From positions 2,232,001 to 2,296,000 of the forward strand of contig NZ_CP020384.1 of assembly GCF_002073975.1 (NCBI RefSeq): 64,000 nt of DNA, given 5' to 3'. Source of the stretch: Rhodovulum sp. MB263. Its GTDB lineage: Bacteria; Pseudomonadota; Alphaproteobacteria; Rhodobacterales; Rhodobacteraceae. Of the stretch, positions 1 to 64,000 are shown one piece after another (positions within the stretch are counted from its first letter, which is position 1; each line of letters starts with the position of its first letter). The notes below the pieces were generated by a model. It was not told where the DNA came from, searched no databases, and was given only the letters and a program-made list of their open reading frames with translations. A program made the position numbers and the translations under genes.

Positions 1-666
1 CGCGGCTCGGGCCGAGGCAATGGCGGCGCGGGTCGCCAGGTCTTCCTGCGGCCGGGCCGCCGGGCGCGGCGACTGGCGCAGCGCACCCTGAGGCAGCGGC
101 AGGGCCTCGGTTTCGGCTTCGGCCGTGCCCGGTTCCGCCTCTGCCTCTGCCGCGCCAGCGGCCAGATCGGCATCGGCGGCATCGAACACCGCCCCGCCAG
201 CGGCATCGGATGCGGGCATATCGGAAAGGTTGAGCGCGGCCAGAACCGGCTCGGACGCATCCGCACCCGGATCTGCGGCCAGATCCGAGGACAGGGCGGC
301 AGCGGGCTGCGGCACGATCACCGGCCGGTCATCCCCGGCCAGATCGACCGGCGCGGGCGCGAGGCGCAGCATGTCGGGCGGCGGCGCGGCCTCGCCCTCG
401 GCGGCCACGCGGTTGACCGCAAGCCCCTGATGCTCGGCCTGACGCCCGCCGGGATCGTCGGGCGCGATCCGCATCGGCCCTTCAAGCGCGCGGATCACCG
501 GCACACCGCTGACATCGCGGACCACGATCTGATAGCCCCAGACGAACAGCCCGGCCACGAGGGTCAGCGAGACCAGGCCACCGGCCCAGTTCACCATCGT
601 CCTGAGGGAAGGTGCGGGGTCATGCCCGCCCGCCCCGCGCATCGCGTCGAAATCGATTTCTGCCAT
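1..666 (-). CDS. SPOR-domain-type cell envelope protein, N-terminal part (runs off the window)
   Basis: The reading frame opens with ATG at 666 and stays open for 222 codons to the window edge. The protein starts MAEIDFDAMRGAGG, then has one membrane span at about residues 25-46 (AGGLVSLTLVAGLFVWGYQ), followed by a long Pro/Ala/Glu/Asp-rich linker. This N-in, single-span, low-complexity layout is typical of SPOR proteins, whose C-terminal domain binds denuded septal peptidoglycan; that domain would lie outside the window. It follows argS on the same strand by about 80 bases, and in Rhodobacter relatives the order dgt-argS-SPOR gene is conserved. That synteny is the main basis for the name. 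Confidence 0.7.
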   Translation of the reverse strand, partial: MAEIDFDAMRGAGGHDPAPSLRTMVNWAGGLVSLTLVAGLFVWGYQIVVRDVSGVPVIRALEGPMRIAPDDPGGRQAEHQGLAVNRVAAEGEAAPPPDMLRLAPAPVDLAGDDRPVIVPQPAAALSSDLAADPGADASEPVLAALNLSDMPASDAAGGAVFDAADADLAAGAAEAEAEPGTAEAETEALPLPQGALRQSPRPAARPQEDLATRAAIASARAA

Positions 667-746
667 TGCCGCCTCGTTTCCGGGCGTGCGAAATCGCCCG
701 GTATGGTTCTTGCCTGTGCCGCTCTGGCCTGATTGCGCCTTGTTTT

Positions 747-2492
747 TCAGCGCATTTCATCGACCGGAGTGACGCCGAGAATACCAAGACCGGCGGAAAT
801 GACAACGGCCACGGACCGGGCCAGGGCGATTTTGGCCTGACTTGTGGCCGTGTCGCCCTCCTGCAGGAAGCGCAATTCGGGCAATTCGTTGCCGCGGTTC
901 CAGAGCGCGTGCAGCTCGGAGGCCAGTTCGTAAAGATAGAAGGCGACCCGGTGCGGCTCGTTGGTGCGGGCCGCGATCTCGATCAGGCGCGGCCATTCAG
1001 CGAGCTTCTTCGCCACCGCGATCTCGGCCTCGTGGTCGAGCTTCGTCAGATCGGCCGCAGCCAGCGTCGCATCATCGGCGGCAATGCCCGCCTCGGCGGC
1101 CTTGCGCAGCACCGAACAGACGCGGGCATGGGCATATTGCACATAGAAGACCGGGTTGTCCTTCGACTGCTCCAGCACCTTGTCGAAATCGAAATCCAGA
1201 GGCGCGTCATTCTTGCGGGTCAGCATGACGAAACGGGTCACGTCGCGGCCGACCTGCTCGACCACGTCGCGCAGCGTCACATAGGTGCCCGCGCGTTTCG
1301 ACATCTTGAAGGGCTCGCCGTTCTTCCAGAGCTTCACCAGCTGGATCAGCTTGATGTCGAGCGGCACCCGGCCCTCGGACAGCGCCGCGACGGCGGCCTT
1401 CATCCGCTTGACATAGCCGCCATGATCGGCGCCGAGAATATCGATCAGCTGGTCGAAGCCGCGCCCCACCTTGTCATAGTGATAGGCGATGTCGGGGGCG
1501 AAATAGGTCCAGGACCCGTCCGACTTCATCACCGGCCGGTCGACGTCGTCGCCATGCGCGGTCGAGCGGAACAGGGTCTGCTCGCGCGGTTCCCAGTCGT
1601 CCGGGGTCTTGCCCTTCGGCGGTTCGAGCACGCCCTCGTAGATCAGCCCCATGCCTTTCAGCCGGTCCAGCGCCGCCTCGATCTTGCCGGTGCCGTAAAG
1701 CGCCTTTTCCGACGAGAAGACGTCCATCGTGACGCCAAGCGCCGCCAGATCCTCGCGGATCATCTGCATCATCATCTCGGTGGCAAAAACGCGGATATCG
1801 GCCAGCCAGTCCTCTTCGCCCTTGTCCAGAAGGCTGTCGCCGTATTTCTCCTTCAGCGCCGCGCCGACGGGGATCAGGTAATCGCCCGGGTAAAGCCCCT
1901 CGCGGATCTCGGGCTCGAGCCCGTTGGCCTCGCGGTAGCGCTCATAGGCCGAGCGCGCCAGCACATCGACCTGCGCGCCCCCATCGTTGATGTAATATTC
2001 GCGCGTCACGTCCCAGCCGGCAAAATCCAGCAGGCTGGCCAGCGCATCGCCCACCACCGCACCGCGGACATGGCCCACATGCATCGGCCCCGTCGGGTTG
2101 GCCGAGACGAATTCGATATTGACCTTCTGCCCGGCACCGAGGGCCGAGCGGCCGAAATCGCCCCCCTGCCCCAGCACCTTCGCCACCAGTCCCTGCCAGA
2201 CCCCGGGAGCAAGCCGCAGGTTCAGGAAACCGGGGCCAGCCACTTCGGCACTGGCGATGCGCGAATCGGCGGCCAGCCGGGCGGCCAGCGCCTCGGCGAT
2301 GTCGCGCGGCTTCCGCCCGGCGGGCCTGGCCAGCACCATCGCGGCATTGGTGGCCATGTCGCCATGGGCGGCATCGCGCGGCGGCTCGACGGCGACATTC
2401 GAGAGATCGAGGCCCGCAGGCAGCGCGCCATCGGCCACCATCGCGTCGAGACAGTCGATCACCAGCGCGCGCAGATCGTTGAAGAGGTTCAT
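747..2492 (-). CDS. argS: Arginyl-tRNA synthetase
   Basis: This is a 581-residue class I aminoacyl-tRNA synthetase that charges tRNA-Arg in the cytoplasm. The N-terminal Add-1 domain is followed by the HIGH signature as HVGH at residues 138-141 within [15 protein letters not shown]. The KMSK loop ([13 protein letters not shown]) lies near residue 395, and the C-terminal DALR anticodon-binding domain has [16 protein letters not shown]. The ATG at 2492 is preferred over upstream in-frame starts because an AAAGGGA ribosome-binding site lies just before it and family N termini begin MNLF. It is the middle gene of a minus-strand dgt-argS-SPOR run. Length and motifs are complete. Confidence 0.97.
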
Positions 2493-2566
2493 GGTCGGTC
2501 CCTTTCGGCTGGCCTGCGGTTTATCATGGCGGCGCGCGGGGTCAACGGGCGTGGGGCCGCCCGCGA

Positions 2567-3727
2567 TCAGACCCGGCGTGCAGGCAGGGCGGCACCGGTC
2601 AGCCGGGCATGTTCCTCCATCGCGAAGCGGTCGGTCATGCCCGCGATGTAATCGGCCACGATCCTGGCCAGCGCGGTCTCGCCCTTTGCCGCGGCGACAT
2701 CCTCGCGCCACTTCGCGGGCAGGTATTCGGGATGGGCCAGATAGAGCGGGAAGAGCTCGCGCACGATTTCCGTCACCTCGGTGCGCATCTTCACCACCGA
2801 GGGCGCGCGATACATGCGATGGAACAGGAACGAGCGGATCTCGCGCAGGCCGTCGTAAAGCGCGGGCGAGAAACCGATCACCGGGCGGCCCAGCGCCCGG
2901 ACCCCGGCCGCGCTCGACGGGGCCGCCTCGGCCAGCGCGACGCGGGCACCGTCGATGACATCGCTGACCATCACCCCGAAGAAACGCCGGAGCGCCTCGT
3001 GGCGGCGGCGCTTGGCGTCGATCCCGGGCGCGACCGCATCGACCTCGGCAAAGCAGGCGCCCAGCAGCGGCAGTTCGGCCAGCTCGGACTCGGTGAAGAG
3101 CCCGGCCCGAAGCCCGTCATGCAGGTCGTGATTGTTGTAGGCGACATCGTCGGCAATGGCCGCGACCTGGGCCTCGGCGCCGGCATGGGTGTGCAGTTCC
3201 AGATCGTGGCGGGCATCGTACTCGGCCAGCGCATAGGGCAGCGGGCGCGGCACCGGGCCGTTATGCTTGGCGATGCCCTCCAGCGTCTCCCAGGTCAGGT
3301 TCAGCCCGTCGAAATCGGCGTAATGCCGCTCCAGCCGGGTGACGATCCGGATCGCCTGGGCATTGTGATCGAAGCCGCCGAAAGGCGCCATCAGCTCGGC
3401 CAGCGCATCCTCGCCGGTATGGCCGAAAGGCGTATGGCCCAGATCATGCGCGAGCGCCACCGCCTCGGCCAGTTCCACGTTCAGCCCCAGCGCATTGGCC
3501 ATGGTCCGCGCCACCTGCCCGACCTCGATCGTATGGGTCAGCCGGGTGCGGAAGCTGTCGCCCTCATGGACGACGAAGACCTGGGTCTTGTGCATCAGCC
3601 GCCGGAAGGCGGAACAATGGATGATCCGGTCGCGGTCGCGCTGGAAACAGGACCGGAAGGCGCTTTCCTGCTCGGGGTAGAGCCGCCCGCGGCTTTCCGA
3701 AGGTTTGCATGCATAAGGCGCCAGCAT
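2567..3727 (-). CDS. dgt: Deoxyguanosinetriphosphate triphosphohydrolase-like protein (HD domain)
   Basis: The product is a 386-residue HD-domain phosphohydrolase of the dGTPase type, which splits dNTPs to a nucleoside and triphosphate. The metal-binding HD pair is visible in [13 protein letters not shown] at about residues 92-103, with an upstream conserved His in [11 protein letters not shown] and later Asp residues in [17 protein letters not shown] chose ATG 3727 ([15 protein letters not shown]), which has GGAG about six bases upstream. The longer frame to 3772 would need a TTG start without a convincing ribosome-binding site. It lies 74 bases upstream of argS and is divergent from the Fe-S carrier gene, so 3728-3808 holds both promoters. 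Confidence 0.93.
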
Positions 3728-3808
3728 TGCCGCTCCGTCGCTTGTTCCCGTCACATCTGCCCATATATTCAAGGGGGACCGGAATTGACATGAGGGATTT
3801 CACTTAAG

Positions 3809-4138
3809 ATGGACCTGACGCTTCCGCCCAGAGTCACCGAGCGCGCCTATGCGCGCCTGTCCGAAATCGGCGCCGCGAAACAGGGCAAGGCGCTCAGGGT
3901 CGCCGTCGAGGGGGGCGGCTGTTCGGGATTTCAGTACGCGATCACGCTGGACGACCCCGCCGAGGACGATCTCGTGCTGGAAGGCGCGGGCGAGAAGGTG
4001 GTGGTCGATTCGGTCTCGCTGCCCTTCCTGCAAAACGCGACCATCGACTTCAGCAAGGAACTGATCGGCGCCAAATTCGTTATAGACAATCCGAACGCCA
4101 CCAGCTCCTGCGGCTGCGGCACCTCGTTCTCGATCTGA
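3809..4138 (+). CDS. erpA: A-type iron-sulfur cluster carrier (IscA/ErpA family)
   Basis: This 109-residue HesB/IscA-family protein binds and delivers Fe-S clusters to client enzymes. The three ligand cysteines are in place: Cys38 in VEGGGCSGFQYAI, and Cys101 and Cys103 in the C-terminal SSCGCGTSFSI. The length is the usual one. ErpA and IscA paralogues cannot be told apart safely by eye, so the symbol is provisional; the 'insertion protein' naming is common for this gene next to dgt in Rhodobacteraceae. It is divergent from dgt and about 35 bases ahead of the amidoligase gene. Confidence 0.9.
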   Translation: MDLTLPPRVTERAYARLSEIGAAKQGKALRVAVEGGGCSGFQYAITLDDPAEDDLVLEGAGEKVVVDSVSLPFLQNATIDFSKELIGAKFVIDNPNATSSCGCGTSFSI

Positions 4139-4172
4139 CCTCCGGCCGCGCCGGAGGCCCCGAAAGGCGGAT

Positions 4173-5192
4173 ATGGACGGCATCACCCAGCTCGTGCCGC
4201 GCGACCGGTTCCTGCCGCTCTGCCCATGCGAAACCCGCGCGGGCGAGAGGCGCCGCGCGGGGATAGAGATCGAATTCGGCGAGCTGACGGAGGCAGAGGC
4301 CGCCGATGTCGTGGCCCGGACGCTGGGCGGTACGCCCCGCGAGATCGCCGCCCATGATTTCGAGGTCGAGACGCCCGGTCTCGGCCGGGTCTCGATCTGC
4401 CTCGACACCTCCTTCCGCGACAAGGCCGGCAGCGCCCTGACCGATCTGGGACTGCAGCTCGGCCGCGCCGTGGTGCCGGTCGAGGTGGTGACCCCGCCGC
4501 TGCGTCCCGATCAGCTGCCCGAGGCCGAGCGCCTGCGCGGGGCGCTGCGCGCCGCCGGGGCCCGGGGCAGCCGCGAAGGCGTCTTTCTGGGCTTCGGGCT
4601 GCATCTCAACCCCGAGATCCCGGGGCAGGACGCGGCCGATCTGCTGCCCGTGATCCGCGCCTTCGCGCTGATCGAGGACTGGCTCCGGAAGGCCGATCCC
4701 ATCGATCCGTCGCGGCGGGTCCTGCCCTTCGTCGATCCCTATCCGCGCAGCTTCGTCGACCGGCTGGCCGCCGCCGGGGGAGACTGGACGCTGGAGGCCT
4801 TGCTCGACGCCTATCTGGGCGAGACCCCGACCCGCAATCGCGGGCTCGACATGCTGCCCTGCCTCGCGCATCTGGCGCAGGACCGGGTGGCGCAGGCGCT
4901 CGGGCCGGGCGCGGCCGCGATCGGCGCCAGGCCCACCTTCCATTACCGCCTGCCCGACTGCCGCATCGACGAACCGGGCTGGCGGCTGGCCTATGAATGG
5001 AACCGCTGGGTCATGGTCGAGCGGCTGGCCGCCGATACCGCCGCGCTGGAAGAGCTGGCCGCGGACTGGCTCGAGTACCGCGCCGCGCTGACCACCACCC
5101 GGTCGGACTGGTTCGCGCATCTCGACCGGGTTCTGTGCAAACTGGAACTCTGGGACGGCTCATGTGGCAAAGACGGCAAGACCGGCCCCTGA
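4173..5192 (+). CDS. Amidoligase-family (ATP-grasp-related) protein
   Basis: This 339-residue protein resembles the bacterial amidoligase family. Those enzymes have a glutamine-synthetase/glutamate-cysteine-ligase-type fold and are predicted to form amide bonds on peptides or amino-sugar substrates. Visible features are an early acidic strand RAGIEIEFGELTEAEA (metal-site Glu cluster), the ALIEDWLRKADP segment and Asp/Arg-rich loops such as DPYPRSFVDRLAAAGGDW. It overlaps the next gene by 31 bases, so the two are probably translated together; that partner is a class I glutamine-amidotransferase-like hydrolase. The amidoligase plus C26 hydrolase pairing is known across proteobacteria but its substrate is not established. 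Confidence 0.8.
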   Translation: MDGITQLVPRDRFLPLCPCETRAGERRRAGIEIEFGELTEAEAADVVARTLGGTPREIAAHDFEVETPGLGRVSICLDTSFRDKAGSALTDLGLQLGRAVVPVEVVTPPLRPDQLPEAERLRGALRAAGARGSREGVFLGFGLHLNPEIPGQDAADLLPVIRAFALIEDWLRKADPIDPSRRVLPFVDPYPRSFVDRLAAAGGDWTLEALLDAYLGETPTRNRGLDMLPCLAHLAQDRVAQALGPGAAAIGARPTFHYRLPDCRIDEPGWRLAYEWNRWVMVERLAADTAALEELAADWLEYRAALTTTRSDWFAHLDRVLCKLELWDGSCGKDGKTGP

Positions 5193-5902
5193 TCGCGGTG
5201 ACGACCTCGGCCCGCTCGGGCTGGCGGGTCTTTCCGCTGGTGGCGTTCAGCCTCTGGCTTGCGGGCGGGCGCGGCGTGCGCTGGGGCACCGGGCGCAGCG
5301 CCGATATCGACGGGGTCGACGGGCTGATCATCGGCGGCGGCGACGACATCTCGCCCGATCTCTACGGCATGCAGCTGGTGACCTCGGCCCGGCTCGATCC
5401 CGCGCGCGACGCGCTGGAGCGCCGCCTCGTCGAGGCCGCCATCGCCCGCGGCAAGCCGGTGCTGGGCATCTGCCGCGGTGCGCAGATGCTGAACGTGGCG
5501 CTTGGCGGCACGCTCGATCAGGACGCCTATGGCACCTATACCGCCTCGAAACGGGTCTGGACCATCCTGCCGCGCAAGGCGGTGACGGTCTGCCCCGGCA
5601 CCCGGCTGGCCGAGATCGCCGGTCCGGATCCGATGCGGGTCAATGCGCTGCATTCCCAGGCGGTGGCCCGGCTCGGTTCCGATCTCGAGGTTGCCGCCCG
5701 CGACCGGGGCGGTATGGTGCAGGCGGTCGAGCGTCGCCGCGATCCCTTTGCGCTGGGGGTGCAATGGCATCCCGAGCATCTGTTCTATGCCCGGCGCCAG
5801 CGCGCGATCTTCGCCGCGCTGGTCGCCGCCGCAGCCGCCGGGCGGCGCGCGCATGGACAGCTGCGCGCCATCGACGCCATGCTGGAAAAGACGACTCTTT
5901 AA
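5162..5902 (+). CDS. Gamma-glutamyl-gamma-aminobutyrate hydrolase-family protein (peptidase C26)
   Basis: This 246-residue class I glutamine amidotransferase-like protein is related to PuuD-type gamma-glutamyl hydrolases. The nucleophile elbow is LGICRGAQMLN (Cys) and the downstream catalytic His-Glu pair is in VQWHPEHLF. An early GLIIGGGDDISPDLY segment matches the family's GG-D-P motif. I start it at ATG 5162 (MWQRRQDRPLIAVTT), 31 bases inside the amidoligase gene. Longer frames begin inside unrelated amidoligase codons. Together the pair may add and remove a gamma-linked amide group; the physiological substrate is unknown. Confidence 0.87.
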   Translation: MWQRRQDRPLIAVTTSARSGWRVFPLVAFSLWLAGGRGVRWGTGRSADIDGVDGLIIGGGDDISPDLYGMQLVTSARLDPARDALERRLVEAAIARGKPVLGICRGAQMLNVALGGTLDQDAYGTYTASKRVWTILPRKAVTVCPGTRLAEIAGPDPMRVNALHSQAVARLGSDLEVAARDRGGMVQAVERRRDPFALGVQWHPEHLFYARRQRAIFAALVAAAAAGRRAHGQLRAIDAMLEKTTL

Positions 5903-6057
5903 GATATGTTCAGAAGAACGCAGCGCAACCCCCGATCGGGGCACAGGTCCTCTGTGAAAAATGCCATGGACTTGGCGACGGAAAACCGCGACCCCCACGT
6001 TACGGAAACACGCGCGAACCTGAGCCAAAACCTGCAAACCCAGGACGGAGACCTGTA

Positions 6058-6513
6058 ATGCGTAAAGTTCTTCTGACCGCCGCTCTCGCCGCGCTGCCGC
6101 TGGCGGCTTCGGCTGCCGACGTGAAGGATGACGTCGTCGAGGCCCGCCAAGGCTACTATTCCCTGCTCGGCGCCAACATGGGCACCCTCGTGTCGATGGT
6201 CAAAGGCGAAACCGAGTATGACGGGGCCAAGGCGCAAACCGCGGCCGACAACCTTCTGACCCTCACCAAATACAATATCGGCCATCTTTACATGCCCGGA
6301 ACCTCGTCCGAGGACATGCCCGGCAAGACCGCTGCCCTGCCCAAGATCTGGAGCGACATGGGCGGCGTGCAGGAAAAAGGCATGGCCTTCGTGAAGGCGG
6401 TCGAAAACCTGCAGGAGGTCGCCGGGCTCGACAAGGGCGAGCTGGCCAAGGGCATCCAGCAGGTCGGCGGCTCGTGCAAGGGCTGCCACGACAACTACCG
6501 CGCCAAGCACTGA
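6058..6513 (+). CDS. Cytochrome c'
   Basis: This is a 151-residue periplasmic class II cytochrome c. The signal peptide is MRKVLLTAALAALPLAASAADV (cleavage after ASA). The heme-binding motif is at the extreme C terminus, CKGCH at residues 140-144, as in cytochrome c' four-helix bundles. Members bind NO and CO and are linked to nitric-oxide tolerance in purple bacteria. The gene is followed 20 bases later by a b561-type cytochrome on the same strand, a pairing that suggests electron delivery to c'. A purine-rich site (ACGGAGAC) precedes the ATG. Confidence 0.94.
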   Translation: MRKVLLTAALAALPLAASAADVKDDVVEARQGYYSLLGANMGTLVSMVKGETEYDGAKAQTAADNLLTLTKYNIGHLYMPGTSSEDMPGKTAALPKIWSDMGGVQEKGMAFVKAVENLQEVAGLDKGELAKGIQQVGGSCKGCHDNYRAKH

Positions 6514-6533
6514 GCAAAAGCGAGGATGGAGCG

Positions 6534-7160
6534 ATGAAGGATACGCGCATCGAGGAGGCCGGCGGCGCCCGTCCGGGTGCCGAGACGCTGCAGACCGTTC
6601 CGATCTGGGACCCGTTCCTGCGCCTGTTCAAATGGGCGCTGACGATTTCGGTCGTGGCGGCCTGGGGGCTGGGCATGTTCGGGCCCGATGTCATGACCCT
6701 GCATTTCTGGTTCGGTTACACGGTGCTCGGCCTTCTGGCCTTCCGGCTGCTCTGGGGCCTCTGGGGCCCCGAGCATGCCCGGTTCGCAAACTTCGCCTAT
6801 GGCCCGGTCGCGATCCTGAAATACGTCTTCGGGATGTTCAGCAGGAAGCCGTCCTACTGGCCCGGGCATAACCCACTTGGCGGGCTTTTCGTCTTCGTGC
6901 TGCTGGCGGTGCTGCTGCTTCAGGCAGGATCGGGCCTGTTCGTCGACCCCGACGATTACATCAATGTCGGGCCGCTGGCGAAATATGTGGGCTCCGAGAC
7001 CACCCGCGCGGCGCTCAGCTTCCATGTCCAGCTTGGCTGGGTGGTGCTGGGGCTGGTCGGGCTGCATGTCGCGGCCATCCTCTTCTACAGCAAGTGGAAG
7101 GGCGAGAACCTCGTCAAGCCCATGATCACCGGCCGGAAAACCGTCCGCAAGAAACCCTGA
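6534..7160 (+). CDS. Cytochrome b561-family membrane protein
   Basis: A 208-residue integral membrane di-heme b-type cytochrome. Four hydrophobic segments are visible: WALTISVVAAWGLGMF, HFWFGYTVLGLLAFRLLWGLWG, GGLFVFVLLAVLLLQAGSG and LSFHVQLGWVVLGLVGLHVAAIL. Histidines in TLHFWFGY, SFHVQLG and LHVAAIL are the likely heme ligands. The FRLLWGLWGPEHARF segment is typical of the family. ATG 6534 is chosen because GAGGATGGAGCG lies before it. It is the second gene of the cytochrome c' operon and would pass electrons between the quinone pool and periplasmic c'. Known as cytB next to cycP-type genes in relatives. Confidence 0.9.
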   Translation: MKDTRIEEAGGARPGAETLQTVPIWDPFLRLFKWALTISVVAAWGLGMFGPDVMTLHFWFGYTVLGLLAFRLLWGLWGPEHARFANFAYGPVAILKYVFGMFSRKPSYWPGHNPLGGLFVFVLLAVLLLQAGSGLFVDPDDYINVGPLAKYVGSETTRAALSFHVQLGWVVLGLVGLHVAAILFYSKWKGENLVKPMITGRKTVRKKP

Positions 7161-7346
7161 ACGCGCGCGGGCGCGACCTGGCCTGCTCAGGCCGCGCCCC
7201 GTTTCCCGCCAGAACCGCCGAAAGGCGCAGGCTCTGGCAGACGGCCGCTCCCCGGTGAGGAACCGCCAAGCTCCGAGCTCTCCCGAAACCTTCGGCAGAT
7301 GCGATGGCCCCTTTTGCCGGGATGTCCGTCGGCGTAGAGGGCGTGC

Positions 7347-8519
7347 ATGGATTATGATGCGATCGTGCTGGGCGCCGGAGCAGCCGGGCTGATGGCCGCG
7401 GCAACGGCCGGACAGGCCGGAGCGCGGGTGCTTGTACTCGACCATGCCGACAAGGCCGGGAAGAAGATCCTGATTTCCGGCGGCGGCCGCTGCAACTTCA
7501 CCAATACCGGTGCCGAGGCGGCGTGCTTTCTGTCCGGGAACCCGCATTTCCCGAAATCCGCCCTCGCCCGCTATACCCAGTGGGATTTCCTCGCTTTGGT
7601 CGAACGCCATGGCATCGCCTGGCATGAAAAGACGCTGGGACAGCTGTTCTGCGACGGCTCCTCCCGGCAGATCCTGGCCATGTTGCTCGACGAATGCGCC
7701 CGGGGCGGGGTCGATATCCGGCTCGGGACGAAGATCGGCGAGATCGGCCATGGCGACGGACGCTACCGGGTGGCTGGCGCCAGCGCCGCGAACCTCGTCA
7801 TCGCGACCGGCGGCCCCTCGATCCCGAAGATGGGCGCGACCGGCCTTGCCTACCAGATCGCCGAGCGCTTCGGGCTTGCCGTCGTGCCGCCGCGCCCCGC
7901 GCTGGTTCCGCTGACGCTGGGCCCGCACGACGCGGCCTTCCGGGCCATTGCCGGCCTGTCCTGCCCGGTGATCGCGCGGGTCGGGTCGGCCAGCTTCCGA
8001 GAAGCCGCGCTGTTCACCCATCGCGGGCTGTCGGGTCCCGCGATCCTGCAGGTCTCGTCCTACTGGACCCCCGGCGCAGCGGTCGAACTGACGCTGATCG
8101 AGAACGCCCTCGACATGCTGCGCGAGGCACGGCGGCAGATGCCGCGTGCCCGGCTGCGCGCCGCCCTGAGCGAGCAGCTTCCGAACCGTCTGGCCGAGCT
8201 TCTGGCCACTCAGATCGGCCTGGAGAAACAGCTTGCGAACTGTTCGGACGCCGATCTGGAGCGCGCGGCAGCCCCGCTTACCCGGCTGACATTCCACCCC
8301 ACCGGCACCGAGGGCTATGCCAAGGCAGAGGTCACGGCGGGTGGGATCTCGACCGAAGCGCTGTCCTCGCGCACGATGGAAGCGAAGGCCGTGCCCGGCC
8401 TGCATGTGATCGGCGAGGCCGTCGATGTCACCGGCTGGCTTGGCGGCTACAATTTCCAATGGGCCTGGTCCTCGGGCCGGGCGGCGGGCATGGCGATTGC
8501 CGAGCGGCGCCGGAACTGA
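7347..8519 (+). CDS. NAD(P)/FAD-dependent oxidoreductase, HI0933-like (TIGR03862-type flavoprotein)
   Basis: A 390-residue flavoprotein of the HI0933/BaiN family. The N-terminal dinucleotide-binding Rossmann motif is AIVLGAGAAGLMAAATA, followed by the family signature KKILISGGGRCNFTN. The end has HVIGEAVDVTGWLGGYNFQWAWSSG, which contacts FAD. The substrate of this subgroup is unknown. It stands alone, with 186 non-coding bases before it and a long non-coding stretch after it. Confidence 0.9.
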   Translation: MDYDAIVLGAGAAGLMAAATAGQAGARVLVLDHADKAGKKILISGGGRCNFTNTGAEAACFLSGNPHFPKSALARYTQWDFLALVERHGIAWHEKTLGQLFCDGSSRQILAMLLDECARGGVDIRLGTKIGEIGHGDGRYRVAGASAANLVIATGGPSIPKMGATGLAYQIAERFGLAVVPPRPALVPLTLGPHDAAFRAIAGLSCPVIARVGSASFREAALFTHRGLSGPAILQVSSYWTPGAAVELTLIENALDMLREARRQMPRARLRAALSEQLPNRLAELLATQIGLEKQLANCSDADLERAAAPLTRLTFHPTGTEGYAKAEVTAGGISTEALSSRTMEAKAVPGLHVIGEAVDVTGWLGGYNFQWAWSSGRAAGMAIAERRRN

Positions 8520-9573
8520 CCGCGCCCCTTGCCGCGACACCGCCGCTCCCGCCCCCGGCGGTCATGACAGGCAGGCCGACCCGCAGACCGCCCCCGCCCT
8601 TTCCTCCCATGCCTTTCAGACACCTCTGGCCTGCAAAGGCGCCGGGGCAGAGCGCGGCGCGGCGCGGCGCCCGCGCATCACCGGCAGAACCGGGCGGTCG
8701 TCGCGACGGGAAAGCGCGCCGCAGCCATGTGGGACGAGGCCCGGAAGGTCAACGAGATCGGGCGGCACGCCCGGCACCGAGACGCATGTGACCAGGGCGA
8801 AGACACGGTATCTTTGTCGAACAGCCCCGTCAGCAGGGCCCTGCCGCGCGCGTCCAACCCCGGCCGGACCGACATCAGACATCCCGGCCCCACCCCGCCC
8901 CAGCCAAGGAGGCACCGCCGGATGCGCTCCTTCTGCCCGGACGCGCACGAGGGCGAGGCTCAACGTCCTGGAGATCGGCCCCCATCCATCCCGGCGGTGG
9001 CACCGGGGAATGACCGCGACGAGCACATGGAGCCCCCTGCCAGAAAAGGCAGGGCGATCACCGGCAACAGCGCGTCGAGACCGCGCTGCAGGATCGTCGG
9101 CACGCCGCGCGCTCGGCTGGAAAAGAACGCTCAGCAGCCTGATCGACGATACCGAGCCGACGCCCGCCTGCGGCCTCACGGTCGACAGGACCGATGAGAT
9201 TTCCGTCTTGAGCGGAACCAGAGGCTCGACTTACGCCGCCATGGACCGCCTGATCGCATGGCGGCGAAACGAATTGCACGGAGGCTCGCCGGCCAGTCAC
9301 AGGACAGCCCCATCGGTCGGCAGTGCCGGCAAAAACGGTTCCATCCCGCCCGGACACACCGACCGGCATCATGTTAACCCAAAACATTAATATTGGACTA
9401 TATTAGCCTGATATTTAATATTTATAATTCACTGAACGCGATCCGTACCTGAGCAAGCGGGCCAGTTGCGCAGCCCTCTGTCGGCGAAGGCCCCGCCGAG
9501 AGAAAAGGCCCGGGAACGGCGCGCGCATCGCAACAGACGCGTTGAACTCGCCGCTTATCCTGATAGTCTCGCC
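8520..9573 (+). other. About 1 kb without a recognisable gene; possible decayed gene and an AT-rich island
   Basis: Several open frames run on both strands but none has family features I can name. On the minus strand, around 9090-9020, one frame reads VPTILQRGLDALLPVIALPF, which looks like a membrane segment, but it is broken by stops and frame changes on both sides; a decayed membrane-protein gene is possible. At 9370-9436 the sequence becomes strikingly AT-rich (ATTAATATTGG, ATATTTAATATTTATAA) in a GC-rich background. Confidence 0.4.
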
Positions 9574-9690
9574 GACACCTAGGGGAGCCCCGGCATGGGG
9601 CTGAGAGTCTGCAGGCACGGCCATGGCCCGGCGCAGCGCAGTGACCCTTCGAACCTGATCCGGATCATGCCGGCGAAGGGACAGGACAGG
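9574..9690 (+). promoter_or_regulatory. TPP riboswitch (THI element)
   Basis: The conserved thiamine-pyrophosphate aptamer core is readable: AGGGGAGCCC near 9581, GGGGCTGAGAG near 9597-9607, then GACCCTTCGAACCTGATC at about 9643-9660 and GCCGGCGAAGGGA at about 9669-9681. These match the pyrimidine- and pyrophosphate-binding arms in order and spacing. TPP binding normally lowers expression downstream, here of the Nudix-thiD pair. The last part of the aptamer is only about 50 bases from the probable Nudix start, which fits control of translation initiation. Confidence 0.93.
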
Positions 9691-9732
9691 AACGCTCTCT
9701 TGCCCTTGCCGGCCGCAGCATATGAGGCGGCC

Positions 9733-10182
9733 TTGCCCTTCCCCAGCATCCCCGAACGCCCCATCCCCGCGGCCATCGCGGTGGTGATCCGCGCCAGGCA
9801 GGTCCTTCTGGTCCGCCGGGCCAATCCGCCCGATGCCGGCCGCTGGGGCTTTCCCGGCGGAAAAATCGACCGCGGCGAGACCGTGACGGAGGCGGCCCTG
9901 CGGGAGCTGGCCGAAGAGACCGGCATTCGTGCCGAACCGCTGCGCGTCCTCACCGCGCTGGATGCCTTCGATCGCGACGCCTCGGGCGCCCTGCGCAGCC
10001 ATTTCATCCTGATCGCCCTCTTGTGCCGCTGGACGGCCGGCGAGCCTGTCGCGGGCGACGATGCGCTCGAGGCGCGCTGGGTCGACCTGGACACATTTGC
10101 CGATACCGAGCTTGCGCTGAGCCTCGATGTCGCCGAGGTCGCGGCGCAGGCCGCCATGTTGATGCAGGAGATGCAATCATGA
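9733..10182 (+). CDS. Nudix hydrolase in a TPP-controlled operon
   Basis: The complete Nudix box is present as GGKIDRGETVTEAALREL plus AEETGI, preceded by IAVVIRARQVLLVRRANPP and RWGFPG. Substrates of such enzymes are nucleoside diphosphates linked to another group. The start is uncertain: in-frame ATGs at 9595 and 9667 lie inside the riboswitch and would be poor starts, so I favour a TTG at 9733 with GAGG five bases upstream (TTG 9700 is an alternative). The stop overlaps the thiD start in ATGA. Its place suggests a role in thiamine pathway phosphates, such as clearing HMP-PP or oxidised thiamine compounds, but that is inference. Confidence 0.82.
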   Translation: MPFPSIPERPIPAAIAVVIRARQVLLVRRANPPDAGRWGFPGGKIDRGETVTEAALRELAEETGIRAEPLRVLTALDAFDRDASGALRSHFILIALLCRWTAGEPVAGDDALEARWVDLDTFADTELALSLDVAEVAAQAAMLMQEMQS

Positions 10183-11000
10183 TCGCCAACATCCTAACAA
10201 TCGCCGGCACCGATCCGTCCGGAGGCGCCGGCATCCAGGCAGACATCAAGACTTTCTCGGCACTTGGCGCCTATTCCTGCTCTGCCATCACCGCCGTCGT
10301 CGCGCAGAACACCCAGGGCGTGAGATCCTTCGTCGCGCTCGATCCGGGCTTCGTGGCCGAGCAGATCGACGCCGTGCTCGACGATGTGCGCATCGACGCG
10401 GTCAAGATCGGCATGATCGCGAATGCCGCGATCGCCGAAGCCGTGGCGGACCGGCTGAGCCATCACGCGGTCGGGAATATCGTGCTCGACCCGGTCATGG
10501 TGGCCAAGAGCGGTCACGCGCTGCTTGCGCCCGAGGCGGTCGCGGCGGTGCGCGAGCGGCTCCTGCCGCTGGCAAGGATCATGACCCCGAACCTGCCCGA
10601 GGCGGCGGTGCTGCTCGGACGCGAAGACGACTGGACGGCAGAGGCCATGCAGGCCGCCCTGCCCGACCTGTTGGCCATGGGGCCGGAATGGGTGCTGCTC
10701 AAGGGCGGCCATCTCGCAGACAGCGCCGAAAGCACTGACCTGCTGGCGGGCCCCGAGGGCATCACCCGCTTCGCCGCCCCACGCCTGGTCACGACGAATG
10801 ACCATGGCACCGGCTGCACGCTGTCCTCGGCGATTGCCGCGCTCTTGCCCGGCCGCGACATGGTCGAGGCCGTGGGCACGGCCAAGACATATCTTCACGA
10901 CGCGCTGGCAGCGAGCGAGGCCCTCGATGTCGGCCATGGCCACGGGCCGGTGCATCACTTCCACGCGCTCTGGTCCGATCACCGGCCCCCTGTCGTCTGA
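10179..11000 (+). CDS. thiD: Hydroxymethylpyrimidine/phosphomethylpyrimidine kinase
   Basis: This 273-residue ribokinase-fold enzyme phosphorylates HMP and then HMP-P in thiamine synthesis. Key segments are the N-terminal TIAGTDPSGGAGIQADIK, VLDPVMVAKSGHALL, LLKGGHL, and the catalytic anion-hole motif DHGTGCTLSSAIA near residue 210, all characteristic of ThiD. The ATG at 10179 overlaps the Nudix stop by four bases, so the two genes are translationally coupled and both lie under the TPP riboswitch. Length is normal for the family. Confidence 0.96.
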   Translation: MIANILTIAGTDPSGGAGIQADIKTFSALGAYSCSAITAVVAQNTQGVRSFVALDPGFVAEQIDAVLDDVRIDAVKIGMIANAAIAEAVADRLSHHAVGNIVLDPVMVAKSGHALLAPEAVAAVRERLLPLARIMTPNLPEAAVLLGREDDWTAEAMQAALPDLLAMGPEWVLLKGGHLADSAESTDLLAGPEGITRFAAPRLVTTNDHGTGCTLSSAIAALLPGRDMVEAVGTAKTYLHDALAASEALDVGHGHGPVHHFHALWSDHRPPVV

Positions 11001-11072
11001 CGCGGCCTTCAGGCGTTCCGCCGGGCGGGGAAGGCGCGGACGGGGCGCGGACGACCGGCTCCGGCGGTTCGG

Positions 11073-11120
11073 CTGTAGAGGCGCGGACCGGTCCGGGCCC
11101 GGCCCGACCAACCTCTACAG
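11073..11120 (+). repeat. Inverted repeat (9-bp perfect arms) downstream of thiD
   Basis: CTGTAGAGG (11073-11081) and CCTCTACAG (11112-11120) are perfect reverse complements around a 30-base GC-rich spacer. The hairpin lies about 70 bases after the thiD stop. There is no T-run after it, so a plain intrinsic terminator is not evident; the rest of 11001-11246 holds no gene I can see. Confidence 0.5.
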
Positions 11121-11246
11121 GCCGGGCGGGGTGATCGTGCGCGTCAGGAGCCTGCGATCCGACCCTCGCCGGGCGAACGGAACGTGTTTGCGCCTTGCCA
11201 CAAGTGAACACCCCCGGTTGTAGGACGCCCGCCCTGCCCGCCCCGG

Positions 11247-12056
11247 TCACGCGCCGAAGCGCTCGGCCCCGGGAAGGGAGATCTTGGCCTTCATGAAGGT
11301 GACGGCAGGCCCCGCCTGCCATCACGCGGCTACCGGCCAGTTCGCAACCCAGCCATCCGCCACGCGCCGAGGCCTGACAGGCCGTCAGTCTGGTGCGGTC
11401 CAGCCGGTCCGCCCAATAGGGCATTAGGGTGGCATGAATGGAGCCGGTAACCGGATCTTCGGGAATACCGGCCCCCGGAACGAAACAGCGCGACACGAAA
11501 TCGGCGCGGCCTCCCGGCCTTTCGCGCGCGGTGATCACCAGACCGACCGGCCCGAGCCCGGCAATCGCCGCCAGATCGGGAACGAAGTCGCGAACCCGGT
11601 CCGCCCCCTCCAGCTCCACGAAGATGTTCTCGAAAGTCCGGAAGATCGCAATCGCCCCGTCGGCGAGCTGTGGCGCGATCTCTGCGGACAATGCCTCCAG
11701 CGACTCCGGATCGAGACGGAGCAGATCGAGGCGATAGCCGGACGGGTCCGCGCCTACATGCAGAACGCCGGTCCGGGTGTGAAAGCTCGGGGGCGGCGCC
11801 TGGCCCTCATGGGCGATCAGCACATGCGCGGCCGCAAGCGTGGCATGGCCGCAGAAATCGACCTCCCTGCGTAGGCGTGAACCATCTCAGCTCCCAGCCG
11901 CCTTCGGCGCGGCCGACCGCAAAGGCGGTCTCGGCCAGATTGTTCTCGCGCGCGATCACCCGCATCAGCGCCTCGTCCAACCAGTCCGGCAAGAGCAGCA
12001 CGGCCGCCGGGTTTTCCGGACAAGACCTCGTCGGCGAAGGCATCGACCTGGTACAT
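11247..12056 (-). pseudogene. PhzF-family isomerase pseudogene with three frameshifts
   Basis: Read in three or four frames, the minus strand gives a nearly complete PhzF/phenazine-biosynthesis-like protein (diaminopimelate-epimerase fold). It begins MYQVDAFADEV at 12056, continues PAAVLLLPDWLDEALMRVIA and ELRWFTPT, then FCGHATLAAAHVLIAHEG. The largest open frame (to 11312) contains the family motif GIPEDPVTGSIHATL. The end is AVTFMKAKISLPGAERFGA before a stop at 11247. Frame changes are needed near 12012 (an AAAA run where AAA is expected), near 11870 and near 11312. Residue content is otherwise well preserved, so the gene broke recently or the base calls are wrong. It lies just downstream of uvrB on the same strand. 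Confidence 0.82.
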
Positions 12057-12102
12057 GATCATCAGGTGCCCTCCGGAGCCTGCCGCTCCGGCATGTCGGA
12101 CC

Positions 12103-14286
12103 TCACGAATGGCGGCGACGCGTTCCGCCCCGCTGCCCCGGGCGCCCCGCGGTCGAGCGGCCCTTGGACCGGGCCGAGGCCTCGACCGCCTCTTCGACGG
12201 CCGATTGCCGCGCCAGCGGGTCGTCGGCAATCGCCAGATCGACCGCCTCGAGCCGCTTGATCTCGTCGCGCAGCCGCGCCGCCTCCTCGAATTCAAGGTT
12301 CTCGGCCGCCTTGCGCATGCTGGCCCGAAGCCCGTCCAGATGGGCCTCGAGATTGCCGCCATGCATCGGCTTCTCGACCGTCGCGGTGACGCGGGACATG
12401 TCGGTATCGCCCTGATAGAGCCCGGCCAGAATGTCCTCGACATTCTTCTTCACCGTCTCGGGCGTGATGCCGTGTTCCTCGTTATAGGCGATCTGCTTCT
12501 CGCGCCGCCGCTCGGTCTCGCGCAGCGCCCGTTCCATCGAGCCGGTGATGCGGTCGGCATACATGATAACACGGCCCTCGGCATTCCGCGCCGCCCGGCC
12601 GATGGTCTGGATCAGCGAGGTCTCGGAGCGCAGGAACCCTTCCTTGTCGGCATCGAGGATCGCGACGAGGCCGCATTCGGGAATATCGAGCCCCTCGCGC
12701 AGAAGGTTGATGCCGACCAGCACGTCGAAGGCGCCAAGGCGCAGGTCGCGCAGGATCTCGATCCGCTCGATGGTGTCGATGTCGGAATGCATGTAGCGCA
12801 CCCGGATGCCCTGTTCGTGCAGGTATTCGGTCAGATCCTCGGCCATCCGCTTGGTCAGCGTGGTGCAGAGCGTGCGGAAGCCCTTGGCCGCGACCCGCCT
12901 GACCTCGTCCAGCAGATCGTCGACCTGCATCTCGACGGGCCGGATCTCGACCACGGGGTCCAGAAGCCCGGTCGGCCGGATCACCTGTTCGGTGAAAACG
13001 CCACCGGTCTGTTCCAGCTCCCAGGCGCTGGGCGTGGCCGAGACGAAGACCGATTGCGGCCGCATCGCGTCCCATTCCTCGAATTTCAGCGGGCGGTTGT
13101 CCATGCAGGAAGGCAGCCGGAAGCCATGTTCCGCCAGTGTGAACTTGCGCCGGTAGTCGCCCCGGTACATGCCGCCGATCTGCGGCACCGAGACGTGGGA
13201 TTCATCGGCGAAGACGATGGCATTGTCGGGAATGAACTCGAACAGCGTCGGCGGCGGCTCGCCCGGCGCGCGCCCCGTGAGGTAACGCGAATAGTTCTCG
13301 ATCCCGTTGCAGAAGCCCGAGGCCTCCAGCATCTCGAGATCGAACTGCGTGCGCTGTTCCAGCCGCTGCGCCTCGAGCAGCTTGCCCTCGTCGGTCAGCT
13401 GGGCCAGCCGCTGCTTCAGCTCTTTCCTGATCCCGGTGATGGCCTGCCGGATCGTCGGCTTGGGCGTGACATAGTGGGAATTGGCGTAGACCCGGACCTT
13501 GTCGAAGCTGTCCGTCTTCTTGCCGGTCAGCGGGTCGAATTCGGTGATGCTTTCCAGCTCCTCGCCGAAAAACGACAGCTTCCAGGCGCGATCCTCAAGG
13601 TGGGCGGGCCAGATTTCAAGGCTGTCGCCCCGCACCCGGAACGACCCGCGGTCGAAGGCGGCATCGTTGCGGCGATATTGCTGCTGCACCAGATCGGCCA
13701 TGATCCGGCGCTGGTCATAGCTCTTGCCCGCCTCCAGATCGAGGGTCATGGCCATGTAGAGCTCGGGCGAGCCGAGACCGTAGATGCAGGAGACCGAGGC
13801 CACGATGATGACGTCGTCGCGTTCCAGCAGCGCCCGGGTGGCCGAGTGGCGCATCCGGTCGATCTGCTCGTTGATCTGGCTTTCCTTCTCGATATAGGTA
13901 TCCGAGCGCGGCACATAAGCTTCGGGCTGGTAGTAGTCGTAATAGCTGACGAAATACTCGACGGCATTCTCGGGGAAGAAGCCCTTGAACTCGCCGTAAA
14001 GCTGCGCCGCCAGCGTCTTGTTGGGGGCGAGGATGATCGCCGGGCGCTGGGTTTCCTCGATCACCTTGGCCATGGTGAAGGTCTTGCCGGTGCCGGTCGC
14101 GCCCAGAAGCACCTGGTCGCGGTCGCCCTGCCGGACCCCGGCGGACAGCTCGGCGATGGCGGTCGGCTGATCGCCCGCAGGGGCGAAATCCGAATGCATC
14201 ACGAAGCGCTTGCCGCCTTCCAGCTTCTCGCGCGGGCGGAGGGCGCCAGCGGCATCTGGCGCATGGGGCTCGGTCGTATGGGGCAT
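12103..14286 (-). CDS. uvrB: Excinuclease ABC subunit B
   Basis: This is a 727-residue UvrB, the helicase-fold damage-verification subunit of nucleotide excision repair. The Walker A is [16 protein letters not shown], and the beta-hairpin region has [15 protein letters not shown]. Motif VI is [12 protein letters not shown], and the C-terminal UVR domain has [23 protein letters not shown] 14286 ([14 protein letters not shown]) is chosen because longer frames add low-complexity Arg/Gly-rich residues. The extra C-terminal tail ([14 protein letters not shown]) is a basic extension common in Rhodobacteraceae. The gene lies between the PhzF pseudogene and the NDUFS4-like gene. Confidence 0.96.
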
Positions 14287-14443
14287 GGTGGCGATTCCCG
14301 GAAGGCTTTCCTGCCCCAGACTTGTCCCGCCACAGGCCGCGTTCAAGGGGGCGCGGCGGTATCCTGCGGTATGCGGCCCTTGCGCGCGGCGTCGCAAGCC
14401 CCCATAACATCACCAACGCCAGACCCCGGAACGGAGACAAGCC

Positions 14444-14755
14444 ATGCGCGCCCGTATCTATCAGCCCGCCAGGACCGCGATGCAGTCGGGACAGGCCAAG
14501 ACCCATCACTGGGTGCTGGATTTCGGCCCGCAAAGTGCGCGCGAGCTTGATCCGCTGATGGGCTGGACCAGTTCGGACGACACCCAGTCGCAGGTGCGGC
14601 TGCGGTTCGAGACCCGCGAAGCAGCCGAGGATTACGCCCGCCGCCACGGCATCGACGCGGTGGTGTTGCGCCCGAAGAAACGCGCCCCGAACATCCGCCC
14701 GATGGGCTATGCCGAGAATTTCTCCGTCACCCGCCGCGGCGCCTGGACTCACTGA
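14444..14755 (+). CDS. NADH dehydrogenase NDUFS4-like (ETC complex I) accessory subunit
   Basis: The 103-residue product carries the ETC complex I subunit conserved region. It starts [16 protein letters not shown] and has [36 protein letters not shown] and [17 protein letters not shown]. In mitochondria the homologue (18-kDa subunit) stabilises the NADH-binding N module; alphaproteobacteria keep it as a stand-alone gene away from nuo. It is divergent from uvrB across about 157 bases. Length is normal. Confidence 0.93.
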
Positions 14756-15389
14756 ATTTGTAAATCGGGGCAAAGTTGTCTCGAATTCGGGGCAAGGATT
14801 CCGCGAAGCCAAGCTTCGAGCAAGATGTAGGGCGCCCGCTGGGCGCTTTCTCCATATGTTGATTTTGCACCCTCTCGTATCGATCGGGCCAAATTTCGGA
14901 TGACGAGACCACATGCGGCAGCCACGGTCTGTTTCGAAGGGCTGGGATGCATCCCACCTTCACTCGGCTTTTTAGTCATTTCTCCAGTCAGCAGGTCCAG
15001 TGAGGCGCTCGGACCGGCCATAAAATCTCGGATGGGTCCGCTTAGACCGCACGCAACCTGCGCTTGTTGACGCCACTGAACTGAGAGGCCGATCGCTTTG
15101 GCGAGGAGTCAGAGAAAGCAAATGAATGCGCAAACGGAAGCATAAGTCTGCGCAAGGGGTGTCAAGGGTGAAACGTACCGCCTCTTCTTCATCGGAATCT
15201 CCTCGTTCATCTTGCCGAGAAAATTCTACCTTCGCATCCCCTTAACCATGGGGAGGGTTACCGCGTCACCGAGACCGGACCTTACGCCATACTCACACGG
15301 CTTCCGCTGTAATGAACCGGCTGGGCGCGGTGCCGGCGGTGACGTTCCGCGCGAGGACTTCGATCTCCGGATGCCTGCGTCGTTCGAAG
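14756..15389 (+). other. About 630 bases without a supported gene
   Basis: A 90-codon minus-strand frame (15021-14749) exists but has no recognisable family features. At 15216-15195 on the minus strand, GAGGAG is followed eight bases later by ATGAAGAAGAGGCGG, which resembles the start of an IS3-type orfA, but the frame degenerates at once into an unrelated 33-codon tail. I regard this stretch as probable mobile-element debris between the conserved NDUFS4-like gene and the RND operon. Confidence 0.35.
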
Positions 15390-18300
15390 TCACTCCGCTG
15401 GCGCTTTCCGGGAAACGTCATGGCGGGACCTGCCGCCGACCAGGCGGAGTATCGCGTCTTCCACGTCATCCACGAAGGTGTACATTACCGGGATCACGAG
15501 CAGGCTGAGCAACGTGGAGGTAACGAGGCCGCCTATCACGACCGTGGCCATGGGCTGTCGGAAACTCGGGTCCCCTTCGACAAGACTGAGTGCCGCGGGC
15601 AGCATGCCGGCCGACATTGCGACCGTGGTCATGATGATGGGGCGCGCGCGCTTATGGCACGCATCCACCAGCGCCTCGAACCGGCTCATGCCGCTGCGCC
15701 TGATCTCGATGGCATATTCGACCAGCAGGATCGAATTCTTCGACACGATGCCCATCAGAAGGAGCAGGCCGATGACGGCCGGCATCGAGAAGCTGGTGCC
15801 GGTCACGACGAGCGGGAAGAGCGCGCCGCCAAGGGCCAACGGCAAGGCCATGAGAATGGTGACCGGCTGCAGAAAGTCATGGAACAGCAGTACGAGTACC
15901 GCGTAGACGCAAAAGATCCCGATCGCCATCGCCGTCCCGAAGCTGGCGAAGAGTTCGGATTGCCGCTTCAGGTCGCCTTGTTCGATGAACCTTACGCCGT
16001 CGGGCAGGCTCCGGTACGCATCAAGCTGGCCCGCTTCGGCCATGACCTCCGAAAGGCTCCTCCCATTCAGTTCCAGCGTCACGGTGACGTTCCGCGATCG
16101 GTCGAGGCGATTGATCTCCGACGGAGATGATCCGATCGAGACGTCGGCGATGGCGCCCAGCGTGACATTGCCAGCCGTTCCCGCAACAGGGATCATTTCA
16201 ATGTCCTCGATCGACTGGCGGACGGACCGGTCAAGCAGTATCCGGATCGGGACCTGGCGCTCGGGCAGGTTCAGCTTTGACAAGGCGGAATCGTAGGCGC
16301 CCGCCGTGGCGACGCGGATCGCGTCGGAGATCGCCGTCGATGTCACGCCGTAGGATGCGGCGCGCGTCAGATCTGGCGTGATGACGATCTCGGGCGCCTG
16401 AAGCGCGGCCGAGGAGATGACGTTGCCAATGCCCTTGATGTTGGCGCGGATGTCTTCCTCGAGTGCGGACGCGGCCTCTTGCAGGCGTTCGGAGTTCTCG
16501 CCTGCCAGCGTCAGTTGAAGTTCTGTGCCGTTGCCTCCCGAACCGACCTCGATCCTTGCACCCGGTATGCCCGCGGCCGCCTCGCGAAGTCGGGCCTCGA
16601 TTTCGGTCTGGCCGACATCGCGATCATCGATGTTCGTGAGATTCACGACGATGGTTGCAGAGGTGACGGAACTCGTGTTTCCCCCGCCGCCCGGGTCGTT
16701 TTCGGTGGATGCGGTTCCCGTCACCTGGAACACACCGGTAACGTGATCGATCCCTGAGACCATTGCCGCGACCTGACGAGCGAGGGCGTCGGTTTCATGG
16801 ATCTTGGTCCCCGGTGGCATGGTGATGCTGACTTGCGTCTGGCTGTCGTCCGAGGCCGGGAAGAAACCGGTGGACAACTGGCCAAGCAGCAGGATGGTAA
16901 CGGCAAAGAACGCGATCACGCCGAGGACCGGAACCCACCGTCGTTTCAAGGCCCCCCGGATCACGCCCAGATAACGACGCATGATCCAGCCGTCCTTCCG
17001 CTTCGCCCGTGCCTTGGTCTTCATCATGTAGGCCGCCATCATCGGCGTTACGAAACGCGCCACGAGCAGCGAGCAGAACACCGCGACCGAAGCGGTGATA
17101 CCGAACTGCTTGAAGATGATGCCCACGACCCCGCCCATGAACGCCGTCGGCAGGAACACCGCAATCAGGGTGAAGGTTGTTGCGATAACCGCGAGGCCGA
17201 TTTCGTCGGCGGCCTCCATCGATGCCTGATAGGCCGGTTTGCCCATGTGCATGTGACGCTCGATGTTCTCGACCTCGACGATTGCGTCATCGACGAGGAT
17301 GCCGACCACCAGCGACATGGCGAGCAGCGTGACGGTATTCAGCGAATATCCGACCAGATCCATGACAAGAAATGTCGGGATCACCGACAGCGGCAACGCG
17401 ACCGCGGCGAGAAGTGTCGCACGCCAGTCGAGCAGGAAAAGGAAGACCACCAGAACCGCGATGGCCGCGCCCTCGTAAAGCATGTCCATTGACGCGTGGT
17501 AGTTCTGCTCGGTCGGCAGGATGGTGGTATACGCCTGTTCGATCTTGACCTGAGGATTGTCGGCGGCGAACGCTTCGACCGCTTCGGCCACGTTCTCGGT
17601 TACTGCCAGATCGGAATATCCCTTCAGACGCTTGATTTGCGCCGCGATGACAGACTTGCCGTTCTGATAGGCAAGCGAGGACAGGTCTGAATGCGTGTCC
17701 GTCACGGTGCCGAGTTCGTCCAGCCGGACCCAGCTTCCGGTCGGCAAGGGGATCGGCATCGCACGCAGCTCCTCCACATCGGCAGCGGCGGCGAGCAGGC
17801 GGACGGATTGCGAGGACGCGCCCACATCGGCCTGACCGCCCGAGAGGTCGCGCTGGACCTCTTGCAGGCGCGCGTTTACGTCGGAGGCGCTGAGGCCGAG
17901 GCCGTTCAGCAGATCGGGGTTCAGTTCGACCCGGATCTCGCGGTCGATGCCGCCGAGCCGGCCGACTTCGCCGACGCCCTCGACCGCCATCAACGCACGC
18001 TCGAAATCGTTGTCGATGAACCACGATAGTTCCGCATCGTCGAGCCGGTCTGAACTCACGACGTAGGTGACAAGTGGCGAACTGCCGATGTTGCTCTTGG
18101 ACACGGTGGGCGCGTCCATTTCGGTCGGCAAATCGCTCTCGGCCTGATCGACCGCGTTCTGGACCTCATCAAGGGCCACCTGCACGTCCTTGCCGACCTG
18201 GAAACTGACCGAGATATCCACGGAGCCGTCGGTGATGGTGGTCGTCACCGAGTCGAGCCTGTCGAGCCCCGTGAGTTGATCCTCGATCTTGCGGGCGACC

Positions 18301-18485
18301 TCGGTCTCGAGCTGCGCCGCCGCTGCCCCTTCGAGGGACGCCGAGACCGAAATCGTCGGCAGGTCCATGTCGGGAAAGTTCTGCACATCGAGACGCTGGA
18401 AGGCCATCAGCCCGGTCACGGTCAGAAGGAGGAACGCCAGGATCGGCGGAACCGGGTTTCGGATCGCCCAGGCCGAGAAGTTCAT
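15390..18485 (-). CDS. RND efflux transporter, inner-membrane permease (HAE1/AcrB-type)
   Basis: A 1031-residue resistance-nodulation-division permease with the duplicated six-TM plus large periplasmic domain layout. The first TM is PVPPILAFLLLTVTGLMAF. The proton-relay motif GILVDDAIVEVENIERH in TM4 carries the paired Asp residues, and the second half has LPLALGGALFPLVVTG. It pumps lipophilic or toxic substrates from the periplasm using the proton gradient. The start overlaps the adaptor stop by four bases, showing an operon with the adaptor and outer-membrane genes. Substrate unknown. Codon use is less GC-extreme than in neighbouring core genes, which hints at transfer. Confidence 0.95.
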   Translation of the reverse strand: MNFSAWAIRNPVPPILAFLLLTVTGLMAFQRLDVQNFPDMDLPTISVSASLEGAAAAQLETEVARKIEDQLTGLDRLDSVTTTITDGSVDISVSFQVGKDVQVALDEVQNAVDQAESDLPTEMDAPTVSKSNIGSSPLVTYVVSSDRLDDAELSWFIDNDFERALMAVEGVGEVGRLGGIDREIRVELNPDLLNGLGLSASDVNARLQEVQRDLSGGQADVGASSQSVRLLAAAADVEELRAMPIPLPTGSWVRLDELGTVTDTHSDLSSLAYQNGKSVIAAQIKRLKGYSDLAVTENVAEAVEAFAADNPQVKIEQAYTTILPTEQNYHASMDMLYEGAAIAVLVVFLFLLDWRATLLAAVALPLSVIPTFLVMDLVGYSLNTVTLLAMSLVVGILVDDAIVEVENIERHMHMGKPAYQASMEAADEIGLAVIATTFTLIAVFLPTAFMGGVVGIIFKQFGITASVAVFCSLLVARFVTPMMAAYMMKTKARAKRKDGWIMRRYLGVIRGALKRRWVPVLGVIAFFAVTILLLGQLSTGFFPASDDSQTQVSITMPPGTKIHETDALARQVAAMVSGIDHVTGVFQVTGTASTENDPGGGGNTSSVTSATIVVNLTNIDDRDVGQTEIEARLREAAAGIPGARIEVGSGGNGTELQLTLAGENSERLQEAASALEEDIRANIKGIGNVISSAALQAPEIVITPDLTRAASYGVTSTAISDAIRVATAGAYDSALSKLNLPERQVPIRILLDRSVRQSIEDIEMIPVAGTAGNVTLGAIADVSIGSSPSEINRLDRSRNVTVTLELNGRSLSEVMAEAGQLDAYRSLPDGVRFIEQGDLKRQSELFASFGTAMAIGIFCVYAVLVLLFHDFLQPVTILMALPLALGGALFPLVVTGTSFSMPAVIGLLLLMGIVSKNSILLVEYAIEIRRSGMSRFEALVDACHKRARPIIMTTVAMSAGMLPAALSLVEGDPSFRQPMATVVIGGLVTSTLLSLLVIPVMYTFVDDVEDAILRLVGGRSRHDVSRKAPAE

Positions 18486-19660
18486 TGTGCGGCCTCTGAA
18501 TTGCCTGAGATGTTATTCGCTTCCCGCGTCACCACGCGGACCTTCGATCCGTCGGACAGGAAGGCGCCCCCCGAGCGGACGACCTTGGCGTCGGTGGGGA
18601 ACTGACCGATGATCTCGACGCGATCCTCCTGCCGACGGCCGGTCTCGACCCGCCGCCGCGACACGGTCGCCGGATCGCCCTCGTTGAGGATGAAGACGTA
18701 AGAAAAGCCGTCCTGCAGCACGACGGATGAGGACGGGACGCTCAACGCCTCGCGCTTCCCTGTCTCGAAGATGCCGCTGACCATGATCCCGGTCTTAGGT
18801 TCGGGGCCACCTTCGGGCGTGTCCAGGGCCACATAGACGATGACGCGGCCGTTGGTTTCCGAGGCCGAGGGCGCAATCTGGCGAACCGTGCCGTGAATGT
18901 TGCCGATCGGGGCCGGAATGCGGACCTGACCGCCGATCTCAATGTTGCGCAATTTTGTTACCGGAACCTCGGCCTGCCATTCGACCCGACCGTCCCGGAT
19001 CATCCGGAACAATTCCTGCCCGGCGGACACCACATCGCCGATTGCCGCATCGGCCTGCGATATCACACCGTCGCTCACCGCGACGATCCGTGTCCGTTCG
19101 AGGTCCAGCCTCGCTGACGACAGCGCCGCCTCGGCCGAGGCGACGTCGGCCTTCGCCTTTCGCTCGGTGATCAGGTATTCCGAGATCTGTTGCTGCGAGA
19201 TCGATCCACCGCCTTCCAGTCGCCGCGCCCGATCGGCATCCGCAGAGGCCTGCTCGAGCTGCGCCTTGGCGCTGTCGAGCGAGGCAGCAAGCTGCTCGAT
19301 GTCGTTCTCCAGCGTCTTGCGGGACAGCGAGACCAGCAGATCGCCCTTCCTGACGGTATCGCCGACATCGACCGTCACCTCCTCGATCCTCTGGCCACCG
19401 ACCTCGGCCGAGATCAGGGCCTCGCGCCAGGCTGCAAGCCAGCCGCTGGCCTGGACTTCCACCGGCCAGGTGGCCTGTTCGGGGGACACGATCTCCACCG
19501 TCAGGGCGGTGGTGCCAGCGCTTTCCGGCGAGGCGATCGCACCGCCATCGCCATCCGACGACGCAGCATTCGGCTTGCCCGTGAGCGCCAGTGCCGCGCC
19601 GATCACCAGCAGGGCGACAAGGAGGAGGCCGAAGACAAGGAATTTTCTGGGTTTCGGCAT
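18482..19660 (-). CDS. RND efflux membrane-fusion (periplasmic adaptor) protein
   Basis: The adaptor bridges the RND pump and outer-membrane channel. It has an N-terminal anchor (KFLVFGLLLVALLVIGAALAL), lipoyl/barrel-sandwich halves (SGWLAAWREALISAEVGG; RIVAVSDGVISQADAAIGDVV) separated by a coiled-coil hairpin (NDIEQLAASLDSAKAQLEQA), and a beta-barrel near QVRIPAPIGN. ATG 19660 has GGAG six bases upstream and follows the channel stop at 19662 directly; a start at 19672 would overlap that stop by 11 bases. The four-base overlap with the permease gene supports one transcript. Confidence 0.93.
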   Translation of the reverse strand: MPKPRKFLVFGLLLVALLVIGAALALTGKPNAASSDGDGGAIASPESAGTTALTVEIVSPEQATWPVEVQASGWLAAWREALISAEVGGQRIEEVTVDVGDTVRKGDLLVSLSRKTLENDIEQLAASLDSAKAQLEQASADADRARRLEGGGSISQQQISEYLITERKAKADVASAEAALSSARLDLERTRIVAVSDGVISQADAAIGDVVSAGQELFRMIRDGRVEWQAEVPVTKLRNIEIGGQVRIPAPIGNIHGTVRQIAPSASETNGRVIVYVALDTPEGGPEPKTGIMVSGIFETGKREALSVPSSSVVLQDGFSYVFILNEGDPATVSRRRVETGRRQEDRVEIIGQFPTDAKVVRSGGAFLSDGSKVRVVTREANNISGNSEAAQ

Positions 19661-19661
19661 C

Positions 19662-21017
19662 TCAGGCTCCATTCGTTGTCTGTGTGCGGCGGGACCAGCC
19701 GCCCCCGACGGCCTTGTAGAGAGCGATCCGCTGCCGAAGCAGGCTTTCGCGCTGGGTGATGCGGGTAATCATCGCGGATTGCACTTGCCGCCGCGCCTCC
19801 TCCCGGTCGAGCAGCGATGCGCCGCCAGCCTCCCAGTCGTCGTCGATCGCGTCGAAATAGGCCTGGTATTCGGACACGAGTGTGGCGGCATTCGAGAGAT
19901 TTTTCGAGGCGGTGGAGAGCCGGGTCAGAGCCTCTTCCACCTCGCCAACGGCGGTGAATACCGTGGAGCGATAGCTTTCCGCCGAAGCCAGTGCCTGTTC
20001 GTTCGCCGTTCGTACCGCGGCGCGGCGCCGGCCGCCATCGAAGATCGGCAGCGACAAGGCTGGCCCGAAGCTCCAGCTCGAGGGGTCCGTTGCCGTCACC
20101 GTCCCGCCCAGGGTCAGCGAGGGATAAAGATCTGCCTTGGCGACATCTACATCGAGAAGCGTCGCCGAGAAGTCGAGCTCGGCCGCCACCACATCCGGAC
20201 GCTGCCGCAGCAGGTCGGCGGGCACCGATGACACTTTAAACGCCCGTGCCGTCGGCAGGCCGCCCCCCGAGCTCAGGATTGACCGCACCTCGGATTGCGG
20301 CATGCCAGCCGCCGTCGCAATGGTCTGCGCGATGACGTTGCAGTCGGCCTTCTGCGTCTCGAGCGAGATCCGCGAACTGGCGACATTCGCCCGCGCGAGC
20401 GACAGGTCCGCTGCGGCGCTGATGCCCGCCGCGACAAGGTCTTCCGTCGACCTGAGCGTCTGGGCCTGGGACGAGACCGCATCGCGATACACCGCCTCGA
20501 CCATCCGGCAGGCACGATACCGGACATAGCCGTCCGCGATCTCTGCCGCGAGCGAGACATAGGCCCCCGCGAAGGACACTTCCTCGGACCGGGCGCGCAG
20601 GGCGTCGGCGCCGGTTGCGGCGCGGGTCCTGCCGAACAGATCGAGCTCCCAGCTTGCATCGACGAGACCGGCGTTCGATGTGCTGCGCGCCGTCCCCTGG
20701 CCGTCGCTCACGGTCGTCGAAACCTCGCCGGTCACGCCGGGATAGAGGTCGGCGCCGGTCTGGGCGACCGTCGCCCGCGCCGCCAGCACGTTGGCCGCCG
20801 CCGTTCTGAGATCGGGGCTCGAGTCGCGGGCCTTCGCCAGAAGGCGGGTCAATTGCGGATCGCCCACCTGCGACCACCATTCCAGGTCGAGCGTCTCGGA
20901 GGCCTCCGGCGCAGCCGTGCCATAGCGCTCGGCCAGCGCAACCCGCGCATCCGGCTCGATTGTCGCCACGCTGCAGGCCGCGAGCGTGACAGTCGGAATG
21001 AGTAGGGTGAAACGCAT
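19662..21017 (-). CDS. RND efflux outer-membrane lipoprotein (NodT/OprM type)
   Basis: The 451-residue outer-membrane channel of the pump. The N terminus MRFTLLIPTVTLAACSV ends in a lipobox (TLAAC), so it is probably a lipoprotein. Two tandem OEP repeats follow, with hallmarks EWWSQVGDPQLTRLLAKA, SWELDLFGRTRAATGA and SWSFGPALSLPIFDGG. It is first in the operon, followed by adaptor and permease. The promoter lies in the 139-base gap shared with the divergent response regulator, so the two-component system probably controls the operon. Confidence 0.93.
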   Translation of the reverse strand: MRFTLLIPTVTLAACSVATIEPDARVALAERYGTAAPEASETLDLEWWSQVGDPQLTRLLAKARDSSPDLRTAAANVLAARATVAQTGADLYPGVTGEVSTTVSDGQGTARSTSNAGLVDASWELDLFGRTRAATGADALRARSEEVSFAGAYVSLAAEIADGYVRYRACRMVEAVYRDAVSSQAQTLRSTEDLVAAGISAAADLSLARANVASSRISLETQKADCNVIAQTIATAAGMPQSEVRSILSSGGGLPTARAFKVSSVPADLLRQRPDVVAAELDFSATLLDVDVAKADLYPSLTLGGTVTATDPSSWSFGPALSLPIFDGGRRRAAVRTANEQALASAESYRSTVFTAVGEVEEALTRLSTASKNLSNAATLVSEYQAYFDAIDDDWEAGGASLLDREEARRQVQSAMITRITQRESLLRQRIALYKAVGGGWSRRTQTTNGA

Positions 21018-21156
21018 GAAAATTCTCGGTAGCTGCTGCCCCCTTCTGCGCCTTCGCTTTGTAAAGTTGTGTTAAGATTTGGATAAGAAGGGTAAAATCC
21101 GCCACATGAGGCGCAGGAGGCGGTATGGCTCCAGCAGTGAGACACTGGAGGCCCAG

Positions 21157-21840
21157 ATGACTTCGGTCCTTTTGATTGATGACGACGTGGAGCTGACCGC
21201 CCTGCTGGCGCAATATCTGGAGCAGGAGGGCTTCGAGGTCTCCGTGGCCCATGACGGCGAGCGGGCGCTCGGGCGCATCGTGGGGGCGCGGGCCGAGATC
21301 GTCGTGCTCGACATCATGATGCCGAAGATCGACGGCCTCGAGGTGCTGCGCCGCATCCGCAAGGAAAGCGCGATCCCGGTCCTGATGCTCACCGCGCGCG
21401 GCGACGAGGTCGACCGGGTTTCGGGGCTTGATCTGGGCGCCGATGATTACCTCGCCAAGCCCTGCTCTCCCCGAGAGCTCGCGGCACGGCTTCGCGCGAT
21501 CCTTCGCCGGGCCCGGGGAACGCGCTCGAAGGTTGAAGCCGGGGTGTCGCGGGGCCCGCTCCAGATGGACGGGACGCGCCGTACCGCGTCCTGGCGCGGC
21601 GAGGAACTGAAGCTTACAGGGATCGAGTTCACCCTTCTCGAGGTGCTGGCCGGAGAACACGGGCGCCCGGTCTCGCGCGCAGATCTGTCGCTTCGCGGGC
21701 TTGGCAGACCGCTGGCACGCTACGACAGGTCCATCGACGTGCATATCTCTTCGATCCGCCAGAAGCTCGGCACTTTCGAAGACGGCCGCTCCCCGATCAT
21801 GAACGTCAGGGGCGTCGGCTACCTTTTCGTGGAGGAATAG
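21157..21840 (+). CDS. OmpR/CpxR-family response regulator
   Basis: This 227-residue two-domain regulator has the receiver-domain acidic pair in VLLIDDDVELTALL, the phosphoacceptor Asp in IVVLDIMMPKIDG and the switch Lys in DDYLAKPCSPREL. The C-terminal winged helix reads ELKLTGIEFTLLEVLA and SIDVHISSIRQKLG, a CpxR-like signature. ATG 21157 has CTGGAGG upstream and gives MTSVLLIDDD; the longer frame from 21079 is Arg-rich and unlike the family. The sensor kinase gene begins five bases after its stop. Divergence from the RND operon suggests that this operon is the target. Confidence 0.94.
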   Translation: MTSVLLIDDDVELTALLAQYLEQEGFEVSVAHDGERALGRIVGARAEIVVLDIMMPKIDGLEVLRRIRKESAIPVLMLTARGDEVDRVSGLDLGADDYLAKPCSPRELAARLRAILRRARGTRSKVEAGVSRGPLQMDGTRRTASWRGEELKLTGIEFTLLEVLAGEHGRPVSRADLSLRGLGRPLARYDRSIDVHISSIRQKLGTFEDGRSPIMNVRGVGYLFVEE

Positions 21841-21844
21841 GCCC

Positions 21845-23197
21845 GTGACGCTTCGCTTCTTTGCCGCGATCTGGGGGGTGCTGCTGCTGACCCTCGTGCT
21901 CTTCGGGCTGGTCATCGCCACGCTCGACTGGCAGCCCCCCGAGGAAGCGCAGCGTGAATTCGAACAGCGCATCCTCTCGCAACAGATGACCCACCTGGCA
22001 GAGATCGGCGGGGTCGAAAACGCACTCGCCATCTGGGCCATGCTGGCACCGGCGCACGAGGATTTCAAGGTCGCAGCCGATCCGTCCTGTCTGGTCAGCG
22101 GGGACATCCGGGACGAGGCGGGCGACTGTCTCTTCATCCGCGACGAACGTGCCTCCCGCACCTTCACGGGCCTGGCAAAGTTCGAACCGATGCTGACCCC
22201 GCTCGTCCTTGGAGCGGTGATCTCCTCCATCGCAGCCATCCTGCTGTCGCAATGGCTGGCTCGTCCGATCCGCATCGTGAGCCGTGGCCTCAAGACGCTC
22301 GCCGGTGGGGATCTGGGCGCGCGGCTCGGTCAGGACCTGCAAACTTCCAACAGGGAACTTCTCGAACTCGGGGCCGCCTTCGATCACGCCGCCGAACAGC
22401 TACAGGAGCTGTCGGTCGGACGGCAGCGGCTGTTCCACGACATCTCGCACGAGATACGTTCGCCGCTCGCCCGGCTCCGTGCCGCCGTGGAGCTCATGGA
22501 ATCGGATCCGCGCCGCTATTCCTCCATGCTTGGACAGATGGAAACCGACATCCGGCGGCTCGACCAGCTCATAGAGGAGATACTGATCCTCGCCCGATAC
22601 GAGAGAACCGAGGTTCCGCTGCGGATCGAGGCGCTCGATCTTGTGGAGCTGATCGAGCCGATCATTGCCGATGCCGCCTTCGAGGGCCAGGATCGAAACG
22701 TGCGCGTCGAATTCGAGGCTCCCGAGACGCTTCCCCTCAGAGGCGACGCAGAGCTCCTCCACAGGACATTCGAGAACATCATCCGGAATGCGATCAAGTA
22801 TTCGCCCAGGGACAGTCGTGTCGTTGTCCGGGCGGCCCGCACGACCTGCATTGCCACGATCAGGGTCGAGGATGAGGGGCACGGCGTGGCCCACGAAGAT
22901 CTTCCCCACCTGTTCACGCCATTCGTTCGCGTCGGACTGCAGAACGAGACCGCGGGCGTCGGGCTCGGCCTCGCCATAGCTTACCGGGCCGTTGCCCTGC
23001 ATGGCGGCCAGATCACGGCGACCAATCGGCCTGGCGGAGGGCTGAGCATGATCGTGAGCCTGCCTTTGGAGCATGGCAGCAGCGGCTCACACAAACCCCA
23101 TCAATGCGCCGTCCCGGAATTCAACATCAATTCCATTACCCGCCACAGGTCTTCTCTGGCCGATCTGAATGACCCGACTACCGAACGGAAGCTGTGA
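21845..23197 (+). CDS. Sensor histidine kinase partner of the RND regulator
   Basis: A 450-residue membrane kinase. TM1 is FFAAIWGVLLLTLVLFGLVI, followed by a periplasmic loop with two cysteines (PSCLVSG, GDCLFIR), TM2 near LVLGAVISSIAAILL and a HAMP linker. The phosphoacceptor is FHDISHEIRSPLARL. The HATPase N-box is ENIIRNAIKYSP and the G-box is GVGLGLAIAYRAV. It starts at GTG 21845 after GGAGGAATAGGCCC. The last ~45 residues beyond the usual IVSLPLE end are probably read-through into adjacent IS-derived DNA. Confidence 0.92.
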   Translation: MTLRFFAAIWGVLLLTLVLFGLVIATLDWQPPEEAQREFEQRILSQQMTHLAEIGGVENALAIWAMLAPAHEDFKVAADPSCLVSGDIRDEAGDCLFIRDERASRTFTGLAKFEPMLTPLVLGAVISSIAAILLSQWLARPIRIVSRGLKTLAGGDLGARLGQDLQTSNRELLELGAAFDHAAEQLQELSVGRQRLFHDISHEIRSPLARLRAAVELMESDPRRYSSMLGQMETDIRRLDQLIEEILILARYERTEVPLRIEALDLVELIEPIIADAAFEGQDRNVRVEFEAPETLPLRGDAELLHRTFENIIRNAIKYSPRDSRVVVRAARTTCIATIRVEDEGHGVAHEDLPHLFTPFVRVGLQNETAGVGLGLAIAYRAVALHGGQITATNRPGGGLSMIVSLPLEHGSSGSHKPHQCAVPEFNINSITRHRSSLADLNDPTTERKL

Positions 23198-23224
23198 GGC
23201 GATTGCACCACCCCAGGGGTTTGG

Positions 23225-23370
23225 CGGAGGCTGGTTGCGGTTAATCGCGCGACCATGTCTTCAGTTTCCAGCGCCGTAAAGAAGTTGGCCTCTGCTTCGG
23301 CTGGCGCGATGGTCCCGACGGGGTCAGCACCAGCACACTGCGCAGCCTGAACATCCCGCGCCACCAGCTT
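23225..23370 (-). mobile_element. IS3-family transposase C-terminal remnant
   Basis: On the minus strand, frames give TIAPAEAEANFFTALETEDM, the C-terminal end of IS3-type OrfB (family form NIPPAEVEANFYAALETENMAA). The upstream catalytic part is missing or scrambled. A related and better preserved copy lies at 34560-34716, sharing the run CTCAGTTTCCAG with it. The remnant abuts the sensor kinase C terminus. Confidence 0.72.
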
Positions 23371-23530
23371 GGTGCGAAGCGCCTATATGACAGCCTTGTC
23401 CTTGACGCATTTGGCTCCGGGCTCTCAACTGAAGGTGACCTTTCAGGAGATGCGGAATGCGACAGCCTGTTTGGGGCGTCCAGTTGAAGGGGGGCAGGCG
23501 CCAAAAACGTGATGATCGCGTCGTGAAATA

Positions 23531-24030
23531 TCATCGCGCGACAGGAAGTCGCCTTCCCGCCAGCCGGAAACACACCCGGATTTCATTGCCGCATGGGCCG
23601 CTGCGGAAGCCGGAAGCGCCGATCCGCTGGCGAAGGCTGCCCGCGTCGCTCCGGTGGCCATTGGCTCCCTGCTCGCGCCGCGCGGCCCGGAGATAGCCGG
23701 TCTTCGTCTTTCCTTTGCCCGGATCCAGCCTCGGGGCGATGGTTTCGTCAACGTAGGGTCGGGAGCTGTCCGCCATCAGCCGCCTGGCCATATGGTCGAC
23801 CATGGCGGCGATCCGCCCCGGTCCGACCCATCCAGTCGGCCAGCACCGAGCGGTCGATCGACACCCCATGCCGCGCCATCACCACGGCCTGCCGGTTCAG
23901 CGACATGTACTCGGAATGCTCTGAGACGGCGATCTGGGCCAGCAGCGCCCCGGTGATGGTGAAGGGGTCGTGAGCAAGGCGCCCTGCGGATGGGCAATGC
24001 GGGGCGCATCTGCCCTGGCATCGGTCATCC
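23531..24030 (-). mobile_element. IS66-family transposase (TnpC) remnant
   Basis: Broken minus-strand frames match the central domain of IS66 TnpC. In order: PRIAHPQGALLT, then LLAQIAVSEHSEYMSLNRQA, VSIDRSVLADWMG, MVDHMARRLMADSSRPYVDE and TIAPRLDPGKGKTKTGYL. The PYVDE acidic residue and DPGKGKTKTGYL match the family core. Frame breaks occur near 23830 and 23960 and neither N nor C end is present, so it is inactive. It fills the gap between the sensor gene and the TonB receptor. Confidence 0.78.
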
Positions 24031-24079
24031 TACCCGTTTCGTTCCTCCGCATGCGGTTCCGGGCTGCCACAATCATTAA

Positions 24080-24104
24080 CGCTATATAGCTTGACAATAT
24101 AACG
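24080..24104 (+). promoter_or_regulatory. Mo-box-like palindromic operator upstream of the TonB receptor
   Basis: CGCTATAT (24080-24087), nine bases, then ATATAACG (24097-24104) form an imperfect palindrome, with one mismatch between the arms. ModE-family molybdate regulators bind palindromes of the type CGnTATAT-N-ATATAnCG. The site lies 46 bases before the receptor start. A second copy with the same arm spacing is at 26009-26035. Regulator identity is inferred from the motif only. Confidence 0.65.
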
Positions 24105-24150
24105 AATCGCCGCCGCCGCGCGACGGCGTCTGCAAGAATGGGGGACAGAC

Positions 24151-25168
24151 ATGTCAGTGCTTCTACGGCTGGTGCGAACCGGCTGTCTCGTGTCGTGCGG
24201 CTTCGGCCTTCCGGCCCTTGCCCAGCAGTCCCCGGACGGGCCGGACGAGGTCTTCGCGCTTGGCGAGATCGTCGTCCGGTCGTCCGACGAGGCCGCGCAG
24301 GGCGGCACCAGCAGCACGATCGGCGCCGAAGAGATCAGGCGCACCAACCGCGCCACACTGGATGACGCGCTGCGCAGCCTGCCCGGTATCTCGGTCGGCA
24401 ATACCGGCGGCTCGCGGAACGAGCGCCTGATCTTCGTGCGCGGGTTCGACCGCTATCAGGTGCCGCTCTACGTGGACGGGATCCGCGTCTACCTGCCCGC
24501 GGACAACCGGCTCGACTTCGGGCGCTTCCTGACGCCGGACCTTTCGGAAACCCAGATCCAGAAGGGCTATGTCTCGGTGCTGAACGGGCCGGGTGGCATG
24601 GGAGGCGCGATCAACCTGGTGACCCGGCAGCCGACCGAAGCTTTCGAGGGCGAGGCACGGCTCGGACTGGAGGCGGGTAACCGCGGCGGCCTGACGACGC
24701 GCACCGGCTATTTGTCGCTGGGCAGCCGGATGGAGCGGTTCTTTGTCCAGGGCAGCTACCTCACGCGCGACAATGACGGGTATTACCTGTCGCACGACTA
24801 CACGCCGACCGAGGTTCAGGGGGGCGGGACGCCGCGACTATTCCGACAGCGAGGACAGCCGCCTGAACCTGAAATTCGGCTTCACCCCCAACGCGACCGA
24901 CGAATACGTCCTGAGCTATACCCGGCAGGAGTGGTCGAAGAAGGCGCCCTATAATGTCGATCAGCCGGTGCGGGGTATCACGCCCGCGCCGCTGCCCACC
25001 GGCGCCAGCTATCAGCGCGACTGGGAATGGCCGGAATGGGATCTCGAGGGGCTGACCTTCTATTCGACCACCGATCTGGGGGGCGGCGCCTGGCTGAAGA
25101 CCAAGCTCTTCCACCATCAGTTCGACAATGTGCTGTCGGCCTATGACGACTACACCCATAGCAGCCAG
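24151..25168 (+). pseudogene. TonB-dependent outer-membrane receptor, frameshifted and truncated
   Basis: The gene encodes a signal peptide (LVSCGFGLPALAQQ), a plug domain (DDALRSLPGISVGNTGG, RLIFVRGFDRYQVPLYVDG, VLNGPGGMGGAINLVTRQP) and the first beta strands of the barrel. A run of six G at 24819-24824 marks a one-base shift: the frame that began at 24151 leaves coding register and the +2 frame continues with YSDSEDSRLNLKFGFTPNA to about 25168. There the coding sequence stops in mid-barrel and joins the inverted end of a FecB-like gene. Only about half of a normal receptor remains, so it cannot be functional. The Mo-box-like operator upstream suggests a role in metal-oxyanion or metallophore uptake. 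Confidence 0.87.
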
Positions 25169-25368
25169 CCGACCATGGCATCGGGTTTCAGCGTGTAAAG
25201 CAGCGTGGCCGCCGGCGGACCCGCCGCGAAGACCCGCCTTGGGTCGGCCGGCACCTCGATCTGGCGGCCGGTGGCGTCGGTGATCGTGCGGGTTTCGGCG
25301 GCCAACGCCGCCGCCACCCCCAGGGCAAGCGCCCCGGCCATCAGCGCGGCCAGGCGAAGGCGCATCAT
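25165..25368 (-). pseudogene. FecB/BtuF-type ABC substrate-binding protein, 5' fragment
   Basis: The minus strand encodes a start MMRLRLAALMAG, a signal peptide ending AALAAETR, then TITDATGRQIEVPADPRRV and AGPPAATLLYTLKPDAMVGW. This is the N-terminal lobe of type III (siderophore, B12 or molybdate MolA-like) binding proteins. It ends after about 65 residues where it meets the truncated TonB receptor from the other strand. Its start overlaps the end of the TrmO-like gene, so the two formed an operon. The rest of the transporter is absent. Confidence 0.83.
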
Positions 25369-25826
25369 GGCAGGATGCCGAATTCGGGCTTGAGATCGAC
25401 CAGCGGCGTGCCGTCGATGCAGTCGAGCCCGCGCACCGTCAGGACATTTCCCTCGACATGCAACAGCCGGACAAGCGACGAGGCAATGGGGTTCGGGCGA
25501 AGCGGCGAGCGCAGGGCGAAGGTTCCCCGCGAGCCGTCGCCGAAGGAGGGGTTCTGCCGCACGATATCGCGCCGCGACAGATGCATCCAGTACAGGACCT
25601 GCATCCGGTCCTTGCCCGCGACGCCCTCGAGCACCGAATGCCAGCGGGCGTCCAGTTCGATCCGGCAATCGGGGCCGCCCACCGGATCGCCGCGCCTCGG
25701 GCAGTCGGCACGCTGAGTCCAGGGCGTGCGGATCCGGCCGATGAACCACAGACCGGCGTCGAAGGCGTCGGGTACGGCCACGCATTCCTCATGCGGACGC
25801 AGGCTATCGGGGGCGGCCAGGGTCAT
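25365..25826 (-). CDS. TrmO-like protein (TsaA/UPF0066 family, SAM-dependent)
   Basis: The 153-residue protein from ATG 25826 (MTLAAPDSLRPHEE) has the TsaA beta-barrel signature. The segments are GLWFIGRIRTPW, VLYWMHLSRRDIV and SPLRPNPIASSLVRLL, then the C-terminal DCIDGTPLVDLKP. TrmO methylates t6A37 in tRNA using SAM; shorter stand-alone members like this one also occur next to FecB-type transporters, where their role is less clear. It precedes the truncated FecB gene with a short overlap, and a Mo-box-like palindrome lies 183 bases upstream, so it may be an accessory of that uptake locus rather than a tRNA enzyme. Confidence 0.8.
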   Translation of the reverse strand: MTLAAPDSLRPHEECVAVPDAFDAGLWFIGRIRTPWTQRADCPRRGDPVGGPDCRIELDARWHSVLEGVAGKDRMQVLYWMHLSRRDIVRQNPSFGDGSRGTFALRSPLRPNPIASSLVRLLHVEGNVLTVRGLDCIDGTPLVDLKPEFGILP

Positions 25827-26008
25827 GAGCGTCGCCCCGCTTGTGCCAGTGGGCGCGTCCCGTGGACCCGGCGGTCTGAAGGCCCTGCAGGATGCGAGAC
25901 GCCCCACCCCGTTCCGTCACGTTCTTTCGGCGTCATCGTCCTTCGCTCTCCTGCCATCTTTTCTGCCGGTCCGGGCGGGAGCGTCTTTTCGACGGCGCGG
26001 TCCGGCAT

Positions 26009-26035
26009 TCGCTATATTGCCAGCATATATAGCGA
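26009..26035 (-). promoter_or_regulatory. Mo-box-like perfect palindrome upstream of the TrmO-like gene
   Basis: TCGCTATAT (26009-26017) and ATATAGCGA (26027-26035) are perfect 9-bp inverted arms around nine bases. Arm sequence and spacing match the site at 24080-24104. It faces the TrmO-fecB pair on the minus strand. No gene begins on the plus strand immediately after it. Confidence 0.65.
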
Positions 26036-26683
26036 TGCGCAAAGCAGCAGGGTCAAGGGCACTTCCGCGTCGACCGGTGGCCTCACGGTCGGGGGCCAAT
26101 GGGTCTGCCTGATTGTTGGGCATCTTGCCGCCACACCGGCATGGCCCTGCGGAATGCGGTCCATGAGGACAGCTTATCGGCAGCATCGGCCTTCGCCGCC
26201 CCGAAACGTCGGCGCGCCGATATCGGTCATCGCGGGCGCTCGCGACGGGGGAACCTCCTGCCAACGGCGTGACGTCTTGCGGATGGGAATGACGGCGAGG
26301 CCGCCTCACTCGTGGATCGCGAGGCGAGAGCGATGGGTCCGCAACCTGCGGTGCGGCCCCGAGGCGTGCCGGGACCAGAGCGGCCACGAAGGCAGCCGGG
26401 ACAACAGCAGGACCTCCGGAACGGGCGCCCTGCCCCCGGTGGCTTTCGGCTCAGACAGCCTCGGCGAAGGGGGCCGATCGCCATCCGGGTCCCCGAGCGT
26501 GAACCGAACCCCGGCCTGCGCCTCCTTCACCGGCATGGCATCATCCGCGACGATGATACGGGCCCTGGCCTTGTCGAGGGATCGCCACGCGGTGGCCGTA
26601 CACTCCGGATGGCCCTCTTTTCGCGGCCCCGGGGCAAGGCCGACAGGCAGAGCCGGTCCGACAGCAGCGCCCGAACCGGCAAA
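26036..26683 (+). other. About 650 bases without a recognisable gene
   Basis: Open frames exist on the minus strand (for example one reading ARARIIVADDAMPVKEAQ at about 26570-26520) but break repeatedly and match no family I recognise. This is probably decayed accessory DNA between the Mo-box-like site and the acpP terminator. Confidence 0.35.
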
Positions 26684-26715
26684 GAAAAAGGCGGCGCCTC
26701 CGGAGAGACACCGCC
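26684..26715 (-). terminator. Rho-independent terminator after acpP
   Basis: In the minus direction the sequence forms an 11-bp stem (GGCGGTGTCTC with GAGGCGCCGCC, two G-U pairs) closed by TCCG and followed by TTTTTC. It starts 28 bases after the acpP stop and marks the end of the fab transcript. Confidence 0.85.
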
Positions 26716-26742
26716 CTTCAATTCCAGCAGGAAGGCCGTCGC

Positions 26743-26976
26743 TCAGACAGCTTCCTGAATGAACTTCACCGCATCGCCGAAGGTCTGGATGGTCTCGGCG
26801 GCGTCGTCCGGGATCTCGATCCCGAATTCCTCTTCGAAAGCCATGACCAGCTCGACGGTATCGAGGCTGTCCGCGCCCAGATCATCGATGAACGAGGCAT
26901 TCTCGGTCACCTTGTCTTCCTCGACGCCCAGATGCTCGACGACGATCTTTTTCACGCGATCCGCGATGTCGCTCAT
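26743..26976 (-). CDS. acpP: Acyl carrier protein
   Basis: The 77-residue ACP carries growing acyl chains on phosphopantetheine attached to the serine of [18 protein letters not shown] (Ser37). It begins [17 protein letters not shown] and ends [10 protein letters not shown], the standard form. The gene follows fabG by 184 bases and probably has its own promoter there, as is usual for highly expressed ACP. A strong terminator follows it; no fabF lies downstream, unlike in many bacteria. Confidence 0.97.
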
Positions 26977-27160
26977 TTCAATTCCTCACATTTGCTCAGG
27001 CAGCGAGCCCGTCTTCATGCTGTTGGCCGAGAGAGGCCACTTTTCCCCGCGCGGGCGCGGGAGATGCAAAGCGCGGGGTCCCCCCCGGGCAAAAACTGCG
27101 CCGCCTATAACACATCGTTTACACGACGCAAACGCTTTCGCGTCGCAGGCGGCGGCAGGC

Positions 27161-27898
27161 TCAGACCATCGCCATCCCGCCATTGACATGGAGCGTCGCC
27201 CCGGTGACGTAACCCGCCTCGGGACTGGCCAGATAGACCACGGCAGAGGCGATCTCCTCGGGGGTGCCCATGCGTCCCATCGGCACGGCGCCGAGGATGC
27301 CACCCTTCTGGTCGTCTGTCAGCTTGTCGGTCATCGCGGTGGCAATGAAGCCCGGTGCGACGCAGTTGACCGTGACCCCGCGCGAGGCGAGCTCATGGGC
27401 CAGCGATTTCGACAGGCCGACAAGGCCGGCCTTGGCCGCGCAGTAATTCGCCTGCCCCGGATTGCCGGTGGTGCCGACGACCGAGGTGATGTTGACGATC
27501 CGGCCCCAGCGCGCCTTCATCATGCCGCGCATCGCGCCGCGGCAAAGCCGCATCGCCGCCGTCAGGTTGACGTCCAGAACCGACTGCCAGTCCTCGTCCT
27601 TCAGGCGCATGAACAGCATGTCGCGGGTGATCCCGGCATTGTTCACGAGGATGTCGAGCCCGCCCATGGCCTCGGTCGCGGCCCTGGGCAGCGCCTCGAC
27701 CGCCTCGGGGTCCGAGAGGTTGCAGGGCAGCACATGGGCGCGTTCGCCCAGCTCGGCCGCCAGTTCGGCCAGCGGCGCCTCGCGGGTCCCCGACAGGCCG
27801 ACGGTCGCGCCCTGCGCATGCAGCCCGCGCGCGATGGCGCCGCCGATGCCGCCCGAGGCGCCGGTCACCAGCGCGGTCTTTCCGCTCAGATCGAACAT
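27161..27898 (-). CDS. fabG: 3-oxoacyl-ACP reductase
   Basis: A 245-residue short-chain dehydrogenase that reduces 3-oxoacyl-ACP with NADPH. The Rossmann motif is TGASGGIGGAIARGL, NNAGITRD follows, and the Ser-Tyr-Lys triad is in ITSVVGTTGNPGQANYCAAKAG. The C terminus GATLHVNGGMAMV is typical. It lies 16 bases after fabD and before acpP. Confidence 0.97.
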   Translation of the reverse strand: MFDLSGKTALVTGASGGIGGAIARGLHAQGATVGLSGTREAPLAELAAELGERAHVLPCNLSDPEAVEALPRAATEAMGGLDILVNNAGITRDMLFMRLKDEDWQSVLDVNLTAAMRLCRGAMRGMMKARWGRIVNITSVVGTTGNPGQANYCAAKAGLVGLSKSLAHELASRGVTVNCVAPGFIATAMTDKLTDDQKGGILGAVPMGRMGTPEEIASAVVYLASPEAGYVTGATLHVNGGMAMV

Positions 27899-27914
27899 GT
27901 GGTCATTCCTCCAT

Positions 27915-28859
27915 TCATGCCGCCGCGTTCATGCCGTCGACGGCTGCGGTCACCTCTTCGGGCGTGCCGACCTGTCGGGTCGCGACCTCGCGCGCGATGC
28001 GCCTGACCATGCCCGACAGCGCCTTGCCCGCGCCGATTTCCCAGATCTCCGAGACACCCTCACCGGCCATCCAGGCGACGGATTCGCGCCAGCGCACGGC
28101 GCCGGTCACCTGCTCGACCAGCAGCGCCCGGATCATGCCCGGATCGGTCTCGCCGCAGGCGCGCACATTGGCCACGACCGGCACCAGCGGGGTCTCGATC
28201 TCGACATCGTCAAGCGCCTCGGCCATCGCCCGCGCCGCCGGCGCCATCAGCGCGCAATGGAAGGGCGCCGAGACGGGCAGCATCACCGCGCGCTTCGCGC
28301 CCCGCGCCTTTGCCAGCTCGACCGCACGTTCGACCGCCGCGGCATGGCCCGAAATCACCACCTGCGCCGGGTCGTTGTCATTGGCGGCCTGAACCACCTG
28401 CCCCGAGGCCGCCTCGGCCGCGATCTCGCGCACCGCAGCCAGATCGAGCCCCAGCAGCGCCGCCATCGCGCCCTCGCCAACCGGCACCGCCGCCTGCATC
28501 GCCTCGCCGCGCAGCCGCAGAAGCCGCGCGGTATCCGCGAGGCTGATCGCGCCAGCCGCGCACAGCGCGGAATATTCGCCCAGCGAATGGCCCGCCACGA
28601 AGGACGCCGCCGTCACCGACACGCCCTCGGCGCCCAGGGCCGCCATCGCCGCCATCGAGGTCGCCATCAGCGCCGGTTGCGCATTGCGGGTCAGCGTCAG
28701 CTCGGCCTGGTCGCCGGCCCAGATCAGCCCCGACAGGCTTTCGCCCAGCGCGTCGTCGACCTCTTCGAAGACCGCGCGAGCCTGCGGATAGGCCTCGGCC
28801 AGCGCCTTGCCCATGCCGATGGTCTGGGCCCCCTGGCCCGGAAATACGAATGCACGCAT
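27915..28859 (-). CDS. fabD: Malonyl-CoA:ACP transacylase
   Basis: The 314-residue enzyme loads malonyl groups onto ACP. The N-terminal FVFPGQGAQTIGMG and the active-site GHSLGEYSAL (catalytic Ser) are present, with the His in APFHCALM. ATG 28859 gives the canonical MRAFVFPGQGAQ start; longer frames read into the upstream spacer. It is first in the fabD-fabG-acpP run. Confidence 0.97.
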   Translation of the reverse strand: MRAFVFPGQGAQTIGMGKALAEAYPQARAVFEEVDDALGESLSGLIWAGDQAELTLTRNAQPALMATSMAAMAALGAEGVSVTAASFVAGHSLGEYSALCAAGAISLADTARLLRLRGEAMQAAVPVGEGAMAALLGLDLAAVREIAAEAASGQVVQAANDNDPAQVVISGHAAAVERAVELAKARGAKRAVMLPVSAPFHCALMAPAARAMAEALDDVEIETPLVPVVANVRACGETDPGMIRALLVEQVTGAVRWRESVAWMAGEGVSEIWEIGAGKALSGMVRRIAREVATRQVGTPEEVTAAVDGMNAAA

Positions 28860-28979
28860 CGAGTGCCCCTTGCCCTGTCTTGTCTGGCGTCGATCTAACG
28901 GCTTGGTCCCGGCTTCACAAGCGCGCCGGGCCGCGGGACCGCCCGCGCGCCGATCGGCCGCGCCGCTCAACCGCGCCGA

Positions 28980-29867
28980 TCAACCGTGGCGGGCGAGGAA
29001 GTCGGGCGCCGAGCGGTCCTCGACTTCACGGGCCTCGATATTGGCCACGTTCCGGCGTACCCGCGCGGCATGGCGGCGGGCCTCGACCGACTGGTTCGAG
29101 CCGCGCGCGATCTTGGCGGCAAGCTCCTGCTCCGAGCGGGTGTAGTAGTGGTTCAGCTGCAGGTGATCGGCCGAATAGAAGGCCGGATCGCTGCGACCCT
29201 TGTGATCGCCCTGCTCGCCCCGGTCGTTCCAGGTCACGGCCTGCCCGTCGATCCAGACGCTGTGCACCTTGAGCGCGGTGACCCGGGTCGCGTCGACCAC
29301 GGTCTTGAAATTGGTCACCCCGCGCGCCCCACTCAGCGGCTCGGCGGCGCGGCGGGTGTAATTGGCCACGATCCCGCCCTCGGGCGGCGCGTCATGGCCG
29401 TTGCGGCCGAAATTATGCCAGGGCAGCGTGACGGACGGGATGTCGCCCAGATGGGCCAGCGCCGCATCGAGGCTGTCGGCCTGTTTCGGCACCAGGAATT
29501 CATCGGCATCGATGCAGGCCATCCAGCGATGGGCGCCGCCGAAATTCCGAAGCGCATGGGCATAGGCCAGCACCTGATTGTGGATCTCGCGCCCCGAGCG
29601 GCCGTCGTGAAGCTTCTGGTCCCAGGGCAGCAGCGTCAGCCTGTCGCCAAGTGCCGCCGCCAGCTCGGCCGCGGTGCCGTCGGTCGAGCCATTGTCATAG
29701 GCATAGACATGGGCCACTCCGGCAGCCCGGTGAAACTGGGCCCATTCGCCGATATGGCGTGCCTCGTTCTTCACGATCAGCACGATGGCAAGTCCGCGAC
29801 GGCCCGGGCGGGGCGCGGGCGGCGCGAAGGACAGTTTGGTGATAGGCCGGTTGAAAAGCCCGCGCAT
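28980..29867 (-). CDS. Glycosyltransferase family 2/92-like protein
   Basis: The 295-residue protein has a GT-A-like fold start, LAIVLIVKNEARHIGEWAQF, then YAYDNGSTDGTAAEL and the nucleotide-sugar/metal motif MACIDADEFLVP. The centre (LPWHNFGRNGHDAPPEGG) and LQLNHYYTRSEQELAAKI fit DUF23/GT92-type proteins common in alphaproteobacteria. No membrane span is evident, so it probably acts in the cytoplasm. The acceptor is unknown; flanking genes give no hint. It is separated from fabD by about 120 bases. Confidence 0.83.
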   Translation of the reverse strand: MRGLFNRPITKLSFAPPAPRPGRRGLAIVLIVKNEARHIGEWAQFHRAAGVAHVYAYDNGSTDGTAAELAAALGDRLTLLPWDQKLHDGRSGREIHNQVLAYAHALRNFGGAHRWMACIDADEFLVPKQADSLDAALAHLGDIPSVTLPWHNFGRNGHDAPPEGGIVANYTRRAAEPLSGARGVTNFKTVVDATRVTALKVHSVWIDGQAVTWNDRGEQGDHKGRSDPAFYSADHLQLNHYYTRSEQELAAKIARGSNQSVEARRHAARVRRNVANIEAREVEDRSAPDFLARHG

Positions 29868-29944
29868 GCTCGCTCCGTCTGGCTGGACGGCGCGACACTA
29901 GCGCCCGGGCGGCCGGGATGCCAGCCGCCCGCCCATCCGTCAGG

Positions 29945-30529
29945 TCAGTCCGCGTCCTTGCCCGCCTCGATCGAGATCTGGACCTCGACCTCGTCGCTGA
30001 CATAGGGGACGTATTCGTCCATGCCGAACTCGGACCGGCTCAGCGTGGTCGTGGCGTAGAACCCCAGCCAGTCGCGCTTTTCCATCGGATGCTCGGCATG
30101 CTGGGTCAGCCGGGCGTCCAGGACCACCGGCTTGGTGATGCCGTTCAGGGTCAGCTCGCCGGTGATCTTCGCGGTGTCCTCGCCGGTCACGTCGATATCG
30201 GTCGAGGTGAAGGTCACCAGATCGTTCTCGGCCGCATTGAAGAAGGTGTCGGACATGAAATGCTCGAACCGCGCTTCCCAGCCGGTGAACAGCGCCTCGG
30301 TCGGGATCGAGACCGACACCCGCGAGGCCGCCGGATCCTCGGCATCGAAGGACACTGTGCCTTCCCAGCCCGAGAACAGGTTCCAGGTGGTCGAGAAGCC
30401 GAGATGCTCATAGGAGAACAGCACCTGGCTATGGCTGGAATCGAGGCTGTAATCGACCGGCTCGGCGGCAGCGGGCAGCACGGTTGCGGCCATGAGGGCG
30501 GCAGCGGTCGCGGCGGGGATCAGGTTCAT
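29945..30529 (-). CDS. YceI-family periplasmic protein
   Basis: A 194-residue lipocalin-like protein that may bind polyisoprenoids. The signal peptide is NLIPAATAAALMAATVLPAAAEP. The YceI domain starts YSLDSSHSQVLFSYEHLGFS and includes FKxTD-type strands (FTSTDIDVTG, KITGELTLNGITKPVVL) and the end RSEFGMDEYVPYVSDEVEV. It is divergent from rpsF across about 300 bases. Confidence 0.93.
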   Translation of the reverse strand: MNLIPAATAAALMAATVLPAAAEPVDYSLDSSHSQVLFSYEHLGFSTTWNLFSGWEGTVSFDAEDPAASRVSVSIPTEALFTGWEARFEHFMSDTFFNAAENDLVTFTSTDIDVTGEDTAKITGELTLNGITKPVVLDARLTQHAEHPMEKRDWLGFYATTTLSRSEFGMDEYVPYVSDEVEVQISIEAGKDAD

Positions 30530-30833
30530 CGGATACTCCGTTTCTTTGGTCGTCAGTGGACCGGACAGGTCAACAGGTCGGCTGCAACCGGCCTGTGCGC
30601 AATTGCCAAGGGGATCACAGGCCCTGTTCGGCACCGAACAGAGCATCGGCAAAGACCCGCCCCGCCCTCTGCCCCGCCCTGCCGGCGCGCGCGCCTTGCA
30701 TCGCATGGCAATCCCTGTATAAGGCGCGGGTCCTTCCAACCGAATGGTATCCGGTGCGACCTCTCGTGGGCGGGCGGAAGGTGTCGAAAGACCTCGCCCT
30801 ATGAAGTGCACCCGCAACAGAACTGGAGTATGC

Positions 30834-31187
30834 ATGCCGCTTTACGAGCATGTCTTCATCGCGCGCCAGGACCTGTCCAACGCGCAGGCCGAGGGCCTTG
30901 TCGAACATTTCTCCACCGTCCTCGCGGATAACGGCGGCAAGGTCGTCGACAGCGAGTACTGGGGCGTCAAGACGATGTCCTACAAGATCAACAAGAACCG
31001 CAAGGGCCATTACGCCTACCTGCGCACCGATGCGCCCGCGCCGGCAGTGCAGGAAATGGAACGCCTGATGCGGCTGCACGATGACGTGATGCGGGTTCTG
31101 ACCATCAAGGTCGACGCGCATGAAGAAGGCCCTTCGGTGCAGATGCAAAAGCGCGAAGAACGCGACAATCGTCGCGATCGCCGTTGA
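30834..31187 (+). CDS. rpsF: 30S ribosomal protein S6
   Basis: The 117-residue S6 begins MPLYEHVFIARQDLSNAQAE and has the GVKTMSYKINKNRKGHYAYL core with the basic C-terminal tail KREERDNRRDRR. It starts the rpsF-rpsR-rplI operon. ATG 30834 is preceded by CTGGAG; an earlier in-frame start would add residues with no family match. Confidence 0.97.
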   Translation: MPLYEHVFIARQDLSNAQAEGLVEHFSTVLADNGGKVVDSEYWGVKTMSYKINKNRKGHYAYLRTDAPAPAVQEMERLMRLHDDVMRVLTIKVDAHEEGPSVQMQKREERDNRRDRR

Positions 31188-31216
31188 CCCGTCGCCTGAG
31201 CAAAGGAGCCTAACAC

Positions 31217-31444
31217 ATGGCCGCAAAACCGTTTTTCCGCCGCCGCAAGGTCTGCCCCTTCTCCGGCGACAACTCGCCGAAGATCGACTACAAGGACACC
31301 CGCCTGCTGCAGCGCTACATCTCCGAGCGCGGCAAGATCGTGCCCTCGCGGATCACCGCCGTCTCGTCCAAGAAGCAGCGTGAACTGGCCCGCGCGATCA
31401 AGCGCGCCCGCTTCCTCGCCCTGCTGCCCTACGCCGTGAAGTAA
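31217..31444 (+). CDS. rpsR: 30S ribosomal protein S18
   Basis: The 75-residue S18 reads [19 protein letters not shown], then [19 protein letters not shown] and [10 protein letters not shown]. An AAAGGAG ribosome-binding site precedes the ATG. It binds next to S6 in the 30S platform and is the second gene of the operon. Confidence 0.97.
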
Positions 31445-31455
31445 GGAACGACCCC

Positions 31456-32043
31456 ATGCAAGTGATCCTTCTGGAACGCGTGGCCAAGCTCGGCCAGATG
31501 GGCGAGGTCGTCAACGTCAAGGACGGCTATGCCCGCAACTTCCTGCTGCCGCAGGGCAAGGCGCTGCGCGCCAACGACACCAACATCGCCCGCTTCGAGG
31601 CCGACAAGGCCCAGCTCGAGGCGCGCAACCTCGAGACCAAGAAAGAAGCCGAAGCGCTCGCCGGGAAACTCGACGGTCAGCAATTCGTCGTGATTCGTTC
31701 CGCCTCGGATGGCGGCGCGCTCTATGGCTCGGTCACGCCCCGCGACATCGCGGATGTCGCGACCGAGGCCGGCTTCTCGGTCGACCGCAAGCAGGTCGTG
31801 CTGGCCGGTCCGATCAAGGATCTGGGCCTGCACGACGTGCATGTGCTGCTGCACCCCGAGGTCGACGTGACCGTGTCGGTCAATGTTGCCCGCTCGACCG
31901 AAGAGGCCGAACTTCAGGCCTCGGGCAAGTCGATCCAGGACCTCGCCGCCGAGGAAGAAGCCGCGGCCGAATTCGAGATCCAGGAACTGTTCGACGATAT
32001 CGGATCGGCAGCCTCCGACGACGAGGACGACGAGCAGCGCTGA
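31456..32043 (+). CDS. rplI: 50S ribosomal protein L9
   Basis: The 195-residue L9 has [19 protein letters not shown] and the loop [17 protein letters not shown], a long helical linker and a C-terminal domain ending in an acidic tail ([11 protein letters not shown]), longer than the E. coli form but usual in this family of bacteria. It follows rpsR by 11 bases. A hairpin follows the stop. Confidence 0.97.
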
Positions 32044-32075
32044 TCACCCGCTCGACGCCATTCGGCACAGACATC

Positions 32076-32108
32076 GCGCCGTCCCCGCCTCCGGGGGCGG
32101 CGCTTTCC
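32076..32108 (+). terminator. Probable terminator after rplI
   Basis: GCGCCGTCCCC and GGGGGCGGCGC (one G-U pair) form an 11-bp stem around GCCTCC, followed by TTTCCGTTT. It begins 33 bases after the rplI stop. Confidence 0.7.
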
Positions 32109-32543
32109 GTTTCGGCGGACGGCTCCGGCCCTGGCGCGCCCTGATGCATCTGCGGACGGCTCGATCCCCCGATCCGAAGCGACACTTCCCCGACAGGTTT
32201 CCCGATCTCCGAAAGCGCCTTTGCGGGACGGCGACGCCCGCGCCCGCCCGGCAGCACAAGGTCACTCTTCCAGGCCGGGACCGGGGACCATCCCCGCCCC
32301 TCTCCGAAACTCGCTGTGGCCCTTCGCAGACCGGATTCCGCCGCCCCTGCCCGGCCGTTTTGCAGCCTCTGCCGCGCATGACGGTCGCGAGAGCGAGCCA
32401 AGGTCCATGCGGTATCTCTTGTCGCAAAAAGCCGAAGGCCACTGCCCCCGGCACGGCCCCCAAGACGTCGTCCTTCACCGCCATGGCACGCCCGGACCCC
32501 GGCCAGCGGAGGAAAGCTAGAACGCGTCCGAAGTCATGCAAAA
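32109..32543 (+). other. About 430 bases without a gene
   Basis: Frames are open on both strands because of high GC, but none has a start with a ribosome-binding site or recognisable protein features. It is the space between the convergent rplI and tig transcripts. Confidence 0.5.
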
Positions 32544-32563
32544 GGCCGCCCCGGGGGGCGGCC
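32540..32563 (-). terminator. Terminator after trigger factor gene
   Basis: GGCCGCCC (32544-32551), CGGG loop, GGGCGGCC (32556-32563) is a perfect 8-bp stem, followed in the minus direction by TTTTGC. It lies about 50 bases past the tig stop. Confidence 0.75.
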
Positions 32564-32611
32564 CTTCTTCATCCCGGAACCTGCCTCCGGCCGCGGGGCC
32601 GGAGAGGTGCC

Positions 32612-33943
32612 TCATTCTTCCTCGAGCTTCTCGACCGCCGCCTGCAGCTCGTCCTTGCTGACCGGCTTCTCGGTCACCTCGGCCAGCTCGAAGACATAGT
32701 CGACGACCTTGTCCTCGAAGAGCGGCGCGCGGATCTGCTGCTGCAGCGCCTGGTTCTGACGGACATATTCGAAGAACTGACGTTCCTGTCCGGGGAACTG
32801 GCGCGCCTGGGCCAGAACCGCCTGGGTCATCTCGTTATCCGAGACCGACACCTCGGCCTTGCGGCCGATCTCGGCCAGCAGAAGGCCCAGACGCACGCGG
32901 CGCTCGGCCAGTTTCAGATGCTCTTCGGTCGGCTCGATCTCGCCATGGTCGTGGCCGTGATCGTCGGGATGCTCTTCATGGTAGAGCTGGTGGGCGATCT
33001 GCCCGGCCTCGGCCTCGAGCAGGCTCGGGGGCACCTCGAAGCTCACCGCGGTATCGAGCGCATCCAGAAGGGCGCGTTTCATCACCGCGCGGGCGGCCCC
33101 GCCGAATTCGGTCTTCAGACGCTCGGCGACCTGGGCTTTCAGACCGTCGAGATCCTCGGCGCCGAACTGCTTGGCCAGATCATCGTCGATCTCGGCAGGC
33201 TTGGGCGCCTTCACGGCCTTCACGGTGACGTCGAAGGTGGCTTCCTTGCCCTTCAGGTTCTCGGCGCCGTAGTTCTCGGGGAAGGTGACGGTGACGGTAA
33301 CCTCATCCTCGGCCTTGGCCCCGACCAGCTGCGCCTCGAAACCGGGAATGAAGCTCTCCGAGCCCAGCACCAGCGGGTAATCCTCGGCCGAGCCGCCCTC
33401 GAAGGGCTCGTCGCCCAGCTTGCCGACGAAGTCGATGATGACCTGATCGCCATCCTTGGCCTTCGAGCCCTTGCGGCGATCGGCATAGGTCTGGGCGGTG
33501 CCGGCCAGTTTCTCCAGCGCCTCGGTGATCTCGGCCTCGGCCGGTTCCACCACCAGCTTCTCGAGCTTGATCGACTTGAGATCGGCCTCGGGGATCTCGG
33601 GCAGCGCCTCGTACTTCATCTCGACGGTGACGTCCTCGCCGGGCTTCCAGTCCTCATTGGTCATCTTGACCTCGGGCTGCATCGCCGGGCGGTCACCGGT
33701 TTCCTCGAAATGGCTGCTCATGGCGCCGTCGATGGTTTCCTGCATGGCCTCGCCCATCAGGCGCTCGCCGAACTGCTTCTTGAGAAGCGGCATCGGCACC
33801 TTGCCCTTGCGGAAGCCCTTCATCTCGATCTGGGGCTGGGCCTCGGCGAGCTTCTCGTTGACCTTCGCCTCCAGTTCGGCGGCGGTCACGGTGATCGTGT
33901 AGCCCCGCTTCAGGCCGTCTTTCAGGGTCTCGGTGACCTGCAT
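32612..33943 (-). CDS. tig: Trigger factor (ribosome-associated chaperone/PPIase)
   Basis: A 443-residue trigger factor. The N-terminal ribosome-binding domain contains the signature GFRKGKVPM (residues about 45-53), the middle FKBP-like domain has [17 protein letters not shown], and the C-terminal arm is helical with an acidic His-rich segment [11 protein letters not shown] 33943 ([16 protein letters not shown]) follows AAAAGGACG; longer frames add a basic N-terminal extension not seen in the family. It helps fold nascent chains. It is followed by a terminator and is transcribed alone. Confidence 0.96.
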
Positions 33944-34221
33944 CTGCGTATCGTCCTTTTCATCCATTTCAGCTGGAACCGGCGGGGCAAGCCCCTCGGG
34001 CCTTGCGGCGCCAGCCCCCAAAATTCGACGCCGGTCGTTCGGAAACAACCACTTGCTTTCTCCGCGTCCACGAGCCTCGGCACGGCAGGCTTCGTCCCCC
34101 GGAAACGCTTCCGGCGCCTTCTACGCGAGCATCTGCCGTGGGGCAAGGGGCTCGACGGCGCGAAGCGGCCTTGCGCAAGCGCATGCGCAGGCCCGGGCCC
34201 AGACCCGGCCCCCGGGCGGGC

Positions 34222-34485
34222 TCAGAGCCCATAGAGGTCGGGAAAGCTGACCTTGCCGCTCCAGGAAAGATACAGAAAACTGCCCTCGTCGGTGTCGATC
34301 CGCACACAGCGCGACAGCAACCAGTTCCGCGCCGCCGGGCCATCGGCGCAATCCGGGATCTCGCCCAGCGAGCGGCCGAGCGAGACGAAGCCCGCAACGA
34401 TGGCCGAGGCCGCCGAGCTGCCCCCGAAACGGCAGAAATACGATCCGAACTCGCGCAATCCTCCTGCCCGTTCGTCGCTGGCAAG
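34222..34485 (-). pseudogene. C-terminal fragment of a subtilase-like (S8) protein
   Basis: The minus-strand frame ending at stop 34222 contains CRFGGSSAASAIVAGFVSLG, which resembles the catalytic-serine region of subtilisin-like proteases (G-T/S-S-x-A-x-x-x-x-A-G). It is followed by about 50 residues ending VSFPDLYGL. Upstream the frame breaks within 30 residues near an IS3 remnant, so the Asp and His domains are missing. The gene was probably cut by insertion or deletion. The family call rests on one motif. Confidence 0.45.
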
Positions 34486-34559
34486 GGCGCTCTAGGTGGT
34501 CAGTCCCGGCATTTGGTGGATGAATCGCGCCGGGTTTGCCGGAGGCTGATTGTCGTTAG

Positions 34560-34716
34560 TTACGCGGCCATGTTCTCAGTTTCCAGAGCCGCGTAAAAGT
34601 TGGCCTCTACCTCGGCTGGCGGGATGTTCCCGATAGGTTCGAGCAGGCGGAGGTTGTTGAACCAATCGACCCATTCCAACGTCGCGTATGCGACGGCCTC
34701 GCAGCTCTGACAGCGT
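34560..34716 (-). mobile_element. IS3-family OrfB C-terminal fragment
   Basis: In one minus-strand frame ending at TAA 34560-34562 the sequence reads EAVAYATLEWVDWFNNLRLL followed by EPIGNIPPAEVEANFYAALE and TENMAA. This is the conserved end of IS3-type transposases. The DDE core is absent. The copy is related to that at 23225-23370. Confidence 0.85.
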
Positions 34717-35038
34717 GCGTGGTCGTGGCGCTCCCGTGACGAACCTGGCCCATAATCCTTCCTTCCATTCCTGAGAAAGGATCACAGCATCAAACCTTGG
34801 GATCAAACACCTAAGATGGTGACCCGGCGATGCATGCGTTGGGCTCTTTCCGGTAGTTCGCGGCATAAGGCGCGAACGGCCGCTCTGAACCGACTTCAGG
34901 GTCAGTCACCTGACACAAAAGTCGGTTTTGCTTGGCCCGGGCCGCGACCGACAGACCTGCGGCAAAGCGTACGCAGTGAATGCTTCTCAGCCCCGCAACG
35001 ACCCGTTATAGCCGCCCGGCACAAGGAGACCGCCAGCC
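34717..35038 (+). other. Gap between the IS3 fragment and the thioesterase gene
   Basis: No gene is supported here. AAGGAGACC at 35026-35034 is the ribosome-binding site of the thioesterase gene. The remainder is probably IS-derived spacer. Confidence 0.4.
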
Positions 35039-35437
35039 ATGCCCGAGCTATTCCCCGAACGCGGCGAGCCCGTGATCCGCACCATCGCCATGCCCGCCGA
35101 TACCAACCCCGCGGGCGACATCTTCGGCGGCTGGCTGATGTCGCAGATGGACCTTGCCGCGGGCAGCGTGGCCGCGCGTGTCTCGCGCGGGCGGGCGGCC
35201 ACCATCGCTGTCGAGGGGATGCAGTTCCTCAAGCCGGTGAAGGTCGGCGACGAGGTCACGCTTTACGCCGATCTGGTCCGGCGCGGGCGCAGCTCGATGA
35301 CCATCGAGGTCCGCGCCTGGCACCGCCCCCGCTGTCAGGAATGGAGCGAGCAGGTGACTCAGGCCACCTTCACCTTCGTCGCGATCGACGAGAACGGCCA
35401 CTCGCGTCCCCTGCCCGATCCGATCCAGGCCGGCTGA
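35039..35437 (+). CDS. Acyl-CoA thioesterase (YciA-like hotdog fold)
   Basis: The 132-residue single hotdog-domain protein has the YciA-family motif ADTNPAGDIFGGWLMSQMDL, in which the Asp is catalytic, and VEGMQFLKPVKVGDEVTL. Such enzymes hydrolyse short to long acyl-CoAs. A clear AAGGAG precedes the ATG. It lies alone between IS debris and a convergent small gene. Confidence 0.9.
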   Translation: MPELFPERGEPVIRTIAMPADTNPAGDIFGGWLMSQMDLAAGSVAARVSRGRAATIAVEGMQFLKPVKVGDEVTLYADLVRRGRSSMTIEVRAWHRPRCQEWSEQVTQATFTFVAIDENGHSRPLPDPIQAG

Positions 35438-35485
35438 GCCCCGGGCGGCGGGCGCAGCGACGCCCGCTCAGAAGGCCTTGCCAGT

Positions 35486-35725
35486 TCAGAACGCTTTGAA
35501 AGTCAGCGTCGTCAGCGAGCGGTCGATGCCGGGAATGTCGAGCAGATTGTCATTGATGAACTTGCCGACATCCTGGTCCTTCGGAATGTAGAGCTTCATC
35601 AGCAGGTCGAAATCGCCGCTGGTGGAATAGAGCTCGGAATGAAACTCGCGCAGCAAGATTTCCTCGGCCACCTCATAGGTCTTGCCCGGGCGGCAGCGCA
35701 GTTGCACGAAGACGCAGGCGGTCAT
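35486..35725 (-). CDS. Stand-alone Lrp/AsnC ligand-binding (RAM) domain protein
   Basis: The 79-residue protein is only the effector-binding RAM domain of AsnC/Lrp regulators ([44 protein letters not shown]) and lacks the DNA-binding HTH. Such short RAM proteins sense amino acids or act as oligomer partners. It is divergent from hisB, so it might sense histidine-pathway status, but that is inference from position only. Confidence 0.88.
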
Positions 35726-35886
35726 GGGGGGCTCCTTCTCGGCTGATCCGGGCCAAACCTACCAGAGCCCCCGCCGCCTTCAAGCCGCAATTGCCCCGCC
35801 GCAACCCGGGCCCAGCCGTGGCCTGGCTCTTGGCCCCGCGCCCGGGCGCGCCTATAAGCGGCAGGAACAAACTGGCGGAGACGTCC

Positions 35887-36474
35887 ATGCGGACAGCGAA
35901 AATCACGCGCAAGACGGCCGAGACCGAAATCTCGGTCGAGCTCGGGCTCGACGGCACCGGCCGCTACGATATGGCCACCGGGGTCGGCTTCTTCGATCAC
36001 ATGCTCGACCAGCTCGCGCGCCATTCGCTGATCGACATGAGCGTGCGCTGTCAGGGCGATACCCATATCGACGACCATCACAGCGTCGAGGATGTGGGCA
36101 TCGCGCTCGGCCAGGCTCTGGCAGAGGCCTTGGGCGACAAGCGCGGCATCCGCCGCTACGGGTCCTGCCTGTTGCCGATGGACGATGCGCTGCTGCGCGC
36201 GGCGCTCGATCTGTCGGGACGACCCTATCTGGTCTGGAATGTCGATTTTCCGACCCAGAAGATCGGCAGCTTCGATACCGAGTTGGTGCGCGAATTCTTC
36301 CAGGCGCTCGCCACCCATGGCGGGATCACGCTTCATGTCGACGCCCTGCACGGGCTCAACAGCCACCATATCGCAGAGGCCGCCTTCAAGGCCGTGGCCC
36401 GCGCACTCCGCGACGCGGTCGAGACCGATCCGCGCAAGGCCGATGCCATCCCCTCGACCAAGGGAGCGCTCTAG
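35887..36474 (+). CDS. hisB: Imidazoleglycerol-phosphate dehydratase
   Basis: The 195-residue Mn-dependent dehydratase catalyses step six of histidine synthesis. Metal-binding histidines are visible in [31 protein letters not shown] and [13 protein letters not shown]. It lacks the HisB phosphatase domain, as in most alphaproteobacteria. ATG 35887 gives the standard [15 protein letters not shown]. hisH follows five bases later. Confidence 0.97.
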
Positions 36475-36478
36475 ACCG

Positions 36479-37117
36479 ATGCTGACGGCGATTGTCGATT
36501 ACGAGTCGGGCAACCTGCATTCCGCCCGCAAGGCCTTCGAACGCGTCGCCCGCGAGACCGGAGCGGGCGAGGTCGCGATCACCTCGGACCCCGAGACCAT
36601 CCGCCGGGCCGACCGCATCGTGCTGCCCGGCGACGGCGCCTATCCGGCCTGCCACCGCGCGCTGTTCGATCATCGCGGCGTGTTCGAGGCCATCGAAGAG
36701 GCGGTGATCTCGGGCGGGCGTCCGTTTCTGGGCATCTGCATCGGCATGCAGATGATGGCCAGCCGCGGGCTCGAATATGAAGAGACCCCCGGCTTCGACT
36801 GGATCGGCGGCGAGGTGGTCCGGATCGCGCCCGAAGACCCGCATCTGAAAGTGCCGCATATGGGCTGGAACGATCTGGTGATCGACAGCCCGCATCCGGT
36901 GCTCACGGGCATCTCGACCGGCGATCACGCCTATTTCGTCCATTCCTACCATTTCCGCGTCGCCGACCCCGCCCACCGGATCGCCCATTGCGACTATGGC
37001 GGGCCGGTCACTGCCATCGTCGGGCGCGGCACCACCATCGGCACACAGTTCCACCCCGAGAAAAGCCAGGCGACCGGGCTCCGGCTGATCGCCAATTTCC
37101 TCGGCTGGGCGCCCTGA
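36479..37117 (+). CDS. hisH: Imidazole glycerol phosphate synthase, glutaminase subunit
   Basis: A 212-residue class I glutaminase that feeds ammonia to HisF. The oxyanion strand is VLPGDGAYP. The nucleophile elbow is FLGICIGMQMM (Cys) and the catalytic His-Glu is GTQFHPEKSQ. It is coupled to hisB. hisA and hisF would normally follow but do not lie next to it here; the next gene is on the opposite strand. Confidence 0.96.
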   Translation: MLTAIVDYESGNLHSARKAFERVARETGAGEVAITSDPETIRRADRIVLPGDGAYPACHRALFDHRGVFEAIEEAVISGGRPFLGICIGMQMMASRGLEYEETPGFDWIGGEVVRIAPEDPHLKVPHMGWNDLVIDSPHPVLTGISTGDHAYFVHSYHFRVADPAHRIAHCDYGGPVTAIVGRGTTIGTQFHPEKSQATGLRLIANFLGWAP

Positions 37118-37135
37118 TCCTAAGCGCCCTGAGCC

Positions 37136-37747
37136 TCAGCCACCGGGAAACACCCGCCGGGCCAGAAGCACCCGCGACAGCGCGGTCACGAAACAAAGCG
37201 CGCCGAAGCCCCAGGCCAGCGGCGCGAACCAGGACGGGAACAGACAGATCGCCACGAAAAACGCGATGGTCTCGGTCCCTTCCAGCAACCCGCCGGAGAA
37301 ATAAAGCGACTTCGTGCCGCGCGCGCGGGTTTCCATGCTGCGGCGTTCGGCCAGGATCGCGAAGCCGAGAAACGTCGCGCCATTGACATAAAAGCTCGTC
37401 AGCAGAAACGCCCCGGCCGCCCCGTTCGCCGCCGGATCCATCAGCACGAACCCCAGCGGCACCGCGCCATAGACGAGAAAATCGGCCACGATGTCGAGAT
37501 AGCCACCGAAATCGGTCTTGCGCCCGGCCCGCGCCACCGCCCCGTCAAGCCCGTCGGCCAGCCGCCCCGTCAGCAGCGGCACCAGCGCAAGCCCGGGCGC
37601 GCCGAGCGCAACCATCGCCGCCGCCAGAAGCCCGGCCCCCAGCCCCACCAGCGTGACGGCATCCGCCGTCACCCCGCGCGCCGCAAGCCGGATCCCCAGC
37701 CTGTCGAGCGGCGGGTCGATCAGCCGTCGCATGAGCCCGTCCAGCAT
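37136..37747 (-). CDS. CDP-alcohol phosphatidyltransferase-family membrane protein
   Basis: The 203-residue integral membrane enzyme has the full CDP-alcohol motif D-G-x2-A-R-x8-G-x3-D-x3-D in DGAVARAGRKTDFGGYLDIV followed by AD. Several hydrophobic helices are evident (VTLVGLGAGLLAAAMVALG; WGFGALCFVTALSRVLLA). It would attach an alcohol head group to CDP-diacylglycerol or a similar donor; the substrate cannot be read from sequence. ATG 37747 begins MLDGLMRRLIDPP. The longer frame upstream has poor codon character. Confidence 0.87.
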   Translation of the reverse strand: MLDGLMRRLIDPPLDRLGIRLAARGVTADAVTLVGLGAGLLAAAMVALGAPGLALVPLLTGRLADGLDGAVARAGRKTDFGGYLDIVADFLVYGAVPLGFVLMDPAANGAAGAFLLTSFYVNGATFLGFAILAERRSMETRARGTKSLYFSGGLLEGTETIAFFVAICLFPSWFAPLAWGFGALCFVTALSRVLLARRVFPGG

Positions 37748-38095
37748 GCCCTGCCCTCCTCTGCCGGTCCCAGACTGCCCTTGCCAGAGCGTCGGCTGCA
37801 AGCCGCTGCGCTCCATTTCCCAGGGCCTGTCTTGGGGACGCAATCCGGTCCCGTTCGAGCCCCTCCGCCACGCTTGTCCCCGCCCGACCTGTCCCCATCT
37901 GGTCGGCAAGCGCGGCCGCATCCAGCGCATGCCCTGTTCCTAGGCTTCCGGGGCATCCGGAACGGAGGTACCCCCCAGTCGCATCCGAGGCCTCGACCCC
38001 TGGTCTGACAGCCGGCATCCGGGACAAAAATCCGAAGGCAGGTTTCGACAATTCCTATTGCGCCCCGTGCCCGAGCTGACTAAGAGGGCGGCGTG

Positions 38096-38169
38096 GCGGG
38101 TATGGTGTAGTGGTAGCGCGCCGGCTTCCCAAGCCTGAAGTGCGGGTTCGATTCCCGCTACCCGCTCCA
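38096..38169 (+). tRNA. tRNA-Gly (anticodon CCC)
   Basis: The gene folds as a cloverleaf. Acceptor GCGGGTA pairs with TACCCGC, the D-arm contains TGTAGTGGTAG, the anticodon loop is TTCCCAA giving CCC, and the T-arm is GCGGGTTCGATTCCCGC. The discriminator T is followed by an encoded CCA. The anticodon stem has one C-T mismatch. It stands alone before a non-coding stretch. Confidence 0.94.
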
Positions 38170-38617
38170 GACTACCTCAAGAACCGTTTTATCCGATTTG
38201 GTCTATAGCCTTCGATCTGATGGCCGGTGCCGCCTTGCCTGACTGAATGGCATGGCGCGACATGGCGGCGCAGGCCCGCCGCCGCAAAGAAGTGACACCC
38301 GTCGCCGAAAGCGAGGGCGGGCAGCGCGCATGACAGCTGCCTCGGTCAAGCCAACCCTGGTCGAAAGCACCCAGCCCCACCATCCCGACGCTCTCTGTCC
38401 AAAGCCGGGCCGGGAGGTCAGGCGATCTCTGGTCCGGGCATGTCCGAAAGGGGATAAGGCCCCGATACCGCAGATAGCGGTGGTGAACACGGGGCCTGTC
38501 GTGCCATGGGCGGACGCGGGATGCGCGCAGGCCCGGTCACGGCATCTGCCCGATGATAAGGCCAGCTCCCGAGCGGCTCATCTCCGCGCCGTGCGCCCAT
38601 TTCCCGGGACAGGAGGC
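38170..38617 (+). other. Non-coding stretch after tRNA-Gly
   Basis: No frame in this 450-base stretch shows recognisable protein features or a convincing ribosome-binding site. No integrase gene or duplicated tRNA end was seen next to the tRNA. Confidence 0.45.
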
Positions 38618-40477
38618 CTAGAAATCCTGCCATCCCGCGTCGTTGACGGCGCGTTTCGGCGGCTCGAACTCTGCGGCGGCGGGCGGTGCTGCCGCCGGGA
38701 TGGCGGTTGCCGTGCGGGGACGGACGGAGACGGCGGAAGCGGGCCCTTTCAGGCGGAACCGGGCGACCAGGGTCTGCAGATTGCCCGCCTCCTGCTTCAT
38801 GGTCACCGCGGCGGCATTCGCCTCCTCGACCATGGCCGCGTTCTGCTGGGTCACCTTGTCGAGCTCGTTCACCCCGACATTGATCTCGCCCAACCCGACC
38901 GATTGCTCCTGCGCGCCGGTCGCGATGTCGGCGATCAGCGCGGCGATATTGCCCACCCGTTCGACGATGTCGGTCAGTGCCTCGCCGGTGCGGTTGACCA
39001 GCCCGACGCCGGTCTCGACCTGATCGGAACTGGTCGAGATCAGGGTCTTGATCTCCTTGGCGGCCTCGGAGGAGCGCTGGGCGAGGGCCCGGACCTCGGA
39101 GGCCACGACGGCAAAGCCGCGCCCGGCCTCGCCGGCGCGGGCCGCCTCGACGCCCGCATTCAACGCCAGCAGGTTGGTCTGGAACGCGATATCGTCGATC
39201 ACGCCGATGATCTGGTTGATCCCGTCCGAGGATTTCTTGATCTCGGCCATCGCCCCGATGGCCTCCTTGACCACGAGGCCAGACTGCTCGGCATTGCCGC
39301 GCGCCTCGCGCACGACATCCTCGACCTTCGCCGCGCCATCGGCCGCCGCGCGGACGCTGGCCGTCATCTCGTCCATCGCGGCCGCGGTCTGCTCCAGCGT
39401 CGCGGCCTGGTTCTCGGTGCGGCGCGACAAGTCGTCCGAGGCGCCCGAGATTTCCTCGGCGCGGGTGGTGATCTCTGTCGCGTTCTCGACGATCTCGCCC
39501 ATCAGCGCGTTCAGCGTCTCGACCGTCGCGTTGAAATCCTGGCGGAGCTGTTCGTATTCCTCGGCAAACCTGGTATCGATGGTGCTGGTCAGATCGCCCT
39601 CCGACAAGGACCGCAGCCCCGAGGCCAGATCGGCGACCACCCGCTCCTGTTCGCGGCGGTCCTCATCGCGCGCCGCAGCCTGGCGTTCGGCATCGGCAAG
39701 CTTGTCGCGGAAGGCGGCCAGATTGCGCCCCAGATCGCCGATCTCGTCGCGGCGACGCGCCTCGGGAATGGCGGTTTCATACCGCCCATCGGCAACATCG
39801 CTCATGGAGCCGACAAAGCTCGACATCGGCCGGGTCACGCTGCGCACCAGAACATAGGAGACCGCAACGAGGATCAGCATGCCCGCGATCAGCGTGATCG
39901 CCGAGGCCCGCCGCATGCTGGCCAGTTCGGCTTTGATATCGGAGACATAGGCCCCGGTTCCGACGATCCAGCCCCAGGGCTTGAATGCCTGCACATAGCC
40001 CAGTTTCATCTCGGGATCGGACTCGCCAGGCTTCTTGAACCAGTATTCGACCGATCCCGAGCCATCGCGCTGCGCGACATCGTGCATTTCCTGAAAGAGC
40101 TTCAGCCCATTGACATCGGCATAGTCGGTCTTGTCGGTCCCGACCCAGTCGGGCATCGTCGGATGCGCGGTGACGACCAGATCCTTTGTCAGCGCAAAGA
40201 CATAGCCCGAGGCTCCGAAACGAAGCGCCTCCAGCAGCTCACGCCCCCTCGCCTCGGCCGTGGCCCTGTCGATCTCTCCCGCTGCGACCCTGTCCTGCAG
40301 CCCCGACAGGAGCGAAATCGCCGCATCGGTCATGCCCTTAAGCTCTGTCTCGCGCATCTCATAGGCGTTCTCGACAGCCCGCGACAGCAAGAGAACAGAG
40401 AGAAGCGCAGAGAGCGCAAGTGCCACAACGACAATGGAGTAGATCCGAAACGGGATCCGGTACAGGAAAGCGGGCAT
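38618..40477 (-). CDS. Methyl-accepting chemotaxis protein with a Cache domain
   Basis: A 619-residue membrane chemoreceptor. TM1 is YSIVVVALALSALLSVLLLS, followed by a periplasmic sCache-type sensor (SGYVFALTKDLVVTAHPTMP; VEYWFKKPGESDPEMKLGYV; KPWGWIVGTGAYVSDI), TM2 (ITLIAGMLILVAVSYVLV), a HAMP domain and a long signalling coiled coil. The hairpin tip reads IDDIAFQTNLLALNAGVEAA. The extreme C terminus GWQDF resembles the CheR/CheB tethering pentapeptide. ATG 40477 (MPAFLYRIPF) is preferred over a 12-residue longer frame. No che genes lie nearby. Confidence 0.94.
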   Translation of the reverse strand: MPAFLYRIPFRIYSIVVVALALSALLSVLLLSRAVENAYEMRETELKGMTDAAISLLSGLQDRVAAGEIDRATAEARGRELLEALRFGASGYVFALTKDLVVTAHPTMPDWVGTDKTDYADVNGLKLFQEMHDVAQRDGSGSVEYWFKKPGESDPEMKLGYVQAFKPWGWIVGTGAYVSDIKAELASMRRASAITLIAGMLILVAVSYVLVRSVTRPMSSFVGSMSDVADGRYETAIPEARRRDEIGDLGRNLAAFRDKLADAERQAAARDEDRREQERVVADLASGLRSLSEGDLTSTIDTRFAEEYEQLRQDFNATVETLNALMGEIVENATEITTRAEEISGASDDLSRRTENQAATLEQTAAAMDEMTASVRAAADGAAKVEDVVREARGNAEQSGLVVKEAIGAMAEIKKSSDGINQIIGVIDDIAFQTNLLALNAGVEAARAGEAGRGFAVVASEVRALAQRSSEAAKEIKTLISTSSDQVETGVGLVNRTGEALTDIVERVGNIAALIADIATGAQEQSVGLGEINVGVNELDKVTQQNAAMVEEANAAAVTMKQEAGNLQTLVARFRLKGPASAVSVRPRTATAIPAAAPPAAAEFEPPKRAVNDAGWQDF

Positions 40478-40550
40478 TTGAGCTATCTCCAATTGATCAT
40501 GGCGACGCTTCATAGCGCAAAAGGTTTAGAAAACGTCCTACATCGCAAAT

Positions 40551-40940
40551 CTAAGTAAATGAGCGGAAAGGCATGGGCGTTGATGAAGAGCGGAGAGAGT
40601 TACCGAGCTCCGGCCATGGCGGCGTAACGTCGGTCAGCAGTCGCGAGGTCGTCGGAGCGGAGGAGGGCTGAGAGCAGCTTGGCGCAACGGTCGCGAGACA
40701 GGGTCGGAAAACCAGAGCGCAACAGAGTGCCTTCGAACACGCGGCTCTGATTTGGGTCCGCCCCACGAACACCATGCGGGCCCGCAGCATGACGATGGCC
40801 GTATCACGAGGCCGGATACATGTCAGCACCCGACACCGCGCCAGATTGCTCCGAAAAGGCGCTCTTGCGTCGCGTCGGGTTGCCCCAGGTCGGCTTCGAG
40901 CTTCACGACCACATTCCATACCAATAGGTTTCTGTCTCAA
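40551..40940 (-). mobile_element. Possible IS110-family transposase remnant
   Basis: Minus-strand frames here read CIRPRDTAIVMLRARMVFVG, RTQ and, in another frame, VFEGTLLRSGFPTLSRDRC. This recalls the DUF4096/IS110 middle region (DxxALRxLxRARxxLVRTRT). Frames are broken and the catalytic ends are missing. The call is tentative. Confidence 0.35.
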
Positions 40941-41015
40941 GCCGGCTCATATAATGTCTTTGGTTAGGAACGCATCGGCCAACGCTGCGACGCCTGTTGG
41001 TCGGAACCTCTGCGC

Positions 41016-41900
41016 CTACATGTGCAGGCGCACATGTTTGAGCTTGTCGGGATTCCTCATGATCCAGATCGCTTCGATCCGGCCGCGCCGGATCGAGAGG
41101 GCGGTGGTCTGCAGGACGTCCCCTTCAACGGACACAAAGCCGGGCGAGCCGTTGATCCACCGAAGCGGAGGGCAGGGTCCGGGCGGAAGTGTCCGCTTTC
41201 TGGCAAGGCCGGCGAACAGGCGGGCAGCGTCGCGAGACCCGTTCAGCACGTTGATGGCCGCTTTCACCCTGCCGCCACCATCGGTGTGAACCTCGATATC
41301 CTCGGCAAACAGGGCAAGCAGACGATCCATATCGCCCTGCCGGCTTGCCTCCCAGAAGGCGGTGACGAGCGGATGATCCGTTTCGCTCGACGGTGGATCG
41401 GCAGGTTCGGCCCCGGCCAGCCTGCGCCGCGCCCGGGAGACGAGTTGCCGACACGCCGTGGGGGTCTTGTCAACGAGCAGGCCTATTTCCTCGAAACTGT
41501 AGTCGAAGGCATCGCGGAGAATGAACGCGGCCCGCATCTCGGGTGTCAGGCTGTCGAGGGTCAGGATCAGCGCGATGCCGACATCCTCGGTCAGGATCCA
41601 CTCCTCTTCCGCGCCGGGGGCATGATCGGCGATCAACGGATCGGGCAGCCATGCCCCGACATAGGTTTCCCTGCGCACCCGTGCCGAGCGCAGATGGTCG
41701 AGGCACAGTCGCATGACCACGGTGGACAGCCACTGGGCCGGGCGGTCGATGCCGGACAAATCGACGTCACGGAATTTCAGCGCGGCGTCCTGGAGGATAT
41801 CATCCGTCTCGGCCACCGATCCGGTCATGCGGTAGGCGAGCCCCGCCAGACGTCGGCGCTCGCCCTCGAAGATCTGACTATGCCGGTCAGCCTGCCGCAT
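41016..41900 (-). CDS. ECF41-type RNA polymerase sigma factor (sigma70 region 2/4 plus SnoaL-like domain)
   Basis: The protein has region 2 (YRMTGSVAETDDILQDAALK), region 4 (LRDAFDYSFEEIGLLVDKTP) and a C-terminal SnoaL/NTF2-like domain (ALFAEDIEVHTDGGGRVKAA) with the ECF41-type NGSPGFVSVEGD stretch. ECF41 sigmas use this domain, not an anti-sigma factor, for self-control. ATG 41900 (MRQADRHSQIFEGERR) overlaps the upstream gene's end by 14 bases; a longer frame to 41945 exists. It is cotranscribed with a carboxymuconolactone-decarboxylase-like gene, the classic ECF41 partner. Confidence 0.9.
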   Translation of the reverse strand: MRQADRHSQIFEGERRRLAGLAYRMTGSVAETDDILQDAALKFRDVDLSGIDRPAQWLSTVVMRLCLDHLRSARVRRETYVGAWLPDPLIADHAPGAEEEWILTEDVGIALILTLDSLTPEMRAAFILRDAFDYSFEEIGLLVDKTPTACRQLVSRARRRLAGAEPADPPSSETDHPLVTAFWEASRQGDMDRLLALFAEDIEVHTDGGGRVKAAINVLNGSRDAARLFAGLARKRTLPPGPCPPLRWINGSPGFVSVEGDVLQTTALSIRRGRIEAIWIMRNPDKLKHVRLHM

Positions 41901-42351
41901 CTCGGGCCTCGCGCCGCGTGTGGACTTGACGAAAGCCGACGGCAAAGCGGTTCCATGCGTTGATCATCGTGATCACGAAGGTCAGTTCGACCCGTTCACG
42001 CTCATCGAAGGATGCGGCCAGAAGCCTGTAGTCGGAATCCGGTGCGCCAGTCTGTTCGATGCGCGTCAAGGACTCGGCCCATGCCAGCGCAGCACGCTCG
42101 CGATCATCGAAGACCGGGCTTTCTCGCCATGCCGCAAGGACATCCAGCTTCTGCTGCGACACACCGGCCTGCCGCGCGGCAGGGGCATGCAGGTCAAGGC
42201 AGAAAGCGCAGCCGTTGATCTGCGACACGCGCATCTTGACCAGCTCACGCAGGGCTTCAGGCAGGGATAGGCCCTTTATCGTCTCTTCGGCCGCCATCAT
42301 CGCCTTCATCGTGTCGGGCGCGGCCTTGTAGTAATTCATACGAGGGGTCAT
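41887..42351 (-). CDS. Carboxymuconolactone decarboxylase/AhpD-family protein (ECF41 partner)
   Basis: The 154-residue AhpD-like protein has MRVSQINGCAFCLDLHAPA, which includes the CxxC-His redox motif, and the FVITMINAWNRFAVGFRQ helix. Family members are peroxidases or decarboxylases; in ECF41 loci they are the usual regulated target. It starts at ATG 42351 and leads the operon with the sigma factor. A promoter of ECF41 type lies 31 bases upstream. Confidence 0.92.
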   Translation of the reverse strand: MTPRMNYYKAAPDTMKAMMAAEETIKGLSLPEALRELVKMRVSQINGCAFCLDLHAPAARQAGVSQQKLDVLAAWRESPVFDDRERAALAWAESLTRIEQTGAPDSDYRLLAASFDERERVELTFVITMINAWNRFAVGFRQVHTRREARDAAG

Positions 42352-42382
42352 CGCTGTCTCCGTTCTCTGTCTATACTCACAA

Positions 42383-42409
42383 GACGAGACAGGATCGAGA
42401 TCCGTGACA
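42383..42409 (-). promoter_or_regulatory. Candidate ECF41-dependent promoter
   Basis: On the minus strand TGTCACG (42409-42403) is followed by 16 bases and CGTC (42386-42383). The published ECF41 consensus is TGTCACA for -35 and CGTC for -10 with a similar spacer. The site is upstream of the AhpD-like gene, so the sigma factor probably drives its own operon. Confidence 0.78.
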
Positions 42410-43066
42410 CCAGGAGCAGCGTGTTGAGCGCCCGCATGCCCGCTTCGTCCGCCCTCCTGACCTTGGCGGCCAGAGTGCATGCTGCAACGGGGATGAACGG
42501 CCGCTTTCGTGATTTTGCAATCGGCAGGGGCCGGGGTGCCCAATGACCGCTAAAGACACATTGTGTTGAAAAACTCCGGCAGCGGTTAAGAGGCAGCCTG
42601 AATTTGGAACGTCATCCTTCACAGGGTAAAAAGAGGTCCGCTTAAGAGGCGATATCGCCGAAAATCGGAATGATTTCCAATGAGCCGGTACTCTGCAGCC
42701 ACGAAAACGCGTTTTTCAACAGTATCGACAGCGAGCGCACCTGGGTGCTCTGGGCGGATACCGTTGAAAAACTCACTGGAGCATCCAAGGAGTGCCATTT
42801 CATGGGAAACGGTTCTGCTTGTGCGTGCCCCTGACTTGTAAAAAGTCATTTGCAGCCCGAGTGCAGAACAACGTTCCAACCCAAGATGGCTTCTCGGGCG
42901 CAGCGGGTGTTTTTCAACAATATCGGCGGGCAGCGGACCTTCCAGGCCGCCGCCGTGCATCGCGTGGCCTTCCCCGAACCGGACCTTCCCGGTGACCGAG
43001 ACGATCGCATCAAAGGGCATCATCCAGAACCTGCCATTGTCCGAGCGAGCGCGACGATGACATCGG
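42410..43066 (+). repeat. Repeat-rich non-coding stretch with two inverted 156-bp elements
   Basis: Two units, 42565-42720 and 42763-42918, are both 156 bases long. Each starts GTTGAAAAAC and ends GTTTTTCAAC, which are reverse complements. The second aligns with the first in reverse orientation and the internal blocks TGGAACGT and TTCC-ATGA fall at the same offsets. They are separated by 42 bases. No protein gene is supported. The units look like small non-autonomous repeats (MITE-like); some flanking sequence after each right end is also similar. Confidence 0.7.
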
Positions 43067-43384
43067 TTGCGTAGTACGCGTCTCCTTCCGGCACGATGGG
43101 GCAAGGCCCTGCGCAACGCTTTCATCGCGCGCCATTGTGCGGCCGTCTGGGTACCGCTGCCGGATCATGCGGATATCGTCGGCATCGAGGCACAGGTCAT
43201 CGCGCTTGCGCCCCACGACATGATCGCCTGGAACCGGCACGGAATGGATCCCTACTTGGAGCCGACCGCGCTTGCCGATGCCCTGATCGAGGAGCTGGAC
43301 CTCAGCCCCTTCGAGCGCGCTTCCCTTGGACGGCAGCTTGCGCGGTTCCGTGAGGATGCCCGAGAGGCCCGCCGGAAGGGCTGA
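43067..43384 (+). CDS. Hypothetical protein, probably a 5'-truncated gene
   Basis: The frame begins at TTG 43067 with an upstream stop at 43058 and codes 105 residues. The latter two thirds look like real protein: ADIVGIEAQVIALAPHDMI, then RHGMDPYLEPTALADALIEE and LDLSPFERASLGRQL. A good terminator lies 22 bases after the stop, supporting a true gene end. The 5' part runs into the repeat region, so an N-terminal domain has probably been lost. I do not recognise the family. Confidence 0.5.
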   Translation: MRSTRLLPARWGKALRNAFIARHCAAVWVPLPDHADIVGIEAQVIALAPHDMIAWNRHGMDPYLEPTALADALIEELDLSPFERASLGRQLARFREDAREARRKG

Positions 43385-43405
43385 CCCGCGCGCGTGGGGG
43401 GCACG

Positions 43406-43436
43406 AAACCGGGTTCGTTTTGGACCCGGTTTTTTG
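43406..43436 (+). terminator. Rho-independent terminator
   Basis: AAACCGGGT and ACCCGGTTT form a 9-bp perfect stem around a nine-base loop (TCGTTTTGG), and a T-run follows (TTTTTTG). It lies just after the hypothetical gene ending at 43384. Confidence 0.88.
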
Positions 43437-43832
43437 TGACGGTGGGTGTCGCGCGCGTGGGGGTGCTGAGCATCTGCTAACGGTTTGCAGATGGACGCCG
43501 ACGCTGACCCGCACGCGTAGGGGCACGGTGACGCATCTGGCAACGGTTGCCAGATAGACGCCGACGCGGCACAGGAGCGGGGCGAGGTGGCGACACGCGA
43601 GAACAACCCCGGCTCTATGGGGCATGTTGGGGACGACAACATGCCCCCCGCAACATCCGCCGACCTCGGCCTGCGCCGCGACGAGATCCATGAGGCGCGG
43701 TGCGAGGCTCACTGGGGAAATCCCCAGTGACGAGCCGCGCGGGAGTGCATTTTGGAGATGATGGGTGCAACGTAGGGCGCAGCCTTGCAGTGCCCCTAAA
43801 AGTCAAGAAAACCAATACCTTATAGGGTTAAG
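43437..43832 (+). repeat. Cluster of perfect palindromes and a 63-base tandem repeat
   Basis: Four inverted repeats occur here. CATCTGC/GCAGATG lies at 43471-43493, and the 10-bp ATCTGGCAAC/GTTGCCAGAT around one base at 43535-43555. GGGGCATGTTG/CAACATGCCCC with a 7-base spacer lies at 43619-43647. TCACTGGGGA/TCCCCAGTGA with a 2-base spacer lies at 43709-43730. The first two lie 63 bases apart within similar units that share CATCTG...ACGG and GACGCCGACGC. No gene is evident. Confidence 0.72.
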
Positions 43833-43922
43833 TGGCGGAGAGACAGGGATTCGAACCCTGGAGACGGTTACCCGCCTACACGCGTTCCAGGCGTGCGCCT
43901 TCGACCACTCGGCCACCTCTCC
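43833..43922 (-). tRNA. tRNA-Ser (anticodon GGA)
   Basis: On the minus strand the class II cloverleaf has acceptor GGAGAGG, D-arm TGGCCGAGTGG, anticodon loop CTGGAAC with GGA, a long variable arm and T-arm AGGGTTCGAATCCCT. The discriminator is G and CCA is encoded at 43835-43833. It lies beside the palindrome cluster. Confidence 0.95.
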
Positions 43923-44946
43923 GTGATCGGTTGTCTACCCTCGGGCGGGGGCGCGATGCAAGAGGAGTTTGATCGTTCCCCGCAACCTCGCCCGTGACGT
44001 TCCGATAGGGCACGAATCCGGGCCAGACCAGAGCTCAGAGCGAGGCCGGAACCGTGCCGGAGAAGGACTTCGGTCGGAAAGGTCGTCGCGGGATTTGGGG
44101 CCAAGTGGCAAGCTTGAACGCCTGACGAAGACTGCCCGGAGATGACGATACGGAAACGCGCTTTCTGCGGAGTTCAAGGCGAAGCTGGCCCACGAGGCGG
44201 TCCGCGAGGATCTCATGACGGCCGGGTTGGCCAGGAAGTAAGATCTCCCCCACCATGATCAGCGGTTGGAACCGGACGGCGACCGAGAACATGAACCGCG
44301 CCGACTTGCCCGGAGGGCATTTCGTTCAACGCGTCATGCGACCTTGGCCATCGGCTGCATGCGAAATAGATGCCGCCGGGAGGGTGCAGCTGGACCAGGG
44401 CTGCGCCAGCCCGGATACGGACAAGGCGGAGATGGTCCCGCGCTGCGCGGGGGCGCCACCGAGGTCGTCTTGACGAGCCCCTTTCCGGCGTCGCGCTCGG
44501 CCTCGGGGCCCAATCACCGGAAGATCGCGCGCGATCAACGCATTCGGCGCCGCCTCGGCTGCGTCCTTGTCTTCGCGCGCCTCGGGCCTGCAGAAATAGA
44601 GCCGGCCGATCTCGGCGCAGATGGCACCGCCGGAGACCGGACGCGGAACGATCACCGAAAGAAGCAGCGCGATATAGGGCCCGCAGCGGCGGTTCCGGCC
44701 GAGTTGCTGGACAAGCCCGGTATCGACCGACGGCAGCACCGCGCCCTCGGCCCCAGGTCCCCCCTGCCCCCGTCTTTGATGTATCAGTCACGGCCGCCCA
44801 GCCAGACCAGTCGCCCGCTATCGGCCGGGCTGGCCGCCGCCGCGCGGAAAGACAGGCGGCGGCGACAGCATCACGCCGCCCCGCTCATGGGTGCCCATGA
44901 CAGCCGCACGCACCCGGACAGGGATGGCGGCGGCAGCGCGGGGCGG
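43923..44946 (+). other. About 1 kb with IS3 orfA remnant and no intact gene
   Basis: At 44147-44241 the plus strand reads, after a frame break, AEFKAKLAHEAVREDLMTAG followed by LARK. This matches the N-terminal HTH of IS3-type OrfA (family form RRFSAEFKAKVALEA). Nothing of the rest of the element is obvious. Minus-strand frames over 44213-44791 are open but match no family I can name; they may be decayed coding sequence. Confidence 0.5.
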
Positions 44947-47406
44947 TCATCGGGGGCCGTCGGCGCCATCGACATCGCCATCGAGATCGGCCAGCGGTTC
45001 GGGCTGGGGATCGTCCTTCTGGCGCGGCAGGAACGGCGCTGGCGCCTGCGCCTGCGCTGCTGCGGGCCGGTCGCGCAGGCTTTCGGGGTTCCGGAGCCAG
45101 ATGTCGCGCTGTGCGAAGGGGATCTCGAGCCCCTCCTCGGCGAAGCGCCGGGCGATCTCGTGGTTGAGCTCGGTGCGCACCGACAGCCCGTAATTGATGT
45201 CGCGCAGGATCACCCTCAGCTCGAATTCCAGCGCATCGGCGCCGAAGCCCTGGAACACCACCGAAGGGGCGGGATTGACCATGACCAGCGGGTGGCTTTC
45301 CCCGATTTCCATCAGGATCTTCTCGACCTTGCGGGTGTCGCTGCCATAGGCCACGCCGACCTTGAGGATCACCCGCCCGGTCAGGTTCTGCCGCGTCCAG
45401 TTGGTGACCTGCCCGGAGATGAGATCGGCATTGGGCACGATCACGTCGGTGCGGTCGAAGGTCTGGATCCGGGTCGAGCGGACCGAGATGTCCTTGACGG
45501 TCCCCATCACGCCGCCGACCTCGATCCAGTCGCCCTGACTGACCGGGCGTTCGATCAGCAGGATGATGCCCGAGACGAAGTTCTGCACGATGGTCTGCAG
45601 CCCGAAGCCGATGCCGACCGACAGCGCCCCCGCGACGATGGCCAGCGAGCTGAGATCGATCCCGGCGGCCGTTACCGAGACCACGCCGGCGAGGAAGATC
45701 CCGATATAGCCCAGGCCCGAGATCAGCGCAGTCTGGCCGCCCGGATCGATCTTGGTCTTGGGCAGCACGGTCGAGCGCAGCATGCCCTGCAACAGCCGGG
45801 TGCCCGCATAGCCCAGCGCGAAGACGATGGCGAAGGTCAGGAAGCTGGCGGGCGAGATCCGGGTGCCGCCAACCGCGAAACCGGTGGTGAAGCGTGCCCA
45901 GAGCTCGGTCAGGTCGGCCACCCGCGCGCCCCATATCAGCGCCAGCACCGGGATCGCCAGCAGTGCCAGCATCATCCCGATCAGCACCGGGATCAGGTCG
46001 CCGCCATTCTCGGGATCCTCGACATCGCGGCCCATCAGGATCGCGTAAATATCCGTCACGAAGCGCTGCAGCATCAGCAGGAAGCCGACCAGCGCAAGCG
46101 TCATGATCGAGGGATAGACGCAGAAATCGCCCGCCTCGGCATAGCCCACCGCCCCCAGCAGGGGTCCGACCAGCCCCGCGACGATTGCCGCGCGACCGAA
46201 GAAACCGGCGACACGGTTGCGATAGGGCCGCTCTTCAGAGCTGTCGGCCGCATCCGCCTGGACATGGACCAGCAGAAGCTGCCCCATCCGCGACAGCATC
46301 AGCCCGGCCAGAAGCAGGATCGGGAAGCTCAGCACCGCCACCGCCTCGGCGGGGTAGTCGTCGAGCTTGCTCACCTCGCGCGCCAGCATCGCCAGGGCCA
46401 GGATCACCCCGAGGATCCAGGAATTGAGCCGCCCCTCGGAGCGACGCTCGGGCGGCAGGGTCAGGATCTCGCGGCTCACGCCGATCTGGGCGAAGACCCG
46501 GCCGCCAAGCCAGCCCGCCGTGAAGACCGTCAGGCCGAGGATCGGCAGGATCTGCACCAGCCGCTCGCTGCGCAGGCCCAGCATCGCCGAGGATTTCAGC
46601 GCCCCCGCCAGCAGCACCACGCCGAGCGTCGGCACCACGATCTGCCCGAGAGAGGCGATGCCCGAGAACAGCGTCCGCCCCCTGCCCCGGCCGCGCTGGG
46701 CCAGGAACTCCGACAGCATCTCCATCCAGCGGCGACCGCGGACCGTCAGAAGCCCGGCCAGTGTCAGAAACAGCAGCGTGACCGGAAGGCCACTGCGCAG
46801 GGAGGCGCGTGCATTCGGGTTGTCCCAGTTCGCCGCGATCTCGTTGCCGACCTCGACCAGCGTGCCGCGGATCGCGGCAATCCCCTCGCCCCAGTTGACC
46901 GGGTTCACCGGCGAGGGTCCCAGTTGCAGCAGCTGATCGGCCTGACGCTCGCGAATGATCTGGTCGATCTCGCGGATCAGCCCGTCGGCCCGGCTGTAAG
47001 CCTCGACCGCCTTGAGGCTCGGCGCCTGCGCCTCGTTGAGCTGCTTGGTCAGCTCGGCCCGGCGCTGGGCGATCTCCCTCGGTTCGGTCTCGCCCTCGGC
47101 GGGCGGCTCGCCCAGGGCCGAGATCTGGTCGCGCAGGGTCTTGATCCGGGCCGAGTTCGTGTTCTGGGCATCGAGGAAGCGGGTCCGCCAGTCGACCAGC
47201 TCGCCGCGCAGCGTGTCGAAGGCGGCGGTCGAGGCCTTGCCCTCGGCCAGCACCTTCTCGGCCCGCGAGGCAGCCTTGTCCCACTGGGCGTAGTTCAGCT
47301 CCTCCTGCTGGCTCTGGGTCTCGGCGAAGGCGGGGACCGTGCCGCCATGCGAAAAGAGCGCTGCGGCGATGGCCAGCAGCAGAACGGCCAGGAAACGGGT
47401 TTTCAT
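44947..47406 (-). CDS. MscS-type mechanosensitive channel with large N-terminal (DUF3772) domain
   Basis: An 819-residue inner-membrane channel. The signal sequence is KTRFLAVLLLAIAAALFSHG, and the periplasmic DUF3772-like coiled region has QQEELNYAQWDKAASRAEKV. About ten TM segments follow. The pore-lining MscS core is GALSVGIGFGLQTIVQNFVS and the beta domain has ERPVSQGDWIEVGGVMGTVK. The cytoplasmic end is rich in Pro/Gln/Ala. It protects against hypo-osmotic shock. Its start ATG overlaps the cysK stop by four bases (ATGA), so the pair forms an operon. Confidence 0.93.
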   Translation of the reverse strand: MKTRFLAVLLLAIAAALFSHGGTVPAFAETQSQQEELNYAQWDKAASRAEKVLAEGKASTAAFDTLRGELVDWRTRFLDAQNTNSARIKTLRDQISALGEPPAEGETEPREIAQRRAELTKQLNEAQAPSLKAVEAYSRADGLIREIDQIIRERQADQLLQLGPSPVNPVNWGEGIAAIRGTLVEVGNEIAANWDNPNARASLRSGLPVTLLFLTLAGLLTVRGRRWMEMLSEFLAQRGRGRGRTLFSGIASLGQIVVPTLGVVLLAGALKSSAMLGLRSERLVQILPILGLTVFTAGWLGGRVFAQIGVSREILTLPPERRSEGRLNSWILGVILALAMLAREVSKLDDYPAEAVAVLSFPILLLAGLMLSRMGQLLLVHVQADAADSSEERPYRNRVAGFFGRAAIVAGLVGPLLGAVGYAEAGDFCVYPSIMTLALVGFLLMLQRFVTDIYAILMGRDVEDPENGGDLIPVLIGMMLALLAIPVLALIWGARVADLTELWARFTTGFAVGGTRISPASFLTFAIVFALGYAGTRLLQGMLRSTVLPKTKIDPGGQTALISGLGYIGIFLAGVVSVTAAGIDLSSLAIVAGALSVGIGFGLQTIVQNFVSGIILLIERPVSQGDWIEVGGVMGTVKDISVRSTRIQTFDRTDVIVPNADLISGQVTNWTRQNLTGRVILKVGVAYGSDTRKVEKILMEIGESHPLVMVNPAPSVVFQGFGADALEFELRVILRDINYGLSVRTELNHEIARRFAEEGLEIPFAQRDIWLRNPESLRDRPAAAQAQAPAPFLPRQKDDPQPEPLADLDGDVDGADGPR

Positions 47407-48452
47407 CCGGCAAACACCTCCGGCAGCGCGCCCTTGCGTCCCGTGCCCCCGGAGCGGTCCATCCAGGGCGGGACCGGCAGGTCCTTGCCGCGCAGGAAGT
47501 CCGGGTCGAACAGCTTCGACTGGTACCGCGTGCCATAATCGCAAAGCACCGTGACGATGGTATGGCCGGGGCCCATCTCGCGCGCCATCCGCATCGCCCC
47601 CGCCACATTCACCCCCGACGAGCCGCCGAGGCAAAGCCCCTCGCGCGCCAGCAGGTCGAACAGCACCGGCAGCGCCTCGTCATCGCCGATCCGGTAGCAG
47701 AAATCGGGCACCAGCCCCTCGAGATTGGCGGTGATCCGGCCCTGCCCGATGCCCTCGGTGATCGAGGAGCCCTCGGATTTCATCTCGCCGCTGGTGTAAT
47801 GGCTATAAAGTGCTGCACCATGCGGATCGGCCAGCCCGATCTTCACGCCCCTGGGCTGCAGCGCCATCGCCGTGCCCGCCAGCGTGCCGCCCGAACCGAC
47901 CGCGCAGATGAATCCGTCGACCCGGCCGCCGGTCTGCTCCCAGATCTCGGGGCCGGTGCCCTCGGCATGGGCCTGCCGGTTGGCGGTGTTGTCGAACTGG
48001 TTGGCCCAGATCGCGCCATTGGGCTCGGTCTTCGCCAGCGCCTCGGCCAGACGACCGGAATAGCGGACGTAATTGTCGGGATCGCGATAGGGTTTCGCGG
48101 GCACCTCGACCAGTTCGGCCCCGGCGAGGCGCAGCATGTCCTTCTTCTCGCGGCTCTGGGTCTCGGGGATCACGATGACGGTACGAAAGCCCATCGACGC
48201 CCCGACCAGCGCCAGCCCAATGCCGGTATTGCCCGCGGTGCCCTCGACGATGGTGCCGCCGGGGGCCAGCACGCCGCGCGCCACCGCATCGCGGATGATC
48301 GACAAGGCGGCGCGATCCTTGACCGACTGGCCCGGATTCATGAATTCGGCCTTGCCGAGGATCTCGCAGCCGGTCGCCTCGGACGGCCCCTTCAGGCGCA
48401 CCAGCGGCGTGTTGCCGATCAGATCGGCCAGATCGCTCCGTATCGCCGCCAT
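47403..48452 (-). CDS. cysK: Cysteine synthase A-like PLP enzyme
   Basis: This 349-residue O-acetylserine sulfhydrylase-type enzyme makes cysteine from O-acetylserine and sulfide. PLP Lys is in NPGQSVKDRAALSIIRDAV, the substrate loop is VEGTAGNTGIGLALVG, and the cofactor phosphate loop is CAVGSGGTLAGTAMA. ATG 48452 (MAAIRSDLADLIGNTPLVRL) fits the family; the longer frame lacks homology. It precedes and overlaps the MscS gene, an unexplained but clear coupling. Confidence 0.94.
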   Translation of the reverse strand: MAAIRSDLADLIGNTPLVRLKGPSEATGCEILGKAEFMNPGQSVKDRAALSIIRDAVARGVLAPGGTIVEGTAGNTGIGLALVGASMGFRTVIVIPETQSREKKDMLRLAGAELVEVPAKPYRDPDNYVRYSGRLAEALAKTEPNGAIWANQFDNTANRQAHAEGTGPEIWEQTGGRVDGFICAVGSGGTLAGTAMALQPRGVKIGLADPHGAALYSHYTSGEMKSEGSSITEGIGQGRITANLEGLVPDFCYRIGDDEALPVLFDLLAREGLCLGGSSGVNVAGAMRMAREMGPGHTIVTVLCDYGTRYQSKLFDPDFLRGKDLPVPPWMDRSGGTGRKGALPEVFAG

Positions 48453-48508
48453 GTCGCTCTCCCTCTCGCTTCGGATCGCCCCATTGCTACTGGCGCCCCG
48501 CCGCGAAC

Positions 48509-49639
48509 TCAAGCCGGGCACAGCGTCGTCTCACGGTGACGTGCAAGCCAGAGCAGCGACAGGATGAGCGGGGCATTGCCGATCTCGCCGGTCTCGACCA
48601 GCTCCATCGCCCGGGCGAAGGGCACGACATGGGCACGGATATCCTCGCCCTCGGTCGCAAGCCCGCCAAGCCCGCCCGCCTCGGCGCCGAGATCGGCCTC
48701 GCCGACAAAGGAATATATGTATTCGGCCTTGGCCCCGGGCGAGGGATAATAGCCATAGCAGCGATGCAGCGCGCCAAGCGCGATCCCCGCCTCCTCGAGC
48801 GCCTCGCGGCGCACCGTCTCTTCGGGGCTCTCGCCCGGATCGATCAGCCCGGCAATGGCCTCCACCGACCAGAGCTGGCTGTCGCCGCGCGCATAGGGCC
48901 CGGCACGGAACTGCTCGATCAGCAGCACGGCGTCGCGGGCCGGATCGTAGGGCAGCACGGTCGCGGCATCCCCGGTCAGGAAGGCCGCCCGCACCATCTC
49001 GTCGCTCATGCCCCCGTCGAAACGGGCATGGCGGAAGGTGTATTCCTCGACGGCGAAGAAATTCGCATAGGGCTGGGCGCGGCCGGTCTCGACGATATCG
49101 CCCGGTCGGGTCGGTTTTCTCAGGCTTGCGGGCCCCGGCGCGCGCGCGCGCAGCGTCGAGCCGGCGCGGGCCAGCATCATCCGGTAACGCCGGGCATTCA
49201 GCTCGGGCGGGCGGTCAGGATAGCCCAGCATCACCTCGCCCGCGGCCTCGGTCACCAGATCGGCCCAGCGCGCGCGCCAGAGCCCGAACTCCCAGGGCGC
49301 GCCGAGCTCCGCCGCCCCCGAGCGGTCATGGACATAGATCCCGGCCGCGACCGGCCCCTGGCCCGTCTCGACCGTCACCTCGTCGCGGCGAAAGCCGTGG
49401 CCCCCCTCATAATAATCGAGCCGGGCAAGATCCCCGGCCGTCAGCTCCGAAAGCAGCAGCCCGGAGGCCTGCGCGCCGGGCGCGGGCAGGATCAGCGGAA
49501 AGCCCTCGCCCCGGGCCAGAAGCAGGGCATGATCCGGCAGCCGCGCCGGACAGGTTTCGAGCGTCTCGGCAGGGCGGTCCAGGACCCGCGCCAAGAGCGG
49601 AAGATGGCACAGCGTGCCGTAAAGGAACATGCGTTCCAT
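48509..49639 (-). CDS. Gamma-glutamylcyclotransferase-like (AIG2/GGCT) and Nudix hydrolase fusion protein
   Basis: The 376-residue protein has two domains. The N-terminal 160 residues start MERMFLYGTLCHLPLLARVL and have the YGTL oxoproline motif of the GGCT/AIG2 fold and the LARLDYYEGG Glu. The C-terminal half has the Nudix box EAIAGLIDPGESPEETVRRE ending EALEEAG, with ADP-ribose pyrophosphatase-like surroundings. GGCT domains act on gamma-glutamyl compounds; the Nudix half probably hydrolyses ADP-ribose-type pyrophosphates. Their linkage suggests two steps of damage clearance but no shared substrate is known. Confidence 0.87.
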   Translation of the reverse strand: MERMFLYGTLCHLPLLARVLDRPAETLETCPARLPDHALLLARGEGFPLILPAPGAQASGLLLSELTAGDLARLDYYEGGHGFRRDEVTVETGQGPVAAGIYVHDRSGAAELGAPWEFGLWRARWADLVTEAAGEVMLGYPDRPPELNARRYRMMLARAGSTLRARAPGPASLRKPTRPGDIVETGRAQPYANFFAVEEYTFRHARFDGGMSDEMVRAAFLTGDAATVLPYDPARDAVLLIEQFRAGPYARGDSQLWSVEAIAGLIDPGESPEETVRREALEEAGIALGALHRCYGYYPSPGAKAEYIYSFVGEADLGAEAGGLGGLATEGEDIRAHVVPFARAMELVETGEIGNAPLILSLLWLARHRETTLCPA

Positions 49640-49956
49640 GTCGGTGTCCTTCAGGTCCAGAAATGTGAGATGGGCCCGGCCGTCAGCCCGGCCAGCCCGC
49701 CGCCGACCGGCAGGGTCCCGAGGCCTGCGGGCAGGCCGCCCGCAAACCCGCCCGGGCCCTTAAGCGCCCCGACAGGCGCACAAGCCCCCGCCCCGTCCCC
49801 GGCAGGGCTCGAGAGCCTGGGGAGGGCCCGCAACGCGGTCATGCGCTCCCGCGCCCTGCGCGCAGGGCCTTGTCCGCCGTCATGACCGGAACGCGCGCGC
49901 CGCGCCGGCCCCCGGCAATGAGGGCATGCGACAGGCTTGGCGGCAAAGGGCATGGA
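49640..49956 (+). other. 317-base spacer, possibly with a small open frame
   Basis: A minus-strand frame of 100 codons (49953-49651) codes a Gly/Pro/Ala-rich product (GGLPAGLGTLPVGGGLAG) and shows no recognisable family. I see no strong ribosome-binding site and treat it as non-coding or a doubtful small gene between the fusion gene and cfa. Confidence 0.35.
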
Positions 49957-51168
49957 TCAGGCGGGCCGTGCGACAGTCAGCTGGGTCACGTCGCAGTTTC
50001 CGCTCTGAAAGGTGGCTGCGCAAGACGCGAGATAGAGGTTCCACATCCGCCGGAACCGGGTATCGAAGCCCAGCCGCGCGATCTCGTCCCAGTGCTCGTT
50101 GAAGGTCTCGTGCCAGCGCCGGAGCGTCAGCGCATAGCTGTCGCCGAATTCCATCGAGCGCCGGATCTCGAGCCCGGCCGCGCTGGCCTGGGCGCGCAGC
50201 ACGCCGGGGCTGGGCAGCATGCCGCCGGGGAAGATGTATTTCTGGATGAAATCGACGCCCTTGCGATAGATCTCGAAGCGACGCTCCTGCACGGTGATGA
50301 CCTGCAGCGTGGCCTGCCCGCCGGGCTTGAGACAGTCCGTCACCTGGCGGAAATAGGTCGGCCAGTATTTCTCGCCCACCGCCTCGAACATCTCGATCGA
50401 GGCGATGCCGTCATAGCGCCCGGTCTCGTCGCGGTAATCCTGCAGCTTGATCTCGACCCGGTCGGCAAGCCCCGCCTTGGCGATCCGCGCCACGGCATAG
50501 TCATGCTGCTCGCGGCTGATGGTCAGCCCGGTGACCTTGAGGCCCCGCTGTCCGGCGGCATATTCGGCAAAACCGCCCCAGCCGCAGCCGATCTCGAGCA
50601 CGTGATCGCCCGGCGCGACACCCATCTGGTCGACCATGGCGGCATATTTCAGCTCCTGCGCGGCCTCGAGGCTTTCCTGCCCGGTGCGGAACAGCGCCGA
50701 GGAATAGGTCATCGTCTCGTCGAGCCAGAGCCCGTAGAAGGCGTTGCCGAGGTCGTAATGATGCGAGATGTTCTTGCGCGCCTGGGTCTTCGAATTGCTT
50801 TGCAGCCAGAAGCGCAGCCGCTCATAGGCGCGGATCAGCCCGAGCCCGGGGAACCCGTCGAAGAGATCGTCGTTATCGGCATGGACGAGGTCCATGAAGG
50901 CCATCAGGTCGGGGGTCGACCAGCCGCCCTCGACATAGGCCTCGCAAAAGCCCAGATCGCCCTCGCGGATCAGCCGGGCGAAGACGTCGCCGTCATGGAT
51001 GTCGAGCTGGGCCACCGGGCCGGGGCCGCAGCCCTCGGCGCGAAAGCGCCGCCCGTCCGGCAGCACGAAATCAAGCCGCCCATGGGCCATGCGCCCGGCA
51101 ATATCGAAGACCTGTGTGAAATAGCGCGGCAGGTCGACCTGCCCTCTCGTACTCGTCAGGACAGTCAT
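49957..51168 (-). CDS. cfa: Cyclopropane-fatty-acyl-phospholipid synthase-family methyltransferase
   Basis: The 403-residue enzyme contains the SAM motif HVLEIGCGWGGFAEYAAG. Substrate-channel signatures are SSALFRTGQESLEAAQELKY, DYRDETGRYDGIASIEMFEA and QKYIFPGGMLPSPGVL. It adds a methyl or methylene group to unsaturated acyl chains of membrane phospholipids. It follows phr on the same strand. In Rhodobacter sphaeroides the cfaA-phrA pair belongs to the singlet-oxygen (RpoE-ChrR) response, so co-regulation here is plausible. Confidence 0.93.
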   Translation of the reverse strand: MTVLTSTRGQVDLPRYFTQVFDIAGRMAHGRLDFVLPDGRRFRAEGCGPGPVAQLDIHDGDVFARLIREGDLGFCEAYVEGGWSTPDLMAFMDLVHADNDDLFDGFPGLGLIRAYERLRFWLQSNSKTQARKNISHHYDLGNAFYGLWLDETMTYSSALFRTGQESLEAAQELKYAAMVDQMGVAPGDHVLEIGCGWGGFAEYAAGQRGLKVTGLTISREQHDYAVARIAKAGLADRVEIKLQDYRDETGRYDGIASIEMFEAVGEKYWPTYFRQVTDCLKPGGQATLQVITVQERRFEIYRKGVDFIQKYIFPGGMLPSPGVLRAQASAAGLEIRRSMEFGDSYALTLRRWHETFNEHWDEIARLGFDTRFRRMWNLYLASCAATFQSGNCDVTQLTVARPA

Positions 51169-51247
51169 CCTGGCTCCCTCGTTCCCTTATGGTTCTTGTC
51201 ATTATGCGTGCTGCGATTGTGCAGATCGCGCGCGGCCGTGCAACGTC

Positions 51248-52669
51248 CTAGCCCTCCCGTGCCTGATAGGCCGCCAGCGCGCGGCGGCGCCCGGCCCCGG
51301 GCGTGACCGCCGGTTCCGGATAGGCAGCCTCGGGCGACAGGGCCCAGGCGCGCGGGATCGCGTCGAAATAATCCAGCGCGCCGGGGGCGGGGGTGTCGCG
51401 CCCCTCGGCGATCCAGGCGTCGCGATAGGCGCCGTCGGGATCGAATTTCGCGGCTTGCGTCTCGGGATTGAAGATCCGGAAATAGGGCGCGGCATCGGGG
51501 CCCGATCCGGCCACCCATTGCCAGCCCATCGCATTCGAGGCCGGGTCCCAGTCGGTCAGGTGATCGGCGAACCAGTCCATGCCCACCCGCCAATGGGTCA
51601 TCAGGTTCTTGGTCAGCCAGGAGGCCGCGACCATCCGGGCGCGGTTATGCATGGTGCCGGTGACATACATCTCGCGCATCGCGGCATCGACGAAGGGAAT
51701 GCCGGTGCGGCCGCGCTTCCAGGCGGTTGCCTCGGGGCTGTCGCCATCCGTCGACCAGGGAAAATTGTCCCAGCCCTCGCGCCAGTTCCGCTCGGCGATA
51801 TGCGGGCTGTGCCACAGGAGATGCCAGGCGAATTCGCGCCAGACCAGTTCCCTGAGAAAGGTCTCGGCCCCGGCCTTGCCGTCCTCCATCGCCCTCAGCC
51901 CCGCATGCCAGCAGCTGCGCGGGGAAATCTCGCCCCAGCTCAGATGCTCGGATAGGCCCGAGGTGGCCTCCGCCGCCGGAAAATCGCGCCGCTCGGCGTA
52001 ATCGGCGATCCTGTGCGCCACGAAGGCGCCCAGCCGTCCCTGCGCCGCCGCCTCGCCGACCGAGGCATGCCGCGCCAGCACCTCGGCCCCCCGGCCAAGC
52101 GCGGCCCCCATCCGCCAGCTCTCGATCTCGTCGCTGGCGGGCCAGAAATCGGGGCGCGGGATCAGCCCGGGCGCGGGCGCGGGCTCGGGGACGTCACGGC
52201 CGCGCACCGCCTTCCAGTAGGGCGTGTAGACCTTGTAGAACCCGCCCTGCCCGGTCTCGACCGTCGAGGGCTCGAACAGCAGATGCCCGGCAACAGCGCG
52301 AAGCTCGATCCCAATCCCGTCAAGCCCGGCCTCGACAGCCTTGTCGCGGGCAAGCCCGGCGGGGTCGTAGGCACGGCTCCGGATGATCTCGGCGGCACCC
52401 GTTTCGGACACCACTCTGCGCAACACCCCGAGCGCATCGCCACGGCGCAGGATCAGCCGCGAGCCACGCTCGCCCAGCGCCCGGCCAAGCGCGGAAACGC
52501 CTTCGCCCAGCCGCCATTTCGCCGCCGCGCCCAGCGTCTCGACCGTCTCGTCATGGATGAAGAGCGGCACCACGGGCCGGCCAGAGCCCGCTGCCGCGGC
52601 AAGCGCGGCGTTGTCGCCGAGGCGCAGGTCGCGACGGACCCACCAGATCACGGGCGCTTGGTCTGACAT
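51248..52669 (-). CDS. phrA: Deoxyribodipyrimidine photo-lyase
   Basis: The 473-residue DNA photolyase repairs cyclobutane pyrimidine dimers with light. The N-terminal antenna domain starts VIWWVRRDLRLGDNAALAAA. The FAD-binding core has SWGEISPRSCWHAGL, REFAWHLLWHSP and NFPWSTDGDSPEATAWKRGR followed by TGIPFVDAAMREM. Trp residues of the electron chain (MGWQWVAGSGPDA) are present. It overlaps no gene and is 79 bases upstream of cfa, which suggests joint transcription. Confidence 0.95.
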   Translation of the reverse strand: MSDQAPVIWWVRRDLRLGDNAALAAAAGSGRPVVPLFIHDETVETLGAAAKWRLGEGVSALGRALGERGSRLILRRGDALGVLRRVVSETGAAEIIRSRAYDPAGLARDKAVEAGLDGIGIELRAVAGHLLFEPSTVETGQGGFYKVYTPYWKAVRGRDVPEPAPAPGLIPRPDFWPASDEIESWRMGAALGRGAEVLARHASVGEAAAQGRLGAFVAHRIADYAERRDFPAAEATSGLSEHLSWGEISPRSCWHAGLRAMEDGKAGAETFLRELVWREFAWHLLWHSPHIAERNWREGWDNFPWSTDGDSPEATAWKRGRTGIPFVDAAMREMYVTGTMHNRARMVAASWLTKNLMTHWRVGMDWFADHLTDWDPASNAMGWQWVAGSGPDAAPYFRIFNPETQAAKFDPDGAYRDAWIAEGRDTPAPGALDYFDAIPRAWALSPEAAYPEPAVTPGAGRRRALAAYQAREG

Positions 52670-52713
52670 CGGGTAGTGCCATATCCCCTTGAAGGACCGC
52701 CCTGACGCGAGTC

Positions 52714-53943
52714 CTAGAGTTCCGAATCTAGCGCGGCGATCAGCCGGTCAACCTCTTCGGGGAGGGTGTAGTGCAGCAGGCTCAGGCGCAGCACGCCCAG
52801 CTTAGGGTCGATCCCCATCGCATCAAGCAGCCGCCGCGCGTAGAAATGCCCGCCCGCAGCCAGCACGCCGCGCGCCGCCAGACGCCCGGCGAGCTCGGCA
52901 GCCGGCCGGTCGAGCGCGATCGACACCGTCGGCAGACGCGCCGGCCCGGCCCTGCCCGGGCCGAGCACCCGCACATCCGGCCGGGTCGCGAGATAGTCGA
53001 GAAGCGGCGCCAGCAACAGGGTCTCCTGTGCCCGGATCATACCGGCCACGATCCCGGCCCGGGCATGGGCATCGCGCCCGCCCCGGACATGATGATCGTA
53101 AAGCGCGTCGATATAATCCGAGATCCCGGCCGTGGCCGCCACCTGCGCATGATCCGGCCCGGCCGTGTCGAACCGGCGCACCGCATCCTCGCCGTTGAAC
53201 CAGTGGCCCTGGTTGGGAAGCTGATAGGCCAGTTCGCGCCGGACCAGCATCGCCCCCTGATGCGGCCCGAAGGTCTTGTAGGTCGAGAACAGGTAGATAT
53301 CGGCCCCGAGCGCGGGCAGATCGGGCAGCCCGTGCGGCGCGAAGCTGACCCCGTCGACGCAGGTGAAGGCTCCGGCCCGGCGCACCATGGCGGTGATGCG
53401 GGCGACATCGTTGACCTCGCCGAGAATGTTGGAGGCATGCGGAAAGCAGACCAGCCGCACGGTCTCGTCCAGCAGCGGCTCGAGCCGCTCGGGGTCGAGA
53501 TGCCCGGTCCCGGGATCGACCTTCCATTCCCGGACCTCGATGCCGCGCGCCGCCAGACGCCGCCAGACGCCGGAATTGGCCTCGTGATCCTGATCGGTGA
53601 CGACAATGGCCTGGCCGGGCGCCATCCAGTCGCCGAAGGCCTGGGAAAGCACATAGGTATTGGCGCTGGTCGAGGGGCCGAAATGCAGCTCGTCCCTGGC
53701 TATGCCCAGATGCGCGGCAAGGCGGGTGCGGGCCTCGTCCATCTCTTCGCCCGCAAGGCGCGAGACGCCGAAGGCGCCATGGGGCTGGACCTTGCGTTCC
53801 TGGTAGAAGCGGTGCAGCCGCCAGATCACGTAGCGGCAGGCATAGGAGCCGCCCGCATTCTCGCAGAACACCTTGTCGCGCAGATCCTTGCACCCGAAGG
53901 CGGGGAACTGATTACGAACAAATTCGGTATCGAGCGCAACCAT
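52714..53943 (-). CDS. Cysteine desulfurase-like class V aminotransferase
   Basis: The 409-residue PLP enzyme belongs to the TIGR01976-type cysteine desulfurase-like group. The start has FCENAGGSYACRYVIWRLH, the PLP-Lys is in YLFSTYKTFGPHQGAMLVRR, and CFPHASNILGEVNDVARITA carries the Asn/His contacts. It ends with GVLRLSLLHYTLPEEVDRLI. The real substrate is unknown because the usual suf genes are absent. It follows a palindromic terminator and precedes phr by 44 bases on the same strand, so it may be expressed with phr and cfa. Confidence 0.88.
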   Translation of the reverse strand: MVALDTEFVRNQFPAFGCKDLRDKVFCENAGGSYACRYVIWRLHRFYQERKVQPHGAFGVSRLAGEEMDEARTRLAAHLGIARDELHFGPSTSANTYVLSQAFGDWMAPGQAIVVTDQDHEANSGVWRRLAARGIEVREWKVDPGTGHLDPERLEPLLDETVRLVCFPHASNILGEVNDVARITAMVRRAGAFTCVDGVSFAPHGLPDLPALGADIYLFSTYKTFGPHQGAMLVRRELAYQLPNQGHWFNGEDAVRRFDTAGPDHAQVAATAGISDYIDALYDHHVRGGRDAHARAGIVAGMIRAQETLLLAPLLDYLATRPDVRVLGPGRAGPARLPTVSIALDRPAAELAGRLAARGVLAAGGHFYARRLLDAMGIDPKLGVLRLSLLHYTLPEEVDRLIAALDSEL

Positions 53944-54015
53944 TCCCCACCCGGATGCTGCCTGGCCGTTCCGACCTGTCTAATAGGCCAAGTGCGGCCA
54001 CGCAACGCCTTGAAA

Positions 54016-54042
54016 TCCGGGTCCTACGCACTAGGACCCGGA
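54016..54042 (-). terminator. Hairpin terminator after the BCCT gene
   Basis: TCCGGGTCCTA (54016-54026) and TAGGACCCGGA (54032-54042) are perfect 11-bp arms around CGCAC. In the minus direction the stem is followed by TTTCAAGG. It lies 11 bases after the transporter stop. Confidence 0.72.
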
Positions 54043-54052
54043 CGACTCGCGG

Positions 54053-55705
54053 CTAGCGGCTCTCGGTCTGCAGCCCCCGGAAGATCGAGAAGCACATGAC
54101 CAGCAGCACCAGCGTGAAGGGCAGCCCGGTCGAGATCACCATAGCCTGCAGCGCCGAGAGCCCGCCCCCGACCAGCAGAACGATGGCCACCGCGCCCTCG
54201 AAGGTGCACCAGAACACCCGCTGGGGCAGAGGCGCGTCGATCTTGCCGCCCGCGGTGATCGTGTCGATGACCAGCGATCCCGAATCCGACGAGGTGACGA
54301 AGAACACGATCACCAGCACGATACCGATCACCGAGGTGACCGAGGCCCAGGGCAGCGCCTCGAGCATCGCGAAGAGCGACATCGGCGGGTTGTAGGTGTC
54401 GATCACCTGCGCCTTGACCGCACTGTTCACCGGATCGGACAGCACCTGGTCGATGGCCGCACCGCCGAAGACCGCCATCCACAGCACGCAGACGAGGCTG
54501 GGGATCAGCAGAACGCAGACCACGAATTCGCGCACCGTCCGGCCCCGGCTTACACGGGCGATGAACATGCCGACGAAGGGCGACCAGGAGATCCACCAGG
54601 CCCAGTAGAAGGCGGTCCAGCCCTGCAGGTAATCGGTATCTTCGCGACCGAACGGGTTCGACAGCGACGGCAGATCCTTGACATAGGCCATCATGCCCTC
54701 GCCGAAATCGGCCAGGATGGTCCCGGTCGGCCCGGCCAGCAGCACGAAGAGCAGCAGCAGCGCCGCCACGACCATGTTGATTTCCGACAGCACCTTGACG
54801 CCGCCATCGAGCCCGCGCAGCACCGAGATCAGGGCGATCGCGGTGATGCCGGTGATCAGCAGGATCTGCACCGTCAGACCCTCGGGTACGCCGAAGACAT
54901 GGCTCAGCCCGGCATTGGCCTGCTGCGCCCCGAAGCCCAGCGAGGTGGCCAGGCCGAACAGCGTGGCGAAGACCGCGAGAATGTCGATGACATGGCCGGT
55001 CCAGCCCCAGATCCTGTCGCCGAAGATCGGGTAGAAGGCCGAGCGGATCGTCAGCGGCAGCCCCTTGTTATAGGTGAAAAGCGCCAAAGCCAGCGCCACG
55101 ATGGCATAGATCGCCCAGGGATGCAGGCCCCAGTGATAGATCGTGGCGGCCAGCCCCATCTCGCGCGCCGCATCGACATTGCCGGGGATCAGGCTGCCAT
55201 CGGCGGCAAAGGGCGAGGGCGTGCCCAGCGGCTGCGAGATCGCCATGTGATAGACCGGCTCGAGCACGCCGAAGAACATCAGCCCGATGCCCATTCCGGC
55301 GGCGAACAGCATCGCGAACCAGCCCGTATAGCTGTAATCGGGCGTCGCATCGGCGCCGCCCAGCCTGACCCGCCCCACCGGCAGCACGATCAGCGCCAGA
55401 CAGAACAGCACGAAAACATTGGCCGCGCTCAGGAAGAACCAGTCGAAGGTCGAGGTCAGGAACGGCCTGAGCCAGCCGAACACCGCACCGGCCTGCGCAG
55501 GCAGCGCGAGCGCGTAGAACACGAAGGCCATGATGCAGAGCCCGGACACCAGAAAGACCGGGTTGTGGATGTCGAAACCGAAGGGTCCCACACTGCCTTC
55601 GATATTGTCCTGACCGATCTCGTAATCCGTCTCGATCAGGTCCGCATCGCCTTCCGGCGCGGGAATGCCCTGATCCGAGAGCTGTTCCGTTGTCTGGTCA
55701 CTCAT
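54053..55705 (-). CDS. BCCT-family transporter (betaine/choline/carnitine type)
   Basis: The 550-residue secondary transporter has a hydrophilic N terminus (to about residue 45) and 12 TM segments. The BCCT signature in TM8 is FYWAWWISWSPFVGMFIARV followed by SRGRTVREFV, and glycine-rich TM1' is FAAGMGIGLMFFGVLEPVYH. Such proteins import quaternary ammonium compounds such as betaine or DMSP. The UspA gene lies 23 bases downstream of its start on the same strand and is transcribed first, a common pairing. Confidence 0.94.
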   Translation of the reverse strand: MSDQTTEQLSDQGIPAPEGDADLIETDYEIGQDNIEGSVGPFGFDIHNPVFLVSGLCIMAFVFYALALPAQAGAVFGWLRPFLTSTFDWFFLSAANVFVLFCLALIVLPVGRVRLGGADATPDYSYTGWFAMLFAAGMGIGLMFFGVLEPVYHMAISQPLGTPSPFAADGSLIPGNVDAAREMGLAATIYHWGLHPWAIYAIVALALALFTYNKGLPLTIRSAFYPIFGDRIWGWTGHVIDILAVFATLFGLATSLGFGAQQANAGLSHVFGVPEGLTVQILLITGITAIALISVLRGLDGGVKVLSEINMVVAALLLLFVLLAGPTGTILADFGEGMMAYVKDLPSLSNPFGREDTDYLQGWTAFYWAWWISWSPFVGMFIARVSRGRTVREFVVCVLLIPSLVCVLWMAVFGGAAIDQVLSDPVNSAVKAQVIDTYNPPMSLFAMLEALPWASVTSVIGIVLVIVFFVTSSDSGSLVIDTITAGGKIDAPLPQRVFWCTFEGAVAIVLLVGGGLSALQAMVISTGLPFTLVLLVMCFSIFRGLQTESR

Positions 55706-55728
55706 ACTCGTTCCTTCTGCTTGATTTC

Positions 55729-56172
55729 TCAGGGGCGCTTGTCCGAGGCCCCGTCATCGGGCCGCACCAGAAGCACCGAGACGCGCGCATGCCCGGCCAG
55801 CCGACCGCCATGCGAGGGCCAGATCCGCTCGGCCGCGCCCGGCAGATGACTTGCCATCACCACCAGATCGGCGCCCTCTTCCTCCAGCGCCCGCATCAGC
55901 GCCGTGTCGAGCTCGGCCGCGGGGTCCGGACAGACGATCACCCGCGCGGTGGCGCGGTGACCATGGGCTTCGGCCTCGGCCCGGGCAAAGGCCTCGAGCT
56001 TCTCGCGGTATTCCCCGGGCGAGCGCGCCAGCCGGCCCGGTTGCGGCGCGGTCACCGCAACATAGGTGACGCCGATGCCGTAATGCCGCGCGAGATCGCC
56101 CGCGACGTCGCAGGAGCGCTTGAGCGCTTCGGCATGGGCCAGATCGACCGGCACCAGTATCTGCTTGAACAT
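55729..56172 (-). CDS. Universal stress protein (UspA)
   Basis: The 147-residue USP domain has MFKQILVPVDLAHAEALKRS, the ATP-binding-like loop VVMASHLPGAAERIWPSHGG and the end VSVLLVRP. ATG 56172 follows GGAGGG. It leads the UspA-BCCT pair. In many bacteria USP genes next to transporters regulate their activity; here that is inferred only. Confidence 0.9.
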   Translation of the reverse strand: MFKQILVPVDLAHAEALKRSCDVAGDLARHYGIGVTYVAVTAPQPGRLARSPGEYREKLEAFARAEAEAHGHRATARVIVCPDPAAELDTALMRALEEEGADLVVMASHLPGAAERIWPSHGGRLAGHARVSVLLVRPDDGASDKRP

Positions 56173-56476
56173 GGACCCTCCTTCATGGACCCGTCTTCCC
56201 CGGCGGCCTGAAGGGCAGAGCCCTGCCCCGCCCGCCTCCGTATCGGAACACAGATTAGAAGTTTTTGTTCGAAAGACCAAGCTTTCGCCCGAGAACGGCC
56301 CGTTCCGCCCACGAAATCCACAACGGATTAGCGCTATTTAATTGATTTAAGATGATAAATATTTTCAAGAGACGCTTAGCCTGGATAAGCAGATCGTCTT
56401 CATTCCAACAGATCGCCAGAGTCGAAAAGAGGCGCAACCTCGCGGCGCGCCTCTTTTCCGGCCCGTTCCGGAAGGG
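56173..56476 (-). promoter_or_regulatory. AT-rich spacer upstream of UspA-BCCT
   Basis: This stretch includes TTTAATTGATTTAAGATGA and ATAAATATTTTCAAG at 56335-56370, clearly less GC-rich than its surroundings, and no gene. It must hold the UspA-BCCT promoter on the minus strand. I see no canonical regulator palindrome. Confidence 0.45.
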
Positions 56477-57469
56477 TCAGGCGTTCACGTCGACGACGAC
56501 CCGGCCCTGCACCTGTCCCTTCAGGATGTCTTCGCCGAGCCCGGGCAAATCCTCCAGCGTCGCGTTGCGGATCATGCCCCTGAGCCGGTCCAGCGGCAGG
56601 TCCGTCGCGATCCGCTTCCAGGCGCGCAGCCGGGCCTCGTAGGGCTGCATCACGCTGTCGATGCCCAGAAGGTTGACCGCCCTGAGGATGAAGGGCGTGA
56701 TCAGTGCGCCCTCGATTGCGGCGCCGCCCGCAAGCCCCACGGCCGCGACCGAGGCGCCGTATTTCATCTGCTTCAGGACCCGGCCCAGCATTGCGCCCGC
56801 CACCGGATCGACGCAGCCGGCCCAGAGCTCGCTCTCGAGCGGCTTGCGCGTCACATCGGACAGTTCCTCGCGCGGCACGATCCGGCTGGCCCCGAGGGAG
56901 CGCAGATAATCCTCGGACCCGGGGCGGCCGGTCACCGCCGCCACCTCATGGCCCAGCTTCGACAGAACCGCCGTCGCCACCGAGCCCACGCCCCCCGAGG
57001 CGCCGGTGACCAGAACCGGGCCGTCGCCGGGCTTCAGCCCGTGATCCTCCAGCGCCAGGACCGCCAGCATCGCGGCCATGCCGGCCGTGCCGACCGCCAT
57101 CGCCGAATGTGTCGACAGCCCGTCGGGCAGCGGCACCAGCCAGTCGGCCCTGACCCGCGCCCGCTGGGCATAGCCGCCCCAATGCACCTCGCCCACGCGC
57201 CAGCCGGTCAGCACCACCCGGTCGCCGGGCCTGTAGCGCGGATCGGCGCTTTGCTGGACAACGCCCGCGAAATCGATCCCCGGCACATGCGGCCAGTGCC
57301 GCACCAGCCCGCCGCCCGACCCCAAGCACAGGCCGTCCTTGTAGTTCAGCGTCGAATACTCGACCGCGACCGTGACATCGCCCTCGGGCAGACGGTCCTC
57401 GTCAAGATCCTGCACCGCGGCATGGGTTTTTCCCTCTTCGTCCTTCTCGACGACCAGCGCCTTGAACAT
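56477..57469 (-). CDS. acuI: Acrylyl-CoA reductase (NADPH), AcuI-type MDR enzyme
   Basis: The 330-residue medium-chain reductase begins MFKALVVEKDEEGKTHAAVQ and has VEYSTLNYKDGLCLG, PHVPGIDFAGVV and the NADPH Rossmann motif VTGASGGVGSVATAVLSK. This matches the YhdH/AcuI family, which reduces acryloyl-CoA to propionyl-CoA in DMSP and 3-hydroxypropionate metabolism. No DMSP lyase or AcuR regulator is near. It follows the DinB gene by 26 bases. Confidence 0.92.
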   Translation of the reverse strand: MFKALVVEKDEEGKTHAAVQDLDEDRLPEGDVTVAVEYSTLNYKDGLCLGSGGGLVRHWPHVPGIDFAGVVQQSADPRYRPGDRVVLTGWRVGEVHWGGYAQRARVRADWLVPLPDGLSTHSAMAVGTAGMAAMLAVLALEDHGLKPGDGPVLVTGASGGVGSVATAVLSKLGHEVAAVTGRPGSEDYLRSLGASRIVPREELSDVTRKPLESELWAGCVDPVAGAMLGRVLKQMKYGASVAAVGLAGGAAIEGALITPFILRAVNLLGIDSVMQPYEARLRAWKRIATDLPLDRLRGMIRNATLEDLPGLGEDILKGQVQGRVVVDVNA

Positions 57470-57495
57470 GCGTGTTCCCTCTTTTCCGGTTTTCC

Positions 57496-58017
57496 CTAAC
57501 CGACGAGATCCGGCATCAGAAACAGATCGGTCGGTGCCGTCAGCACCCCGGCCGCCGTCAGCATCGCATGGATCTGGCCGCGGTGATGAGTCTGGTGGTT
57601 GAACATGTGAACGATGCAGATCGCGCGCGGCACCACCATCTCGCGCCCCGCCGCGCCCGAATACCAGGCCAGATCGCCCGCGAGACCGGGCTCGGACAGG
57701 CCCTGCGCCCAGCGGCTGATCCGGGCATCGGTGATCTGGCGCTTCGAGCGGTATTCCGACCAGTCGGCGACGAAGCCCGCGCTGTCCTCGAGACGGACAT
57801 GCGGCGCCTCCCAGCCGTCGAGCCGCGACATCCAGACGTGATCGGCCCAGAGCAGATGTGCCATCGTGCCCTGGATCGACCCCCAATGCGCCCCCCGCGC
57901 GGCCATGCGCTCGGCCGCGTCGAGCCCGGCGACCGCCTCCATCATCGCGCGGTTCTGCCAGCGATTGTACCGCGCCATCAGTCGGCACCACCCGGCCGTG
58001 ACCATTGCCTGTCCCAT
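57496..58017 (-). CDS. DinB/DfsB-family putative metalloenzyme
   Basis: The 173-residue four-helix-bundle protein has RYNRWQNRAMMEAVAGLD, TMAHLLWADHVWMSRLDGWE with a candidate metal His and the C-terminal HMFNHQTHHRGQIHAMLTAA with the His pair. DinB-like proteins often act as thiol-dependent transferases or hydrolases, but this member's role is unknown. ATG 58017 gives MGQAMVTAGW; MARYNRWQNR is a possible later start. It lies just upstream of acuI. Confidence 0.88.
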   Translation of the reverse strand: MGQAMVTAGWCRLMARYNRWQNRAMMEAVAGLDAAERMAARGAHWGSIQGTMAHLLWADHVWMSRLDGWEAPHVRLEDSAGFVADWSEYRSKRQITDARISRWAQGLSEPGLAGDLAWYSGAAGREMVVPRAICIVHMFNHQTHHRGQIHAMLTAAGVLTAPTDLFLMPDLVG

Positions 58018-58148
58018 CTGTCCGTCCTCTTGTCTTGGCCCCCTTGTGGCAGACCGGCGCGGCAGAGGCGAGTCCCGCCAATGCCCTTGAGCGAAGCCCG
58101 GCGCACGGCTAGCGTGAAGCCGATCCAACCCCAAAGCGAGGGAAGCCC

Positions 58149-59192
58149 ATGACCGTCCGCCCGATTCTCGTCAGCACCGCGGCCCTGATCGCCGGGTCCG
58201 CCGCCTGGGCCGCCGATCCCGATCTGCTGGTCTTCGACTATTCCGGCTTCGAGGACCCGGCCTTCCATGTCGATTATGCCGAAAAATACGGACAGGAGCC
58301 CAGCTTCACCTTCTTCGGTGACGAGGAGGAAGCGCTCCAGAAACTGCGCTCGGGCTTCCGGACCGATGTCAGCCATATCTGCGCGGGCTCTGTCACCAAA
58401 TGGATCGAATCCGGCATTCTCGAGCCCTGGGACACCGCGAAGATCGCCGCCTGGGACGATATCAACGCCGATCTCAAGGGCACCGACGTGGCCGATACCG
58501 GGGCCGAGGTCTATTTCGTGCCGACCGATTTCGGCTCGACCGGCATCGCCTACAACACCGAGGACGTCCCGGCCGGGGACGTGGCCTCGCTCGACGTGTT
58601 CAAGGATCCCAAATACGAGGGTCGGGTGACGTTGCCCGACAATGTCGACGACACCTTCGCCCTGGCCTATCTGGCGACCGGCACCACCGACTGGACCAGT
58701 GTCACCGATGCCCAGTTCGACGCCGCCGTCGACTGGCTGCGCGAGGTCCATCCGAATCTGCGCACCTACTGGACCGACCCGGCCGAACTGGCCCAGTTGC
58801 TGGCCTCGGGCGAGGTGCTGGTCTCCTGGGCCTGGAACGAGACGCTGCCGACCATGGTCGAGCAGGGCTTCCCGGTCGGCTTCCAGCGCGAGCCCCGGGA
58901 AGGCTCCTCGCTCTGGGTCTGCGGCTATGTCGATCTCAAGGACGGCCCCGGCTCCGAGCAGAAGGCCTATGACTTCCTCAATTCCATGCTTGCGCCCTCC
59001 TCGACCCAGGCGCTGCTCGACGCGGGCTACGGCCAGGCCAATGCCAGGGCGATGGCGGCGATCGGCGACGAGGCGCTGACCGAGGTCGGGCTCGGGCCGA
59101 TCGACGTGCCGGTTCTGGCCCAGTTGCCGATGCCGGGCGAGCTGCGCGAGAAGCAGGCGGCCGCCTTCGAGAAGATCAAGGCGGGCTTCTGA
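58149..59192 (+). CDS. PotD-like ABC transporter substrate-binding protein (polyamine family), orphan
   Basis: The 347-residue periplasmic binding protein has a signal peptide (LVSTAALIAGSAAWAADPD) and the PotD/PotF lobes LLVFDYSGFEDPAFHVDYAE, FGSTGIAYNTEDVP, and VLVSWAWNETLPTMVEQGFP. Polyamine or similar amine ligands are typical. There are no permease or ATPase genes beside it, so it must share a transporter encoded elsewhere or be a remnant. It is divergent from DinB and has a terminator right after it. Confidence 0.9.
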   Translation: MTVRPILVSTAALIAGSAAWAADPDLLVFDYSGFEDPAFHVDYAEKYGQEPSFTFFGDEEEALQKLRSGFRTDVSHICAGSVTKWIESGILEPWDTAKIAAWDDINADLKGTDVADTGAEVYFVPTDFGSTGIAYNTEDVPAGDVASLDVFKDPKYEGRVTLPDNVDDTFALAYLATGTTDWTSVTDAQFDAAVDWLREVHPNLRTYWTDPAELAQLLASGEVLVSWAWNETLPTMVEQGFPVGFQREPREGSSLWVCGYVDLKDGPGSEQKAYDFLNSMLAPSSTQALLDAGYGQANARAMAAIGDEALTEVGLGPIDVPVLAQLPMPGELREKQAAAFEKIKAGF

Positions 59193-59227
59193 GCCCCCTC
59201 GCGGCCGACGCCCGCGACACGAACGCG

Positions 59228-59260
59228 CGGCGCCCCCCCGGATGGGGCGTCGCTTTTTTC
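59228..59260 (+). terminator. Rho-independent terminator after the PotD-like gene
   Basis: CGGCGCCCC and GGGGCGTCG form a 9-bp stem (one G-U) around seven bases, followed by CTTTTTTC. It starts 36 bases past the stop at 59192. Confidence 0.85.
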
Positions 59261-59344
59261 TGCGCCCAGGCCGCAGGCTCCATCCCGGCCCGAAAGAGCT
59301 GGCCCAGATTTCCCCTCCGCGCGAAGCGTAGCATCTCGTTACCC

Positions 59345-59560
59345 GATGACCTCACCCGATGATATTCCGCAGTCGCTGTGCGGGGCGGGATTGCAGAAGG
59401 TGGGCGCGCCGCTTTCGGCCTCGAGCAGGATCTCGAGCGCGCCCTCGCCATCTACGGAATAGCGGGCCCGGAGCGTCAGCGGACCGGGCAGGCCGCCGGT
59501 GCCTTCGGGCAGCGACAGGTCGCGCCCTCGCCATTTCATGCCGGAGAACGGCCTGCCTGC
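59345..59560 (-). pseudogene. Aldose 1-epimerase (mutarotase)-like fragment
   Basis: A minus-strand frame reads PEGTGGLPGPLTLRARYSVD and GEGALEILLEAESGAP, with NPAPHSD. This resembles the central part of GalM-type mutarotases (GFPGxLxVxVxYxL, then TDAPTPVNLTNHSYFNL). Only about 70 residues fit and the active-site His is displaced (PHSD). The start and end are lost. I call it a decayed mutarotase, with modest certainty. Confidence 0.45.
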
Positions 59561-59905
59561 GGGACATGCGGCACCAGGCTCAATCGGCTCAGGGAATGCC
59601 GGACTTGCAGGGCGAAAACGCCCGAGGCTGAACGACTCGCGCCGCACGAGATCCGGGACAAGCTCGGCCGGGCCCCCTTGGCGATGATGGCGCGGATCCC
59701 CTCAGCTTCGAGATCGAGCCCCCTACCGGCCGAGCCCCGGATCTGCCCCGCCCGCCGCGATCTCGGAACCGACGCCCTCAGATGCGCCGGCGGCATCTGC
59801 TACGCGGCCAGCGCCTTTGCGGAACTCGTCAAAGCCCCGCCGACAAGGCGTTCAGCGCCGCCATCACCGAGCTGCTCGACCGCGCCATGAAGGGAGGAGA
59901 GAACG

Positions 59906-60112
59906 ATGCCGGAGCATCCATCTCGACCAGTGCCGATCGACCTTCGCCCGAAGGAGGCCCCCGCTTTGCTCGGGGTCAGCACATCCAGGTTTCACCGATG
60001 GATCAACCGTGCCGGAGACGAGTGGCGCCCCATCAAACGCGGCAAGGTAAGGCCGCGAGATCCGAGGATATTCAAGGCCGGCCAGAAAGGCACGAAACAT
60101 GAAATCCGCATG
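59906..60112 (+). pseudogene. Small helix-turn-helix (AlpA/excisionase-like) gene fragment beside tRNA-Leu
   Basis: From ATG 59906 the frame reads MPEHPSRPVPIDLRPKEAPA, then LLGVSTSRFHRWINRAGDEW and [11 protein letters not shown]. The KEAPALLGVSTSRFHRWI part looks like the MerR/excisionase-type HTH found in prophage AlpA regulators. It then loses coding character and runs on through the tRNA-Leu gene, so the 3' end is broken. Its position next to a tRNA fits a relic of an integrated element. Confidence 0.4.
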
Positions 60113-60218
60113 TCGGGATCGTTGCTACACAGGCCAACGCATCAGGAGAACACACGAGGAACCGGGTTGTGTTCCAGACAAAAGAAAACCAGCCAACCAG
60201 CTGATTTTCTTTGGAGTA

Positions 60219-60305
60219 TGGTGCGGTCGAGAAGACTCGAACTTCCACGGGAGTTACCCCACAGCGACCTCAACGCTGCGCGTCTACCAATTCCGCCACG
60301 ACCGC
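60219..60305 (-). tRNA. tRNA-Leu (anticodon GAG)
   Basis: The class II cloverleaf on the minus strand has acceptor GCGGTCG pairing CGACCGC, a D-arm with GGAATTGGTAGACGC, anticodon loop TTGAGGT giving GAG, a long variable arm and T-arm GAAGTTCGAGTCTTC. CCA is encoded at 60221-60219. It lies close to phage-like debris and 388 bases before lipB. Confidence 0.95.
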
Positions 60306-60692
60306 ACGTGTCGGCTAGTGCGGCGGTTCATAACGAGTCGGATCGGGGATGTGAAGGGGCATTTTTGCGTTTTTTGCGCCGCCGGGTGCGGCGCAGCGAC
60401 AGGGCGCCACAAGCCCCCGAAATCCGGCGCAGCCTTCGCGCCCGGGCCCGCCCCGAAAGTCCTCTGGCGCAGGGTTTGCCCGCTGCGCCGGGACCGGCCT
60501 TGGCCGCGACATCGCCGCCATCGCCCGAGACAAGGGATCGGAGGGCGGGGGCATCAGCGCAAGGCAGCCCATTGCAACTTTCGCCGTCATGCCGACATGT
60601 CTGTGCTGACGGCCACGAACGCGCCGGCCTCCGCCCGAAGGCAGGACCGCCTGCCCCGGCGGGGCTGGCCGCGACAGAAGGAAGACCTGAGC
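60306..60692 (+). other. Non-coding stretch between tRNA-Leu and lipB
   Basis: Frames are open because of high GC but show no family features. AAGGAAGACC before 60693 is the lipB ribosome-binding site. Confidence 0.45.
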
Positions 60693-61367
60693 ATGGAGCC
60701 GGAATGGCTTGAACTGAAAGACCTTTCTCCTTACGAGGAGACGGTTGCCGCAATGGAGACCAGAGCGACAGAGATCGCAGCCGGACAGGCCCGCGAGGCG
60801 ATCTGGCTGGTCGAACATCCACCGCTTTATACCGCAGGCACCTCGGCACGGGCCGAAGACCTGACCGATCCGGGCCGGTTTCCGGTCTACGAGACCCGGC
60901 GCGGCGGCCAGTTCACCTATCACGGGCCGGGCCAGAGGGTGGTCTATGTCATGCTCGATGTGGGACGCCGCGGCCATGACGTGCGCCGCTTCGTCTGGCA
61001 ACTGGAGCAATGGGTGATCGAGACCCTCGCCGAATTCAATGTCCGGGGCGAGCGGCGTCCGGGCCGGGTCGGGGTCTGGGTGGTCCGCCCCGATCTGCCG
61101 CCCGGGCCGTCGGGCGCGCCGCGCGAGGACAAGATCGCCGCCATCGGCGTGCGTCTGCGGCGCTGGGTCAGCTTCCACGGGCTCTCGATCAATGTCGAAC
61201 CGGATCTCGGGCATTTCGACGGGATCGTGCCCTGCGGCATCCGCGGCCATGGCGTCACCAGCCTGGTCGATCTGGGGCTGCCGGTGACGATGGGCGATGT
61301 CGATACCGCGTTGCGGCAGAGCTTCTCACGGGTCTTCGGGCCGCTTCCGCCCGAGAACGACGCCTGA
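60693..61367 (+). CDS. lipB: Octanoyl-ACP:protein N-octanoyltransferase
   Basis: The 224-residue LipB moves octanoyl from ACP to lipoyl domains, the first step of lipoate assembly. Conserved parts are [37 protein letters not shown], and [20 protein letters not shown] followed by NV. The catalytic Cys is in [13 protein letters not shown] and Lys in [11 protein letters not shown] 60693 ([18 protein letters not shown]) fits family starts; longer upstream frames overlap the tRNA. It is a single-gene unit. Confidence 0.96.
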
Positions 61368-61463
61368 AACGCCCCCCGGCGGAACGGGCCGGACCAGAGG
61401 GACGCGGACAGCGCGGCACAGGCGCCGGTCAGGGCCGCGAGCGAGGCCCCCTGGCAGTCCTCG

Positions 61464-61805
61464 TCAGGACTTGAACGCGCGCGCCGAGATATCCTTCAGG
61501 GACGCCGTTTCCTCGATCAGGAGCGCGCGGCGGCCGCTCTCGGCCGGGGCCGCGGCAGTGCCCTTCAGATCCTGCAATTCGCGTTCGAATTCCTCGGCCT
61601 TCAGCCGGAAGAAGCGCTGCGACAGATCTTCATACATCTCGCGCGCCAGCAACAGCCCCATCCCGATCGCCGACAGGATGAAGAGCGGGTGCTGGTAGAT
61701 GAAGAGAAACGTGACCAGATGCACCGTGATCAACGCCAGCGCACCGGCGCGCAAAAGCAGCGCCGGCCAGTCTTCGGGTTTGACATTCTTCAGATATCTC
61801 AGCAT
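61464..61805 (-). CDS. Small hypothetical membrane protein
   Basis: The 113-residue protein begins MLRYLKNVKPEDWPALLLRA with a basic cytoplasmic end, two adjacent hydrophobic helices (ALALITVHLVTFLFIYQ and PLFILSAIGMGLLLA) and a charged coiled-coil tail (LSQRFFRLKAEEFERELQDL). No known family is recognised. It is convergent with lipB. Codon use matches neighbours, so it is probably a real conserved gene. Confidence 0.75.
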   Translation of the reverse strand: MLRYLKNVKPEDWPALLLRAGALALITVHLVTFLFIYQHPLFILSAIGMGLLLAREMYEDLSQRFFRLKAEEFERELQDLKGTAAAPAESGRRALLIEETASLKDISARAFKS

Positions 61806-61973
61806 GGACCGATCCCCGCCTCCGTGTAAGCCATCACGTTATCTGCCCTGAACCCCGGGCGGAAGGGCACGAAGCCCCCTTCCCCGACCCCTTACGACGC
61901 TGCTTTGCAGATGGCCATGCGCGCCCGCGACGCAAGGGGCACAAAGCCCGCCTGGCGGGCGCCCCGCCTGCGC

Positions 61974-62432
61974 TCAGGTCAGCCGTTGACGGACCATCGG
62001 ACCGACGGCGGCGAAATCCATCCGCCCGGCATATCTGGCCTTCAGCTGCGCCATCACCTTTCCCATGTCGCGGATCGAATTGGCCTCGGTCTCGACGATT
62101 GCCGTGCCGATGGCCTCGTCGACCTCGTCCGCGGTCAGCTGGCGCGGCAGATATTCCTCGATCACCGCGATCTCGGCGCGTTCGCGTTCGGCCAGATCGA
62201 GGCGCCCGCCCTCTTCATAGGCACGGGCGCTTTCCTGTCGCTGCTTGACCATGCGGGCGAGGATCGCCAGCACCTCGGCCTCGCTCACGCCCTCCTCGCC
62301 ATCCCCGGTGCGGGCCGCGATGTCGCGGTCCTTGATCGCGGCATTGATCAGCCTCAGCGTTCCGAGCCGGTCCGCCTCCCTGTCCTTCATCGCCGCCTTG
62401 AGCGCCGCAGAAATGCGGGTGCGTAGGTCCAT
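61974..62432 (-). CDS. GatB/YqeY-domain protein
   Basis: The 152-residue YqeY protein has MDLRTRISAALKAAMKDREA, RLGTLRLINAAIKDRDIAAR and the C-terminal IRDMGKVMAQLKARYAGRMD. The domain resembles the tail of the GatB amidotransferase subunit and binds tRNA-like substrates, but its role is not settled. ATG 62432 is used; the longer frame begins in non-conserved sequence. In Rhodobacteraceae this gene is often next to carA, as here (divergent, 183 bases apart). Confidence 0.9.
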   Translation of the reverse strand: MDLRTRISAALKAAMKDREADRLGTLRLINAAIKDRDIAARTGDGEEGVSEAEVLAILARMVKQRQESARAYEEGGRLDLAERERAEIAVIEEYLPRQLTADEVDEAIGTAIVETEANSIRDMGKVMAQLKARYAGRMDFAAVGPMVRQRLT

Positions 62433-62615
62433 CGGCTGCCTCTTGTCGTTTGCCAAGGTCAAGTTGAGCAAGATAAGGGTGGGGCCCAGGCATGACAACC
62501 CTGGCAAGATGACGCTAAGATACTGAATTTAAACGATTCTACATTTTGCCGCTGGCCCTTGATTCTTCTTTTGCCTCGACCTAGTGTCCGGCCGACCAGC
62601 GCCCAGGAGTTCCCG

Positions 62616-63773
62616 ATGCCAGCCGCAACGCCTCACCCGACCGCCTGCCTGACCCTCGCTGACGGAACCGTCTTCTATGGCCAGGGCTTCGGCGCCGTGG
62701 GCGAGACGGTGGCCGAGCTCTGTTTCAACACCGCCATGACCGGCTATCAGGAGATCATGACCGACCCCTCCTATGCGGGTCAGGTGGTGACCTTCACCTT
62801 CCCCCATGTCGGCAATGTCGGCGTCAATGGCGACGATGACGAAACCGCCGATCCGGTCGCCGCAGGCATGGTGGTCAAATGGGACCCCACCGAGCCCTCG
62901 AACTGGCGCGCCACCGATGCGCTGAAGGACTGGCTGGCCCGGCGCGGCCGGATCGGGATCGGCGGCATCGACACGCGGCGACTGACCCGGGCGATCCGCC
63001 AGCAGGGCGCGCCGCATGTGGCGCTGGCCCATGATCCCGAGGGTCGGTTCGACATCGAGAAGCTGGTGGCAAAGGCGCGCGCCTGGTCCGGCCTGGTCGG
63101 GCTCGACCTGGCCAAGGATGTCACCTGCGCCCAGAGCTATCGCTGGGACGAGATGCGCTGGGCCTGGCCCGAGGGCCACGCGAAACGCACCGAGCCCGGC
63201 CACCGGGTCGTGGCCATCGACTATGGCGCCAAGCGCAACATCCTGCGCTGCCTGGCCTCGGCCGGCTGCGACGTGACCGTGCTGCCCGCCAGCGCCAGCG
63301 CCGAGGATGTGCTGGCGCTCGAGCCCGAAGGCGTGTTCCTGTCGAACGGCCCCGGCGATCCGGCTGCGACCGGTGAATACGCGGTGCCGATGATCCGCAA
63401 GATCCTGGACAAGGACGTGCCGCTGTTCGGGATCTGCCTTGGCCACCAGATGCTGGCCCTCGCCCTTGGCGCGAAGACCGTCAAGATGAATCACGGCCAT
63501 CACGGCGCCAACCACCCGGTGAAGGATCTCGAAACCGGCAAGGTCGAGATCACCTCGATGAATCACGGCTTCACCGTCGACAGCCAGACCCTGCCCGAGG
63601 GCGTCAAGGAAACCCATGTCTCGCTGTTCGACGGGTCGAATTGCGGCATCCGCATGACCGACCGGCCGGTCTTCTCGGTGCAGTATCACCCCGAGGCGAG
63701 CCCGGGCCCGCAGGACAGCTACTATCTGTTCGAACGCTTCGTGACCGCGATGGCAGACCGCAAGCAGGCCTGA
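62616..63773 (+). CDS. carA: Carbamoyl-phosphate synthase small (glutaminase) subunit
   Basis: The 385-residue subunit supplies ammonia for carbamoyl phosphate in arginine and pyrimidine synthesis. The N-terminal domain has LTLADGTVFYGQGFG and FNTAMTGYQEIMTDPSYAGQ. The C-terminal amidotransferase has LFGICLGHQMLALALG (catalytic Cys) and VQYHPEASPGPQDS (His-Glu). ATG 62616 follows CAGGAG. carB is not within the window; its position after the next gene is unknown. Confidence 0.97.
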   Translation: MPAATPHPTACLTLADGTVFYGQGFGAVGETVAELCFNTAMTGYQEIMTDPSYAGQVVTFTFPHVGNVGVNGDDDETADPVAAGMVVKWDPTEPSNWRATDALKDWLARRGRIGIGGIDTRRLTRAIRQQGAPHVALAHDPEGRFDIEKLVAKARAWSGLVGLDLAKDVTCAQSYRWDEMRWAWPEGHAKRTEPGHRVVAIDYGAKRNILRCLASAGCDVTVLPASASAEDVLALEPEGVFLSNGPGDPAATGEYAVPMIRKILDKDVPLFGICLGHQMLALALGAKTVKMNHGHHGANHPVKDLETGKVEITSMNHGFTVDSQTLPEGVKETHVSLFDGSNCGIRMTDRPVFSVQYHPEASPGPQDSYYLFERFVTAMADRKQA

Positions 63774-63822
63774 CGGGCGGGGGCTACGGCCCCTGCCCCC
63801 TGAACCTTCCGCGCGCCGGCGC

Positions 63823-64000
63823 TCAGTCTTCCAGAAGCTCCAGCACCCGTTCGGGCGGGCGGCCCAGGACGGCGCGGCCATCGGCCATCGCCAGCGGCCG
63901 CTCGATCAGCTTCGGATGCGCGGCCATGGCCGCGATCAGCACCTCGTCGGGGGCCTCCTTCGTAAGTTCCAGCTCGGCAAAGAGCGGCTCGCCGGTCCGC
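63823..64000 (-). CDS. ArsC-family (arsenate reductase-like) protein, C-terminal part
   Basis: The minus-strand frame ending at stop 63823 runs to the window edge. It reads LIAAMAAHPKLIERPLAMAD, then GRAVLGRPPERVLELLED, the characteristic end of ArsC/Spx-like proteins (HPxLIxRP and GRPPE). The N-terminal CxxC/active-site Cys part lies beyond the window. It is convergent with carA. Confidence 0.85.
   Translation of the reverse strand, partial: RTGEPLFAELELTKEAPDEVLIAAMAAHPKLIERPLAMADGRAVLGRPPERVLELLED

Follow-up and report, generated by a model that had tools for sequence, protein, structure and literature searches.

What did a damaged locus of Rhodovulum sp. MB263, in which two matching palindromes enclose the remains of genes for a TonB-dependent receptor and a FecB-type binding protein, once take up, and under whose control? 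The locus lies in a stretch of 64,000 nucleotides of contig NZ_CP020384.1 (hereafter the window), and we compared it with the rest of the genome and with related genomes.

Two Mo-boxes at a broken locus

The first palindrome, CGCTATAT-N9-ATATAACG, occupies positions 24080..24104 and lies 5' of the TonB receptor gene, 46 bp from its start codon. The second, CGCTATAT-N9-ATATAGCG, occupies 26010..26034, has one further matching base at either side, and lies 5' of the trmO-fecB transcription unit. Using the pattern CGYTATAT-N9-ATATARCG with up to 2 mismatches, we found only these two sites in the entire 64-kb window and none in 100 dinucleotide shuffles. The pair of operators that an earlier, sequence-only reading of this DNA had placed on either side of the locus was thus recovered at the same positions, far above chance. 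In the whole genome (4.16 Mb), the same search returned six sites: the two at the locus, one directly 5' of a ModE gene that is followed by modA, one at a modE/trmO pair, one at anfA, and a sixth that falls within a 625-aa ORF. At up to 3 mismatches the genome-wide count was at background level (15 matches vs 22 for the reversed control pattern). Two matches to ModE-type regulators scored above the NCBIfam cut-off in this genome. The Mo-box recognized by ModE is an inverted repeat of CGNTATAT half-sites, spaced by 8-9 bp and located at molybdenum genes; the window palindromes agree with this description in their inverted half-sites, their spacing and their location. With five of the six genomic sites at the locus or at Mo-linked genes and the sixth inside an ORF, rather than at iron or unrelated genes, the earlier proposal that the arms are of the Mo-box type held up. 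We are confident in reading the palindrome as a Mo-box, to which a ModE- or Mop-type protein would bind. The anfA site (L016:14466-14490) stands 5' of a sigma-54 activator that we read as anfA, and anfG occurs in the same stretch.

Both operators could be aligned between Rhodovulum species, and Mo-box 1 was kept at each of the five Rhodovulum loci whose receptor is intact, with 0 or 1 mismatch and 50 bp to the start codon. On the other side of the locus, TTGACC at 26051..26056 (minus strand) is a candidate -35 element of the trmO promoter. This candidate -35 region, CCCTTGACCCT, was kept in 5/5 aligned loci, the window included, and the trmO-side box, which comes after the conserved TTGACC, would overlie the -10 region.

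Between the operators, the receptor, TrmO-like and fecB genes have the positions noted earlier, and the locus is indeed broken. The N-terminal part of the receptor (plug, residues about 1-226) is encoded at 24151..24828 on the plus strand (Pfam Plug, 5e-18) and is 85% identical to the intact receptor of the congeneric locus L093; the plug domain alone was matched by Pfam. The gene continues in another frame at 24821..25168 (plus strand, residues about 224-339), after which the rest of the barrel is gone. A blastn comparison of the window with L089-L093 located the deletion junction at 25161..25168 (unstranded), as an 8-bp overlap of two alignments. Relative to L089 (R. visakhapatnamense), about 3.7 kb comprising the receptor C-terminus, the ATPase, the permease and most of fecB has been removed, fusing the frameshifted and truncated receptor gene to the start of fecB. 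What is left of this fecB-type (MolA-like) gene, whose start codon was taken from the sequence, is an N-terminal fragment to residue about 70 at 25162..25368 (minus strand), with 91% identity to L093 FecB over residues 26-70. The TrmO-like gene alone is whole: 25365..25826 (minus strand) encodes an intact AdoMet-barrel protein of 153 aa (Pfam TrmO_N, 3e-26; 78% identity to the L093 copy; match to structure 3okx with E 4e-40), and ends on a stop codon that overlaps the start codon of fecB. No second fecB of the same type was found in this genome at E <=1e-30. The uptake system is lost in the window's own genome, where the two operators and the TrmO-like gene persist. An IS66 transposase remnant adjoins the locus at 23531..24029 (minus strand; Pfam DDE_Tnp_IS66, 1.4e-9 in one frame and 2e-4, under the Pfam cut-off, in the other), as do minus-strand RND efflux genes at 15390-23197 (an AcrB-type pump, an HlyD-type fusion protein and an OEP outer-membrane protein) and a plus-strand sensor kinase.

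Intact loci and the receptor family

The same five of 15 congeners carried both fecB and an intact receptor, whose open frames span 714-720 aa with 85-92% identity over the searched fragment; the five include R. euryhalinum, R. steppense, R. visakhapatnamense and R. kholense. In L089, L091, L092 and L093 the receptor is accompanied by a convergent run of trmO, fecB, permease and ATPase, and these four loci, the ones covered to both ends, have a box at each end with 0 to 2 mismatches. The contig ends within the remaining locus, L090 (R. kholense). The layout that the sequence-only reading had proposed to look for intact in relatives was found there, with gene order and both boxes kept in 4/4 fully covered loci and no palindrome missing. 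As in MolABC-type importers, the relatives combine a binding protein of the FecB fold with a single FecCD permease and a single ATPase, and both PF07715 (plug) and PF00593 (beta-barrel) were found in the L093 receptor. DUF2478, modE and modA lie next to the locus in L092 and L093; in L092 the receptor box sits between the receptor and the second modE. A resolvase-domain ORF lies near the intact locus at L089:4939-5424, and recombinase- or transposase-like ORFs were seen by eye in L090 and L091.

A contig scan with eight fecB proteins yielded 326 relatives, from which 80 loci were kept; duplicate contigs (L089/L104, L090/L105, L092/L103, L093/L102, L050/L116, L051/L128) were each counted once here as well as in the tree and the upstream box counts given below. 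Neighboring genes were called by tblastn within the fetched stretch, and some contigs are short. Mop, ModE, MOT1 or TupA was present in 59 of these loci (Mop in 51, ModE in 13, MOT1 in 10, TupA in 8), and TrmO in 48. None of the four Mo/W genes was called in the other 21, some of them on short contigs, which counts against a molybdenum function. No TupA match was obtained in the Rhodovulum loci L102-L105. The 8-bp spacing dominated the palindromes of the fecB loci (39 sites at <=2 mismatches vs 1.0 in shuffles), followed by the 9-bp spacing (15 sites, 0 in shuffles); some matches with gaps of 6, 7 or 10 were the same sites in another register. Similarity clusters inspected by eye in the fetched flanks revealed no recurring metallophore biosynthesis family, and no recurring iron gene was recognized in them. 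A receptor was found in 21 of the 80 loci, and 20 of these are family members, 17 of them full length; L138 (23% identity) is counted among the 21 and lies outside the family, and the family receptors of L111, L142 and L143 are fragmentary. The receptor is frame-split or partial at L111:7365-9000 (Rhodobacter sp. SGA-6-6) and L143:6538-8570 (Paracoccus kondratievae), possibly as decayed copies.

In a Neomegalonema (L112:12632-16883), a receptor-mop-trmO-fecB cluster has neighboring genes with Pfam domains of formate dehydrogenase and molybdopterin oxidoreductase. At L097:3921-10114 and in L098, the surroundings of a distant receptor and fecB include genes that by eye resemble xdhC, selD and an accessory gene of a Se-dependent Mo hydroxylase. 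DUF2478 (PF10649), an uncharacterized Mo-linked family, recurs between receptor, Mop and fecB (L234:10516-11049, L107:8716-9228). The gene names modB, modD, xdhC and selD are tentative and follow from our reading or from domain matches.

The receptor fragment had no match in the 294 other genomes of a family search over 295 genera (E <=1e-30), a result that misleads as to its spread since the congeners and the contig scan hold it. A receptor profile search of 398 genomes of the phylum, which scored at most two candidates per genome, matched at least eight genomes, so that 8/398 is a lower bound. Seven of the eight lie outside Alphaproteobacteria, the eighth being of the same class (G351, L096). 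Five of the seven have, in one run with the receptor, either a gene of ModE type or DUF2478 together with FecB, permease and ATPase: L234 combines modE, a perfect box, receptor, DUF2478, fecB, permease and ATPase; L235 and L236 have receptor, DUF2478, fecB, permease and ATPase, with a weak TupA match in between in L235; and L231 and L232 contain a gene of ModE type, with a box ahead of the receptor. L237 carries fecB, permease, ATPase and a ModD-like gene, with a perfect box ahead of fecB, and the box is the only molybdenum link of L233, whose binding protein is of another kind. No molybdenum link was seen at L096 and L101. At L233:7568-10912 and L096:6738-11644 the binding protein beside the receptor is not fecB (SBP_bac_6 by Pfam in L233; alike by eye in L096).

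Of 35 receptor loci, the window included, 25 have a box with at most 3 mismatches in 14 in the 300 bp ahead of the receptor, whose start is partly approximate in these counts, compared with 57 of 1400 random stretches of those loci and 0 of 8 unrelated receptors; in 17 of the 25 the box lies 40-60 bp from the receptor start. The box was absent from this interval in the other ten (L096, L097, L098, L101, L111, L112, L115, L142, L235, L237), a point against a molybdenum-controlled importer. A chance palindrome is ruled out by the shuffles, the site counts in fecB loci and these upstream counts. In a tree that left out L099, L100, L111, L142 and L089, and in which the label "Mo" was given partly by receptor similarity, the receptor family fell to one side of a branch (100/100; 24 vs 9 rows). 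Among the matches listed, the receptor's best NCBIfam scores were to haem/haemoglobin and siderophore receptor models, all under cut-off.

Proposed cargo and control of the intact system

An AlphaFold2 model of the R. euryhalinum FecB-type protein (21 sequences, pLDDT 89) had its best matches in 4pag and 4ovk, followed by 4hn9 and 2etv; MolA (3psa) came at rank 7 (E 3e-18), with about 22% identity in the fold alignment. The structures 4hn9 and 2etv are titled iron or putative Fe(III) transporters, and the iron-binding YiuA follows close after MolA. By profile, MolA was matched with E 1e-22, and 4pag, 4ovk, 4hn9, 6b2x and 9ht5/9hrj scored better; 4pag, 4ovk and 4hn9 are thus above MolA by both measures and 2etv by fold alone. 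The predicted match supports a MolA-type fold, not a ligand. The kinship to MolABC that the sequence-only reading had suggested is borne out by gene content and predicted fold, with other structures nearer in fold than MolA.

The direct basis for assigning a function consists of the operators, the gene content, the conservation of the layout, the genomic link to Mo genes and the predicted fold of the binding protein. Because boxes occur at Mo genes and 5' of receptors, and because of the congener layout, the Mop/ModE/MOT1/TupA neighbors, the tree, the loci outside the class and the MolA fold match, we consider it likely that the intact locus specified a molybdate-repressed TonB receptor and MolABC-type importer of molybdenum or tungsten, or of a chelate, which was lost here. 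A molybdate-loaded repressor of the ModE/Mop type would sit on both Mo-boxes and shut off the receptor as well as the convergent operon of trmO-like gene, fecB, permease and ATPase. When molybdenum is scarce, the repressor would leave the boxes, and the TonB-energized receptor would bring a molybdenum or tungsten species into the periplasm, either the oxyanion itself or a scarce chelate, the latter being perhaps the likelier. There a MolA-like protein would capture it, and a BtuCD/MolBC-type importer with one permease and one ATPase would carry it inside. In the usual view molybdate crosses the outer membrane by passive means, and the ability of free molybdate to pass porins counts against the need for a TonB receptor. 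If the proposed system is real, uptake of molybdenum or tungsten at the outer membrane would be active and regulated, and hence probably concerned with a scarce or chelated form.

The receptor and the FecB importer might instead have taken up an iron complex, with Mo-boxes in place since iron demand climbs when cells switch to Fe-only nitrogenase under molybdenum shortage. The Mo-box at anfA with anfG nearby is consistent with such a role, and so are the iron-complex binders among several of the best fold matches and the haem and siderophore types of the best receptor models (under cut-off). Against it stands the distribution of anfG, found in MB263, whose locus is broken, and in 0/15 congeners and 0/21 other receptor-bearing genomes (the two sets share 5); in addition, the neighboring Mop, MOT1 and TupA are oxyanion genes. 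Iron for Fe-nitrogenase is disfavored by this distribution and appears very improbable, and it is suggestive, as a single case, that the sole tested genome with anfG has a broken locus. A receptor for siderophore-like metal chelates that delivered iron and molybdenum alike, with molybdenum control as fine tuning, is unlikely. Catechol siderophores of Azotobacter do bind molybdate, the close fold matches include iron-complex proteins, and the lack of a recognized recurring metallophore biosynthesis family would allow a foreign or shared chelator; the association with Mo/W genes, however, recurs in several families and outside the class, and no recurring iron gene was recognized in the clusters inspected by eye.

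Tungstate or a tungsten complex, rather than molybdate, would be a sub-case of the molybdenum-or-tungsten importer that we prefer, and ModE senses either oxyanion. This narrower version seems rather unlikely: TupA is found in 8/80 fecB loci, tup genes lie by 6/40 loci of TrmO-like homologs, and the L112 cluster adjoins subunits of a formate dehydrogenase that is possibly a tungsten enzyme, but the link to Mop (51/80) is commoner than that to TupA, which had no match in Rhodovulum L102-L105.

Parts of the proposed importer have known counterparts. According to the available text of PMC6925177, MopA and MopB of R. capsulatus repress mopA-modABC, anfA and morAB through Mo-boxes with molybdate. 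The window's genome resembles that regulon in having two ModE genes and an anfA box, the ModE pairs being compared by presence; unlike the proposed system, the regulon is described in a main text from which "TonB" is absent. H. influenzae MolABC (HI1470-1472) is presented in the available text of PMC4031551 as a type II importer with a molybdate- and tungstate-binding MolA; it shares with the present system a FecB-fold binding protein (fold match 3psa), a FecCD-type permease and an ATPase, and differs from it in the low identity of the binding proteins and in a main text that lacks "TonB". The Zur regulon of Caulobacter, as set out in the available part of PMC4176598, likewise places TonB-dependent outer-membrane proteins under a metal-responsive repressor, although there the metal is zinc and the repressor Zur, and here they would be Mo/W and ModE. 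In the T6SS-ModA-IcmP system of P. aeruginosa, as far as the available part of PMC8602904 describes it, an outer-membrane protein is also proposed for molybdate acquisition, but IcmP is described as an insulin-cleaving metalloproteinase and not as a TonB receptor, and the mechanism is another one. The main text of PMC5343134 does not treat ModE, and a 2024 review of TonB substrates contains no word starting with "molybd", nor any starting with "zinc" or "nickel". Among the literature matches listed, with RegPrecise and the subscription literature outside the scope of the search, none concerned a TonB-dependent molybdate or tungstate receptor. The parts are thus known and the combination was not found described in this search; an earlier prediction may exist. 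For receptors of this family, which score under every NCBIfam cut-off among the matches listed, the results point to a probable function, and they provide a set of organisms for tests (Rhodovulum, Paracoccus, Neomegalonema, Mesorhizobium).

The TrmO-like protein

The gene that survives in the window encodes an AdoMet-barrel protein like the tRNA methyltransferase TrmO/YaeB. As given in the available text of PMC4132733, TrmO contacts AdoMet through Gln25, Arg92, Asp125 and Lys136, and a C-terminal DPRxxY domain, specific to gamma- and beta-proteobacterial and mammalian homologs, is needed in E. coli TrmO. The window protein keeps the equivalents of Arg92, Asp125 and Lys136. It differs from TrmO/YaeB in that Arg replaces Gln25 and in that it stops after the barrel, so that two features required in E. 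coli TrmO, the Gln25 contact and the DPRxxY domain, are missing; against TIGR00104 the L093 copy scores 84.7 bits, under the cut-off of 93.25. Since the DPRxxY domain is lineage-restricted, its absence is not peculiar to this locus. RPA0152 (3okx) has His at the Gln25 position, and its crystal nevertheless held AdoMet, according to the available text of PMC4132733; AdoMet binding is therefore likely kept in the TrmO-like protein, and the change to Arg is weak evidence.

Arg was present at this position in 15/15 receptor-linked homologs with a readable motif among L102-L181. The receptor-linked L094, outside that range, has CPRQG and thus Gln, giving 15/16 in total. Gln occurred in 15/27 homologs from receptor-less fecB loci and in 33/38 of a wider set; the motif expression read 0/21 generic TrmO proteins, so these counts cover the locus-linked and wider homolog sets. 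The change from Gln to Arg may just reflect the descent of a single branch. A Mo/W or fecB gene lay within about 9 kb in 10 of 40 loci of TrmO-like homologs, drawn from 49 closer homologs with the window's own genome left out, and tup genes were close to six of the 40. Of a further 21 loci, those of 20 remoter homologs plus the own-genome one, 0/21 had such a neighbor. TrmO as a general molybdenum marker is rejected by these two counts, which make the TrmO-like gene a recurrent and not a constant partner. Its earlier description as a recurrent member of such loci thus stands, on the strength of the 48/80 fecB loci, in the sense of frequent but not obligatory presence.

A role of the TrmO-like protein outside tRNA is possible. 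We regard as doubtful, although conceivable, the fuller proposal of a proteobacterial TonB receptor family dedicated to Mo/W uptake, under ModE repression and linked with a MolABC-like importer, in which a TrmO-fold protein would have been turned to the handling of oxyanions or metallophores and not to tRNA modification; its odds are reduced because L094 keeps Gln and 3okx holds AdoMet without it. The association nonetheless provides a lead on why TrmO-fold genes recur by Mo/W transport genes. Of the three TrmO-like genes that we found in the MB263 genome, two lie at Mo-boxes. The second (trmO2), 59% identical to the window's, adjoins modE2, the second ModE gene, from which it diverges, and the Mo-box at L015:9816-9840 (G000:C1:1047815-1047839) separates the two.
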